From NCBI GenBank assembly GCA_019695095.1, contig JAIBAQ010000025.1, positions 1 to 46,579 of the forward strand: 46,579 nucleotides of DNA. Reading direction: 5' to 3'. The position numbers were made by a program, and so were the translations under genes. The first letter of the stretch is position 1. The number at the start of each line of letters is the position of its first letter. Of this stretch, positions 1 to 46,579 are shown piece by piece. The notes below the pieces were generated by a model. It did no database searches, had not been told where the DNA came from, and was given only the letters and a program-made list of their open reading frames with translations. The DNA comes from Candidatus Hydrogenedentota bacterium (lineage in GTDB: Bacteria; Hydrogenedentota; Hydrogenedentia; Hydrogenedentales; SLHB01).

Positions 1-12
1 GTCTCTTTCCCC

Positions 13-41
13 TTGACTCCCACAGCCGCATCCTGTTTACT
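13..41 (+). promoter_or_regulatory. Possible sigma-70 promoter for the symporter pair
   Basis: TTGACT at 13-18 (5/6 of the -35 consensus) and TTTACT at 36-41 (4/6 of the -10) are separated by 17 bp. It lies 43 bp before the first gene start at 85. The -10 is weak and the left edge is cut, so an upstream promoter or a longer operon is possible. Confidence 0.3.
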
Positions 42-84
42 ACCGCCGCCACTGCAAGGCATGTAACTGAGGGAGTCCTGGGAT

Positions 85-360
85 ATGCATTCTCATCACG
101 AGGACCATCCGCATCTGGTCAGCAGAAATGCGCGGTATGGGCTGATTCTGTTTGCCGTTTACGTTCTGCTGTACGCCGGGTTCATCTTCCTGGCCGTATT
201 TCGCACGGACATCATGAGCAAAGTGATTCCTGGAGGAATGAACCTGGCTATCGGGTACGGGTTCGGACTGATTGTCGCCGCGTTGGTATTGGCGCTCATC
301 TATATGACGTTATGCCGCCGCCCCGTGGTGCATGAATCGAATGTGGAGGGCTCGCGATAA
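85..360 (+). CDS. DUF485 small membrane protein (YjcH-like)
   Basis: A 91-residue inner-membrane protein with a His-rich N-terminus (MHSHHEDHPH) and two hydrophobic segments at about 17-40 and 52-76. This is the size and layout of the DUF485/YjcH family, usually encoded just before acetate-type sodium:solute symporters. A Shine-Dalgarno GAGGGAG lies about 10 nt before the ATG. The stop codon overlaps the next start by one base (TAATG), so the two are probably translationally coupled. In known systems it accompanies the symporter ActP; the role itself is poorly defined. Confidence 0.85.
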   Translation: MHSHHEDHPHLVSRNARYGLILFAVYVLLYAGFIFLAVFRTDIMSKVIPGGMNLAIGYGFGLIVAALVLALIYMTLCRRPVVHESNVEGSR

Positions 361-2240
361 TGCTGTACTCCACGTCAATCATGGCCATTGCCGTCTTCGC
401 TTTCTTCGTATTGGGCGTGCTTGCGCTTTCGTTCTATCTGGGCCGCCGCGGGCAGACCGCCAAGGGATACTACGCCGCCCACGGTCAAATTCATTGGTCG
501 GTCAACGGCATGGCGTTTGCCGGCGATTACCTGTCGGCGGCATCCTTCCTGGGCATCTGCGGATTGATTGCATCGTACGGATACGACGGATTCCTCTATT
601 CCATCGGATATCTCGCGGGGTGGATTGTCGCGCTGCTCGTCATTGCGGAACCGATCAAGCGCCTGGGCAAGTTCACGTTCACCGACGCCCTCGATAGCCA
701 TTACGATTCGCGCGGCATCAAACTGGCGGCCGCCATTTCCACGCTCGTCGTCAGTGCGTTCTATCTCATCCCGCAGATGGTCGGCGCGGGCGCGTTGATC
801 ACACCGTTGCTCGGGCTTCCCCATTACGCAGGGGTATTGCTAGTAGGCGTGACGGTTACGCTGATCGTGGTGACGGCGGGCATGGTGTCGACAACGTGGG
901 TGCAGTTTATTAAAGGAACGCTACTCGTCATCTTTTGCGCCGCGCTCACCATCATGATCCTGATGCGCGGATTCACGGCAAAGGGTTCGCCCACGGTGGT
1001 CAATCCTGAGGAACTCCGCGCGAAGCCCGGAGTCCGAATTGTCGAGAACGCGTGGAAAGACAAGCCCTACGCCAAGGTCATCAACGCGGAGGGTGTCGAG
1101 TCGGTCTATAAGATCACGGATGCGGGCTGGGTCGAAACGCAGACCGTTGTTGCCAAGTCCGACGGGACCAAACTGGTGAACGGAAAACCTCAGACCAAAG
1201 ACAACGATCTGCGGCCCATCGGAACGTTGGCGGAACTGCCGGGCGGAGCCGAAAAGACCGGTTCACTCGGGCCCTTCGATTTCTTCGACACGCTGCGACA
1301 GTCTAAGGTTGTCACGTGGTCCAAGGAGGTCCTGAAGGACGAGAGTGGCGCGTCGACCACCGTATTCACGCCCGCGGTTCAGCGGGGCGAGGACCTGCTC
1401 AAGCCCGGTGGATACTTCAAAGGTATGAAGTCGCCGAACTTCACGGACAAGCTCGACTTCATTTCGTTGATGATCGCCTTGTTCTGCGGCACGGCCTCAC
1501 TGCCGCACATCCTGATCCGGTATTACACCGTGAAGGACCAATCTTCGGCACGCAAGAGCACCGTGGTCGGCATCGCGGCCATCGGTTTCTTCTACGTACT
1601 CACGCTGTACTTGGGTCTTGGCGCGATGACCAGCGGAGCGATGGATGTCACCGACAACAACATGGCCGCGCCTTTGCTCGCGCGTTCGTTCTCGGAACTC
1701 ATGTTTGCCGTGATCTCCGCCATCGCGTTTACGACGGTGCTTGGGACGGTCTCGGGGTTGATTATGGCGGGGGCCGGCGCCGTCGCGCATGACCTCTTGG
1801 AGAATCTCTTCCGAATCCCAATGACGGACCACCAGAAGGTGCTCTTCGGCAAGGGAGCCGCTGCTTTGTTGGGCGGTGGCGCGATGGTGCTGGGCATCTT
1901 GTTCAAGGATTTCAACGTGAGCTTCCTTGTGGGCTGGGCGTTCAACATCGCGGCGTCTGCGAATCTACCCGCGCTGGTCATGATGCTGTTCTGGCGGCGC
2001 ACCACGAAGCAGGGCATCGCGTGTGCCGTGGCCGTGGGTATGCTCAGTTCGCTGGCGTGGATTCTCTTATCGGCAGACACGTATTCGAAGGTCTATGGAT
2101 GGGACCCGAAGACATCTATCGTGCCGTTCAGCCAGCCAGGACTGGTTACAATCCCGTTGGGCTTCCTGGTGCTGATCGTCGTTTCGTTGCTGACGCCAAA
2201 ACCTGCCCATTCGGTCGCCGAAGAACTGGCGGAGACGTAG
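360..2240 (+). CDS. ActP-like sodium:solute symporter with a long loop insertion
   Basis: A 626-residue SSF-family permease, expected to use a cation gradient to import a monocarboxylate such as acetate. Evidence is the many hydrophobic segments, the DUF485 gene coupled in front of it, and the segment after residue 365 (FISLMIALFCGTASLPHILI) followed by the RYYTV run typical of acetate symporters. The protein is longer than E. coli ActP (about 549 aa). A hydrophilic stretch of about 155 residues at roughly 205-362 sits between two membrane segments and looks like an extramembrane domain. Substrate is inferred from family and neighbour only. Between its stop and the next gene (2422) there are 181 bp with a weak possible promoter and no gene. 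Confidence 0.85.
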   Translation: MLYSTSIMAIAVFAFFVLGVLALSFYLGRRGQTAKGYYAAHGQIHWSVNGMAFAGDYLSAASFLGICGLIASYGYDGFLYSIGYLAGWIVALLVIAEPIKRLGKFTFTDALDSHYDSRGIKLAAAISTLVVSAFYLIPQMVGAGALITPLLGLPHYAGVLLVGVTVTLIVVTAGMVSTTWVQFIKGTLLVIFCAALTIMILMRGFTAKGSPTVVNPEELRAKPGVRIVENAWKDKPYAKVINAEGVESVYKITDAGWVETQTVVAKSDGTKLVNGKPQTKDNDLRPIGTLAELPGGAEKTGSLGPFDFFDTLRQSKVVTWSKEVLKDESGASTTVFTPAVQRGEDLLKPGGYFKGMKSPNFTDKLDFISLMIALFCGTASLPHILIRYYTVKDQSSARKSTVVGIAAIGFFYVLTLYLGLGAMTSGAMDVTDNNMAAPLLARSFSELMFAVISAIAFTTVLGTVSGLIMAGAGAVAHDLLENLFRIPMTDHQKVLFGKGAAALLGGGAMVLGILFKDFNVSFLVGWAFNIAASANLPALVMMLFWRRTTKQGIACAVAVGMLSSLAWILLSADTYSKVYGWDPKTSIVPFSQPGLVTIPLGFLVLIVVSLLTPKPAHSVAEELAET

Positions 2241-2319
2241 GGAAAGCGCGCCGATTCTGCAGACTCTGATGAACTGAGCGGATAGCTCGCTAGCACTCGA
2301 GGATTCGGATAATCCCCTT

Positions 2320-2348
2320 TTGCAGTCTTGGCGGCTGGCGGCTATGCT
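2320..2348 (+). promoter_or_regulatory. Weak candidate promoter for the NanA-like operon
   Basis: TTGCAG (2320-2325), 17 bp, then TATGCT (2343-2348). The -10 is the same hexamer as in the strong promoter at 34266-34294. The -35 matches only 3 of 6 positions. It lies about 75 bp before the GTG start at 2422 and is the best candidate I could find in the 181-bp gap. Confidence 0.3.
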
Positions 2349-2421
2349 AAGCGATACCTGTGGGCCAGTGGGGACACGGGCATCGATTGGTTTGGCACGT
2401 ATTGAGGGGAGGAACACCATC

Positions 2422-3306
2422 GTGAAACCCGAGGGCATTATCCCTGCCTTGTTGACTCCGTTCGATTCCAACGGGCAGATCTCCGTACCGATGTTGAAGA
2501 AGCTTACGCGGTACCTCCTGGACAAGGGCAGCCGCGGTTTCTTCGTATGCGGCAGCGCGGGCGAAGGCGTATACATGACGCCCTCCGAGCGCAAGCAGGT
2601 CCTGGAAATCGTCGCGAGCGAATGCGCAAACCAGGCCACCGTCATTGCGCACGTCGGTTCGATGTCGACCGACGAGTCGGTTGCTTTGGCAAAGGATGCG
2701 CGCGCGGCCGGCGCTCATGCCGTTGCCAGCATGCCGCCGTTGGTATTCAAGCAGCCGTGGCCCGCGATCATCAAGCACATTCAGGCAATTGCGGAGGCCT
2801 CCGAGTTGCCCACGTACTACTATCACCTTCCGATAATCACCAACGTGATTATCACCGCCGACGAAGTCGCGGAAATGGTCGCAGCCATTCCGGGACTCGT
2901 TGGACTGAAGTATTCGTCGCCTGACCTGTTCCTTCTGTGGGGCGTGTTGGAGCGTCCGAAGCGCACGATTCATGCGCTGTACGGTTGCGATCAACAGTTG
3001 TACCACGGTTTGATGGCGGGCGCATGCGGCGGCATCGGCTCGACGTACAACTACCAAATCGAGAACTTTGTAGCCTTGTACGAAGCCACAAAACGCGGCG
3101 ATCACGCAGAGGCCTTGTTGTGGCAAGACAAGGTGAACAAGGTCGTCGAAGTTCTGTTCAAGCACGGTGGCAATCGCGCCACAGAAAAAGCCATGATGAC
3201 GTTACGCGGGTATGACGTGGGCGCGGCGCGCCGGCCCAATCTGCCATTCCCAGAGGATGGGATTCCCGCGTTACGGAAAGACATGGAACAACTCGGACTC
3301 CTGTAA
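2422..3306 (+). CDS. NanA-like dihydrodipicolinate synthase family aldolase
   Basis: A 294-residue class I (Schiff-base) aldolase that would cleave a 2-keto-3-deoxy acid to pyruvate and an aldehyde. GTG at 2422 is chosen because GAGGGGAGG precedes it and family homology begins there. The motif ALLTPFD opens the protein, Tyr134 sits in YYYHLP, and the Schiff-base Lys163 in GLKYSS. GGIGSTYN at about 203-210 and the IAHVG..STDES stretch (about 75-85) resemble N-acetylneuraminate lyase more than DapA. The carboxylate-binding loop reads GSAGEG (44-49) rather than GSTGE, so the usual Thr is Ala and the substrate may differ from sialic acid. First gene of a three-gene unit with the DegT aminotransferase and a Gfo/Idh oxidoreductase. 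Confidence 0.88.
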   Translation: MKPEGIIPALLTPFDSNGQISVPMLKKLTRYLLDKGSRGFFVCGSAGEGVYMTPSERKQVLEIVASECANQATVIAHVGSMSTDESVALAKDARAAGAHAVASMPPLVFKQPWPAIIKHIQAIAEASELPTYYYHLPIITNVIITADEVAEMVAAIPGLVGLKYSSPDLFLLWGVLERPKRTIHALYGCDQQLYHGLMAGACGGIGSTYNYQIENFVALYEATKRGDHAEALLWQDKVNKVVEVLFKHGGNRATEKAMMTLRGYDVGAARRPNLPFPEDGIPALRKDMEQLGLL

Positions 3307-3339
3307 TTGAAACCAAGGCCAACCGTGGGGGGCATTACC

Positions 3340-4614
3340 ATGAGTGAGAAGCTGGCGATTCAAGGCGGACCCAAGAGCGTGGAGGGGCCTTTGCCCCCGT
3401 GGCCTTGTTTCGATGAGAACGCGATCAAAGGCGTGGAAGGCGTGCTGCGCAGCGGCAAGGTCAATTATTGGACCGGCCACAAAGGGATGGATTTCGAGAA
3501 ACGATTTGCCGAGTGGCAGGGCTCGAAATTTGCCATCAGCACCACCAACGGCACGAGCGCTCTGCACACCGCGTTGGCCGCGCTGGGCATCGGGCCGGGC
3601 GATGAAGTCATCGTGCCGAGCTACACATTCATCGCGAGTTCGTTTTCGATTCTTCAGGCGGGCGCCATACCTCGGTTTGCCGACGTGAATCGCGACGATC
3701 ACTGCATCAGCGTGGAATCGGCCGAGAAACTGATCAATGAACGCACGAAGGCGATTATGGTCGTGCATCTCTACGGCAACGTCGCGGACATGGATCCGAT
3801 CGTCGCGCTCGCGAAGAAGCACAACCTGTTCGTTATTGAAGACAACGCGGAAGCGTTTGGCGGCGAGTACAAGGGCAAGAAGACCGGTTCGCTGGCCGAT
3901 ATCGGCGCGTGCAGCTTTTGTCAGAACAAGACGTTTACCACCGGCGGCGAAGGCGGCATGGTGACGACGGACAACGAAGAAGTCGCCTGGCGCTGCCGCA
4001 GCTTCCGCGACCACGGCTACAACGTGCAGGATCGCTTGCGCCTGCTCGAAATGGAACAGAAACTCTCGTACATCCATGACATGCTCGGCTGGAACTATCG
4101 TATGACGGAAATGCAGTCTGCGATTGGCTTGGCCGAATTGGACCGCATGGATTCGTGGAATCTGCCGCGCCGCCGCCGCAATGCGAACATCCTCATGGAC
4201 GCGCTGAAGGGGATTCCGCAGATCCTGCATCTTCCCGTCGATTCGCCGGAACGGCGAAACGGCTGGTACGTGTTCCCCATTACCCTCGACGTAGAAAACA
4301 TGACGTGTGACATGAAGACGTTCTTGGATGCGTTGGGCGCGGAGGGCGCGCCGTGCTGGAAGGTGTTCTGGCCGCAGTGCCACACGGAAGGCGCGTTCAC
4401 GAAGCATCGAGGATTTGGCAATTCCGGATTCCCCTTCACAAGCAAAGAGTACACAACTCCCGGCGCGGTGGACTATTCGAAGGTTTCCGTGCCGAACGCC
4501 GTCTGGCACCAGACTCACACATTCATCACGTTCATTTTCCCGACGTATGAAGAGGTCCACATGCAGGGCATCGCGAAGGGGATTAAGAAAGTGATCGGCG
4601 CGTACGCAAAGTAA
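3340..4614 (+). CDS. DegT/DnrJ/EryC1/StrS family aminotransferase
   Basis: A 424-residue PLP-dependent enzyme of the sugar aminotransferase family, which interconverts keto- and amino-sugars. ATG at 3340 follows a G-rich Shine-Dalgarno (GTGGGGGGC). The PLP-phosphate loop TTNGTSALH is at about 68-76, Asp168 in VIEDNAEAFGG binds the pyridine nitrogen, and the PLP lysine is Lys197 in CQNKTFTTGGEGG. It lies 33 bp after the NanA-like aldolase and 14 bp before a Gfo/Idh oxidoreductase, so the three are probably co-transcribed. An oxidoreductase/aminotransferase pair can oxidise a hydroxyl and aminate the ketone, or the reverse. Direction and substrate cannot be told from sequence. Confidence 0.93.
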   Translation: MSEKLAIQGGPKSVEGPLPPWPCFDENAIKGVEGVLRSGKVNYWTGHKGMDFEKRFAEWQGSKFAISTTNGTSALHTALAALGIGPGDEVIVPSYTFIASSFSILQAGAIPRFADVNRDDHCISVESAEKLINERTKAIMVVHLYGNVADMDPIVALAKKHNLFVIEDNAEAFGGEYKGKKTGSLADIGACSFCQNKTFTTGGEGGMVTTDNEEVAWRCRSFRDHGYNVQDRLRLLEMEQKLSYIHDMLGWNYRMTEMQSAIGLAELDRMDSWNLPRRRRNANILMDALKGIPQILHLPVDSPERRNGWYVFPITLDVENMTCDMKTFLDALGAEGAPCWKVFWPQCHTEGAFTKHRGFGNSGFPFTSKEYTTPGAVDYSKVSVPNAVWHQTHTFITFIFPTYEEVHMQGIAKGIKKVIGAYAK

Positions 4615-4628
4615 TCGGAGGCGAAGCG

Positions 4629-5666
4629 ATGAAAGCGAAATGGGGCGTATTGGGATGCGGGGGCATTGCCCGCCGCCGCACGATACCCGAGGGAATCGCA
4701 AAGGCAAGCAATGCCGAGCTGACCGCCGTGATGGACACGAATACGGACGCGGTGCATGCGGTTGCCAAGGAGTTCGGCGCGTTGGCCTGCATATCGGAAG
4801 CGGAACTGCTGGCCAGCGATTGCGACATCGTTTATCTTGCCACTCCGGTTAACCTGCACTTGGCCCAAGCCAAACGAGCGGCGGAGGCGGGCAAGCACGT
4901 ATTTTGCGAGAAGCCCTTGGGCGTTACCGTCGACGAGGCCAGCGCGATGGTCAACGTGTGCAAGGCAAATGGCGTGAAATTGGGCACGGGCCTGATGATG
5001 AGGTTTCATGCGCAGCATCAAGCCGCGCTGGAAATTGTGCGCGGAGGTAGACTCGGAAAGCCGGTGTTCGCGCGCGCGCAGTTGTCCTGCTGGTATCCGC
5101 CCATCGAAGGCGCGTGGCGGCAGGACCCCGCGAAGGGCGGCGGTGGAAGCCTCGCCGACCTCGGTAGCCATTGCCTCGATTTGCTTGAGATGTTCTTCGG
5201 GCAAATCGTGCGTGTCTCGTGCAGCGTGGCATGTCTGGTACACAAGTACAAGAGTGAAGATACCGCGGTCGTCATTGCCGAGTTTGAAAATGGCGCGCGT
5301 GGCGTCGTCGATGTCTTGTTCAACGTACCCGACGCGAGTTCACGCAACCGGTTGGAGTTGTACGGCACGCAAGGGTGCATCCTCGCGGAAGGCACGATCG
5401 GTCAGGGCGAACTGGGTGAAATGACCGCGTACATCGAGGAATCGGCAAAGGGGTACGAAGCGCAGCAAGAGCGCGTCTCTGGAAAGAGCGAAGTCATTTC
5501 ACCTGCGCCGGTAAACATGTATCGCGCGGAAGTTGAAGCCTTCTCGCAAGCCGTGCTCGACAATGCCGCGCCGCCGCAGGACGGCAGAATCGGCCTCTGG
5601 AACCAGAAGGTCATGGCGGCCTGCTATGAGTCGGCACGCACGGGGCGCGCTGTAGAAGTAGGTTAG
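4629..5666 (+). CDS. Gfo/Idh/MocA family oxidoreductase
   Basis: A 345-residue NAD(P)-dependent sugar dehydrogenase family member. The N-terminal Rossmann motif GCGGIARRR is at about 9-17, the catalytic EKP lysine in VFCEKPLG at about 92-99, and the substrate-domain signature GGGSLADLGSHCLDL at about 172-186 with its conserved His. GGAGG stands 7 nt before the ATG. Last gene of the NanA-like/DegT unit; a strong terminator follows at 5686. Gfo/Idh proteins also include the YjhC/NanY reductase of 2,7-anhydro-sialic acid, so the context with a NanA-like aldolase is suggestive, but the family is too broad to assign a substrate. Confidence 0.92.
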   Translation: MKAKWGVLGCGGIARRRTIPEGIAKASNAELTAVMDTNTDAVHAVAKEFGALACISEAELLASDCDIVYLATPVNLHLAQAKRAAEAGKHVFCEKPLGVTVDEASAMVNVCKANGVKLGTGLMMRFHAQHQAALEIVRGGRLGKPVFARAQLSCWYPPIEGAWRQDPAKGGGGSLADLGSHCLDLLEMFFGQIVRVSCSVACLVHKYKSEDTAVVIAEFENGARGVVDVLFNVPDASSRNRLELYGTQGCILAEGTIGQGELGEMTAYIEESAKGYEAQQERVSGKSEVISPAPVNMYRAEVEAFSQAVLDNAAPPQDGRIGLWNQKVMAACYESARTGRAVEVG

Positions 5667-5685
5667 TTCCAATCGCAAACGAGGT

Positions 5686-5717
5686 ACGGCAGCCGCCCTC
5701 GGCTGCCGTTTCTATTT
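5686..5717 (+). terminator. Rho-independent terminator of the NanA-like operon
   Basis: Perfect 10-bp stem ACGGCAGCCG / CGGCTGCCGT (5686-5695 and 5700-5709) with a 4-nt loop, followed by TTTCTATTT on the plus strand. It lies 20 bp after the Gfo/Idh stop. On the minus strand no T-run follows, so it mainly serves plus-strand transcripts, at a convergent junction with the ceramidase-domain gene. Confidence 0.8.
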
Positions 5718-7124
5718 CGTGCGGCGGCGGCGCTCCAGCTCGTTGAGGGCATCGAGGGCGGTATCCACGACCGTGGGCCACGTGCGCTTCTTCGAAAGCC
5801 GTGAGAGTTCTTTGCGCGCGCGGCCGTGCATAAGTTCGGCGAGACGCGACGCAGCATCGGCGATTGTGTGACCGGCTGTCTCTTCGAGCATGCTGCTTCG
5901 AGCCAGCCTCACTTCATAGCCACCACCTGAGTACGCTTCCGGCGTGCATATGTAACCGAAGTAACCGTTGGCGAGTTCAACGCCGATGGTCTTTGTGAAT
6001 GGAGAGCGCGCACGTACGTCCGTCGCGAAGGCCTGAAAGACTTCACCGGGAGCTGTCCAAAGAAAGGTGTCGGCGATACGGACTCCCTGTATCTCCAAAC
6101 TTGCGGTCGCGCATTTCCGTCTCAATGCGTCGACGGCCAACATTTCGCGGGCATACGACACGTCGACATCCTCGCAATCCGTGGCGACTCCTTTCAGGCG
6201 CTGCTTTGCCTTCTCAAGATCCTTCGTGGACGCCTGGCGAATAGCCGCGCTCACACCGACCGTGGCCGTATCGATGCTCGCTGACGAGAAGTAGTCGGCG
6301 ATAGCCAGCGCATGCAGCGCCGCGCCGCCTACCGCGCGGCCTGTGCGTTCGCACCAGTACGGTCCGCATTCCAACGGACGCGAACTCTGGTTATCGACCT
6401 GCGTGATGTCACCACAGGGACCGTTCAAGAACACGACGCCGAATTCTTCTCCGTAGGCTCCCTGCAAAGTCTGCGCGATCCAATGGGGATAGTCGGCTGA
6501 AAACTCGAAACCGTTCATGTGCGTGGCGTGGCACGCGAATTGAACAATGCAACCGAAAGGCCGCCGGGATTTCGGATCGGCGAAACCGATCACCGTCACG
6601 GTGTCGTCTGCGGGGCCGGCCACATAATCGATAGCCGGATTCATCTTGCCGGGATGCGTGACCTGTGTGCCGTCTTTCATAACGAACCGCCGGTTAAACG
6701 CAACTCCCGGAGCGTGAGAAACCGAGGTGCCCACCACGCATTTGCGCCGATTGGCATGCGCCTCGATGACAGCTTCCGCGATACGTTCACCGAGATGCTT
6801 GAGATAGGCGAGGTCGCACGGCGTCGAGAACAGATCCGCCACGGGCCCACCGGAATGCGTATGCGTGGCCGCAAGCAAGCACGAGGACGGCGCAATGCCC
6901 GTCTCGCGCTGAATGTGCCTGCGCGCGTCAAGCACCACGCTGTTGGGCAAGGCAATGGTGTCCACTTGGACGATGGCAATGGTCTGCGCGCCGTCATCGA
7001 GCACCGCCGCGCGAGCGAGAAGGTCATCGGCAACCCCCGTCGCTTTGCGCCGTTCGAAGAGCCCAGGAATGAAAGCGCCAATTGACGGCGTGATATTGCG
7101 AGTCGAGAATCCGACGGTGAGCAT
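5712..7124 (-). CDS. Neutral/alkaline ceramidase N-terminal domain protein
   Basis: A 470-residue protein resembling the N-terminal catalytic domain of neutral ceramidases, zinc amidases. It begins VGFSTRNITPSIG, typical of the family. It carries the metal-ligand motif ATHTHSGGP at about 86-94 and a second histidine cluster FACHATHMNG at about 198-207. AAGGA lies about 10 nt before the ATG. There is no signal peptide, so a cytoplasmic role is likely, and it lacks the C-terminal Ig-like domain of true ceramidases. Such short forms are common in Planctomycetes-like genomes inside sugar clusters and their substrate is unknown. It faces away from the aminotransferase gene at 7280. Confidence 0.82.
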   Translation of the reverse strand: MLTVGFSTRNITPSIGAFIPGLFERRKATGVADDLLARAAVLDDGAQTIAIVQVDTIALPNSVVLDARRHIQRETGIAPSSCLLAATHTHSGGPVADLFSTPCDLAYLKHLGERIAEAVIEAHANRRKCVVGTSVSHAPGVAFNRRFVMKDGTQVTHPGKMNPAIDYVAGPADDTVTVIGFADPKSRRPFGCIVQFACHATHMNGFEFSADYPHWIAQTLQGAYGEEFGVVFLNGPCGDITQVDNQSSRPLECGPYWCERTGRAVGGAALHALAIADYFSSASIDTATVGVSAAIRQASTKDLEKAKQRLKGVATDCEDVDVSYAREMLAVDALRRKCATASLEIQGVRIADTFLWTAPGEVFQAFATDVRARSPFTKTIGVELANGYFGYICTPEAYSGGGYEVRLARSSMLEETAGHTIADAASRLAELMHGRARKELSRLSKKRTWPTVVDTALDALNELERRRRTK

Positions 7125-7205
7125 AGCTGAGGTATCCTTTGTCGTTTTGCGAGGGGTCCCCTCCCCTGCTCATGCTGAACCGGAGTCGATACGAATATCA
7201 AGCGC

Positions 7206-7235
7206 TTGCCATTCTCGTCAGGAAGTTCCTATCCT
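7206..7235 (+). promoter_or_regulatory. Probable sigma-70 promoter for the aminotransferase/Gfo/SDR unit
   Basis: TTGCCA (7206-7211, 5/6 of -35), 18 bp, TATCCT (7230-7235, 4/6 of -10). It predicts a start near 7243, about 37 nt before the GTG-rich leader ends at the ATG at 7280. It lies in the 155-bp gap divergent to the ceramidase-domain gene. Confidence 0.45.
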
Positions 7236-7279
7236 TATCGGGTGCGGTGCGGGACTTGCCCGCGAGGGGGAAATCTTCC

Positions 7280-8617
7280 ATGAATGCTGAGAGTAGTCCG
7301 GAGCCTGGCGCCACGCAGGCGCTGTATCGTCACGCCAAATCCAGAATCCCAGGCGGAACGCAACTGCTAAGCAAGCGGCCTGAGATGTTCCTTCCCGATC
7401 AATGGCCGGCGTATGCGCGCGAAGCACGCGGTTGCGAAGTGTGGGATCTTGACGGCAAGCACTATTTCGACATGACCCACAACGGCGTTGGTTCCTGTTT
7501 GTTGGGCTACGCCGACCCTGATGTGACGCGCGCCGTGGTGGCACGGGTCGAGAAGGGCAGCATGTGCACGCTCAACGCGCCCGAGGAAGTCGCGCTGGCG
7601 GACCGCTTGTGCGAAATCCACCCGTGGGCCGAAAACGTGCGGTTCACGCGGTGCGGCGGAGAAGCCTGCGCGGTTGCGGCCCGCATCCTGCGCGCGACCA
7701 CGGATCGCTCGGTCATCGCGATCTGCGGCTATCACGGCTGGCAGGATTGGTATCTCGCGGCGAACCTTGGCGATTCTGACGCACTTCGAGGACACCTATT
7801 GCCTGGACTCGATCCGCTGGGTGTGCCGCGCGAGTTGCGCGGAACCGCGGTGACGTTTGCGTATAACGATCGGGTGGCGTTTCAGAAGATTCTCGATGAC
7901 TTTGGCGATCGGTTGGCGGGCGTGATTATGGAGCCGTGCCGGTACGAAGACCCACAACCTGGGTTTCTGGAGTTTGTGCGCGATGGCGTCCATTCCAAGG
8001 GCGGTTTGCTGGTCTTTGACGAAATCACGATCGGATGGCGCTTGGTGCACGGCGGGGCGCATCTGCGTTTGGGTGTGACGCCCGACATCGCCGTTTTCGC
8101 GAAGGCGCTGGGCAACGGGCATCCCATCGGCGCGGTGATTGGAACGCGCGATGCCATGTCAGGCGCACACGAATCATTCATCAGCAGCACCTACTGGACA
8201 GAAGGCGTGGGGCCAACGGCGGCACTGGCGACGTTGGACAAGCTGTGCGAAAAAGATGTCACAAGCCACGTGGAGCGCATCGGAACGGAGATAAAGAAGA
8301 CTTGGGCCGCATGCGGCAGCAAACATCAGTTGCCGGTCGTTGTCGCAGAAGGCTATCCGTGTCTCGCCCATTTTCGATTCGACCATCCCGAAGCGAATGC
8401 ACTCCGTTCGCTCTATACGCAGGAGATGCTGGAGCGAGGATACCTGGCCGGGCTTGCCATCTATCCGACGCTCGCGCATACGGACGCGATTGTCGCGGAT
8501 TTCACCGCGGCCGTCGACGCGACCTTCGCCGTGCTTTCACAGGCTTTGCACGACGGCGCGGTGTCGCAACGATTGCGCGGACCCGCAGCGCACGAAGGTT
8601 TCAAGCGTCTACTGTAA
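7280..8617 (+). CDS. Class III aminotransferase (glutamate-1-semialdehyde aminomutase type)
   Basis: A 445-residue PLP enzyme. ATG at 7280 is chosen for the GAGGGGG 9 nt upstream; longer in-frame readings have no such signal. The family residues are visible: YHGWQDWY (about 151-158), Asp247 in VFDEITIGWR, and PLP Lys275 in VFAKALGNGHPIGA. It resembles glutamate-1-semialdehyde 2,1-aminomutase, but the N- and C-terminal parts diverge and the gene is far from any haem genes. It heads a plus-strand trio with a Gfo/Idh dehydrogenase (24 bp later) and an SDR (50 bp later). This fits transamination or amino transfer on a sugar-derived ketone rather than tetrapyrrole synthesis. Confidence 0.88.
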   Translation: MNAESSPEPGATQALYRHAKSRIPGGTQLLSKRPEMFLPDQWPAYAREARGCEVWDLDGKHYFDMTHNGVGSCLLGYADPDVTRAVVARVEKGSMCTLNAPEEVALADRLCEIHPWAENVRFTRCGGEACAVAARILRATTDRSVIAICGYHGWQDWYLAANLGDSDALRGHLLPGLDPLGVPRELRGTAVTFAYNDRVAFQKILDDFGDRLAGVIMEPCRYEDPQPGFLEFVRDGVHSKGGLLVFDEITIGWRLVHGGAHLRLGVTPDIAVFAKALGNGHPIGAVIGTRDAMSGAHESFISSTYWTEGVGPTAALATLDKLCEKDVTSHVERIGTEIKKTWAACGSKHQLPVVVAEGYPCLAHFRFDHPEANALRSLYTQEMLERGYLAGLAIYPTLAHTDAIVADFTAAVDATFAVLSQALHDGAVSQRLRGPAAHEGFKRLL

Positions 8618-8641
8618 GACAACGATAAGGACACATTAGCC

Positions 8642-9598
8642 GTGGGATTCTCGGGGTTTGGAGATAAAGAGCTTTCGATAGCGATGCTGGGCATGGTGGA
8701 GGGCAACGGTCATCCGTATTCGTGGAGCGCGATTTTCAACGGATACGATGCCGAGGCCATGAAAGCTTGCCCCTACGCGACCATCCCCGATTACCTCGGT
8801 AAGCAGCCGAAAGAAACGCTGGGGGTCGCCGGTGCCAAGGTCACGCACATTTGGACCGACAATCCCGCGGACGCGTCCAAGGTTGCGAAAGCATCGTTAA
8901 TCCCGAATGTAGTGGATCGCCCCGAAGACGTGATTGGGCAGGTCGACGCCGTAATCATCGCAACCGACATTGGAAGCGAGCATGTGGAACGTTGCAGGCC
9001 CTTTGTGGACGCAGGCCTGCCCCTCTTCGTGGACAAGCCGATGGTGGATAACGAAGACGATTTGCGCACGTTTCGGCGCTGGCATGCCGAGGGTCATCCC
9101 ATTATGTCGAGCAGTTGCATGGCGTACGCGAAAGAGTTCCTGCCGTATCGGGAGTCTACCTATGATCTTGGAGCGATTCGCTACGCCACCGTAACGACCA
9201 TGAAGTCATGGGAACGCTACGGCATTCATGCGCTGTCGGCCATTTATCCCATTTTAGGTCCGGGTTTCGAGGTCGCAAGAAACACAGGGGCCAGCGAACG
9301 TGCCGTTGTACACTTCACGCACCGGAACGGAGCGGAGGTCGTTGTCACGGCGATTGACGACATGTATGGCGGTTTCATGAAATCGATGATCTGCGGCACG
9401 AAGGACAGTGCGTTTGTGTCGTTTCACGACACCTACTATGCGTTTCGCGCGCAATTGCTGGACTTCGTGAAGTACTTGCGAACGGGGCAGGCGACCACGC
9501 GCTTTGCCGAAACCGTCGAGTTAATGCAGATGATCATAGGGGGCATCAAAAGCCGAGAGAACGGGGGAAGTCCAGTTCGTCTCGCGGATATTGGTTGA
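8642..9598 (+). CDS. Gfo/Idh/MocA family oxidoreductase (divergent)
   Basis: A 318-residue NAD(P)-dependent oxidoreductase. The GTG start is preceded by AAGGA about 10 nt upstream; the first strand of the Rossmann fold reads SIAMLGMVEGNGHPYSW, so the glycine-rich loop departs from GxGxxG. The catalytic lysine is kept in LFVDKPMV (about 127-134), with Asp in place of the usual Glu. It shares a transcript with the class III aminotransferase and the PtmA-like SDR. Family membership is clear from the layout and the DKP motif; the substrate is unknown. Confidence 0.85.
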   Translation: MGFSGFGDKELSIAMLGMVEGNGHPYSWSAIFNGYDAEAMKACPYATIPDYLGKQPKETLGVAGAKVTHIWTDNPADASKVAKASLIPNVVDRPEDVIGQVDAVIIATDIGSEHVERCRPFVDAGLPLFVDKPMVDNEDDLRTFRRWHAEGHPIMSSSCMAYAKEFLPYRESTYDLGAIRYATVTTMKSWERYGIHALSAIYPILGPGFEVARNTGASERAVVHFTHRNGAEVVVTAIDDMYGGFMKSMICGTKDSAFVSFHDTYYAFRAQLLDFVKYLRTGQATTRFAETVELMQMIIGGIKSRENGGSPVRLADIG

Positions 9599-9648
9599 GG
9601 CCGGCGGCTGAATCCAATCGCCGCATCGCATGAGAGGATGGAGCTTGT

Positions 9649-10434
9649 ATGAGCGTACTTGACAGGTTCTCGCTGAAGGGCAAGGTGGTACTGGTCACCG
9701 GAGGCGCGGGGCTTTACGGCAGACAGATTGTGCGCGCCGTCGCGGAGGCGGGAGCGACGGCCTATGTAGCATCACGCAATTTGGACAGCCTGAAGGCATT
9801 GGCGGATACGTTCGCGCAAGATAGTTTGGCCATCGTCCCCATGCAATACGACCAAGGCGATGAGTCTTCCGTGCTTGCGCTGCGCGACTCCATCTTGAAG
9901 CAGAGTGGACGCATTGACGCGCTCGTGAACAACGCGGTGCTTCGCCCGATGAAGAAGGGATATAAGGATGACGCCGCCGCATTTACGCAGAGCATGGAAA
10001 TAAACGCGACGGGCCTATTCACGGTGTCGCGCGCGTTTGGCGATGCAATGGCGGATCAGAAGAGCGGATCGATCGTGAATATCGGATCCATTCAGGGGAT
10101 GATCGGCCCGGACCCGACCATTTACCGCGGAACATCCATGAGCGGGTGGTATCCCGACTATTTCTTCCACAAGGGTGGAATGATCAACTTCACGCGATTC
10201 CTTGCGAGCTACTACGGCGCAAGCAATGTCCGGTGCAATTGCCTGTCGCCGGGCGGCTACCAAACGCCGGATCATCCCGCGCCCTTTGTTGAGCACTACA
10301 GCGACCGGACGTTCCTGGGACGTCTCGGGAACGATACGGACTTGATGGGCGCGGTAGTATTTCTCGCCAGCGACGCCTCGGCCTACATCACGGGTGTCAA
10401 CTTGCCGGTCGATGGCGGTTACACGGCGAAATAG
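9649..10434 (+). CDS. Short-chain dehydrogenase/reductase, PtmA-like
   Basis: A 261-residue SDR with cofactor motif TGGAGLYG (21-28) and NNAVLRP in place of NNAG. The catalytic Ser lies in NIGSIQG (about 145-151) and the catalytic Tyr/Lys pair in YFFHK. The Ser-Tyr distance is 24 residues instead of the usual 13: a block reading IYRGTSMSGWYPD is inserted. From memory, a similar insertion (YEGTxM) marks SDRs of flagellin/nonulosonate modification loci such as Campylobacter PtmA. GAGGATGGAG precedes the ATG. It ends only 5 bp from the stop of the convergent Gfo/Idh gene. Confidence 0.85.
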   Translation: MSVLDRFSLKGKVVLVTGGAGLYGRQIVRAVAEAGATAYVASRNLDSLKALADTFAQDSLAIVPMQYDQGDESSVLALRDSILKQSGRIDALVNNAVLRPMKKGYKDDAAAFTQSMEINATGLFTVSRAFGDAMADQKSGSIVNIGSIQGMIGPDPTIYRGTSMSGWYPDYFFHKGGMINFTRFLASYYGASNVRCNCLSPGGYQTPDHPAPFVEHYSDRTFLGRLGNDTDLMGAVVFLASDASAYITGVNLPVDGGYTAK

Positions 10435-10439
10435 TCGCA

Positions 10440-11450
10440 TCAATCGAATGTGATGTGCTGGCCCGAGGCCGAGCTGCGCTCGCACGCCAACGCGAGATCG
10501 AGGATATGCCGTTCGCGCCGCATGGGCATTAAATAGCCCCCCCCGCTTTGAATACACTCGATGGCATGCGCGACTTCCGCAACGTACATGTCTTCAAAAT
10601 CATAGTCGGCGAATGGAATCGTCTCCCACTCCGGAGTTCCGAGGAATTGAGGCCCTTTGTAGCGCGTGACGCGCAATCCGTGCCAATTCCACTCAATCGC
10701 GCCGCGTTCGCACGCGATCTTGCGATACTCGCCCCACGGTCGTTGCACGACATCTTGATGTAACGCGACGCTCACGCCCGCGCTCATATCAAGCAGAACG
10801 TCGTAGACGTCGCAAGCCCCTTCGTCGCTCACGAGCTCGCGGCTTCTTCGTCGTGCCATGCAGCTAAGACTCTGCACTTCGCCAAAGAAGTGCGTGAACA
10901 AGTGCAACTCGTGGGGGAGCATGTCAAAACACATGCCCCCTTGCGACCGCTTCGAAACGTAGAACTCGCGATAGTCCTCATAGGGGTGCCAGTCCGCCGC
11001 GTGCTGCCCGACGTGAGATACGGCAGCCATGGGCGCACCCAACTCGTTATCGTCAAGAAAGCGCTTGATCTCCTGATGGATACGGTTGTGCAAATAGGTA
11101 CAGCTTGGCGCAATGAACACACTTGCCGCCTCGGCCTGCGCTATCACGGCGTCGGCATCGTCCGGCGTGAGTGTAATCGGCGCTTCACAGAAGACAGGAA
11201 GCCGCTGCTCGATGCACCGCATGAGATAGGGCGTGTGCACATGAGGGGGCGTGCAGACGAGCACAAAGTCGACTCCCGCCTTAATCGCATCTTCGAAACC
11301 GGGAACGGTCCTCACGCCCGACTCGCGTTGAATCGCTTCAAGCCTATCGGGGCGGAGATCAAACGCATGGATCGTGTCATACCCAAGTTTTCGCAAGCAG
11401 CGCGCACGGCGGCGTCCCATGGAACCGCACCCAACAATCAGAAAGCGCAT
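10440..11450 (-). CDS. Gfo/Idh/MocA oxidoreductase lacking the EKP lysine
   Basis: A 336-residue protein with a typical Rossmann start (FLIVGCGSMGRRRA, GxGxxG at about 7-12) and a C-terminal substrate domain containing GGMCFDMLPHELHLFTHFFG. The active-site EKP motif reads VFCEAPIT, so the normally catalytic lysine is Ala90. It may have lost redox activity, use another base, or have changed its reaction. Start is supported by GGGGGG 8 nt upstream. The aldo/keto reductase gene lies 37 bp upstream on the same strand, so the two are probably one transcript. Confidence 0.85.
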   Translation of the reverse strand: MRFLIVGCGSMGRRRARCLRKLGYDTIHAFDLRPDRLEAIQRESGVRTVPGFEDAIKAGVDFVLVCTPPHVHTPYLMRCIEQRLPVFCEAPITLTPDDADAVIAQAEAASVFIAPSCTYLHNRIHQEIKRFLDDNELGAPMAAVSHVGQHAADWHPYEDYREFYVSKRSQGGMCFDMLPHELHLFTHFFGEVQSLSCMARRRSRELVSDEGACDVYDVLLDMSAGVSVALHQDVVQRPWGEYRKIACERGAIEWNWHGLRVTRYKGPQFLGTPEWETIPFADYDFEDMYVAEVAHAIECIQSGGGYLMPMRRERHILDLALACERSSASGQHITFD

Positions 11451-11487
11451 ACAGGATCCCCCCTACGATAAATGCAACGGACTACTG

Positions 11488-12432
11488 TCACTGTTCCCAA
11501 CGCTTTGGCTCAAGAATGTCGATAGTAAGTGCAGGATCGACCGCATCGGCAATCGCGTCAATATCGCCTCGCGTGAGGGGTTCGAGTTGCGAAAGACGGA
11601 TGGTGTCTTCCAGTTGCGCCACCGACTCGACGCCCACGACCAGCGGAGCTTTCAGTGTCAGGGCAAAACGCATCGCCAGTTCCGTGGCGGTGAGGCCCAT
11701 GGACCGCGCGAGATTGTGCCATCGCACCGATGCGTCATGGGCGCGAGGCAAGCGCTCTTTTACCGCCTCAGGCGTCATGGTGAGCAGACCTTGCAGATAG
11801 ATGCTCCGGACGGTTGCAAGGCATCCTTTGCGTTGAAACTCCGGCAAATGCCCGTTTCTCACCATGCGCCGGTCCCACGCGTTGCAGGGAGCTTGCACGA
11901 CTTCCATATCGCGGTTTGCCAGGCACTGCGGCGCATCCTCGGCGCTTCCGAGAGATACGCCAAGATGCTTGATCCGGCCTTGGTTCCTGAAACTCTTGAG
12001 TACATCGCCCAACCCCTCGTCCCAGCACGCAAGCCACGCGGGCGTGTGCAGCAACATGCACCAGAGACAATCGAGGTGCAGGCGCTCCAGCGATTCTTCA
12101 ATGGACTGCGCGATCTGGTTCGTGTCGCGCGGGTCAAGTGTCGCGCGAAGTTTGGAGGTTATAAAGACCGTATCAAGCGCGCCCAACTCGGCCAGGGTAT
12201 CTCCAAGCACGCGCTCGCTGTCACCGTAGGCCTGCGCGGTATCGAAGTACCGGATGCCGTTGGCAAGCGCGACTTCGAGTATACGCCGGGCTTCACCGGG
12301 CGATGGGCGCCCCTCTCTGTTGGCGATGCCATAGGGCATGCCCAGTTGCACGGTGCCCAGAATCAAGCGCGGTGGTTGTTCTTCATTATCCATCGTCGCA
12401 ACCGGCGTGCATGCCGGCCCCCGTTGTGTCAC
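11488..12432 (-). CDS. Aldo/keto reductase
   Basis: A 314-residue NADPH-dependent oxidoreductase of the TIM-barrel AKR superfamily. The family block GIRYFDTAQAYGDSERVLG (about 69-87) carries the catalytic Asp and Tyr; the catalytic Lys is expected in ITSKLRA (about 105-111). GTG at 12432 has AGGAGG 9 nt upstream, the clearest ribosome site here, so the longer start is preferred over the internal ATG at 12393. The opening LILGTVQLGMPYGIA is like AKRs found in surface-sugar loci. It is divergent from the symporter at 12494, with 61 bp between starts. Confidence 0.87.
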   Translation of the reverse strand: MTQRGPACTPVATMDNEEQPPRLILGTVQLGMPYGIANREGRPSPGEARRILEVALANGIRYFDTAQAYGDSERVLGDTLAELGALDTVFITSKLRATLDPRDTNQIAQSIEESLERLHLDCLWCMLLHTPAWLACWDEGLGDVLKSFRNQGRIKHLGVSLGSAEDAPQCLANRDMEVVQAPCNAWDRRMVRNGHLPEFQRKGCLATVRSIYLQGLLTMTPEAVKERLPRAHDASVRWHNLARSMGLTATELAMRFALTLKAPLVVGVESVAQLEDTIRLSQLEPLTRGDIDAIADAVDPALTIDILEPKRWEQ

Positions 12433-12493
12433 AATGCGGCTCCTCCTAGAAGTCTGCGGTACGGGGGTTTGGGATTCAACTCGGAGGTGGCGC

Positions 12494-13996
12494 GTGGAAG
12501 GGGAACTTTCGTTTGGCGCTCTGAACTATGCCGTTTTGGCCGTCTATCTCGCGTTCATGGTGTGGATTGGCATCAGACTAGCCGGGAAACAAGAGACGAC
12601 CAAGGACTTCTTCCTCGCCGGGCAAACCATGCCCTGGATTGCGGTGGCGATGAGCGTATTCGCCACGATCACCAGCGCCATCACGTACATGGGCGTGCCG
12701 GGACTCGTCTACTCGGAGAACATGTCGATCTACGTAGGCATCCTCATGATGCCCGTTGCCGCGCCGTTCATCATCCTCCTTTTTCTGCCCTTCTACCGCA
12801 AACTCGAGGTAACGACCTCCTACGAGTACATCGACCGGCGCTTTGGCCTCCCGGCGCGATACTGCGTGTCGTCGCTTTTCCTGCTTGCGCGTCTCGGTTG
12901 GTTGGGCACGGTCATCTACGCGCCCGCGCTCGCGTTGGCCGTGGTCACCGGAATTCCGTTGTGGCTGGCGATAGTGCTAATTGGCGTTTTGGCCACGGTC
13001 TACACGGTAATGGGTGGCTTGGCAGCCGTCATTTGGACAGACGTTGCGCAATTCCTGATTCTTGCGGGCGGCGCGTTGTTGGTCGCGGTCTCGCTGCTCA
13101 ATGGTGTGCCCGGCGGGTTATCGGAGATCCTTCGTGTGGCGTCTGAGTCAGGCCGTTTGAACTTCGGGGAGTGGAGATTGAGCCTAACCCAGATGACCAT
13201 CACCGCTGTGGCCGTTTCCTACCTGCTGCAATTCATGCACGATTACGGTGTGGACCAATTGACCGTTCAGCGATTGATGGCCAGCAAGACGTATTCGGGG
13301 ATGGTTTGGGCTACGGTGCTCAATGCCCTCTTTTCCGTCGTGATCATTGGCGTGCTGGCTTTCATCGGTCTTGGACTGTACGCCTACCATCAAGCATGGC
13401 CCGATCGCTTACCCGACGGGCTCGCGGGCGACCGCATCTTTCCGTACTACGTCGTCCATGCGTTGCCCAGCGGCATTTCGGGCTTGGTAATCTCCGGCAT
13501 TTTCGCGGCGGCCATGTCCAGCCTGGACTCGGGTATCAATTCCATGTCCACTGTTGTTGTGAACGACATCTTGAAGCCCCTGCGAAAAACAGCGGTATCG
13601 GAGGACAAAGATGTAACCACGGCGCGCGTGCTGACCTTGGTATTCGGCGGCTTTGCAACCGTCGTGGCTTTCTTCGCATCCCGGATCGGCAACATTATCG
13701 AGACGGCCCAGGTATTTCTCGGGTTGTTCTCGGGGCCCGTGTTAGCCCTGTTCCTGCTTGGAATACTGACCCGGCGCGGTTCGTTTGCCGGGTGGTTGAT
13801 AGGCGTTGCCGTGGGCCTGCCCGCAACGATTTGGATCCAGAAGGAGACTTCGGTTCACTTCATCTACTACTTCCCATTCAGCTTCGCGGTGAGCCTTATC
13901 GCGTCGCTGGCGGCCAGCGCCGTTTTACGCAGTAAGGCCGCGCCACTGGAACTGACCGTGTGGGGAATGAACCGCTCGGAGCAATCTACTCGGTAG
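12494..13996 (+). CDS. Sodium:solute symporter (SSF/SGLT family)
   Basis: A 500-residue permease with about 13 hydrophobic segments. GTG at 12494 has CGGAGGTGG directly upstream; earlier in-frame codons overlap the divergent AKR gene and are rejected. SSF features include the first helix LNYAVLAVYLAFMVWIGIRL and the stretch GIFAAAMSSLDSGINSMST (about 335-353), a typical sugar/sialic-acid-type SSF signature. Expected role: sodium-coupled uptake of a sugar, cyclitol or sialic-acid-like compound for the surrounding enzymes. Its last 11 bp overlap the convergent gene ending at 13986. Confidence 0.9.
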   Translation: MEGELSFGALNYAVLAVYLAFMVWIGIRLAGKQETTKDFFLAGQTMPWIAVAMSVFATITSAITYMGVPGLVYSENMSIYVGILMMPVAAPFIILLFLPFYRKLEVTTSYEYIDRRFGLPARYCVSSLFLLARLGWLGTVIYAPALALAVVTGIPLWLAIVLIGVLATVYTVMGGLAAVIWTDVAQFLILAGGALLVAVSLLNGVPGGLSEILRVASESGRLNFGEWRLSLTQMTITAVAVSYLLQFMHDYGVDQLTVQRLMASKTYSGMVWATVLNALFSVVIIGVLAFIGLGLYAYHQAWPDRLPDGLAGDRIFPYYVVHALPSGISGLVISGIFAAAMSSLDSGINSMSTVVVNDILKPLRKTAVSEDKDVTTARVLTLVFGGFATVVAFFASRIGNIIETAQVFLGLFSGPVLALFLLGILTRRGSFAGWLIGVAVGLPATIWIQKETSVHFIYYFPFSFAVSLIASLAASAVLRSKAAPLELTVWGMNRSEQSTR

Positions 13997-14540
13997 CGGA
14001 ATCGGGCGGCAGTAGCTTGCAGTCGCGGTACGTGTGGTGTTGGCCGTCGTTCCAGTCCGGCCGCAGCTCAACATTGTGTTTGCCTGCCTTCTCGCGGGCT
14101 TCGCCGGAATCCGGCGTCGAACCTTCCCTGCGCAATTCCCACCAGCATTGTCCGCAGTGGTTGTGCACGTGGTCGATCGTGAAGCCCGCTTTCGTCGCGA
14201 CGGGGCCAATCCAGCCCATGCAATGCGCGCAATAGTCGTGATACGCCTCAAGACCGTTTTTGATAAGGAATCCCTTCGAGGGACATTCGTGCATATCAAT
14301 GCGAAACACGTCGCTGGTGCGGGTGATCGCGTATCCTGCTTCTTCCTGGGTCAGCGTGTGTCCCCAGTATTCGTCCATACCATCGAAACCCTTGCCTTGA
14401 ATGAGCTCGACAGCATGCGACTGTGAATCGAAGGCGATCGCTTGCGACCAGTATCGCTGCACGGCTTCCTCGCCAAAGGTGCGGCGAAGATATTCAAAGG
14501 TCCAATCGTAGTGACCGCAGAAATCCTGAACGCCGATCAT
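13986..14540 (-). CDS. Cys-motif protein B, tandem paralogue (possibly ATC-hydrolase-like)
   Basis: A 184-residue soluble protein, function not recognised with confidence. It shares with its upstream neighbour the blocks FGEEAVQRYW (22-31), a second YW, IDMHECP, DYCAHC and an AG motif, so the two arose by duplication. Conserved Cys residues lie in ECP, YCxHC (a C-x2-C pair) and HCGQC, which could bind metal or form the active site. The arrangement recalls the L-2-amino-thiazoline-4-carboxylate hydrolase family (PF14196), a tentative match. The ATG overlaps the upstream stop by 4 bp (ATGA) and GAGGAGG lies 9 nt before it. It has a unique C-terminal tail of about 45 residues rich in charged groups. 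Confidence 0.75.
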   Translation of the reverse strand: MIGVQDFCGHYDWTFEYLRRTFGEEAVQRYWSQAIAFDSQSHAVELIQGKGFDGMDEYWGHTLTQEEAGYAITRTSDVFRIDMHECPSKGFLIKNGLEAYHDYCAHCMGWIGPVATKAGFTIDHVHNHCGQCWWELRREGSTPDSGEAREKAGKHNVELRPDWNDGQHHTYRDCKLLPPDSATE

Positions 14541-14968
14541 AGGACGGCCTCCTCGCGTTTTGCGCTGAACGCCTGGTGGCAAGAACCGCCGCCTCCCTCT
14601 ACCGCAAATGCCAATCCCGCGTTCTCTGCGATGACCGTCGACACGTGATGACAGTGGTTGCAGTAGTGGGGCACGATATCTCTGCCATGTACTCGCAACC
14701 AGCGAATGGCGGGGCACTCGCGCACATCGATCTCTACGCTGTCGTCACTCGCAGTTACGACAACATCGCCGCCCGGCTCAACGGCAAAGAACTCCCGCCA
14801 ATACCGTTCCACTTCTTCCAGGCCGCCCTCGCGAAAACGTTTGCTCAACGGCGCGTAGTACTCTTCGCCCATGGCGCGCCAGTAATCGATAAGCGCCTGC
14901 TCTCCGAATTGCTGCAAGATGAATCGGAACGTGGCATTGATGGCAAAATAGAAATCACCGGCTGCCAT
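14537..14968 (-). CDS. Cys-motif protein A, tandem paralogue (possibly ATC-hydrolase-like)
   Basis: A 143-residue soluble protein, paralogous to the gene it overlaps downstream. Shared blocks: FGEQALIDYW (21-30), RYW, VEIDVRECP, HYCNHC and a C-terminal GGGGSC. AGGGGA lies 6 nt before the ATG. It starts 27 bp after the sialidase-like gene stops, so the order sialidase-like, A, B is one transcript. No signal peptide or membrane segment. Function is unknown; the ECP / YCxHC / GxC spacing is only loosely like PF14196. Acting as a heterodimer with B is plausible given coupling and homology. Confidence 0.75.
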   Translation of the reverse strand: MAAGDFYFAINATFRFILQQFGEQALIDYWRAMGEEYYAPLSKRFREGGLEEVERYWREFFAVEPGGDVVVTASDDSVEIDVRECPAIRWLRVHGRDIVPHYCNHCHHVSTVIAENAGLAFAVEGGGGSCHQAFSAKREEAVL

Positions 14969-14995
14969 GGCATTCCCCTTGGTCTTGTGTATCGT

Positions 14996-16108
14996 TCATT
15001 GTAAACGGAGCCGAATCCATCGAATCTGGGCCACGCACTCCTCCACACACCAGAATACGACGAAGAAATCGCCGTCCGGCAATCGGATTAGCTGCGGGTA
15101 ACCGAATCGAAGCGCGGCCATCTCTTCGACTTTGCTTGACGACTGCAACCCATACGACGATCTCGCCGTACCCCAAAGCGGTTCGTCTTTGAGCGGCACC
15201 CAGGTGTCTCCCTCGATACACGCGAGATGCGCCCAGAGTCCCCGTTCATCCACGCGCCGGTAGATACAGAGGACATGATTGTCCGGCAACCCATACGGCG
15301 TACACGTTTCACCGGCAAGCGGCGATATCAACGCGGGTCCATACGATTCGCCGTGGTCAGTCGAGAACGCATAGCGATTCGGCAGACTTGAGTTCTTGGC
15401 GTAATCGTAACACCAGCAAACGGCCATCCTCCGGCCATCCGACAATTCCGTCTGTTTCTGCTCCCAACATACCGTCTGCTGCTCCCAGAGATTCATGACA
15501 TCAACAGTGCGATGCCAGGTCTCTCCCTGATCGTCTGAGAGAAAGGAAACCGCCTTCATGCCAAATGGACAGTCGCCATCCCAGTTCCGCCACAGCGAAG
15601 TCGGAAGCAACCACCGCGAATCGGAGACGGAGATAATGGGTGAGCAGATTTCAAAGGCATTCCACGCGAGTGGCGGCATGATCAATTTAGGCTTCGACCA
15701 CGTTCTTCCTTCATCGTGTGATTTGAGAAAGCAGAACTGAGTCTCCACATACCCTTCTGTCTTTGGATTGGCGAGTCCAAACTCGTTTCGTGAACGATCG
15801 CACAAAAGCTGGAGCGCAAGAAGAGTACCGTCGCGAAGCAGGCTCACGCGCCCCAACGTGGACACCGGCGATTGGCTGCAGTCGGGTTCGTGGATGCGGA
15901 CGGGTTGCGACCATGTCTTGCCTTCATCGGAAGAGCGGCACAGGTACGTCCTGACGTCGGCATTTTCCATCGCGATTCCCATATCGAATGAGGCAAGCAA
16001 ATCGCCCGACGGCGCTTGAAGTACAGACGGAAAGAAGGCTTGCCTGCTCCAGATATTGGGCGACGGGTTCCGATAAACAATCCCTGTTTCTGCGACGTGA
16101 ATATTCAT
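14996..16108 (-). CDS. Asp-box (BNR) sialidase-like protein, cytoplasmic
   Basis: A 370-residue six-bladed beta-propeller candidate. Asp-boxes SSDEGKTW (59-66), SHDEGRTW (130-137) and SDDQGETW are clear, and a fourth is degenerate (STDHGESY). ATG at 16108 has GGAGGGGGG directly upstream. Exo-alpha-sialidases carry these repeats, but the N-terminal FRIP arginine motif is not evident and there is no signal peptide, so secretion and true sialidase activity are doubtful. Other enzymes of the fold act on unsaturated or modified sugars. First gene of a unit with two small Cys-motif paralogues. Confidence 0.82.
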   Translation of the reverse strand: MNIHVAETGIVYRNPSPNIWSRQAFFPSVLQAPSGDLLASFDMGIAMENADVRTYLCRSSDEGKTWSQPVRIHEPDCSQSPVSTLGRVSLLRDGTLLALQLLCDRSRNEFGLANPKTEGYVETQFCFLKSHDEGRTWSKPKLIMPPLAWNAFEICSPIISVSDSRWLLPTSLWRNWDGDCPFGMKAVSFLSDDQGETWHRTVDVMNLWEQQTVCWEQKQTELSDGRRMAVCWCYDYAKNSSLPNRYAFSTDHGESYGPALISPLAGETCTPYGLPDNHVLCIYRRVDERGLWAHLACIEGDTWVPLKDEPLWGTARSSYGLQSSSKVEEMAALRFGYPQLIRLPDGDFFVVFWCVEECVAQIRWIRLRLQ

Positions 16109-16152
16109 CTCCCCCCTCCGGCCACTTGTAGGTCCACGGAACTGAATGAGTC

Positions 16153-16250
16153 TAGTCCGCAATTTGAACCGGCGCAACTGCGCGCCCGCGCAAATTGCTC
16201 ATGTGCAAGACGTTGAAGTTATCCCATGAGGATCTTTCTCGAACACAAAC
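16153..16250 (+). repeat. Dispersed leader element, copy A
   Basis: Matches, over about 80-100 bp, the element at 18851-18932 on the opposite strand. Shared blocks in order: TAGTCCGCAATTTG, GCGCAAATTGCTCA, GTGCAAGA, GTTAT, CCATGAGGAT, then TCTCG and GAACACA. This copy has extra GC-rich bases between the arms GCAATTTG (16159-16166) and CAAATTGC (16191-16198). An ATG at 16226 opens a short frame whose first codons differ from copy B mostly by conservative or synonymous changes (MRIFLEHKLF against MRISREHTLS). It lies about 200 bp before the secreted-protein gene. Confidence 0.7.
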
Positions 16251-16314
16251 TGTTTGCGGCGAGCAACATTGCCTTTGGCTGCGAGTCTTGTGGACATCCC
16301 AATGTCGCGGCAGG

Positions 16315-16323
16315 TGCTATACT
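16315..16323 (+). promoter_or_regulatory. Candidate extended -10 promoter
   Basis: TGCTATACT: TATACT (5/6 of the -10 consensus) preceded by the TGn extension, which can work without a good -35. Predicted start near 16330, about 120 nt before the ATG at 16452. It places copy A of the repeat just upstream of transcription. Confidence 0.4.
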
Positions 16324-16451
16324 AGCCTTGGTCCCGCGGTACGCGCGCGTGCTGCGGTCATGGTGCGTATTCATCCGTTTCGGATTTGACCCTGATGTAT
16401 TTGGGCATGCCGTGAAGAAGTTAACTCACGGCCGATGGAGGGGAACGTACC

Positions 16452-17834
16452 ATGATTACTCGTGTTTCGATCACCGCCTTGGCGCTCACGTCCTTGCTTG
16501 CCGCATCTGCATCGGCTCAAACCAACCTCGTACAATCCGGCGACTTCACCTACTTGGGGTCGTTTCGCCTGCCTGGCGGCGAAGACCGGCCCGAAACGTT
16601 CGCTTACGGCGGCAACGCGATGACGTTTCGTGCGGACGGAGATCCCGGCGGCAGCGCGGATGGTTGTCCGGGGTCGCTGTTTGTAATGGGGCATGATCGG
16701 CTTCCTTACGGAGAGCTGCCCAACGGAAATCAAATTGCCGAGGTGTCCATTCCGGAGCCCAAGAAGGCCAAGGACCCTTCAGCACTGAATAGTGCGGAGT
16801 TCATTCAGCCACTCCAAGATGCCGCCAGGGGATTGTTCACCGCGTATGACGAAATTCCACGCGTCGGCATGGAGTATGTTGACCGGCAACCGTCAGGTCC
16901 TCACATCTACCTCGCATGGGGACAGCACTTCCACGAAGATGCCGAGAAGCAGGTAGCAACGCATGCGTGGATTGAGCCGGCCTTGACCGCACCCAAACCG
17001 AAAGGATCGTGGTATGTCGGCGACCATTCGCTGTATAGCGTGAACGGGTATCTCTTTGAGATTCCGGAAGCATGGGCCAAGGGCAATGTGGATGGGCAAT
17101 TTCTTGCCACGGGCCGCTATCGTGACGGCGGCTGGTCGGGGCAAGGACCGGCTCTCTATGCATACATGCCGTGGGCCGATGACGGCGGCGCGGCGCCACC
17201 ATCCAATGCGCACCTCAAGTCAACGGTGTTGCTTGAGTATGAAAGCTCACGCGAAAGCGAAGACGTGATCAGCAAAGCAATGAAAGGCTACCAGCACTGC
17301 GATGAATGGGAAGGCGGGGCCTGGATCACGACAAGCAAGGGTAAGACCGCCGTGCTATTTGCGGGCACCAAGGGCGTTGGCGCCAAGTACTGGTATGGAT
17401 GGGTCAATCCCGCGGGCCCGGAGTTTCCGTGCATAGAGACGGAGTTTGTAAACCAGTTCACTACATGCCGCTTGGCAAACGGCTCGCCCTGCCCGGCAGA
17501 AGACCTGAAAGGCTGCGAAGGTCACAACGATTACCGAGGATGGTGGAGTTCGCGTTTCGCCGCGCAGTTCATTCTGTACAGTCCGGACGATTTGGCTGCG
17601 GTGGCGCGTGGCGAACGCAAACCGTGGCAACCTCAACCGTACGCGTCCATCGGTATTGACGATAATCTACTGTTGAATCCAGCTCATGTAGAAGAGGGGA
17701 TGATCGGCGCGGGTGTTCAACGCCGCTTCCGAATCGGATCCGTGGCCTACGATCGGGCGCACGATCTGCTCTATGTCCTGGAGCCTTTCGCAGACGGCGT
17801 AAAACCCGTGATCCACGTATGGCGAATCCAGTGA
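16452..17834 (+). CDS. Secreted protein of unknown function
   Basis: A 460-residue protein with a clear Sec signal peptide (MITRVSITALALTSLLAASASA, cleavage after about residue 22). GGAGGGG lies upstream of the ATG. The mature part is soluble, rich in Gly, Trp and Tyr, with several Cys that could form disulphides (around CDEWEGG, EFPCIE, FTTCR, SPCPAE, GCEGH). The pattern of repeated short beta-like stretches and the ending RRFRIGSVAYD...LYVLEPF suggest a beta-propeller, but I do not recognise the family. It converges on the alpha/beta hydrolase (21 bp between stops), and both are preceded by copies of the same repeat. Confidence 0.85.
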   Translation: MITRVSITALALTSLLAASASAQTNLVQSGDFTYLGSFRLPGGEDRPETFAYGGNAMTFRADGDPGGSADGCPGSLFVMGHDRLPYGELPNGNQIAEVSIPEPKKAKDPSALNSAEFIQPLQDAARGLFTAYDEIPRVGMEYVDRQPSGPHIYLAWGQHFHEDAEKQVATHAWIEPALTAPKPKGSWYVGDHSLYSVNGYLFEIPEAWAKGNVDGQFLATGRYRDGGWSGQGPALYAYMPWADDGGAAPPSNAHLKSTVLLEYESSRESEDVISKAMKGYQHCDEWEGGAWITTSKGKTAVLFAGTKGVGAKYWYGWVNPAGPEFPCIETEFVNQFTTCRLANGSPCPAEDLKGCEGHNDYRGWWSSRFAAQFILYSPDDLAAVARGERKPWQPQPYASIGIDDNLLLNPAHVEEGMIGAGVQRRFRIGSVAYDRAHDLLYVLEPFADGVKPVIHVWRIQ

Positions 17835-17855
17835 ACGCCGTCGATATTATGCAGT

Positions 17856-18755
17856 CTATTTCTTGAACACACCGTCCACGAAGTCCGCGAGCCCCTTCAT
17901 GTATTTCCGCTGGGACTCGAATGGACCCTCGTTATGGTCGCCCTTGAGTTGCAGAAACGTCTTGGGCTCGTTAGCCAGTTCGAAGAGTCCCCGGCCGTGA
18001 CGAAACGGGATGACCGTATCGTCAGGACTGTGAATGACGAGAATCGGAGCCGCAATGTTTCCTATCTTCGACGCATTATCGAAGTGATGCCGGAGGAGTA
18101 GTCGCACCGGAAGAAAAGGAAACATCTCCTGCGCGCGCTTGGTGACGGACAGAAACGTGCTCTGCAGCACCACCGCTCCCGGCTTAACTTCCGTGGCGAG
18201 GTTGACGGTTACTCCGCCGCCAAGCGATTCGCCATAGAGAATGATCTCTGATGGCGGAATTTTCTTCTCCTCCGTGAGGAACTGCCACATGGCGCGCGCA
18301 TCGGCATAGCACCGCTGCTCCGAGGGACGTCCCGTGCTGTCGCCGTAACCGCCGTAGTCGTAGAGAAGGACGTTGAGACCCATTGCCTTGAACATGACTA
18401 CGAAGTCCAGCCGATCGGAAATGGTACCACCGTTGCCGTGCGAGAAGAGCAGCGTTGCGCGCGCATTGTCCTCGGGTATGAACCATCCTCTCGTGGTGTG
18501 TCCGTCTACCTGAAGAGCGACTTCCTCGTACGCCCACTGATAATCCGGATCGGCGGGGGTCCTCCACACTTTTCCGAACGCAGGGAAGATGAGCGAATCC
18601 TGAAGGAAAGTGAACACAAGCGTTACTCCAGCGTACGCGATGCCAAGCAGGATCGCCGCGCGAAGAAGAATACGTTTCGGCCTGCGGCCATGCAACGGAT
18701 GAAGCGCGGTGACTTCGGAGGAAAGACTCTCACCTTCAGTTGAAGATTCGTCCAT
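17856..18755 (-). CDS. Membrane-anchored alpha/beta hydrolase
   Basis: A 299-residue serine hydrolase. One N-terminal transmembrane segment (about 28-50, ILLRAAILLGIAYAGVTLVF) anchors it. The fold is shown by LLFSHGNGGT (oxyanion region, about 103-112), the nucleophile elbow GESLGG (about 174-179), the acid in HSPDDTVIPF and the His in KGDHNEG, giving a complete Ser-Asp-His triad like BEM46-type hydrolases. No Shine-Dalgarno precedes the ATG at 18755. Instead it follows at once the TAG of a 39-codon frame (TAGATG), so translation may be coupled to that frame. Substrate unknown; an esterase or acyl hydrolase is likely. Confidence 0.87.
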   Translation of the reverse strand: MDESSTEGESLSSEVTALHPLHGRRPKRILLRAAILLGIAYAGVTLVFTFLQDSLIFPAFGKVWRTPADPDYQWAYEEVALQVDGHTTRGWFIPEDNARATLLFSHGNGGTISDRLDFVVMFKAMGLNVLLYDYGGYGDSTGRPSEQRCYADARAMWQFLTEEKKIPPSEIILYGESLGGGVTVNLATEVKPGAVVLQSTFLSVTKRAQEMFPFLPVRLLLRHHFDNASKIGNIAAPILVIHSPDDTVIPFRHGRGLFELANEPKTFLQLKGDHNEGPFESQRKYMKGLADFVDGVFKK

Positions 18756-18875
18756 CTAGTCTGGATTTCTCACGAACACACCCGCACCTGTCTCGTAACC
18801 AGAACGTTTGCGAGACTTGAGGCGAGCGAGAAGGCGATTCTCCGAGGACAACGTGTGTTCGCGAGAAATCCTCAT
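18756..18875 (-). CDS. Possible short leader ORF before the hydrolase (39 aa)
   Basis: ATG at 18875 opens a 39-codon frame (MRISREHTLSSENRLLARLK...) ending in a TAG that touches the hydrolase ATG. GAGG lies 7 nt before the start. Its first ten codons lie inside the dispersed element, and a parallel frame at 16226 in copy A keeps M-R-I-x-x-E-H-x-L. The codon-wise match favours coding, but two copies are little evidence; it could be a leader peptide, a structural RNA region, or chance. Confidence 0.3.
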   Translation of the reverse strand: MRISREHTLSSENRLLARLKSRKRSGYETGAGVFVRNPD

Positions 18876-18932
18876 GGCATAACCTCAAAATCTTGCACGT
18901 GAGCAATTTGCGCCAGCGCAAATTGCGGACTA
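18851..18932 (-). repeat. Dispersed leader element, copy B
   Basis: Inverted-orientation counterpart of 16153-16250. It contains a perfect hairpin: GCAATTTGCG (18903-18912), loop CCAG, CGCAAATTGC (18917-18926). On the minus strand it begins with the TAG stop of the SDR ending the big operon and runs into the short frame before the hydrolase. No T-run follows the stem on either strand, so it is not a classic terminator. Confidence 0.7.
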
Positions 18933-19709
18933 AAAATCCCGGGAGAAACCACATGTCCAGCCGCCGTCGACGATCAAGTTGTGTCCGTTAACATACGAGC
19001 CGGCATCCGATGCCAGGAACAACACGGCATTGGCCATTTCTTGTGCTTCACCGGGCCGTCGCTGCGGAATAAATGAAGTCAGCCGATCTGCAACCTCTTT
19101 GTTGCTGTAGAAAAGTTGTCGCGTACCCTCTACAAGGGTCGAACCGGGCGAAATGCAATTCACGCGAATACCCAACGGCCCCAGTTCCGCGGCCATGGCT
19201 TCCGTCATGCGTATCACGCCGGCCTTTGCGGCGACATAACCGACTTGAAGCCGCAAAGGAATAACGCCCGCGATTGACGCCGTGTTGACGATGACGCCCG
19301 ACTTCGCGGGAACCATGTAGGACGCTGCCGCTTTGCAGCAATAGAAGGCTCCGTCGAGATCGACACTGATGATTCGACGCCACACTTCGTCGGGATACTG
19401 ATCGATGTTCACGCGCTCTTCCGGTTTTCCCGTGTTGATACCTGCGTTGTTTACCGCAATGTCGAGACGCCCATGCGCCTTCACTACCGCCGCGAAAACT
19501 TCCCGAACTTGCGCCGCGTTGGAGACGTCGCACGGATAGAAGGTAGCGGCGCCGCCGATCTCTCTGGCCGCGGCGCGCCCCTTCTCTTCTTGTATGTCCG
19601 CCAATGCAACGATCGCCCCGTTGCGCGCAAAGGTCTCCGCGACAGCCCGTCCAATCCCTTGCGCGGCGCCGGTGACTATCGCAATCTTCCCGCTCAAATC
19701 TGCTTGCAT
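18930..19709 (-). CDS. Short-chain dehydrogenase/reductase (classical)
   Basis: A 259-residue NAD(P)-dependent SDR. TGAAQGIG (14-21) binds the cofactor, NNAGINTG (about 89-96) is the structural motif, and the catalytic Ser in TASIAG and YVAAK have the standard 13-residue spacing. C-terminal NGHNLIVDGGW is typical. AAGGGA is about 9 nt from the ATG. Last gene of the large operon, 12 bp after the lipoyl-domain gene; expected to oxidise a hydroxyl of a sugar acid or lactone intermediate. Confidence 0.93.
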   Translation of the reverse strand: MQADLSGKIAIVTGAAQGIGRAVAETFARNGAIVALADIQEEKGRAAAREIGGAATFYPCDVSNAAQVREVFAAVVKAHGRLDIAVNNAGINTGKPEERVNIDQYPDEVWRRIISVDLDGAFYCCKAAASYMVPAKSGVIVNTASIAGVIPLRLQVGYVAAKAGVIRMTEAMAAELGPLGIRVNCISPGSTLVEGTRQLFYSNKEVADRLTSFIPQRRPGEAQEMANAVLFLASDAGSYVNGHNLIVDGGWTCGFSRDF

Positions 19710-19721
19710 GAGCTACGTCCC

Positions 19722-20012
19722 TTACTTCTTGCCAAACTCGGCCAATACCTGTTCTACATCAACGACCTCGCCGGGCTCCGCGATAATGCCGATAGGTTCA
19801 AAACACTCGATCTCGCCATCCTCGGGTGTGGCAAGTATCTTGTACAGAACCCCCGTGAAATCCGACTCGACCTCCAACGTAGACTTGTCGGTCTGAACGT
19901 TCATCAGGAGCTCGCCCTTCTGAACCTTGTCGCCTTCGGCTTTCAGCCATTCGACGATTTCACCAACTTCCATGGTCTGCCCCAGCCGGGGCATTACGAT
20001 AACGTGCGCCAT
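19722..20012 (-). CDS. Stand-alone lipoyl-domain protein
   Basis: A 96-residue single lipoyl (biotinyl/lipoyl attachment) domain. Lys43 in QTDKSTLEVES matches the DKx lipoylation site of 2-oxoacid dehydrogenase E2 proteins rather than the MKM biotin site. The conserved MPRLGQTMEVGEIVEW start and a GEVVDVEQVLAEF end are typical, but there is no peripheral-subunit-binding or catalytic acyltransferase domain, so it is a whole small protein, not a truncated E2: start and stop are clean, with GAGGAG before the ATG. It lies directly after the E1 alpha gene (16 bp) and would be the acyl/electron carrier for E1. Confidence 0.92.
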   Translation of the reverse strand: MAHVIVMPRLGQTMEVGEIVEWLKAEGDKVQKGELLMNVQTDKSTLEVESDFTGVLYKILATPEDGEIECFEPIGIIAEPGEVVDVEQVLAEFGKK

Positions 20013-20028
20013 AACCGTTTCTTCTCCT

Positions 20029-20985
20029 CTATCCTTTGGCGGTGAGCATCAAGGCTTCTTCTGGCTCTGGGAAGGGACTCTCAATCGCAAAAGCGCCGGC
20101 GGCTTCCGCCTCGGCGTCTGCCTTGGCAACCATGTCCTCGAATTCCTGCTCAGTAAGAACACCTTCTGTTATCAATTCATGCTTCCAGTATTCGATGGGG
20201 TCATGCTTGCGCGCTTCCACCACTTCTTCCTTCTTGCGATAGAGGGCGTCGTCACCTTCGTAGTGCCCGCGCACGCGATAGGTCTCGCAATCGATAAGCG
20301 TCGGACCTTCGCCTGCGCGCGCGCGCTTCACGGCGGTGCCCATTGCTTCGTAGACCTTGTCGACACAATTGCCATCAACACTGTAGCCGGGCATTTCGTA
20401 GGCCGCCGCGCGGTCGCCGATCTTGTGGATGGACGTGGATCGCCATACGGCCACGGAGGTTGCGTAGTGGTTGTTCTCACAAACGAATATGACGGGCAGC
20501 TTCCAAAGCGACGCGAGATTAAGGCTCTCGTGAAACGCGCCGTTGTTAACGGCGCCGTCGCCGAAGAAACTCACCGCGACGTGATCGGTCTTCTTCATCT
20601 TCATGGCAAGCGCGAGTCCCGCGGCGATTGGAATGCCCGCACCGACAATGCCGATGGTGCCCATAACGCCGATCTCCGGCTTGAACAGGTGCATCGTGCC
20701 GCCTTTACCGCTGCAACAACCGGTCTTGCGCGCGCACACCTCGGCGACCATTTCCTTCATGTCCATGCCCTTCGCGATGCAGTGTCCGTGTCCGCGATGG
20801 GTACTCGTGAGACAATCGTTGTGTGTGAGGTGATCGCAGATGCCCGCGGCTATCGCCTCTTGTCCCTCGTAGAGGTGCGCCGCGCACGGCACCTTGCCGT
20901 TCTTGTAGAGAATTGCCAACTGCAACTCCGCCTTGCGGATCCGCAGCATCGTGTCAAGCAGCCGGATTTTGGTTGTCTTATCCAT
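20029..20985 (-). CDS. 2-oxoacid dehydrogenase E1 component, alpha subunit
   Basis: A 318-residue thiamine-diphosphate-dependent subunit of the pyruvate/acetoin dehydrogenase type, decarboxylating a 2-oxo acid and passing the acyl group to lipoate. The ThDP motif begins FFGDGAVNNGA (141-151) and ends with ENN (170-172); SGKGGTMHLF (92-101), STHRGHGHCIAKG (61-73) and LYEGQEA are family blocks. GAGGAG precedes the ATG. Paired with E1 beta (19 bp upstream) and the lipoyl protein. Acetoin, pyruvate or a sugar-derived 2-oxo acid are all possible substrates; E2 and E3 genes are not in the window. Confidence 0.94.
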   Translation of the reverse strand: MDKTTKIRLLDTMLRIRKAELQLAILYKNGKVPCAAHLYEGQEAIAAGICDHLTHNDCLTSTHRGHGHCIAKGMDMKEMVAEVCARKTGCCSGKGGTMHLFKPEIGVMGTIGIVGAGIPIAAGLALAMKMKKTDHVAVSFFGDGAVNNGAFHESLNLASLWKLPVIFVCENNHYATSVAVWRSTSIHKIGDRAAAYEMPGYSVDGNCVDKVYEAMGTAVKRARAGEGPTLIDCETYRVRGHYEGDDALYRKKEEVVEARKHDPIEYWKHELITEGVLTEQEFEDMVAKADAEAEAAGAFAIESPFPEPEEALMLTAKG

Positions 20986-21004
20986 AGTCGTAGTCTCCTC
21001 GAGC

Positions 21005-21985
21005 CTAAGCGCTCATCATGGCGCGCACGGCATCCACGACGCGCTCGGGGTTGGGAAACACATAATCCTCCAAGGGTGGGCTGAAAGGTATTGTTGTGTG
21101 CATCGTTGTGAGTTGCTTCGGCGGAACGCGCAGCGCATCCATCGCGTTCTCCACCGTATGCGCGATGATCTCGGACCCAAGTCCGCAGAATCGAAAACCT
21201 TCCTCAACAACTAGAAGGCGACCCGTCTTGCGAACCGACGTGAGAACCGCTTCCCCGTCGTAGGGCATCAGCGTGCGCAAATCGATCACCTCGACAGACA
21301 CACCTTCCTTTTCCAACGTTTCGGCGGCCGTCAGACTGAATCCGACCATGGCCCCGTTCGTCACGATAGTGAGGTCCTTTCCCTCGCGTTTCACCTCGGC
21401 GACTCCAATCGGAACCTCATAGGGTTCCTCAGGGACTTCGCCGCGTGTGTTAAAGAGAAGTTTGTGTTCGAGATAGATGACGGGGTCATTATCACGAATC
21501 GCCGCGATAATGAGTCCCTTTGCATCGTGGGGCGTGCTCGGCAGCACCACCTTCAAGCCCGGCGTGTTGATGAACCACGAGTAGAATGAGCCGGAATGAT
21601 GCGCGGCATTCGACTTCGATTTGCCCGTCGACATGCGGTAGACAACCGGCACCTGTACCTGGCCGTTCGAGATATAGCGAAGCTTGGCTGCCTGATTGCA
21701 GATCTGGTCCATGGCGAGCATGGAGAAATCGATCCACATCAGATCGGCGATGGGCCGCATCCCCAACAAGGCCGCGCCCACGGCTGTTCCCGCAATGGCC
21801 AGCTCCGAAATCGGCGTATCACGCAGGCGCTCCTCGCCAAACTGGGCGCACAAGCCGTCCGTCTGCTTAAACGCGCTACCGTGCGGCCCCACGCCTTCGC
21901 CCATCACGAAGACCGAGGGGTCGCGTTCCATCTCCTGGCGCATGCCTTCACGCAGCGCCTCGACAAAACGTATCCTTCTGCTCAT
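21005..21985 (-). CDS. 2-oxoacid dehydrogenase E1 component, beta subunit
   Basis: A 326-residue transketolase-like subunit completing the E1 heterotetramer. Start at 21985 is chosen for AAGGAAA 8 nt upstream and because MSRRIRFVEALREGM matches family N-termini; longer frames run into the upstream gene. Blocks MGEGVGPHG, DLMWIDFSMLAMDQICNQAAK and HSGSFYSWFINTPGLKVVLP are typical of PdhB/AcoB proteins. It lies between the UlaG-like hydrolase (11 bp) and E1 alpha. Confidence 0.94.
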   Translation of the reverse strand: MSRRIRFVEALREGMRQEMERDPSVFVMGEGVGPHGSAFKQTDGLCAQFGEERLRDTPISELAIAGTAVGAALLGMRPIADLMWIDFSMLAMDQICNQAAKLRYISNGQVQVPVVYRMSTGKSKSNAAHHSGSFYSWFINTPGLKVVLPSTPHDAKGLIIAAIRDNDPVIYLEHKLLFNTRGEVPEEPYEVPIGVAEVKREGKDLTIVTNGAMVGFSLTAAETLEKEGVSVEVIDLRTLMPYDGEAVLTSVRKTGRLLVVEEGFRFCGLGSEIIAHTVENAMDALRVPPKQLTTMHTTIPFSPPLEDYVFPNPERVVDAVRAMMSA

Positions 21986-21996
21986 AGAATTTCCTT

Positions 21997-22800
21997 CTAC
22001 GACACCGGGCGGATCGCCGCAATGTCTTGTGTTGTACAACGAAAACCTTCACCGGGAGTCAATAACCGCACGGGAACGTGCGGACACCGCCGGCTGCATG
22101 CTTGGATGAACGATTCCGGATCGCCGTTGTGCTCCTTGAACATCCAGAAGTGACAGGGGACAACGACGCGTGGCGCTATGAGCGTCGTGAGTTCCGCGGC
22201 CTGCTCGGCATCGAGATTTCCGAAGCGGCCGTTGATACATGTCAGAAGGACATCGGGCTTGCGGTCGATCAGTGGCTGCATCAACGGGATATTAAGTGCC
22301 GTATCCGCCGTGTACAGTACGCGCACACCGCCGAAATCGAAGAGCAGCGAAAGCGCCGTCGGCGAGAGATCGCCGTGGTCCGCGCGTGCGGTGTGCACCT
22401 TCACACCATCCAGTTCGTAGCACGCGCCTGCCTCCAGCAGGATACGGCGATCCGGCATAATGCCCATCTTCTCGTACTCGGGAACACACGCGATGGTGCC
22501 CGCAAACCGGCACGCCGGGTTGTTGCTCGCGATCACGGGCAACGCATCTGTGTCGAGGTGATCGAGGTGCTCGTGCGAACTCACAAGCCAGTCGGCGCGC
22601 ACGTCCTCCGCCGCGATTGGCGCGAGCGAAAGCCGCTTGAAGCCGAATGCCTTCTCCACGACGTTGGAGAGGTACGGGTCTACATAGATGACCTTGCCCG
22701 CGGCATTCTTGAATACGAATCCCGCTTGCGCAAGCCACCACAGGGCCACGCCGCCCTCTGGCACGCGTGTGTCGTCTATTTCGGTTGCGAGTGTCTTCAT
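21997..22800 (-). CDS. MBL-fold metal hydrolase, UlaG-like
   Basis: A 267-residue metallo-beta-lactamase-fold protein. The metal motif HEHLDH is at 76-81 (HxHxDH), after the opening WLAQAGFVFK and VIYVDPYLSN that mark the UlaG (L-ascorbate-6-phosphate lactonase) branch. Further ligands are expected at TARADHGDLSP (Asp-His) and VVPCHFW (His). In an operon of sugar-acid enzymes, hydrolysis of a sugar lactone is the likely role, but phosphodiesterase activity cannot be excluded. Weak ribosome site; the ATG is 14 bp after the FAH-family gene. Confidence 0.88.
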   Translation of the reverse strand: MKTLATEIDDTRVPEGGVALWWLAQAGFVFKNAAGKVIYVDPYLSNVVEKAFGFKRLSLAPIAAEDVRADWLVSSHEHLDHLDTDALPVIASNNPACRFAGTIACVPEYEKMGIMPDRRILLEAGACYELDGVKVHTARADHGDLSPTALSLLFDFGGVRVLYTADTALNIPLMQPLIDRKPDVLLTCINGRFGNLDAEQAAELTTLIAPRVVVPCHFWMFKEHNGDPESFIQACSRRCPHVPVRLLTPGEGFRCTTQDIAAIRPVS

Positions 22801-22814
22801 TTGAGTTCTCGAGT

Positions 22815-23612
22815 TTATGAACTGGCCACCATCCGGTTGCGAAGCGTTCCCACCTTGTCGATAACGACCTCACACACGTCGCCGGGGCGAAGCAGCCGGG
22901 GCGGTTTGCGGGCAAGGCCGATGCCGCTCGGCGTACCGGTGTACAACACCGTTCCGGGAAGCAAGGTCATCGTTTTGCTGAAATAGCTGACAAGATATGC
23001 GACGCTGAATACCATGTCCTTGGTCGACTGGTTCTGCATTTCCTCGCCGTTCAAGAGCATGCGCACGCGCACGTCGCTCACGTCCACGTCCGTGACCACG
23101 TAGGGGCCGATGGGGGCAAAGGTGTCTACGCTCTTCGCGCGCGCCCATTGTCCATCGCTCTTCTGACAATCGCGCGCCGAGACGTCGTTACCGCAGGAGT
23201 AGCCAAAGACATAGCTCAGCGCATCTTCGACAGAGACGTTCTTCGCCGCTTTGCCGATGATGGCTACCAGCTCTCCCTCGTAATCGATGAACTCGGGAGC
23301 TATTGCGGGGATGACGACGTCGCATTCGTGCGCATTCAAGGCCGAAGTGGCCTTGATGAACAGCAAAGGTGCCGATGGCAGTTCGTCCGCCGTTTCCGCG
23401 GCGTGTTCGCGATAGTTGCGGCCTACACAAAGTATGTTGGGAGGATCGACTGGGGCTAGGTAACGGACGATGTCTTTTTCGGCAAGGACCTCACCCGTCG
23501 GTTCCGGTTTATCGAACAAGCCGCCTTTCAGGACACGTATCTCACCCTGGTCACCCACCAAACCATAAACGCCTTTGGGATGCCCCGCACTTGTGAATCG
23601 AACAAACTTCAT
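22815..23612 (-). CDS. Fumarylacetoacetate hydrolase family protein
   Basis: A 265-residue FAH-fold enzyme, which cleaves a C-C bond of, or decarboxylates, a 2,4-dioxo acid using Mg2+. Visible family blocks are ILCVGRNYREHA (about 61-72), the metal ligands in FIDYEGELVAIIG (Glu-x-Glu), FGYSCGNDVSARD, and the C-terminal PGTVLYTGTPSGIG. GAGGAG lies about 9 nt before the ATG. In L-fuconate and L-rhamnonate pathways a related enzyme splits 2,4-diketo-3-deoxy acids to pyruvate plus lactate or glycolate. With the SDRs and lactate-type dehydrogenases here that role fits, by inference. Confidence 0.92.
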   Translation of the reverse strand: MKFVRFTSAGHPKGVYGLVGDQGEIRVLKGGLFDKPEPTGEVLAEKDIVRYLAPVDPPNILCVGRNYREHAAETADELPSAPLLFIKATSALNAHECDVVIPAIAPEFIDYEGELVAIIGKAAKNVSVEDALSYVFGYSCGNDVSARDCQKSDGQWARAKSVDTFAPIGPYVVTDVDVSDVRVRMLLNGEEMQNQSTKDMVFSVAYLVSYFSKTMTLLPGTVLYTGTPSGIGLARKPPRLLRPGDVCEVVIDKVGTLRNRMVASS

Positions 23613-23648
23613 ATCTATAACTCCTCTTGAGGTTCTAATGTTGTTTCG

Positions 23649-24605
23649 TTACACAAGCCGCGAGACGGGGTCTTTGCCAAGCAGAAAATCGCGTGCCGCC
23701 TCGGCCGCTTTCGTCTGAAGCATGTCCACGGCCTTCTCCGACACCGATGCGGCGTGGCTTGTAAGTATCACGTTGTTGAATTCGCGCAACGGACTGCCAG
23801 CGGGTAGCGGCTCGACTTCGAACACGTCCAGCCCCGCGCCGCCAAGCTGACCTGATCTCAGGGCTTCAATCAACGCAGGCTCGTCAACGACCGGTCCGCG
23901 CGACGTGTTGATCAAAATGGCGCCGCGCTTCATCTCGGCCAGCGTATCTTTGTTCATCAAATGCGTCGTCTCGTTGACGAGCGGACAGTGCAGCGAAACG
24001 ATGTCCGACTTGGCCAGGAGTTCCTTGAACCCAACCGGCTTGACGTTGCATTCCGCAAAGGCTTCCGGCTTGAGGAAGGGATCATGCGCCACAATGTTGA
24101 ATCCAAACGCGGCAGCCTTGCGCGCGAGATTCCTGGCTATCTTGCCAAAGCTCACCAACCCCAGGGTCAGATCGGTCGGGGCGGGAATCGGCCGAAACGG
24201 GTTCACGCCCCAGCCGCCCTGAAGGATCTGAGCGTGGTCCTGCGGTATGCGCCGGCACAGCGAGAGAATCATGGCCAGCGCGTGGTTTGCGACTTCTTCG
24301 ACGCAGAAGTCGGGCACGTTTGCCGCCACGACCTTGAGGTCCTTCGCGGCTTCGAGATCGAAGTTGTTGACGCCGACACCATACCGCACGATGCAGCGCA
24401 CATTTGGCAACGCTTCAAGCACGCGCCGCGTGACAGGCGCCCACTGGACGAGAAGCACGTCGGCATTGCCACACGTGCGAATGACATCGTCTTCCGTCTT
24501 ACAGATGGGTTGAACGGTCTCGAGTTCAAATCCCGCCGACTCGATGATCCTGCGTTCGAAGTCGATGTTTGGGAATCCATGATCGGTAATGATGACTTTC
24601 TTCAC
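23649..24605 (-). CDS. D-2-hydroxyacid dehydrogenase, CtBP/PGDH-like
   Basis: A 318-residue NAD-dependent dehydrogenase of the D-isomer-specific family. The catalytic Arg lies in INTSRGPVVDE, the Glu in LDVFEVEPL and the His in LTSHAAS. The dinucleotide loop reads LGLVSFGKIARN: two of three GxGxxG glycines are replaced (Ser and Ala), as partly seen in CtBP-like members (GFGRIAR). GTG start with GGAGGAG 7-9 nt upstream. It is next to an Ldh2-type dehydrogenase (43 bp), so the two may oxidise and reduce the same 2-oxo acid with different stereochemistry. Confidence 0.9.
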   Translation of the reverse strand: MKKVIITDHGFPNIDFERRIIESAGFELETVQPICKTEDDVIRTCGNADVLLVQWAPVTRRVLEALPNVRCIVRYGVGVNNFDLEAAKDLKVVAANVPDFCVEEVANHALAMILSLCRRIPQDHAQILQGGWGVNPFRPIPAPTDLTLGLVSFGKIARNLARKAAAFGFNIVAHDPFLKPEAFAECNVKPVGFKELLAKSDIVSLHCPLVNETTHLMNKDTLAEMKRGAILINTSRGPVVDEPALIEALRSGQLGGAGLDVFEVEPLPAGSPLREFNNVILTSHAASVSEKAVDMLQTKAAEAARDFLLGKDPVSRLV

Positions 24606-24648
24606 GGGTACTCCTCCCTTTCGTGAATAATTGCTTAGCTGCCCAAGA

Positions 24649-25662
24649 CTACTTTGGGGCCAGCGCGTTCAGTTCGTTCCAGAGTTGCTCGTCCAAGGGT
24701 ATGCCGCTCTCAGAGCGCTCAAGCGATCGCAAGTACTCCGGTTCGCCCGGAGCCAGCACGCGCTCGAAACCTTCGGCCGTGGGTGCGGCGTGCAATGCCG
24801 TAACCATCGCCGCGACTTGATCGCGAAACGTATCACCGCCCGCGAACCGGTGATAGTCCAACGCTCCGACCAGGTGGCACAGATTACGTTTCTTGTCGAG
24901 GTCACCGTACATGATCGGAATGTTCGGACCGAATGCTCCGCCGGAGAGCAGGCCGGTCAGCACGTCAATGACAGCCCCAAGGCCGTATCCCTTGGCTCCG
25001 GCCGCGGGCGTCCAGAAAGTGGCCTTGTGCGGATCGGTCGTGGGCTTGCCATCGCTGTCCAGCGCCCACGTAGGCGGAATCGGTCTGTTCTCCATCCGCG
25101 CTTTGTAGACATGCCCGCCCGCGACGGTGCTTGTGGCCATGTCCAGAACAACCGGCGATCCCGATCGCGTCGGCACCCCGATACACAGCGGGTTCGACCC
25201 GAAGAACGGCAATCGGCCGCCGAAGGGCACAACACCTTTGTCGGTCTGCGTAAAGACGAATCCGATCATTCCGGCATCCATGGCGCGGTGCGCAAAGAAT
25301 GACAGTGCCCCGCAATGGTTGCTGTGATTGACGCCCACGAACGCAACACCCGCGTCACGCGCGAGATCAATCGCAACACCCATCGCGTCCCACGTCGTGA
25401 CGGGACCAAACCCGTGGTCCCCGTCAACGGTCGCCGTAGCGGGACCCGTTTGCTCAATGACGGTATTGGGCCGTGGATTGATGGATCCAGCATCGACACG
25501 CGAAACGTAGTGAGGAATACGCATGACGCCGTGCGAATCCGTGCCTCGCAGGTTCGCATGCACCAGACAATCGGCCATAACGCCTGCGTCGCGCGCAGAC
25601 AATCCACGGCCGGCAAAAATCGATTCCACAAGCGCTTTGAGGTCGGCAGCACGTACGTTCAT
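24649..25662 (-). CDS. Ldh2-family malate/L-lactate/ureidoglycolate dehydrogenase
   Basis: A 337-residue NAD(P)-dependent dehydrogenase of the Ldh2 fold, unrelated to Rossmann-type lactate dehydrogenases. Signature blocks: NLRGTDSHGVMRIPHYV (about 33-49), VNHSNHCGALSFFAHRA (about 108-124, catalytic His), GSNPLCIGVPT (about 153-163) and GAKGYGLG. Members act on malate, L-lactate, 2,3-diketogulonate, ureidoglycolate or sulfolactate. Here a sugar-derived 2-hydroxy acid is likely. It is 17 bp after the URO-D family gene. Confidence 0.92.
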   Translation of the reverse strand: MNVRAADLKALVESIFAGRGLSARDAGVMADCLVHANLRGTDSHGVMRIPHYVSRVDAGSINPRPNTVIEQTGPATATVDGDHGFGPVTTWDAMGVAIDLARDAGVAFVGVNHSNHCGALSFFAHRAMDAGMIGFVFTQTDKGVVPFGGRLPFFGSNPLCIGVPTRSGSPVVLDMATSTVAGGHVYKARMENRPIPPTWALDSDGKPTTDPHKATFWTPAAGAKGYGLGAVIDVLTGLLSGGAFGPNIPIMYGDLDKKRNLCHLVGALDYHRFAGGDTFRDQVAAMVTALHAAPTAEGFERVLAPGEPEYLRSLERSESGIPLDEQLWNELNALAPK

Positions 25663-25679
25663 AGGGTGAGCTTCGCTTT

Positions 25680-26852
25680 CTATTTCGAGTTGTGGCCGGC
25701 TTCAAAGAGGGCCACCAGGTTTTCGAACGGAATATCCGGAGTCAAGACATTGGCCGGTCCAAGAAGCAGCGCGCCGCCAAACGGTGTACCCAATGTGTCA
25801 ATGATGCGGTGCACTTCGTCCTTTACGCGCGCGGGAGTCTCGTTCAGAAGCAAGTCCTGAATGTCCACCGCCCCGCAAAACGCAAGTGAGCCGCCGAATT
25901 CCCTTGCAAGGTGTTCAATGTCCATCGCCCCCGGCTGCACGGGGTCCAATACGTCTAAACCGATATCGACGAGGTCGCCTACAATGTCCGTTACATTGCC
26001 GCAACTGTGAAAGATCGCTTCCATACCGAGCGCGTGAATCTCGTCGAATGCGCGCTTGTAGTAAGGCTTAAAGATAGACCGCCAGAGTTCGGGCGAAATC
26101 ATCAATCCGCTCTGCGAACCCCAATCGTCGGTCATAAACACGCCGTCCGCGCCAAGCGCGGCCCACTGCCGGATCATCTGAAGAAGGTATTCTTCAAGCG
26201 CGTCCAGAAGCCGGCGCGTCTCCGATTCGTAGATGTAGAAATCAGTAAATACGTTCTCCATCCCGCGCAACGAATGAAGCCGCTCGAACAGCGCGAGATG
26301 GACTATCCCAAAGCAGTATTTCGAGTCTTTGTGCATCGACAAGATGCGCTCGCCTTCAGCGAGCCGGCCAGGCACATCCGCCTTGGGCATCGTCTCACGC
26401 AGATACGTGTCGAGTTCGGACCAGTCCTTAAGCGGATGATCCATGGGAGTCGCGCCGACTCCGCCAAACGCATGACCCCAGCGAGTACCCCATTCATCGA
26501 CCCATTCCATGCTCCGCATCAACGCTTCCACGGTGTTGATTCGCGGCGATTTCTCAGGCGCTTGATACCCAACGGTGATGTCGTAGGGAATCACGGCGAT
26601 GACGTCGTCCGGATATAAATCGAACAGGTCAGCGAGCATATCGCCGTACTTCAGAATGATGTCCAGGGAAAGGCGTTTGTTGCGAACGGGACAACGCGGA
26701 GCCCCTTTGCGGCGCAACGCATCTCTGACCCATAGTTTGGAGTCCGGGGCCGAACGCTGCGACGCGTGCAATCGCGCCTCAAATGCCGCGATACGAAATT
26801 CCATCTCCTGAATCGGCAGGTGTCTGAAGTCTGCAACTTCGACGGTATTCAA
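25680..26852 (-). CDS. Uroporphyrinogen decarboxylase (URO-D) family protein
   Basis: A 390-residue TIM-barrel protein of the URO-D/MtaA superfamily. A TTG start at 26852 is chosen because it overlaps the upstream stop by 4 bp (TTGA), has GGGGAG 8 nt before it, and no in-frame ATG comes earlier without running deep into the aldolase gene. AIFHSCGNVTDI carries the His-x-Cys-Gly metal motif of methylcobamide methyltransferases, and a further Cys follows in AFCGAVDIQ. Haem genes are absent, so true URO-D activity is unlikely. Members like this are frequent in sugar loci of Planctomycetes-type genomes with no known reaction; methyl transfer is one idea. Confidence 0.86.
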   Translation of the reverse strand: MNTVEVADFRHLPIQEMEFRIAAFEARLHASQRSAPDSKLWVRDALRRKGAPRCPVRNKRLSLDIILKYGDMLADLFDLYPDDVIAVIPYDITVGYQAPEKSPRINTVEALMRSMEWVDEWGTRWGHAFGGVGATPMDHPLKDWSELDTYLRETMPKADVPGRLAEGERILSMHKDSKYCFGIVHLALFERLHSLRGMENVFTDFYIYESETRRLLDALEEYLLQMIRQWAALGADGVFMTDDWGSQSGLMISPELWRSIFKPYYKRAFDEIHALGMEAIFHSCGNVTDIVGDLVDIGLDVLDPVQPGAMDIEHLAREFGGSLAFCGAVDIQDLLLNETPARVKDEVHRIIDTLGTPFGGALLLGPANVLTPDIPFENLVALFEAGHNSK

Positions 26853-27514
26853 GACGTGCTCTCCCCTGCTTTCATACGTCGCACTGCGGCCGTCCATTCC
26901 CGCGCGCAATCTGTGATCTCCGTGAAGCGCCGGTTTTTGACAGCGTCCGCCAAAGGCATCTCGGTAGTCACGCCCGCAACGCCGGCGTATGCGCCGACGG
27001 CATAGTAGTCGTTCATGTTGTGGATGGTAATACTGCCCGCGGGCATGATGCGCACACCCGGGAACGGTCCCTGCATGAAGTAGACGAATCGCGGTCCAAC
27101 CATGTCGCACGGAAAGAGTTTGATGAGATCCGCGCCCATGCGCATGGCATCGGCAACTTCGCTGGGCGAGAAGCAGCCGGGCGCAGACACAACGTTCGCG
27201 TTCACTGCTTCTTCCACCACCGGCGCATACAGGTTCGGCGACACAATGCCCTGCGCGCCATTATCGATGGCCGCCTTCGCTTGCTCGCGCGTCGTGACCG
27301 TTCCCGCGGAAACAACGATGCGGTCGCCGTGCCGCTCGCGCAATCGCCGGATAATCCCCGGCGCGCCCTCGGTTGTGAATGGAACTTCCAGGAGCGTCGC
27401 GCCGCCTTCAATCAGCGCATCGAATGTCTCTTCCGTCTGCTTGGGCGTGTCGCCCCGCAGAATAAGGACCAACCACTCCTCATGAATACGTTTCAGCAGT
27501 ACTTCTTTGTTCAC
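26849..27514 (-). CDS. KDPG/KHG aldolase family protein
   Basis: A 221-residue class I aldolase expected to split 2-keto-3-deoxy-6-phosphogluconate (or a similar acid) to pyruvate and glyceraldehyde 3-phosphate. Schiff-base Lys lies in LIKLFPCD (about 135-142) and the general base Glu in LEVPFTTE (about 41-48). Where E. coli Eda has LEVTLRTE, this protein has Thr for the substrate-binding Arg49, so specificity may be changed. GTG start with AAGGAAA 7 nt upstream. It is 15 bp after a KDG-kinase-type gene, matching the usual kinase-aldolase pairing. Confidence 0.9.
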   Translation of the reverse strand: MNKEVLLKRIHEEWLVLILRGDTPKQTEETFDALIEGGATLLEVPFTTEGAPGIIRRLRERHGDRIVVSAGTVTTREQAKAAIDNGAQGIVSPNLYAPVVEEAVNANVVSAPGCFSPSEVADAMRMGADLIKLFPCDMVGPRFVYFMQGPFPGVRIMPAGSITIHNMNDYYAVGAYAGVAGVTTEMPLADAVKNRRFTEITDCAREWTAAVRRMKAGESTS

Positions 27515-27529
27515 GGCTGTTTCCTTAAC

Positions 27530-28558
27530 TCAACGCTGTACGCGGCCACCCTGGCCGCCCGCGAGCAATTGCTCTACTTCGGCAAGACTCACCAAATTGA
27601 AGTCACCGGGTATCGTGTGCTTGAGACATGCGGATGCGGCGGCAAACTCGACAGCATCCTGAACGGACGCGCCCAGCAGCAGCTTATAGATGATGCCCGC
27701 CGCAAACGCGTCTCCGGCTCCAACGCGGTCAACGACTTCTATTTCGTATGTCTTGCTGAAACCGTTTCCATCACGACCGCTGAGCATTCCCGCATACTGC
27801 GTCAGCGATGCCGACTGCCCTCCGCGCAGCGTCATGGCGACGTGCGAGCAGCCAAATCGGTCGCGCAATTGCCCGGCGACATAGGCGCTATGCGCCGCCT
27901 CGTCGCCAGCAAGTCCCGCCGGCGCTTCGATTCCAAACAACTTTCGCGCGTCTTCAATGCCGCAAATGAGAACGTCTACACGTCCCATCAATCTGGAGAG
28001 TACGCGGCCGGCCTCCTCGGGACTCCACAGCTTGCTGCGGTAATTGCAGTCACAGCTTGCGACAACCCCAACAGCCCGCGCCGCATCCAATGCGTCTTCG
28101 AGTACGGCAACGACGTTCGCGCCGAGTGCGGGCGCGGTACCCGAGAAATGGAACCACTGTTTGCCCGAAAGAATGGCCTTCCAGTCAAACTCGGACGTAG
28201 TCACCTCGCGAATGCTGCTGTGGTTGCGGTCGTAAATCACGTTGGATGGGCGCTGCGAAAACCCGGTTTCCACGTAAAGAATGCCAAGGCGATCGCCCCC
28301 GCGCACAATAAAGTCCGTGCGTATGCCGAACCGGCGCAGGTAATTCACACAGGCCTGCCCAATCTCGTGTTCGGGCACTTTGGATACGGCATAGGCTTCG
28401 ATGCCAAATTCGGCGAGCGAAGCGGCCACGTTCGCCTCCGCGCCGGTATAGCGCGCGGTGAACGTCTCTGCCTGGGTGCATCGCTGAAATGCGGGCGGGT
28501 CGAGCCGCAACAGCAACTCGCCAAACGTAACTACGGCCTTATCCGATTTCGAGTTCAT
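27530..28558 (-). CDS. kdgK: PfkB-family sugar kinase, 2-keto-3-deoxygluconate kinase type
   Basis: A 342-residue ribokinase-fold kinase. Start at 28558 is set by GGAAGGA and by homology beginning VVTFGELLLRLDPP. The second PfkB signature DRVGAGDAFAAGIIYKLL (about 256-273) contains the catalytic Asp and the anion hole; the N-terminal RYTGAEANVAASLAEFG matches KDG kinases (GGDTLNTA in E. coli). The adjacent KDPG aldolase supports phosphorylation of 2-keto-3-deoxygluconate or an analogue. Twenty bp follow the exported protein gene. Confidence 0.88.
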   Translation of the reverse strand: MNSKSDKAVVTFGELLLRLDPPAFQRCTQAETFTARYTGAEANVAASLAEFGIEAYAVSKVPEHEIGQACVNYLRRFGIRTDFIVRGGDRLGILYVETGFSQRPSNVIYDRNHSSIREVTTSEFDWKAILSGKQWFHFSGTAPALGANVVAVLEDALDAARAVGVVASCDCNYRSKLWSPEEAGRVLSRLMGRVDVLICGIEDARKLFGIEAPAGLAGDEAAHSAYVAGQLRDRFGCSHVAMTLRGGQSASLTQYAGMLSGRDGNGFSKTYEIEVVDRVGAGDAFAAGIIYKLLLGASVQDAVEFAAASACLKHTIPGDFNLVSLAEVEQLLAGGQGGRVQR

Positions 28559-28578
28559 ATGTCCTTCCAAGTTCCGCG

Positions 28579-29763
28579 CTACACGTCCGCGGACAAAAGC
28601 GTATGCGCGATGTTCAGCACACGGTCCGCGGGTCCACGAAATGCCCAGACTTGCGCGGCATCGTCGCATCGAAGCGCGCCGGTCCCGCCGATAGCGGGGA
28701 TGTGGTACTCGAGTTCGCTGAACGCTCCCAGCGAGCTGTTTACGTTGCAGGCCTGAGTGGAGTATCCAAGATCGTTCGGGTCTTTCCACGGCGCGTCGAC
28801 GTAGTCGCCCGAAGGGTTCACCGTAAAGTTGCGCACGATAAGCGAGGAAACGTCGCCCGTGTTGTACAGGTATCCGACACGGCCGGCTGTCGCGATGGCT
28901 CGCACACCCAGCTTGTGCTCGCCTTGCGCGCGCATCTTGTATCGAATGAGCCGGTCACCGACAATGAGGTCGTCCCCCGATATCTCCCCGAACCAAATCT
29001 TCGGCGTCGTCTTGCTATACACTGGAATGACCAGGTCGCCGCCGTGCGGCATCTGCACAAGGTTCCATAAACCGACCTGGGGCGTCTCCGACTTGTCCGC
29101 GCCCAGAAGTTCACGTTGCGTCTTGATGAATTCCAACTGCGTTAACTGCGTGTATCCCGCATACGCGACGCCCGACTGATCGACGTTCTTCTCGTAGCGC
29201 AGGGGATTCGCCGCAGGGACTACGCACTTGGAGATGCGAAGCTCGACGTCGCGGTTGGGTCGCGACAGATGCAGTTTCAGCTCGTTGACGAGATACTGTC
29301 TTCCGTCCTGCTCCACGACGCTGTAATTGCCGGGATCCAACTCGCGAGGTTGGAAGTAAGTGGATGTTTCCGGGTACTCGGGCAAGAAGATGTCCACTTC
29401 CGGCGCGAGCCAGGTGCGATCGCCGCCGGAGTTCTTCCATGCCGTGCTTGCGTAGAATTCTCTGGCCGTATCAACCGAAGCGAGCGCAGGATGTGTCCAG
29501 TAGAAATTCTCTTCGCTACCCACCGCAAACAACCCAAGAACGCGGCCGCCGTAGGGAAGCAGAAGCACGGTAGTGCCATCGGGGTTCGTGATCACCCGTG
29601 GCGGTTTGCCAACCTTGGTGAGCACTTCAATGAGTCTGGCCTTGGGAATTGGCACTATGCCCGCCTGTGCCTCGGCGGCTAACGCTGGAGACGCCACAGC
29701 CGCCATATACAAAGCGCCGGCGCCTTTCACGGACACTTCGAGAAACTCTCTGCGACTCTTCAT
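28579..29763 (-). CDS. Tat-exported protein of unknown function (DUF4380/DUF6786-like)
   Basis: A 394-residue exported protein. The N-terminus SRREFL (3-8) followed by a hydrophobic stretch to about residue 30 (ALYMAAVASPALAA) is a twin-arginine signal. The mature part is beta-rich: LLPYGGRVLGLF and EENFYWTHPAL recall the galactose-mutarotase-like DUF4380 fold, and GDRTWLAPEVDIF suggests DUF6786; both are from memory. It lies in a sugar-acid operon between the MFS porter (20 bp) and the kinase, so a periplasmic sugar-related role such as mutarotation or binding is plausible. Confidence 0.8.
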   Translation of the reverse strand: MKSRREFLEVSVKGAGALYMAAVASPALAAEAQAGIVPIPKARLIEVLTKVGKPPRVITNPDGTTVLLLPYGGRVLGLFAVGSEENFYWTHPALASVDTAREFYASTAWKNSGGDRTWLAPEVDIFLPEYPETSTYFQPRELDPGNYSVVEQDGRQYLVNELKLHLSRPNRDVELRISKCVVPAANPLRYEKNVDQSGVAYAGYTQLTQLEFIKTQRELLGADKSETPQVGLWNLVQMPHGGDLVIPVYSKTTPKIWFGEISGDDLIVGDRLIRYKMRAQGEHKLGVRAIATAGRVGYLYNTGDVSSLIVRNFTVNPSGDYVDAPWKDPNDLGYSTQACNVNSSLGAFSELEYHIPAIGGTGALRCDDAAQVWAFRGPADRVLNIAHTLLSADV

Positions 29764-29783
29764 GGCGAGACCCTCCCTTTCAA

Positions 29784-31169
29784 TCAGGATTGCTTACGCT
29801 TCCACGAAGCCGATATCTCTTCTAAGGTACGTCCTTTTGTCTCCGGCAAGACCCACAGGCCGAAGAAGAAAGAGAAAATGCAGACTACGGTAAATAACCA
29901 GAACGCGCCGCCGACAGAACCGGTCATGCGCGTTGAATAGCCCGTGATGATGGGAAACACCCACGTCCCGCTGAGAATGGTGAACCATAGAAACGCTGTC
30001 GTAATCGATACCGCTTTGGCGCGCAGACGCGTTGGGAAAATCTCTGACATCATCAGCCACGGCAGCGGTCCAAGAGCCAACCCGTGGGGAATGGTGCAAA
30101 GAATGATCACGAGCAACACAAGGCCACCGCTAAGGTGGAAGTGGAAGACGGCTCCGGCCAACGCGGTCACAATAGCCATAAGAACCGAAGCGAATAACCA
30201 CAGCGGACGCCGCCCCACGCGGTCGACCGTCCAACACGCAATCGCAGTGACAATGCCCATGAATCCATAGGTCACCGCAAACTGCAAGAATGCAATGGAG
30301 CGGTCCTGCAAGCCGGATGCTTCAAACAGCATGGGAATGTAACCACCCATGACGCTCCAACCGGTCCAATTGTTGAAGATCGCGAGCATGAGTCCGATGA
30401 AAAGGGCAAAGCGCATACCCGGAGCAAACAGGTCCGACCAACTGCCTGTGTCCTCTTGGAGCGATTCGCGAATGGCCGCCATTTCGGACTCCGCCGATGC
30501 AGGTCCGTCGACGCGCGTGAGGATGGCCTGGGCCTCCTCGTGACGGCCACGGCTCGCAAGCCAACGCGGGCTTTCAGGCAGCATCGCAAGCAGGACGATA
30601 AACACGGCGACGGGAAGCAGTTCCGATGCGAACATCCAACGCCAACACACGTCTTCAGGGGTGTATTTCACAATTAAGAAGGAGACAAAGGGCGCCGCAA
30701 CACTACCCACCACGATGGCGAGCTGGTACATAACCCCGAGTCCGCCGCGCATCCTCGGCGGCGCGAGTTCGGAAATATACATGGGCGAGGCCACGGAGCA
30801 GAGTCCAACGCCCACGCCGCCGACGATGCGAAAGACATTGAATGTAACGATATCATTCGGAATCGCGGTGAAGATGGACCCTATGCCCAACAACGCGCAC
30901 GCAACCATCATGGTCTTGTTTCGTCCAATCGCGTCGCACAACCACGAGCCGATGAACGGCCCGATGATGCAACCCAATGAAGCGCTTGCCGTGGCAAAAC
31001 CGAATCCCACTTCCGTGAGTTGGAACACCTCTTTCAAATAGAGATTGGCCCCGCAAACAATGGCCAGGTCGTATCCGAAGAGGAACCCTCCTACGGATGC
31101 GACAAACGCGACGGCAAATGCATACAGCTTGGACTCGCCGTTACCGGCGGCCTGCTTGCCTGGGCCCAT
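29784..31169 (-). CDS. MFS sugar porter
   Basis: A 461-residue 12-segment transporter of the sugar porter family. Family signatures are plain: FGYDLAIVCGA in helix 1, the DRVGRRPLW loop, GPLPWLMMSEIFPTRLRAKA after helix 10 and the C-terminal PETKGRTLEEI. GGAGGGAG precedes the ATG. Presumably a proton- or facilitated-diffusion importer for the substrate of the operon. Confidence 0.93.
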   Translation of the reverse strand: MGPGKQAAGNGESKLYAFAVAFVASVGGFLFGYDLAIVCGANLYLKEVFQLTEVGFGFATASASLGCIIGPFIGSWLCDAIGRNKTMMVACALLGIGSIFTAIPNDIVTFNVFRIVGGVGVGLCSVASPMYISELAPPRMRGGLGVMYQLAIVVGSVAAPFVSFLIVKYTPEDVCWRWMFASELLPVAVFIVLLAMLPESPRWLASRGRHEEAQAILTRVDGPASAESEMAAIRESLQEDTGSWSDLFAPGMRFALFIGLMLAIFNNWTGWSVMGGYIPMLFEASGLQDRSIAFLQFAVTYGFMGIVTAIACWTVDRVGRRPLWLFASVLMAIVTALAGAVFHFHLSGGLVLLVIILCTIPHGLALGPLPWLMMSEIFPTRLRAKAVSITTAFLWFTILSGTWVFPIITGYSTRMTGSVGGAFWLFTVVCIFSFFFGLWVLPETKGRTLEEISASWKRKQS

Positions 31170-31229
31170 GAGACTCCCTCCCCTCAGTAGTTCTCCAACG
31201 TCAACCGTTCATGCCCGTGCAGTGCTGAA

Positions 31230-32072
31230 TCAGATTCCCGGCAGGTATCCCGTTCCGAAACGAGCCGAAGACTCGTTGCGGAAATCGGAAATCAACGACA
31301 TCAACGAAGTGGTGCCTCCATCCGCGACAATGGTCTGCCCGACCACATACCCGGCATCTTCGGAGCACAGAAACACCGCCAATTTGGCGATATCCAACGG
31401 CACCCCCGAACGTCCCAACGGCACCTTTTCGGCGGCATCCTTCTTGGCGCCCACTTCGCTGAAGCCGGGTAGTACCTTGTAGTAGTTTTCGACCGTGACC
31501 CAGCCGGGTGCGATGGCATTGATTCGAATGCCTTTGTGCGCCAATTCGACGGCAAGCGCCCGCGTGTACGCAATGATTGCGCCCTTGGTGCCCGCGTATA
31601 CCGAGTGTTCCGGCGCACCCTGTACGCCGTGAATCGACGTGATGTTGCAGATGGCGCCGCCGCCGTGCTCCATCATGTCTTCAACGATGCGTTGCGTGAG
31701 GAAGAACTGTGCCCGGATATTCACGTGATACATCCGGTCGAATTGCTCTCGCGTGACCTTCAGAAAGGGTTTGTTAAAGGTGATGCCTGCGTTGTTCACG
31801 AGGCAATCCACACCCCCCAGAAACTCCAGCGCGGATTTACCCAGCGCTTCAACGTCATCCACGTTATCGAAGTCCGCCCGAAATGCCGCAGCCCTCCGCC
31901 CCATGGCGGCAATCTCTTCAACGGCGCTTTTCGCGCCGGCGTCGCTGTGCGCGTAGTGCAACACCACATCCGCACCTTGGCGCGCGAATTCCAGCGCGAT
32001 CTCGCGTCCGATTCCCGTGCCCGAACCGGATACCAGCGCCCGCTTCCCTGCCATCTTCATCGCAGCACTCAT
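31230..32072 (-). CDS. Short-chain dehydrogenase/reductase (3-oxoacyl reductase-like)
   Basis: A 280-residue SDR. Start at 32072 is chosen for the very strong AGGAGGAGGGGG directly upstream; longer readings cross into the LacI gene. SGSGTGIG (about 13-20) binds the cofactor, NNAGIT follows, and the catalytic Ser in NITSIHG and YAGTK are in standard spacing. A tail of about 20 residues (SDFRNESSARFGTGYLPG) goes beyond the usual C-terminus. Second of two SDRs in the operon. Confidence 0.92.
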   Translation of the reverse strand: MSAAMKMAGKRALVSGSGTGIGREIALEFARQGADVVLHYAHSDAGAKSAVEEIAAMGRRAAAFRADFDNVDDVEALGKSALEFLGGVDCLVNNAGITFNKPFLKVTREQFDRMYHVNIRAQFFLTQRIVEDMMEHGGGAICNITSIHGVQGAPEHSVYAGTKGAIIAYTRALAVELAHKGIRINAIAPGWVTVENYYKVLPGFSEVGAKKDAAEKVPLGRSGVPLDIAKLAVFLCSEDAGYVVGQTIVADGGTTSLMSLISDFRNESSARFGTGYLPGI

Positions 32073-32118
32073 GCCCCCTCCTCCTACCGTGATGTGTCGC
32101 CGGACAAATTCTCCCCGC

Positions 32119-33126
32119 TCATTCCAGCGGCGCAGTCGATTCGCGAACCACCAGTTCAACGCCCAGCTTCGTGGTTCCTTGAGGCACCTCTTTGCCTGCC
32201 AACATATCCAGAAGCGTGCGCACGCACAGATCGGCAATCTGCTTCGCCGGGAAACGAACCGTCGTCAACGGAACACGAAGCATATCGGTGCCAGGCATAT
32301 CTCCGTTCCCCACGAGCGAAATGTCTCGGGGAATCGACAGCCCCGCCGCGAATATCGCGCGCATCGCCCCGCGCGCCACCACGTCATGACGCGTGAGCAA
32401 TGCCGTCGGGCGATCCTTCGCCTTAAGCATGTCTGCCACACACGCTTCGGCGGCGGATTCACTGAAATCGACTTCCACAAAGAAGCGCCGGTCCAGCAGA
32501 ATTCCCGAACTGGAAAACGCGTCTTCCACGCCCCTCAATCGCTGCTTTCCAACCGTGGTAATCCGGGGAATACCCAGATAGCCAATTCGCCGATGCCCCA
32601 GATCGATCAAATGCTGAGCCGCCAGCCTCCCCGCTCCGTAGTTGTCCCCCGTGATCTGAGGAACGGAAACTCCGTCGATTTGGCTGTCGAGAATCACCAG
32701 CTTGGCGCCGGTTTCGATCAACTCTCGAAAAGCCTCGGGATCGGTCATCGCCCCAGGAACGGCGATGACGCCGTCCACGCGATTCTTCATAAGGCGATCG
32801 AGCACCGAGTCGTCTTTGCCCGTTTCGTTTTCGCTCATGAGCAGCAGCGTGGAATATCCGCCCGCGCGCAATCCGCGCTCCACCGCCTCGATACCCGTAT
32901 GTGACGCGTAGTAGATGCTGGGTTTTGCCAGCACGCCGACCAGGTTGGTCTTTCCATGGGTCAGGCTGCGGGCAATATAGTTGGGACGATATTTCATGGA
33001 TGTGGCGAGGGATTGAATGCGTTCCCTCGTTCCGATGGAAATGTCCGGCTTGCCTGAGAGCGCCCTCAATACCGTTGAGCGACTCACTCCAGCCACGCGC
33101 GCAATGTCATTGACCGTACACGCCAT
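32119..33126 (-). CDS. LacI/GalR-family transcriptional regulator
   Basis: A 335-residue DNA-binding sugar sensor. The helix-turn-helix (TVNDIARVAGVSRSTVLRAL, 4-23) is followed by the hinge (YRPNYIARSL) and a periplasmic-binding-protein-like sensor domain. ATG at 33126 has GAGGAAG close upstream. As second gene of the operon it probably autoregulates: a 14-bp dyad with central CG at the operon start point (34251-34264) is a candidate operator. The inducer is unknown. Confidence 0.94.
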   Translation of the reverse strand: MACTVNDIARVAGVSRSTVLRALSGKPDISIGTRERIQSLATSMKYRPNYIARSLTHGKTNLVGVLAKPSIYYASHTGIEAVERGLRAGGYSTLLLMSENETGKDDSVLDRLMKNRVDGVIAVPGAMTDPEAFRELIETGAKLVILDSQIDGVSVPQITGDNYGAGRLAAQHLIDLGHRRIGYLGIPRITTVGKQRLRGVEDAFSSSGILLDRRFFVEVDFSESAAEACVADMLKAKDRPTALLTRHDVVARGAMRAIFAAGLSIPRDISLVGNGDMPGTDMLRVPLTTVRFPAKQIADLCVRTLLDMLAGKEVPQGTTKLGVELVVRESTAPLE

Positions 33127-33149
33127 GAGCTTCCTCACACACGTTTTGG

Positions 33150-34136
33150 TTACGCACTACATACTCGAATCACGTTCTTATTCAGACAATCTTCGGGAAG
33201 TTCCCCCCGAAGCAATGCATCAAGATTGAGCGCTGCGCGGCGTTGCAGCTCGCGGCTTGCGCGTTGGCTGTACCACGCATAATGCCCCGTGGCAACCACA
33301 CGCGGATGCGCAAGCATCTCGTCTCGATTCGATTTGGGCGGTTCGTCTTCGAATACGTCGAGGCCCGCGGCAAAAACGCGGCCCGACGTAAGCGCCTCCG
33401 TCAGGGCCTCTTCATCCACGACGGGTCCTCGCGCGGTATTGATAAGAATCGCGTTGGGCCGCATGGCGCCCAGCGCTTTAGCGTCGATTAGATGATGCGT
33501 CTCGTCGGTGAGATTGCAGTGGAGACTTACGACGTCGCTAACGTCCAGGAGCCGCTCCAACGAGAATGACTCGACACCGAGCTCCGAGAAGCGCGTCGGC
33601 GGGATATACGGGTCGCACGCGACCACGCTTCCGAACAACGCCCGCGCCTTGGCGCACAGGGCGCCGCCGATACGGCCAAGACCGACTATGCCCAGCGTCA
33701 ACTCGTGCAACTCGGGCATGTGAAACGTTGGGGCGGCGGCGTAGTGCGGGCGCAAACCCGCCATGCCCGCGCGAAGGCCGCGAACGCAGGCGAAGATGAG
33801 TGCCAGCGCGTGATCCGATACGGAGTGATTGGCGTAGCCTTGAACGTTGCAGACGGGAATGCCCCGCGCGGTGACTGCGGCAAGGTCGATGTTGTCGTAA
33901 CCCACCCCGTACCGGACAATCGCTTTCAGGGTCGTCGCGATATCGAGAAAGGCGTCATTGACGTTCGTCCACCTGACCAGCAACCCGTCGGCCCCGTGGG
34001 CAAAGGCCGCTTTGCCAGCCCAGTCGTGCCGATCCCCCGGAAAGACGTCCAGGGAATAGCCCGAAGCCCCCAAAATGGCCTGCTCCTGGTCAAAGGAATC
34101 GTAGCCCGTATCTATAACCACCACGCGTTTGTGCAC
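33150..34136 (-). CDS. D-2-hydroxyacid dehydrogenase (second PGDH-like enzyme)
   Basis: A 328-residue NAD-dependent dehydrogenase and first gene of the big operon. GTG at 34136 is preferred: the frame extends to 34280, but that codon lies inside the -10 region of the promoter. The GxGxxG loop VGLGRIGG is intact; catalytic Arg in INTARGPVVDE, Glu in FEDEPP and His in TGHYAWYS. It differs from the dehydrogenase at 23649 and is not a recent duplicate. Probable role: reduction or oxidation of a sugar-acid-derived 2-oxo/2-hydroxy acid. Confidence 0.9.
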   Translation of the reverse strand: MHKRVVVIDTGYDSFDQEQAILGASGYSLDVFPGDRHDWAGKAAFAHGADGLLVRWTNVNDAFLDIATTLKAIVRYGVGYDNIDLAAVTARGIPVCNVQGYANHSVSDHALALIFACVRGLRAGMAGLRPHYAAAPTFHMPELHELTLGIVGLGRIGGALCAKARALFGSVVACDPYIPPTRFSELGVESFSLERLLDVSDVVSLHCNLTDETHHLIDAKALGAMRPNAILINTARGPVVDEEALTEALTSGRVFAAGLDVFEDEPPKSNRDEMLAHPRVVATGHYAWYSQRASRELQRRAALNLDALLRGELPEDCLNKNVIRVCSA

Positions 34137-34250
34137 GGTAAATGCCTTAATGCGCCGGTCTGCGGCACCCCGCCCCAGCCCCGATTCCAACCAGCCGCAC
34201 ATGTTGGCCGGGGGCCCGTAACCCGCCCAATTCCGTGCCGAACACGGTAC

Positions 34251-34264
34251 CGGACTCGTGTCCG
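34251..34264. promoter_or_regulatory. Candidate LacI-type operator over the operon start point
   Basis: CGGACTCGTGTCCG is a 14-bp dyad with central CG; six of seven symmetric base pairs match (only the pair flanking the centre fails). This is the geometry of LacI/GalR-family operators. It covers the predicted start (about 34259) of the promoter whose -10 ends at 34266, ideal for repression by the LacI protein encoded as the second gene. Confidence 0.45.
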
Positions 34265-34265
34265 A

Positions 34266-34294
34266 AGCATAGTCTAACAAGATGCGTTTGTCAA
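34266..34294 (-). promoter_or_regulatory. Sigma-70 promoter of the sixteen-gene operon
   Basis: On the minus strand: TTGACA (34294-34289, 6/6), 17 bp, TATGCT (34271-34266, 4/6). Predicted start near 34259, leaving a leader of about 120 nt with a small hairpin CCGTG/CACGG (34232-34246). It lies between the GH32 stop (34327) and the first operon gene. Confidence 0.75.
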
Positions 34295-34326
34295 GGGAGA
34301 CGCCTAACCTCTTTGGATACGCCGAG

Positions 34327-36459
34327 TTACTGCGTCCAAGCCGACCGCAGTTCGCGCACCGCCAGTGACTTGGCTTGGGCCTTGCCCTCCTTGGAGACTA
34401 CCTCCAAGGCCTGCTTTGACTCGTCGAAATGAAGACCCATAGGCATGTAGACCGCGCCGCGCTGTGCGAAGATTTCGATAGACATCCGATCGACGAGCAG
34501 GCGCAGTGAGAGTTCGCCGTTTTCGAGCTTTACGTTCGCGGACTTGTCGGCACAGGTCAGTTGCTCCTTGGCCACATCGTACTGGACAGGAATGCCACGA
34601 ACGATGAAACCTACCTCTTTCGCGTCGCCGGGAACAAGAACGGCCTCAATGTCGAAGCAGTCGCCCTGGACTCCTTCGAGCAAGTTCGCGGAAAGCGCAA
34701 CGTCTTTCCATTCCTTCTTGTTTGCGTAGAGCGACTCGATCTCGCGAACGGGCCACGCGCACATCCGCACGCCGTCAGACGTCGTACGAAGGGTCAGTTC
34801 GACGGGGAAATCCATCATTTGATTGAAGGGCATCGACTGGTCGCCGATGGTGCCCCAAGCAATCTGGATGCGGCGGCCATCCTCGACAGGGATGTTGTTA
34901 TAGGTCTGCGACGCGTAGAAGCAGTTGCCGAACTGGAAGGGCAGTATTTGTGTTTCGGGCGTGTAGGTCTTGCCGTCGAACGTGCCGATGTAGTACTCGC
35001 CTGACGCGCCGTAGAGCACCCATTTCTTGTTGTTGGCATCGCCGTCGACGGGCAGTTCGAAGAGTTCGGGGCACTCGTGGAAACACGTCAACTCGCTTTG
35101 CTGTGTCCACTGTTTCAAATCCGGCGAATTGAAGATGGCCATGCGCTTGTCGTCGAGATAGAGCACGATCACCCAGCAATTGCCCGGCGCATACCAAAAC
35201 GCTTTCGGGTCGCGGTTGCCGCCGTTGATATGCGCCTGCACCGGGTTGCCCGAATACTTGGTCCAGGAGCGGCCGCGGTCGTTGCTGTACGCGAGCGACT
35301 GCGTAAACGGTTGGTCTTCCGACCACCGGCCCGTTCCGCCTGCCGACGTGTAGACACACACAATCGGAGACTCGTCGCCAGTCTTGAATCCCGTCGTGTT
35401 GGCCTCATCAATGACGGCGGAACCAGAGAAGATGGTCCCAAGTTTATCGGGGTGAATGGCATCGCCTAACTCGGTCCAGTGCACAAGGTCCTTGCTGACC
35501 GCGTGACCCCACGTCATGTTTCCCCAGTTCCAACCAACGGGATTGTGCTGAAAGAACAGATGATACTCGCCCTTGTAGTAGACGAGTCCGTTCGGATCGT
35601 TGTTCCATCCGCGCTGTGGCGAGAAGTGGAATTGCGGACGGAGTCTCTCCTGGTACAGGTTTTCTCCGCCTATAAGCGATTCCGCGAGTGTGGCCTGTTT
35701 GAGGGCTGCGTCGGTCTCCAAACCGTCGGCCCACAGGGTCAGCGTATCGCCTTTGAACGCCGTCATGTCGATGGCTACCCAAAAGTCCGGAGTCGAATCG
35801 GTCAACTCGATGTCGTACTCGCGCAAAATCTCGTCACCGCGCAGAACGCGCAACAGCGATTTCGAAGCCCCATTCTTAATCGGCAGATTCAGAAAAGGCT
35901 TGTCGATCTGGATACTACGCCGCTGCTCGCTATTCATCGGTTCGTCCCCCAACACGATCTGATCCACGTTGATATGCCCCCAACCACCAGTACGCTTGTC
36001 TACGATTTGGATTGTGGCCTTCTTTCCGGCGAATTCGCGAACGTCCCACGACTGCCAACGGAGCCGTTCCGAACCGCCAGGCACATCGTTCGGACCTGTC
36101 GAGGTGCGAACTTGTTTACCGTCGATCAACAAGTCCATGCAGGTTTCGCCGGGGTACTTGCCGCCGCCGATAAGGAAGCTGATGCAGGGCTTGTCGATAA
36201 CGAACTCGGGAGAGGTAAGCGTGCCGGTAGCGCCGTCGCCGTTGTGGAAGGAATTCACGAGGGCTTTGCCTTTGAAACCGGTCACGTCCATCTGGCCCTG
36301 GAGCGTTCCGCGCGCCGGGTGCGTGCCGAAGGCGTCGCCGGTCACTTTCCACGCGCCGTAATCGGTGTCCTCAAAATCCGCCAGGACCGTCGAGTCCGCA
36401 AACGAAGGCAGACACGCCAGCACCCCAACCACCATCGCCCCAATCCATGCCCGAAACAT
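34327..36459 (-). CDS. Secreted GH32 fructan/sucrose hydrolase with N-terminal beta-sandwich
   Basis: A 710-residue glycoside hydrolase family 32 enzyme (levanase, inulinase or invertase). A signal peptide covers about residues 1-21. Residues about 25-172 form a carbohydrate-binding-like beta-sandwich. The five-bladed propeller follows with the nucleophile Asp288 in WNNDPNG (285-291), the transition-state RDP motif at 416-418, and acid/base Glu462 in ECPELF. The C-terminal module (about 580-710) is the GH32C beta-sandwich. GGGGAGGA precedes the ATG. It points to beta-fructan use, although the operon that follows is of the sugar-acid type. No terminator is visible before the operon promoter. 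Confidence 0.94.
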   Translation of the reverse strand: MFRAWIGAMVVGVLACLPSFADSTVLADFEDTDYGAWKVTGDAFGTHPARGTLQGQMDVTGFKGKALVNSFHNGDGATGTLTSPEFVIDKPCISFLIGGGKYPGETCMDLLIDGKQVRTSTGPNDVPGGSERLRWQSWDVREFAGKKATIQIVDKRTGGWGHINVDQIVLGDEPMNSEQRRSIQIDKPFLNLPIKNGASKSLLRVLRGDEILREYDIELTDSTPDFWVAIDMTAFKGDTLTLWADGLETDAALKQATLAESLIGGENLYQERLRPQFHFSPQRGWNNDPNGLVYYKGEYHLFFQHNPVGWNWGNMTWGHAVSKDLVHWTELGDAIHPDKLGTIFSGSAVIDEANTTGFKTGDESPIVCVYTSAGGTGRWSEDQPFTQSLAYSNDRGRSWTKYSGNPVQAHINGGNRDPKAFWYAPGNCWVIVLYLDDKRMAIFNSPDLKQWTQQSELTCFHECPELFELPVDGDANNKKWVLYGASGEYYIGTFDGKTYTPETQILPFQFGNCFYASQTYNNIPVEDGRRIQIAWGTIGDQSMPFNQMMDFPVELTLRTTSDGVRMCAWPVREIESLYANKKEWKDVALSANLLEGVQGDCFDIEAVLVPGDAKEVGFIVRGIPVQYDVAKEQLTCADKSANVKLENGELSLRLLVDRMSIEIFAQRGAVYMPMGLHFDESKQALEVVSKEGKAQAKSLAVRELRSAWTQ

Positions 36460-36702
36460 ACGTATCCTCCCCTACCGTGCTCGATTGGACAAACGGACGC
36501 GTTGACTGTGTCCCCCGATCCCGCGTGTCCGCAATTACCAATAAGAAGGTACAGGGCGAAGGCACGAAACGCAATGCAGGGACCTGCCGCAAAAGAACAC
36601 AAGGGACGCACAGCGCGGCATGACCGCAACCAAATTGACTCAACCACAGATGAACACCGATTAACGCCGATAAGAGGATCAACCAGACGCGTATGACTTC
36701 CC

Positions 36703-36778
36703 ATGTTGTGGCAGAGTCTCCTGGTCCGCCGCGGCGGACCACTCCTAACGACCGCCAAATGTTGTGGCAGGGTCTCCC
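36703..36778. repeat. Direct repeat flanking a 20-bp perfect palindrome
   Basis: ATGTTGTGGCAGAGTCTCC (36703) and ATGTTGTGGCAGGGTCTCC (36759) are near-identical, 56 bp apart. Between them lies the perfect palindrome TGGTCCGCCGCGGCGGACCA (36722-36741), directly after the first copy. The second copy lacks the palindrome. Confidence 0.8.
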
Positions 36779-37150
36779 AGCCATGCGTTCCTATCTATAT
36801 GCGCAAATCCGTTGCACTCTCCGCAGCGGTGGGCATGCCACGATAGCGACACCAACCTCGCGAAACGAGGGACTTGCGGACTGCGAAAGGCGGGAAAATA
36901 GAAGTATGAGGTGGACGCAACTCGCCGCGACGTGTATTCGTAGCGCGACCCACTTGGGTATCCTGAGCGGAACAACCTGCCAGCATCCCCTCTTGTCATC
37001 CTGAGCGGGGGAACCGCGCGAGCGCGGGTTTTGGTGATAGAAACGACGGGCAGGGAGTCGGCCCTGACTCGGCATCGGACAACATGTGATCTCGTTCACT
37101 ACTCACACCGTCTGTTCCTCTTGCGCGCCGCACGGCGCAGAACATAATAG

Positions 37151-37215
37151 CCTGGGGCAGAGTCCTCCGAAGCCCCAAGACGCAGTCGAGGGGCGAAGGA
37201 GGACGCCGCCCCAGG
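37151..37215. repeat. Long imperfect inverted repeat
   Basis: CCTGGGGCAGAGTCCTCC (37151-37168) faces GGAGGACGCCGCCCCAGG (37198-37215) with two mismatches; the loop has a further GCCCC/GGGGC pairing. A stable 65-nt hairpin with no T-run. Confidence 0.75.
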
Positions 37216-37273
37216 TCAGCAGCCCACCCTAATAGCCGCTCTGAAGGAGCACCACATGCAAGAGACTCGGCTT

Positions 37274-37440
37274 GTTTCTCAGGAGCGAAGCGAAGGATCT
37301 GGCAATAAACTCACTGCACCAACCATCCGGTGCTGCGTTCACCTTCTGCTTTGTTCAAGCCAGATTCTTCGCTACGCTCAGAATGACAAATGGTTGTCTG
37401 TCTCTCAAGCGCCGTTCCTCAACCGCTGCGGTGTGGCATA
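37274..37440. repeat. MITE-like unit, copy 1
   Basis: 167 bp, repeated at 37609-37776. Near the left it has AGCGAAGCGAAGGATCTGGC (37284-37303), facing GCCAGATTCTTCGCTACGCT (37359-37378), an inverted repeat with two mismatches. The right part resembles the widespread TGTCATTCTGAGCG-type dispersed sequence. No coding frame is convincing. Confidence 0.8.
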
Positions 37441-37608
37441 TCAGTGGTAGAAACAGAAGCCAAGCGGACGGCCTCTTCTCTTGAGTGCCGTAGGCACGGC
37501 AGACTCTAGCTTGGGGTGAGATTCGCGGCAACGACGTAAATCGAAACCCCAGGTTACAGCCCCCAATCAACGTGAGCCCTGTAAGGGCGAAAGCAACTTA
37601 CACGATCC

Positions 37609-37776
37609 GTTTCTTAGGAGCGAAGCGAAGGACCTGGCAACTAACGCACTACGCCAACCACCGGGAGCTGCACTCCACTTTCTACTGTGTTCAAGCCAGA
37701 TTCTTCGCTACGCTCAGAATGACAAGTGGTTGTCTGTCCTTCACGCGCCGTCCCTCAACCGCTGCGGTGTGGCATA
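37609..37776. repeat. MITE-like unit, copy 2
   Basis: 168 bp, direct repeat of 37274-37440 at 335 bp offset, with strong identity at both ends and more divergence in the loop of the inverted repeat, where AGCGAAGCGAAGGACCTGGC faces GCCAGATTCTTCGCTACGCT. The 168-bp spacer between the units carries the GCCCTGTAAGGGC hairpin. Confidence 0.8.
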
Positions 37777-38012
37777 CCCACCTTTCCGCAACTCCTGCGA
37801 ATCCGCCACGCCCTCCATCCGCCGCATCCCCGTCTTGCCTCGACCGAGTGCAACGAACTCGCGCATGTATACGGGGCGTTTCATACGAGGGCTAGAACCA
37901 TGTCCACTGACGTTTGCGCCGGTTGCGTCGCCCGGACGGCTTGCGCGAGTGACCATTCTTCCGGGGCGCCCCCCTTGCCCCGTCACTGCCGGGGGCTTAC
38001 GCCAAACAATTA

Positions 38013-38044
38013 ATGCTCCCCCCGGCTGTTGCCGGGGGGAGCAT
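38013..38044 (-). terminator. Terminator after the prepilin-like gene
   Basis: Perfect 14-bp stem ATGCTCCCCCCGGC / GCCGGGGGGAGCAT with a TGTT loop. On the minus strand it is followed by TAATTGTTTGG, moderately T-rich. It lies 79 bp after the stop of the prepilin-like gene. Confidence 0.7.
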
Positions 38045-38122
38045 CGCTCTTTGAATCTGTCTAGCTTGCCGCTTCACACGCCCGGCGTCATGTGACACCT
38101 TGCGCGCAAGCGGGGCCTTTGA

Positions 38123-39013
38123 TTATATGGAGAAGAACAGGCCGACAGGCTTGCTGAATGGGCCTTCGTCGCCGGGATACTTCTGGAACGCGACGTGACC
38201 ATCCATATACAGGGCGTTGCCGCCACCGGGGACGTGGTTGTAATCGGCGATTTCGTTGGAGATGCGATCGCACATGACGAAATTCTCGCTCTGGGCGCTT
38301 GCCGATGCGGCAGGATTGTTGATGTCGCTGATCAGGAAACGTTCGACACCCTCGCGCAAGCGGTAGATGGTTGTGCCACCGCCGTTACCGACCACGGCGT
38401 TCAGGGCGACGACCGTGGGAACGCTGGTCAGGTCGAGATCCTGCTCGAGGTCGCCCCACATAGCTTCTGCCGAAACCCAGGTCGTGCTTGTAATATCATC
38501 GACCGTGAGGAACATTGCGGCAAATTGGGAACTCACACCAGGATATACGGCTGCCAGGGTGGGATCATTTGCGCCAATCTTGTCCAGCATGTAACCGATG
38601 TAGAAGTAGCTCTGAGTATCGCCTTCGGAGAAATCTGTGCAGGTCGTCGTGAAGCAATAGTTCCCGTTCGCATCCTTTAGATCGTCAACGCTCGCCTGAG
38701 CATCGGACGGACAAATGAGGATGTTGGGGTCGGTAAGGTATTCGGGATACACACCCATCGGGATGTATTTCGAATCCTTGCTCTGTCCATTTGACGAGTC
38801 CCAGTAGATAGTGGCGAATGGCCATTTCTCGCCTTTGGACTCGTTGGCGTACATCTTGAAAATCAGGCCCCATTGCTTCAAGTTGTTTGCGCAGCTTGCG
38901 CGGCGGGCGGCTTCGCGGGCGCGGGCCAGCGCCGGAAGCAGAATTGCCGCCAGGATACCGATGATGGCGATCACGACCAACAATTCGATGAGCGTGAAAC
39001 CTCTCTTCTTCAT
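38123..39013 (-). CDS. Prepilin-type N-terminal methylation protein with H-x-DG motif
   Basis: A 296-residue pseudopilin-like protein. [20 protein letters not shown] (residues 4-23) is a textbook type IV prepilin signal with cleavage before Phe5 and a Glu at mature position 5. The C-terminus [18 protein letters not shown] holds the H-x(10)-DG motif typical of the large paralogue families of Planctomycetes, Verrucomicrobia and Lentisphaerae. Start at 39013 is set by GGGAGA and the signal. It is a single-gene transcript with its own consensus promoter and terminator, suggesting high expression. Likely a surface or pseudopilus component; partner genes are not nearby. Confidence 0.93.
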
Positions 39014-39549
39014 GACATCTCCCTTTCTTTTCAATGATGACTCCGCAACCACAACGCATACTCAAGAGTGGAACGCCTTCAGCGCGACCGTCTCTTGAGA
39101 GGTCTGACTCGGAGGTCAATCGGTGAGTACCCCCAACCGGTTAGGGGATTTCGCCGGTATGACATCGTTGTCGTAACACATTTATACCAGATCGTCTGAA
39201 ATCTGTCAATACCGTCTCTGAGCAAGGTTTCTTATTCCTTATAACTAAACAAATCATTGTTGCATAATAATTTACGAATGGTTAGATTTGCGCGATCTTA
39301 GACGAAAAGTCTCCTCAAAACGCAAAAGTGCCTGGCATTGCCTGTCTATCGTTGTCTTTTTTTTGTTGGACATCCTTGTCGTGTCGGATTCCGTATTAAC
39401 GTCATCGTTTTGTATCACGGAATCGGTCGGTAGATAAGGGTTGCCGTATGCAATGAGGTCCTCCCGCTTGAACTTTTTTGTGATGTGGAACCACACTGTC
39501 TGGGGGGGCAACGGGTGCAACATGAGGTCGGTAAAGGGGAGACTAGCTG
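39014..39549. other. Intergenic region with prepilin promoter
   Basis: 536 bp between divergent genes. Besides the promoter at 39181-39209 it carries an 8-bp palindrome AACCGGTT inside CCCC/GGGG (39131-39147) in the leader of the prepilin transcript, an AT-rich block at 39230-39300, and a T9 run near 39357. No gene is supported in it. Confidence 0.6.
39181..39209 (-). promoter_or_regulatory. Near-consensus sigma-70 promoter of the prepilin-like gene
   Basis: Minus strand: TTGACA (39209-39204), exactly 17 bp, TATAAA (39186-39181): 11 of 12 consensus bases. Predicted start about 39174 and a leader of about 160 nt to the ATG at 39013, with the palindrome at 39131-39147 close to the start. Confidence 0.85.
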
Positions 39550-40029
39550 ATGCAAGCTTTGGTGCCTCCGCTGATACGTGAATTCCTTTCGCGGAAGCGG
39601 ATTGCGGTTGCGGGTGTTTCGCGTGATAGCAAGGGAAGTCCGGCAAATGCAATCTATCGAAAGCTGAGTGATTCGGGATATGTGGTGTCCGCCGTGAATC
39701 CGAAATCGGAAGTGGTGGAGGGGGAGGTGTGCTACCCGGACCTCAAGTCGATTCCCGAATTGCCCGAAGCGGTTGTAACGGTTACGCAACCGGAGGCCAC
39801 AATGTCTGTGGCCAGGCAGTGCGCGGAACTCGGGATTGATCTGTTGTGGATGCATCAGTCGTTCAGAATGCTGGGTACGAGCGTCTCCGAAGAAGCAGTC
39901 CGGTTTTGTGAAGAGCGCGGGATAAAAGTGATTCGCGGGGCGTGTCCTATGATGTTTGTTGAGCCGGTGGATGTGGCGCACAAGTGTGGCCGTTGGTTGC
40001 TACGCGCTACCGGCAGCCTTCCCAAGTGA
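39550..40029 (+). CDS. CoA-binding domain protein (YccU-like)
   Basis: A 159-residue Rossmann-fold CoA-binding protein, like the CoA-binding domain of succinyl-CoA synthetase alpha. RIAVAGVSRDSKGSPANAIY (17-36) is the nucleotide loop; AVNPKSEVVEGEVCYPDL and LWMHQSF follow as in YccU/YnbB-type stand-alone proteins, and the C-terminal VIRGACPMMF is typical. AAGGGGAGA precedes the ATG. Physiological role of these proteins is unclear. It converges on the sigma-fusion gene, with 60 bp between. Confidence 0.9.
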   Translation: MQALVPPLIREFLSRKRIAVAGVSRDSKGSPANAIYRKLSDSGYVVSAVNPKSEVVEGEVCYPDLKSIPELPEAVVTVTQPEATMSVARQCAELGIDLLWMHQSFRMLGTSVSEEAVRFCEERGIKVIRGACPMMFVEPVDVAHKCGRWLLRATGSLPK

Positions 40030-40089
40030 AGACATCATTCGCCGCCGTTGAAGAAATGGGGCGCAACACCCGTCATCCAGATACCTCCA

Positions 40090-43000
40090 CTACGATTTAG
40101 ATGTAGAAAGATCGATATCCTGACTGACGGCCTGGCCTTCTTGGAGCGTGAAAGGGACTTCGTGCCAGTTGGGTTCATAGGGATTGTCTGAGTTCTCGCG
40201 GTAGACCATGAGCATGCTCTCGCCAGCCCATACGCGGTCAAAGTGGAAACTGCCGTTTACATCTGTTGTACCGCTCAGTTGCTCCGTGTAATCGGCGGAT
40301 GCGTGCACGAGTCTCACGTAGGTATTGGCGACGGGTTCCCCTTCATTGAGAATATGGCCGTCCAGAGAGCCCGTGCCGCGTGTGTACGTGAATTCCATCG
40401 AAAGTGAATCACCAGCCTTCAGTTCGAAGTTCTTTATGAGTCGATGAGACTCACCTCGATTGGGAAGCACGCACAGTTCGACGGGACCGGCTGAGAGTCC
40501 CACCAACCGGAACTTTCCTGACTTCGAGACGTTTTGACGCATACGCGGCAGCGTCCGGTTACCGGGGTAACGGAGGTCCACCACGAGATCCAGAATTGTT
40601 CCGTCTTGATGTACGATTCCGTCAATAGTGGATTGCGCGGGGAGGACGATACGATTCTGTCCAGTTAGCGCAGACTCGCCGACACCATATCCCGCTTGGT
40701 AGGCATAGAGGCGAGTGATGTCGATAGGCAGGCTATCCACCGTGAACCGGCCTTGCGCATCGGTGCGCGCGGCTGCCGCGCGGTCCATGCGATCGGCGGA
40801 CACATCCGAGACGTAATACACGTAGGCTCCGTCGATAGGTTCACCCGCTTCGTTCACGACGATACCAGAAACGCGTGGACTTGGTTTTAGGCGGAGTTCG
40901 ATTTCCGTGGGAGAACCTTCCCCTATATCGACGTATTGCCACACGGGGGCGTATCCCGGTGCCAATGCGACGACCGTAATTGTCTCTGATGAGACGTGGT
41001 CCTGCGAGAATGTACCGTCCACACTCTGATAGGGTTGCACACACGAAAACATCATCTCATTGAGAGTCTGCGACTGTCCGAGCAAGTACCCCAGTGAAAA
41101 GGCCTGAATCGGAGCCCCCGTGTCCTCGGCGACCACGCGGCCCTGAAGTTGGCCATGTCCTCGCAGGACAATTTCTATGCCGGTCGCGCCGGCATCGACA
41201 GTCTCTCGCGTTTGTGAGAAGCCTTCACGTTCGATTGAGACTTGATACTCGCGATCGTCGAGCCCTGTAATCCGGAATTTGCCTTGCGAGTCCGAGTATA
41301 CCGTTTCCGCGTTTGCCGCAATGCACGACACCCGCGCACCTACGACCGGCTGCTTGTTCTTGTCCACAACACGGCCTTCTATGGAAAGGCCGCCACTTTC
41401 GCCATACGTGATTTCGATGCCGGATCGGTTCTCACCGGGGAGCAGTTTCACCCGGAGGTATTCCTCGTTCGTGCTGAATCCGTTCGCAGATTGCGGTGTT
41501 ACGACTACGGCGAATTCCGTTGGGGGGAGATTGGCGAATCGGAACTGCCCTTTGGTGTCTGTGCTTGCGGATTCCTCTACGCCGAATACGCTTTCGTCTT
41601 TGCGCAGCAGGTACAACTGCGCCCCTTGTATGGGGTCACTGTTCCCGTCGATTACTCTGCCACTCAGCGACGCGCTCTTGGGTTGGTCGAGTTTCAAGAC
41701 GAGGTCGTTAACACCGTCCTTTCCCAAGACGATACTTTCTTGAAGAGTGCTTTCCATCGTTGCATTTCGCGCTTGAAGGCTGACGCGGTCCATAGAGGTG
41801 GGGGCGTACAGCAGGAATTTTCCGTCTGATTCCGATTGAGCAGTGATGGTATTGAAAGAGTTGGAATCCGCAGATCTTGCCGCCACCTTGGCCTCAGCGA
41901 CGGGGTTGCCCGATGTGTCCAGAACCGTTCCTGCCACGGGCAGGCCCTTATGGAGAATGAAGTCGATTCCAGTTGCAGGTTTGCCGTTTTGTACCGTCAC
42001 GCTGGTGCGAATTCGATCTTTGTCATCAGGGTAACGTTCTAACCCTCCCAGGGAGAGCATGTACTGGCCGTCAGGAAGAGGAGCCACTCGGTAAACGCCG
42101 TTTGCATCGCTGAGTATGTTTTGACCAATTGCGTCGCTATACATGGACTGATAGACGTAGACGTTGACCCCTTCAATGGCTTCCCCTGTGTCTGCATCGG
42201 TGATACGGCCCGTGATGCAGAAAGGCTGTGAAACCACGGTGCTCGCATCTGGCATCGCTGCTTTTGAATCCGCGGCGTCATTGCGAGGTTCTGCATCTGA
42301 GGATCTGTTGTTTTCCGCGCGCTTCGGTAGGGATGTATCCGTGGACTGGCTGGGTGCAACGTTTGCGCGCACCGCATTGGGTACGGAGTCGTTGTGGACA
42401 GTTGCCCAGTACCCCGCCCCGACTGCGGTGAGAACAAGCAGCGACGCGGCCAACTTAACGAAGGCACTGGAAGCGATGCCCGCGGCGAGCGGCGCGGTAA
42501 TGGTCCCCGAGGCTGCCAGCTTGCAGAGAGATCCCGCCAATTCAACCGGAGCGGCCTCCGCCGGATGGCTCAACACTGTGACCAAGACGGTTGCCGAAGT
42601 GAGTACTCCCTTCTTGCGCAGGGCGGCGCGAATCTGATTGACGCCTTTATCGACACGAAAACGAACGTTGGCCTCCGACATGTTTAGTTGCCGCGCCAAG
42701 TCTGCATGCGTGCGATTCTCCAAGAAGCGCCCGACCACGACAATGCGCACGTGTTCCGGCAATTCGATGATGGCTTCATCCACCGCGGACAGGATTTCCC
42801 TGTGCGACGCGTCGGAACTGGTCTCGGCAGGCGCGTCGTTGGCATAGCTGACTTCGCGCTTCCGGCGTCGGATATCGCTGCGTAAGCAGTCGATGCTGCG
42901 ATGAACGGCCACTTTGTGCAGCCATGCTCCGAGCGATACGCGCACCGACTCGCGGCTTTTCATGAGCGCGACGAAACACTCTTGTGCAACATCTTCCGCC

Positions 43001-43134
43001 AGTGATGGATCGCCCACAATACGCCTGCAACTGGCAACCACCATGCCAAGGTGCCGTTGTACCAATTCTGCAAACGCGTCCGCGTCGCGGTGACGTTGCC
43101 ATTGTTCAAGAAGTACGGCGTCCGACCTGTCCAT
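40090..43134 (-). CDS. ECF sigma factor fused to membrane segment and carboxypeptidase-like repeats
   Basis: A 1014-residue fusion. Residues about 8-88 are sigma-2 (AFAELVQRHLGMVVASCRRI ... AEDVAQECF), about 115-172 sigma-4 (LPEHVRIVVVGRFLENRTHA with HTH MSEANVRFRVDKG). Next come a hydrophobic stretch at 179-190, then a membrane helix at about 225-245 (VKLAASLLVLTAVGAGYWA). A Ser/Asp-rich linker leads to about eight carboxypeptidase-regulatory-like beta-sandwich repeats from 305 to 1000 (xxGRVxDxxGxPxxxAxV pattern). So a cytoplasmic sigma domain is tethered to a large extracytoplasmic arm. GGGGAGAG lies before the ATG. No separate anti-sigma gene is adjacent; the arm could sense the cell surface or polysaccharide. 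Confidence 0.93.
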   Translation of the reverse strand: MDRSDAVLLEQWQRHRDADAFAELVQRHLGMVVASCRRIVGDPSLAEDVAQECFVALMKSRESVRVSLGAWLHKVAVHRSIDCLRSDIRRRKREVSYANDAPAETSSDASHREILSAVDEAIIELPEHVRIVVVGRFLENRTHADLARQLNMSEANVRFRVDKGVNQIRAALRKKGVLTSATVLVTVLSHPAEAAPVELAGSLCKLAASGTITAPLAAGIASSAFVKLAASLLVLTAVGAGYWATVHNDSVPNAVRANVAPSQSTDTSLPKRAENNRSSDAEPRNDAADSKAAMPDASTVVSQPFCITGRITDADTGEAIEGVNVYVYQSMYSDAIGQNILSDANGVYRVAPLPDGQYMLSLGGLERYPDDKDRIRTSVTVQNGKPATGIDFILHKGLPVAGTVLDTSGNPVAEAKVAARSADSNSFNTITAQSESDGKFLLYAPTSMDRVSLQARNATMESTLQESIVLGKDGVNDLVLKLDQPKSASLSGRVIDGNSDPIQGAQLYLLRKDESVFGVEESASTDTKGQFRFANLPPTEFAVVVTPQSANGFSTNEEYLRVKLLPGENRSGIEITYGESGGLSIEGRVVDKNKQPVVGARVSCIAANAETVYSDSQGKFRITGLDDREYQVSIEREGFSQTRETVDAGATGIEIVLRGHGQLQGRVVAEDTGAPIQAFSLGYLLGQSQTLNEMMFSCVQPYQSVDGTFSQDHVSSETITVVALAPGYAPVWQYVDIGEGSPTEIELRLKPSPRVSGIVVNEAGEPIDGAYVYYVSDVSADRMDRAAAARTDAQGRFTVDSLPIDITRLYAYQAGYGVGESALTGQNRIVLPAQSTIDGIVHQDGTILDLVVDLRYPGNRTLPRMRQNVSKSGKFRLVGLSAGPVELCVLPNRGESHRLIKNFELKAGDSLSMEFTYTRGTGSLDGHILNEGEPVANTYVRLVHASADYTEQLSGTTDVNGSFHFDRVWAGESMLMVYRENSDNPYEPNWHEVPFTLQEGQAVSQDIDLSTSKS

Positions 43135-43242
43135 TAGTAGCTCTCCCCATGCTCTGCATTATTCAGTTCGCATTACAGTCGGCACAACCCGGGAAAACCG
43201 CAATGGGGAATGCGACGGGCGCAATAGACGACGTGCGGACGG

Positions 43243-44604
43243 TCACGGCATGGGGTCGAGGGGAGTCGAAAAAGCGTGCAGCCATTCCTCAAGGTTGGTG
43301 TAGCCGTCGGAGTCATCATCGGCATTCGGATTCGCGGGCGGGGACAGCGTGCGGCTAGCAGGTGTGGTTGGGGGCAAGCCGCCCACGTCAGTTGGGCTGT
43401 CGATGATTCGCCCCATACCGTCACTTACATCTTTCACAACGCGGGCATCAACACTGTCGCGGTCTGTAGGCCGCGCTCCCGCATGTTCCAGGACCCAACT
43501 TGTGACCGCGTTCGTGGGTTGGAGTGTTAGCGGGGATAGTAAAACGGGAATGGCGTCGTCATTTCCCAGCGGAGCAACAGGTGAGAGGGGGCCTGATTTG
43601 CGCACGGCGTTGTCGCGGGCATATACGACCGTGCCCGGCTTTGCGGAAAGGAGGAGGTTAATTATCCCCATGCCGGGATTAGAGTCCTTACCTCGGACCA
43701 GGACATTGCCGATGATGGTGGCCATCGATACTCCCGAGTTCTCGGGATCGCTGAGGTGTATCGCGAAGCGTTTTGGGTTGAATATGAGGTTGTTTGCAAT
43801 CAGGGCGCTGACATCGCCCTTGATCAGCGGGTTACGCTCCGTGTTGTGGGCAAAGAGGTTCCCAATGGCTGCAATTCGCCGGCTGTGATCGCCGATGAGC
43901 ATCCCTTTCGAGTGTTCCCCTTCGGGGTGGAGGGAATGCGAGAGACCCTCGGAGATGATGCAGTGTCGAAATGTGACATCGTGGACGCCGTGATACCACG
44001 TGCTAACGTTTTCGTCGGTGGCCCAGCTCAGCGAACAATGGTCAACCACAACGTTGAAGACTTCCGGCGTTCCCTCGGGCGCGCCTATCAATCCAAGGGC
44101 ATCCCGTTGGTCGCCCGCTTGACTATCCGGATTGTCGCCGACACGGATGCGAAGGTGTTGCATCAAGACGTCGTGTGTCTGGACGATGAGACCCGCCCCA
44201 GACAGCGTGATTCCGGGCGACGGCGCCGTCTGTCCCGAGATGGTTGCGAATGGCTCTCGTATGACGAGCGGAGAATCAAGTTCGATGATTCCCGACACCT
44301 CGAAAATGACCGCACGCGGGCCTGCATAATCAAGAGCTTCTCGTAGCGAGCCGGGGCCATCGGGAGCGAGCGTGGTGACACGGATAAGCAGGCCGCCGCG
44401 TCCCGCCGGAGTGGTCGCGCCGAAGCCTTCTGCGCCGGGGAAGACGGGTAGGTCTTTGGAATAGTCGCGAACGTCGTCGAACGGCGCTTGCCCGTACTCG
44501 CTTGGTGGACACGCAGAGGTTACTGCCAAGAGCGCCAGTCCTAAAGCGAACTCACGAAGACGGCGACGCGGTCTGTGGTGGGCTTCTGTGGTCCAACGAT
44601 CCAT
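43243..44604 (-). CDS. Pectate-lyase-like right-handed beta-helix protein
   Basis: A 453-residue exported polysaccharide lyase-type protein. Start at 44604 is set by AGGGG 8 nt upstream. The basic N-region and helix (FALGLALLAVTSAC) give a signal peptide, perhaps a lipoprotein, though the lipobox TSAC is imperfect. FPGAEGFGA (about 55-63) and VVDHCSLSWATDENVS are the family-1 pectate lyase hallmarks. The C-terminus NADDDSDGYTNLEEWL is a calcium-binding type-3-like or dockerin-like repeat. It stands 108 bp before the sigma-fusion gene on the same strand and may be co-transcribed with it. Confidence 0.9.
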   Translation of the reverse strand: MDRWTTEAHHRPRRRLREFALGLALLAVTSACPPSEYGQAPFDDVRDYSKDLPVFPGAEGFGATTPAGRGGLLIRVTTLAPDGPGSLREALDYAGPRAVIFEVSGIIELDSPLVIREPFATISGQTAPSPGITLSGAGLIVQTHDVLMQHLRIRVGDNPDSQAGDQRDALGLIGAPEGTPEVFNVVVDHCSLSWATDENVSTWYHGVHDVTFRHCIISEGLSHSLHPEGEHSKGMLIGDHSRRIAAIGNLFAHNTERNPLIKGDVSALIANNLIFNPKRFAIHLSDPENSGVSMATIIGNVLVRGKDSNPGMGIINLLLSAKPGTVVYARDNAVRKSGPLSPVAPLGNDDAIPVLLSPLTLQPTNAVTSWVLEHAGARPTDRDSVDARVVKDVSDGMGRIIDSPTDVGGLPPTTPASRTLSPPANPNADDDSDGYTNLEEWLHAFSTPLDPMP

Positions 44605-44776
44605 GCGACGACCCCTGTCCAAGTACTCTCGACCGCGCACGCCATCAAGGGGATACGCCGCCAATCGCGATTGCGTATTCTACGCATCCGGAGACGACAA
44701 ACGCGACTAGAGGGCTATATCACTTCATGAAATGTCGGAAGGGTTCTGAGTCGAAACTGTAGAACGCGAAAATGCG

Positions 44777-46021
44777 CTAGAACGTATACGAGCAGCCGAG
44801 CAGAATTTCGTCCGATCCAGATTCAATCCGGCTTCCCTTGCCCAGTTTCGAAAGCAAGTCGCCCCGGCCGTTCTCTTCCATTTCGCGGTCGACGGCGTGG
44901 AGCCACGTAGCTTGGATCTCCCATCGATCATTGACTTTGTACGCGGCGCCGAGTGCGAAGTGGTCGCGGGTCAGGGTGGGCACGAGAGAATTCAGAAACA
45001 CTTGATCGTCCGGAATCACGTCGGTCAGGGCGCGCGAATAGCCGCCGCGCACGATCCATTTGCCGTTGAGAGGGCTTTCGAAGGCGAGTTTCACGATGTG
45101 TTGATCTTCGCGTCCAAAGCCGCCCGCGACAGGATTCATCGACAGCAGTTCGGCGGCGTCGCCCATGGGCGCATCGCCGTGCTGTGATACGCCTGACCAG
45201 TCAATCCATTTGTAATCGGCGATGATTGTCAACCACGGCGCGACTTCATAGCCGATACCGGTCTGAAAGTACTGAGGCAGATCGACGCTGTGTTTCAGCA
45301 GGTCGTCGTACTCGTTGAATTCGTCGACCCACTCGCGGCTGTGGTACGAAGCGCCAAAACTGAGTTTCTCCCACGTCTTGTACACTCCAATGCCTAAACC
45401 TCCGCCCAGCGCCTCATCATAGTCATAGTCCGCTTGAGCCGATGTAAGTTTCAACGTGAGATGATCGGTCCTGAATCGCGAGATACTGGCATGCGCTTCG
45501 ATGCCCAATGCCCAGCCGTTGTCGAACTCGTAGGCGTAGGCCGCGCCGAGACGTGCGTGTTCGTATGTGAGTCGCCGGTCGCGGTTTCCGAGCAGCATGG
45601 AGAACAGGTTTCGCGAGTGCGGAAATGTGACGCCCACACCTGAGGGTGTCCAGAAGGCGACACTCCACGTGCCGCATTGCGTGGGCACAACGAGCGACGC
45701 GGTGCCAGTGCCGTAGAGGTCTTCGTCGGGAATCTCGCGGTGCAGCGGGTTAGCGCCAATGCCGCGCGGGTACATGGTTATGTCCGTAAGGATACCGGCA
45801 ATCGAGAGGTCCAGGCGACGGTTTAGGTCGACAATCGCTGCTGGGTTCAACGCTGTCCAAAGGCCGTCGCGCGGCTCAGAGACTCCGGCGCCGACCCAGG
45901 CCGTGTGGGTTGGCCCGGCTCCGATCGCAAAGGTACCTTCAAGGGCCGGCGCCGCGACACAGAGGAGGGTAATGGCGAGCGTGGTGACTGCGGCGAATGG
46001 AAATAGAGAATGGGATTTCAT
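44777..46021 (-). CDS. OmpP1/FadL-family outer-membrane transporter
   Basis: A 414-residue outer-membrane beta-barrel. ATG at 46021 has GAAGGAAG 9 nt upstream; MKSHSLFPFAAVTTLAITLL is a signal peptide. FAIGAGPTHTAWVGAGVSEP and ALNPAAIVDLNRRLDLSIAG resemble the FadL N-terminal hatch region (N-P-A), and the protein ends CSYTF with the terminal aromatic residue of a barrel. Expected to admit hydrophobic compounds or fatty acids. First gene of the minus-strand group with the pectate-lyase-like and sigma-fusion genes (172 bp gap). Confidence 0.9.
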   Translation of the reverse strand: MKSHSLFPFAAVTTLAITLLCVAAPALEGTFAIGAGPTHTAWVGAGVSEPRDGLWTALNPAAIVDLNRRLDLSIAGILTDITMYPRGIGANPLHREIPDEDLYGTGTASLVVPTQCGTWSVAFWTPSGVGVTFPHSRNLFSMLLGNRDRRLTYEHARLGAAYAYEFDNGWALGIEAHASISRFRTDHLTLKLTSAQADYDYDEALGGGLGIGVYKTWEKLSFGASYHSREWVDEFNEYDDLLKHSVDLPQYFQTGIGYEVAPWLTIIADYKWIDWSGVSQHGDAPMGDAAELLSMNPVAGGFGREDQHIVKLAFESPLNGKWIVRGGYSRALTDVIPDDQVFLNSLVPTLTRDHFALGAAYKVNDRWEIQATWLHAVDREMEENGRGDLLSKLGKGSRIESGSDEILLGCSYTF

Positions 46022-46417
46022 TAGCCGTACTTCCTTCTTTCCGCATTTCCTTTGGAATGCGGATCCGTGCAGGCAGAAGCCATCGACGGGGGAAGTGGCT
46101 CGGGGATTGATACAACGAACGAATGTCCTTCCGCAGAAAATCGGTATTGGTCCGATCCATTCGCGAAGGTCCACGCGATTCAAACACGAATAGCTGAAGT
46201 ATGGCCTTGCGCGGCCTGGCCGCTTGGAACAACGCCGTAGTTCAGTAGCGTGTCTTAATCCCCGTCGTCAATTCTGGTGAAATAGCCCCCATTCGCCGGC
46301 TAGCCAGCAGCTCTGCAACTTCTTGACACGATCCCCTCTCGTGCGCGGCGGGATACTACTTCAATTGCGTACCGACTTGCCAATTCGCGATTCGTCACGG
46401 ACGTTGCTTCATCAAGG
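46022..46417. other. Intergenic region, no gene seen
   Basis: 396 bp between the porin start and the partial hydrolase. It holds the porin's ribosome site and the palindrome GCGGCCTGGCCGC near 46212. A TTGACG occurs on the minus strand near 46282 but has no acceptable -10, so I see no reliable promoter or terminator. Confidence 0.5.
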
Positions 46418-46579
46418 TCACTCTGCGTTGGCCGTAGGCGATTCTTGATGCGCGATTTTCAGATCCTCCACGATTCGTTTCGCTACCGCTTCATGCAACT
46501 GTGCAGTAGGATGCCGGTCGTAGGGCGTCAACGCGCCAGGAGCGTGGCCTTCCGGGATTTGGGTGTAGTCCAAGTAGCG
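46418..46579 (-). CDS. SGNH/GDSL-type hydrolase, C-terminal fragment (runs off the edge)
   Basis: The last 53 codons of a protein whose start lies beyond the window. The stretch DRHPTAQLHEAVAKRIVEDL has the Asp-x-x-His block and following helix of SGNH hydrolases (acetyl-esterases or lipases), with the catalytic Asp and His. Stop TGA at 46418-46420. Too short for a firmer call. Confidence 0.6.
   Translation of the reverse strand, partial: RYLDYTQIPEGHAPGALTPYDRHPTAQLHEAVAKRIVEDLKIAHQESPTANAE

Follow-up and report, generated by a model that had tools for sequence, protein, structure and literature searches.

The locus analyzed here raises the question of whether one bacterial polypeptide could serve both as a receptor and as a transcription initiator. 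In the window, that is, the whole stretch of 46,579 nucleotides of contig JAIBAQ010000025.1 from a Candidatus Hydrogenedentota bacterium, a gene at 40090..43134 on the minus strand encodes a predicted tethered ECF sigma factor of 1014 aa, as indicated by its ATG start, Pfam and NCBIfam matches, and full-length relatives. A putative ribosome site, GGGGAGAG, lies immediately 5' of the ATG. The earlier note had placed sigma2 and sigma4 domains, a membrane helix, and about eight repeats in this one chain, and Pfam, hydropathy, and AlphaFold2 agree on that layout.

The sigma2/sigma4 part occupies residues 1-175. Region 2 (residues ~24-86; 42874..43065, minus strand) is recognized by Pfam PF04542 (Sigma70_r2 at residues 24-86, E 1.3e-13, above the curated cut-off), is modeled by AlphaFold2 with a pLDDT mostly >90, and superposes on region 2 of E. 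coli sigmaE with an rmsd of 1.4-1.8 in Foldseek. Region 4 (residues ~117-161; 42652..42786, minus strand) is recognized by Pfam PF08281 (Sigma70_r4_2 at residues 117-161, E 5e-8, also above the curated cut-off) and has a high pLDDT. The presence of sigma2 and sigma4 with sigma3 absent is the layout of ECF (sigma-70 group 4) factors; the NCBIfam sigma70-ECF model TIGR02937 scores 73.8 bits against a curated cut-off of 42.9, and the predicted sigma2/sigma4 fold resembles that of ECF sigmas in RNA polymerase and sigma/anti-sigma structures (Foldseek). We infer from the sequence that residues 1-175 would have ECF sigma factor activity.

Four further segments follow on the same minus strand, namely a conserved juxtamembrane segment (residues 176-210; 42505..42609), a single TM helix (residues ~221-246; 42397..42474), a disordered stalk with a pLDDT <50 (residues 247-303; 42226..42396), and an arm of about eight CarboxypepD_reg-type (CpD) beta-sandwich domains (residues 305-1014; 40093..42222). 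The TM helix is supported by hydropathy, which finds one hydrophobic segment at residues 223-243, by an approximate insertion score, and by both models, AlphaFold2 placing the helix at residues 221-246. The stalk is among the fastest-changing segments, with 12-27% identity between orthologs. The arm is matched by Pfam PF13620 in seven stretches (E 3.7e-68), and residues 305-1004 are modeled as all beta with a pLDDT mostly of 80-96; the division into eight domains comes from our own segmentation, and the repeat HMM matches seven of the eight. A sequence search of the PDB returned no relatives of the arm. Its beta-sandwich repeats are like those of other CarboxypepD_reg proteins, a type found across many proteins rather than being peculiar to sigma factors. 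Pfam detects neither a WD40 domain nor a carbohydrate-binding module in the protein, the only extension families being CpD/beta-sandwich.

The fusion is real, since the nearest paralog in the same genome (C165) is 55% identical across its entire length and relatives in other genera are 34-46% identical across theirs; an assembly chimera, a chance reading, or a frameshift fusion is thereby ruled out. The genome holds 39 sigma-r2 matches, ten of them within frames of 722-1168 aa, most of which combine sigma, TM, and CpD repeats, giving about eight such paralogs. A further long sigma gene, at L002 8380-10548(-), encodes 722 aa with a TM and four CpD repeats, and has a DUF1559-type prepilin-like gene (L002 10827-11750(-)) before it; a similar prepilin-like gene lies in the window at 38123-39052(-), a resemblance that is possibly due to chance. 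Of 68 Hydrogenedentota genomes, 38 gave matches in a profile search with the sigma, juxtamembrane, and TM module, with a maximum of 15 copies in one, and the family is lineage-wide. The matches sum to at least about 170, which may be a lower bound since scoring was limited to 38 candidates per genome, while other ECFs may account for the weakest of them.

Relatives in Planctomycetota and Armatimonadota retain the sigma part, the juxtamembrane motif, and the TM, and differ in their arms, which are ankyrin, GyrI-like, or of no type known to Pfam. Planctomycetota members with this module include L049 2042-3826 and L077 4147-5541, which carry GyrI-like (Cass2) or ankyrin arms. Another type of arm, ending in PSDPFTG..Y...YSAG and common to several genera, was seen behind the sigma-TM module at L007 4656-6830(-) and L039 4424-6577(+); Pfam matches to the L039 copy are confined to its sigma part. 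The earlier note had set the protein in the context of Planctomycetes, which was off the mark in that the named relatives closest to it are MAGs of Candidatus Hydrogenedentota, although planctomycete relatives do exist. Our literature searches found neither sigma factors with CpD arms nor Hydrogenedentota sigma factors, and the protein appears to be one member of an extensive family of one-piece sensor-switches that has yet to be described.

How might such a sigma factor be controlled? Among about 60 relatives, residues 180-210 fit the consensus LxxLLxxxAEAAPxxLxxxLGKLALAG, in which P196, L199, L203, K205, and G210 are well kept, while the A/G/S/T-rich spacer (residues 211-222) and the TM sequence are variable. 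Pfam matched no zinc-finger family and no FecR family anywhere in the protein at E<=1, and a fused anti-sigma domain of either kind was rejected. Residues 176-222 contain a single cysteine, C204, so the segment is not a zinc finger. AlphaFold models it as two short helices of low pLDDT that are not docked on the sigma part, and because of this low-confidence packing no surface for inhibition in cis is predicted. The EAAP juxtamembrane motif may stand here in place of an anti-sigma domain.

A separate anti-sigma factor of the adjacent zf-HC2 type, the one family covered by our search, is likewise absent. The genome has eight zf-HC2 matches, seven of which have a short ECF gene no more than about 0.6 kb away; counted by ECF, zf-HC2 stands beside 7 of 29 short ECFs and 0 of 10 long ones, a contrast that rests on small numbers. 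In 14 relatives, no zf-HC2 match lies <4 kb from the tethered-module matches listed, the nearest being a weak match 4.4 kb off. The earlier suggestion that the protein works with no separate anti-sigma factor thus gains support from the sequence. Nor did the neighborhoods of six relatives (three of them on short contigs or truncated) and of C165 reveal a conserved partner gene; the only non-sigma gene that they share with the window is one short ORF match near C165.

The position of the arm depends on the topology. By the approximate insertion score, which is an approximate version of the Hessa scale, 76 of 79 relatives have a single TM, and that of the 1014-aa protein itself is marginal. Cysteine makes up 0.57% of the arms and 1.58% of the sigma part. 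These two observations, together with a sigma part that is cytoplasmic by function, argue that the beta-sandwich arm would lie outside the cell membrane. A two-TM hairpin, in which the arm would stay cytoplasmic, is disfavored by the insertion score for nearly all members. The charge statistics are neutral here, since the mean number of K+R flanking the TM is 1.4 on the sigma side versus 1.8 on the arm side and the positive-inside rule does not discriminate. GyrI-like and ankyrin domains are usually cytoplasmic, and the topology may differ in those planctomycete relatives that carry them.

Proteins of this kind, ECFs fused to a TM and exported domains, are known, with ECF52 and IutY the closest characterized examples, and this one has no zinc-finger anti-sigma domain. 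In the case of ECF52, SCO4117 of Streptomyces consists of sigma, a zinc finger, a TM, a Pro-rich region, and a carbohydrate module; its release by proteolysis has been proposed, and the group is said to be limited to Actinobacteria (PMC5826349). The 1014-aa protein shares with ECF52 the order of ECF sigma, TM helix, and long C-terminal arm bearing a domain of a ligand-binding type (exported in ECF52, and predicted to be so here, where the charge statistics do not settle the side), but it has neither the zf-HC2 anti-sigma-type domain nor the carbohydrate-binding module, and instead presents the EAAP motif, CpD repeats, and a Hydrogenedentota host. IutY (ECF243) of Pseudomonas putida is a sigma fused to a membrane-spanning C-terminal regulatory part and is activated by Prc/RseP cleavage (PMC8999054). 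The single chain of sigma and membrane-spanning C-terminal part is alike in the two proteins; however, the IutY extension is the membrane-bound anti-sigma of a cell-surface signaling system, whereas no FecR-like part exists here. ECF57 and the extended planctomycete ECFs also have large C-terminal extensions, of the WD40 type in ECF57 in contrast to the CpD repeats here, and planctomycete ECFs were found in detergent-soluble fractions of Tuwongella (PMC8567305); the planctomycete members that we found have the same juxtamembrane-TM module with other arms. The protein lacks the defining features of ECF52, ECF57, and ECF243 in its sequence, yet its mode of action is probably that of a fused TM ECF.

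The DNA upstream of the gene carries a candidate promoter element, TTGCGGTTTTCCCGGGTTGTGCCGAC, at 43178..43203 on the minus strand, 43 nt before the ATG, which contains the GTGCCGAC box and is conserved upstream of orthologs. TTGCGnTTTT-N8-GTGCyGAC is common to the upstream DNA of this gene and of its C165 paralog, and the general form, TTGCGnTTTy-N8/9-GTGyCGAC, is intergenic and bipartite and stands at a near-constant distance in orthologs of at least four genera. A bipartite model scored 660 on 66 family upstream regions versus 517 +/- 16 (maximum 551) on dinucleotide shuffles run from the same starting sequences; the seeds were taken from the real data, which biases this score. Independent support comes from the positions of the best sites, which cluster 29-54 nt 5' of the ATG. 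The element is also gene-specific. In the 6.8-Mb genome, the 26-base pattern has two exact, no one-mismatch, and ten two-mismatch occurrences, against five in all for the reversed control, and both exact copies precede sigma genes, namely the window gene and C165. A looser exact pattern has nine matches in the 68 genomes versus two for the reversed control; five lie just 5' of the window gene, its paralog, and three orthologs (G019, G020, and G024), and the remaining four fall within coding frames. A wider regulon was rejected given ten two-mismatch sites versus five in the control, the one site checked (C252) lying in a coding frame rather than before a gene, and the element revealed no regulon in the genome beyond the sigma gene itself. 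A scan for sigma-70-type promoters upstream of the gene returned nothing. Near-constant spacing and near-uniqueness in the genome are the pattern expected of ECF autoregulation, and the element fits autoregulation with a very narrow target set, although another regulator could use the site. As a separate observation, GTAGAA and TAGAAT occur in 14 and 13 family upstream regions versus 1.4 and 1.1 expected, mostly 25-60 nt before the ATG, and are absent from the group of the window gene, which has GATAAT-like sequence instead.

We favor, with reasonable though not high confidence, a one-component transmembrane sigma factor that is auto-induced and is released or relieved when its arm senses a signal. 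The sigma2-sigma4 part would be in the cytoplasm, held to the inner membrane by one TM helix behind the juxtamembrane segment, and the arm of about eight domains would project outward on the disordered stalk and bind a ligand or a cell-envelope partner. The tethered sigma would be relieved once the arm or stalk changes. Two successive cuts, first in the stalk and then within the membrane, are the most likely route, in line with IutY and with the proposal for ECF52. Once free, the sigma would join RNA polymerase and, acting at the conserved upstream element, raise expression of the gene that encodes it. The outside position of the arm, ligand binding, cleavage, sigma activity, and the use of the element as the protein's own target are predictions. 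M50 site-2 proteases are present but universal; no protease site was identified in the tethered protein.

The arm may instead be structural, an anchor that ties the sigma to another envelope protein, the S-layer, or the cell wall, and what it reports would be the integrity or stretch of the envelope and not a soluble ligand. Foldseek matches of the arm include bacterial beta-sandwich strings of the pilin and SdrD adhesive type, CpD repeats are present in other long frames of the genome, and the number of repeats ranges from 3 to 10 among relatives, all of which suit this role. We nevertheless hold it to be unlikely, as repeats R3 and R6 are better conserved between orthologs than the remaining repeats, a pattern that points to specific binding surfaces more than to spacers and makes these two the first candidates for a binding site.

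Somewhat less probable still is a tethered sigma that works with no proteolysis, the intact protein recruiting RNA polymerase at the membrane while the arm changes only its conformation or clustering. The anatomy would be the same, no linked protease or protease site was found, and a varying spacer at residues 211-222 beside a conserved juxtamembrane motif is expected of a signal-transmitting element; but it is cleavage that activates IutY, the characterized fused TM sigma (PMC8999054), and a long disordered stalk suits cleavage.

Polysaccharide sensing had been guessed in the earlier note from a neighboring gene, a pectate-lyase homolog (match 9buj, E 6.3e-29; unmatched by Pfam) directly upstream on the same strand (43243-44664, minus strand), and a GH32 levanase gene lies about 4 kb off. 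That the sigma factor senses pectin or plant polysaccharide in partnership with this lyase is nevertheless very improbable. None of the orthologs examined, nor the closest paralog, has the lyase gene next to it, and the conserved promoter-like element sits between the two genes, the lyase gene ending about 40 nt before it, with no second exact copy before the lyase gene in this genome. A pectate-lyase operon was rejected because the linkage is not conserved, and the linkage is no evidence for pectin sensing. Elsewhere in the window, 30001-36459(-) looks like a sugar-use cluster, in which the GH32 gene is joined by what, on inspection by eye, are an MFS sugar transporter and a LacI-type regulator.

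That the sigma part is degenerate, a sigma-like anchor on a mainly exported or adhesive protein, is scarcely credible, for while no member found has known experimental activity, ortholog identity peaks in sigma2 (51-82%) and sigma4 (48-75%) and the curated ECF cut-off is passed.

More tentatively, and at somewhat less than even confidence, the one-component transmembrane sigma factor may represent a modular receptor class, in which a self-inducing sigma-juxtamembrane-TM cassette, present in up to 15 copies per genome in Hydrogenedentota and also in Planctomycetota and Armatimonadota, would carry interchangeable exported arms and need no anti-sigma factor, the EAAP motif taking that role. If true, many uncultured bacteria would sense the outside with single proteins, and ligand binding to one chain could be traced directly to one promoter, for which the gene-specific upstream element offers a ready reporter in a laboratory host. 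That different arms sit on a single cassette points to a way of making new sensors, and the family would give a readable signaling repertoire to a phylum with little cultured biology.
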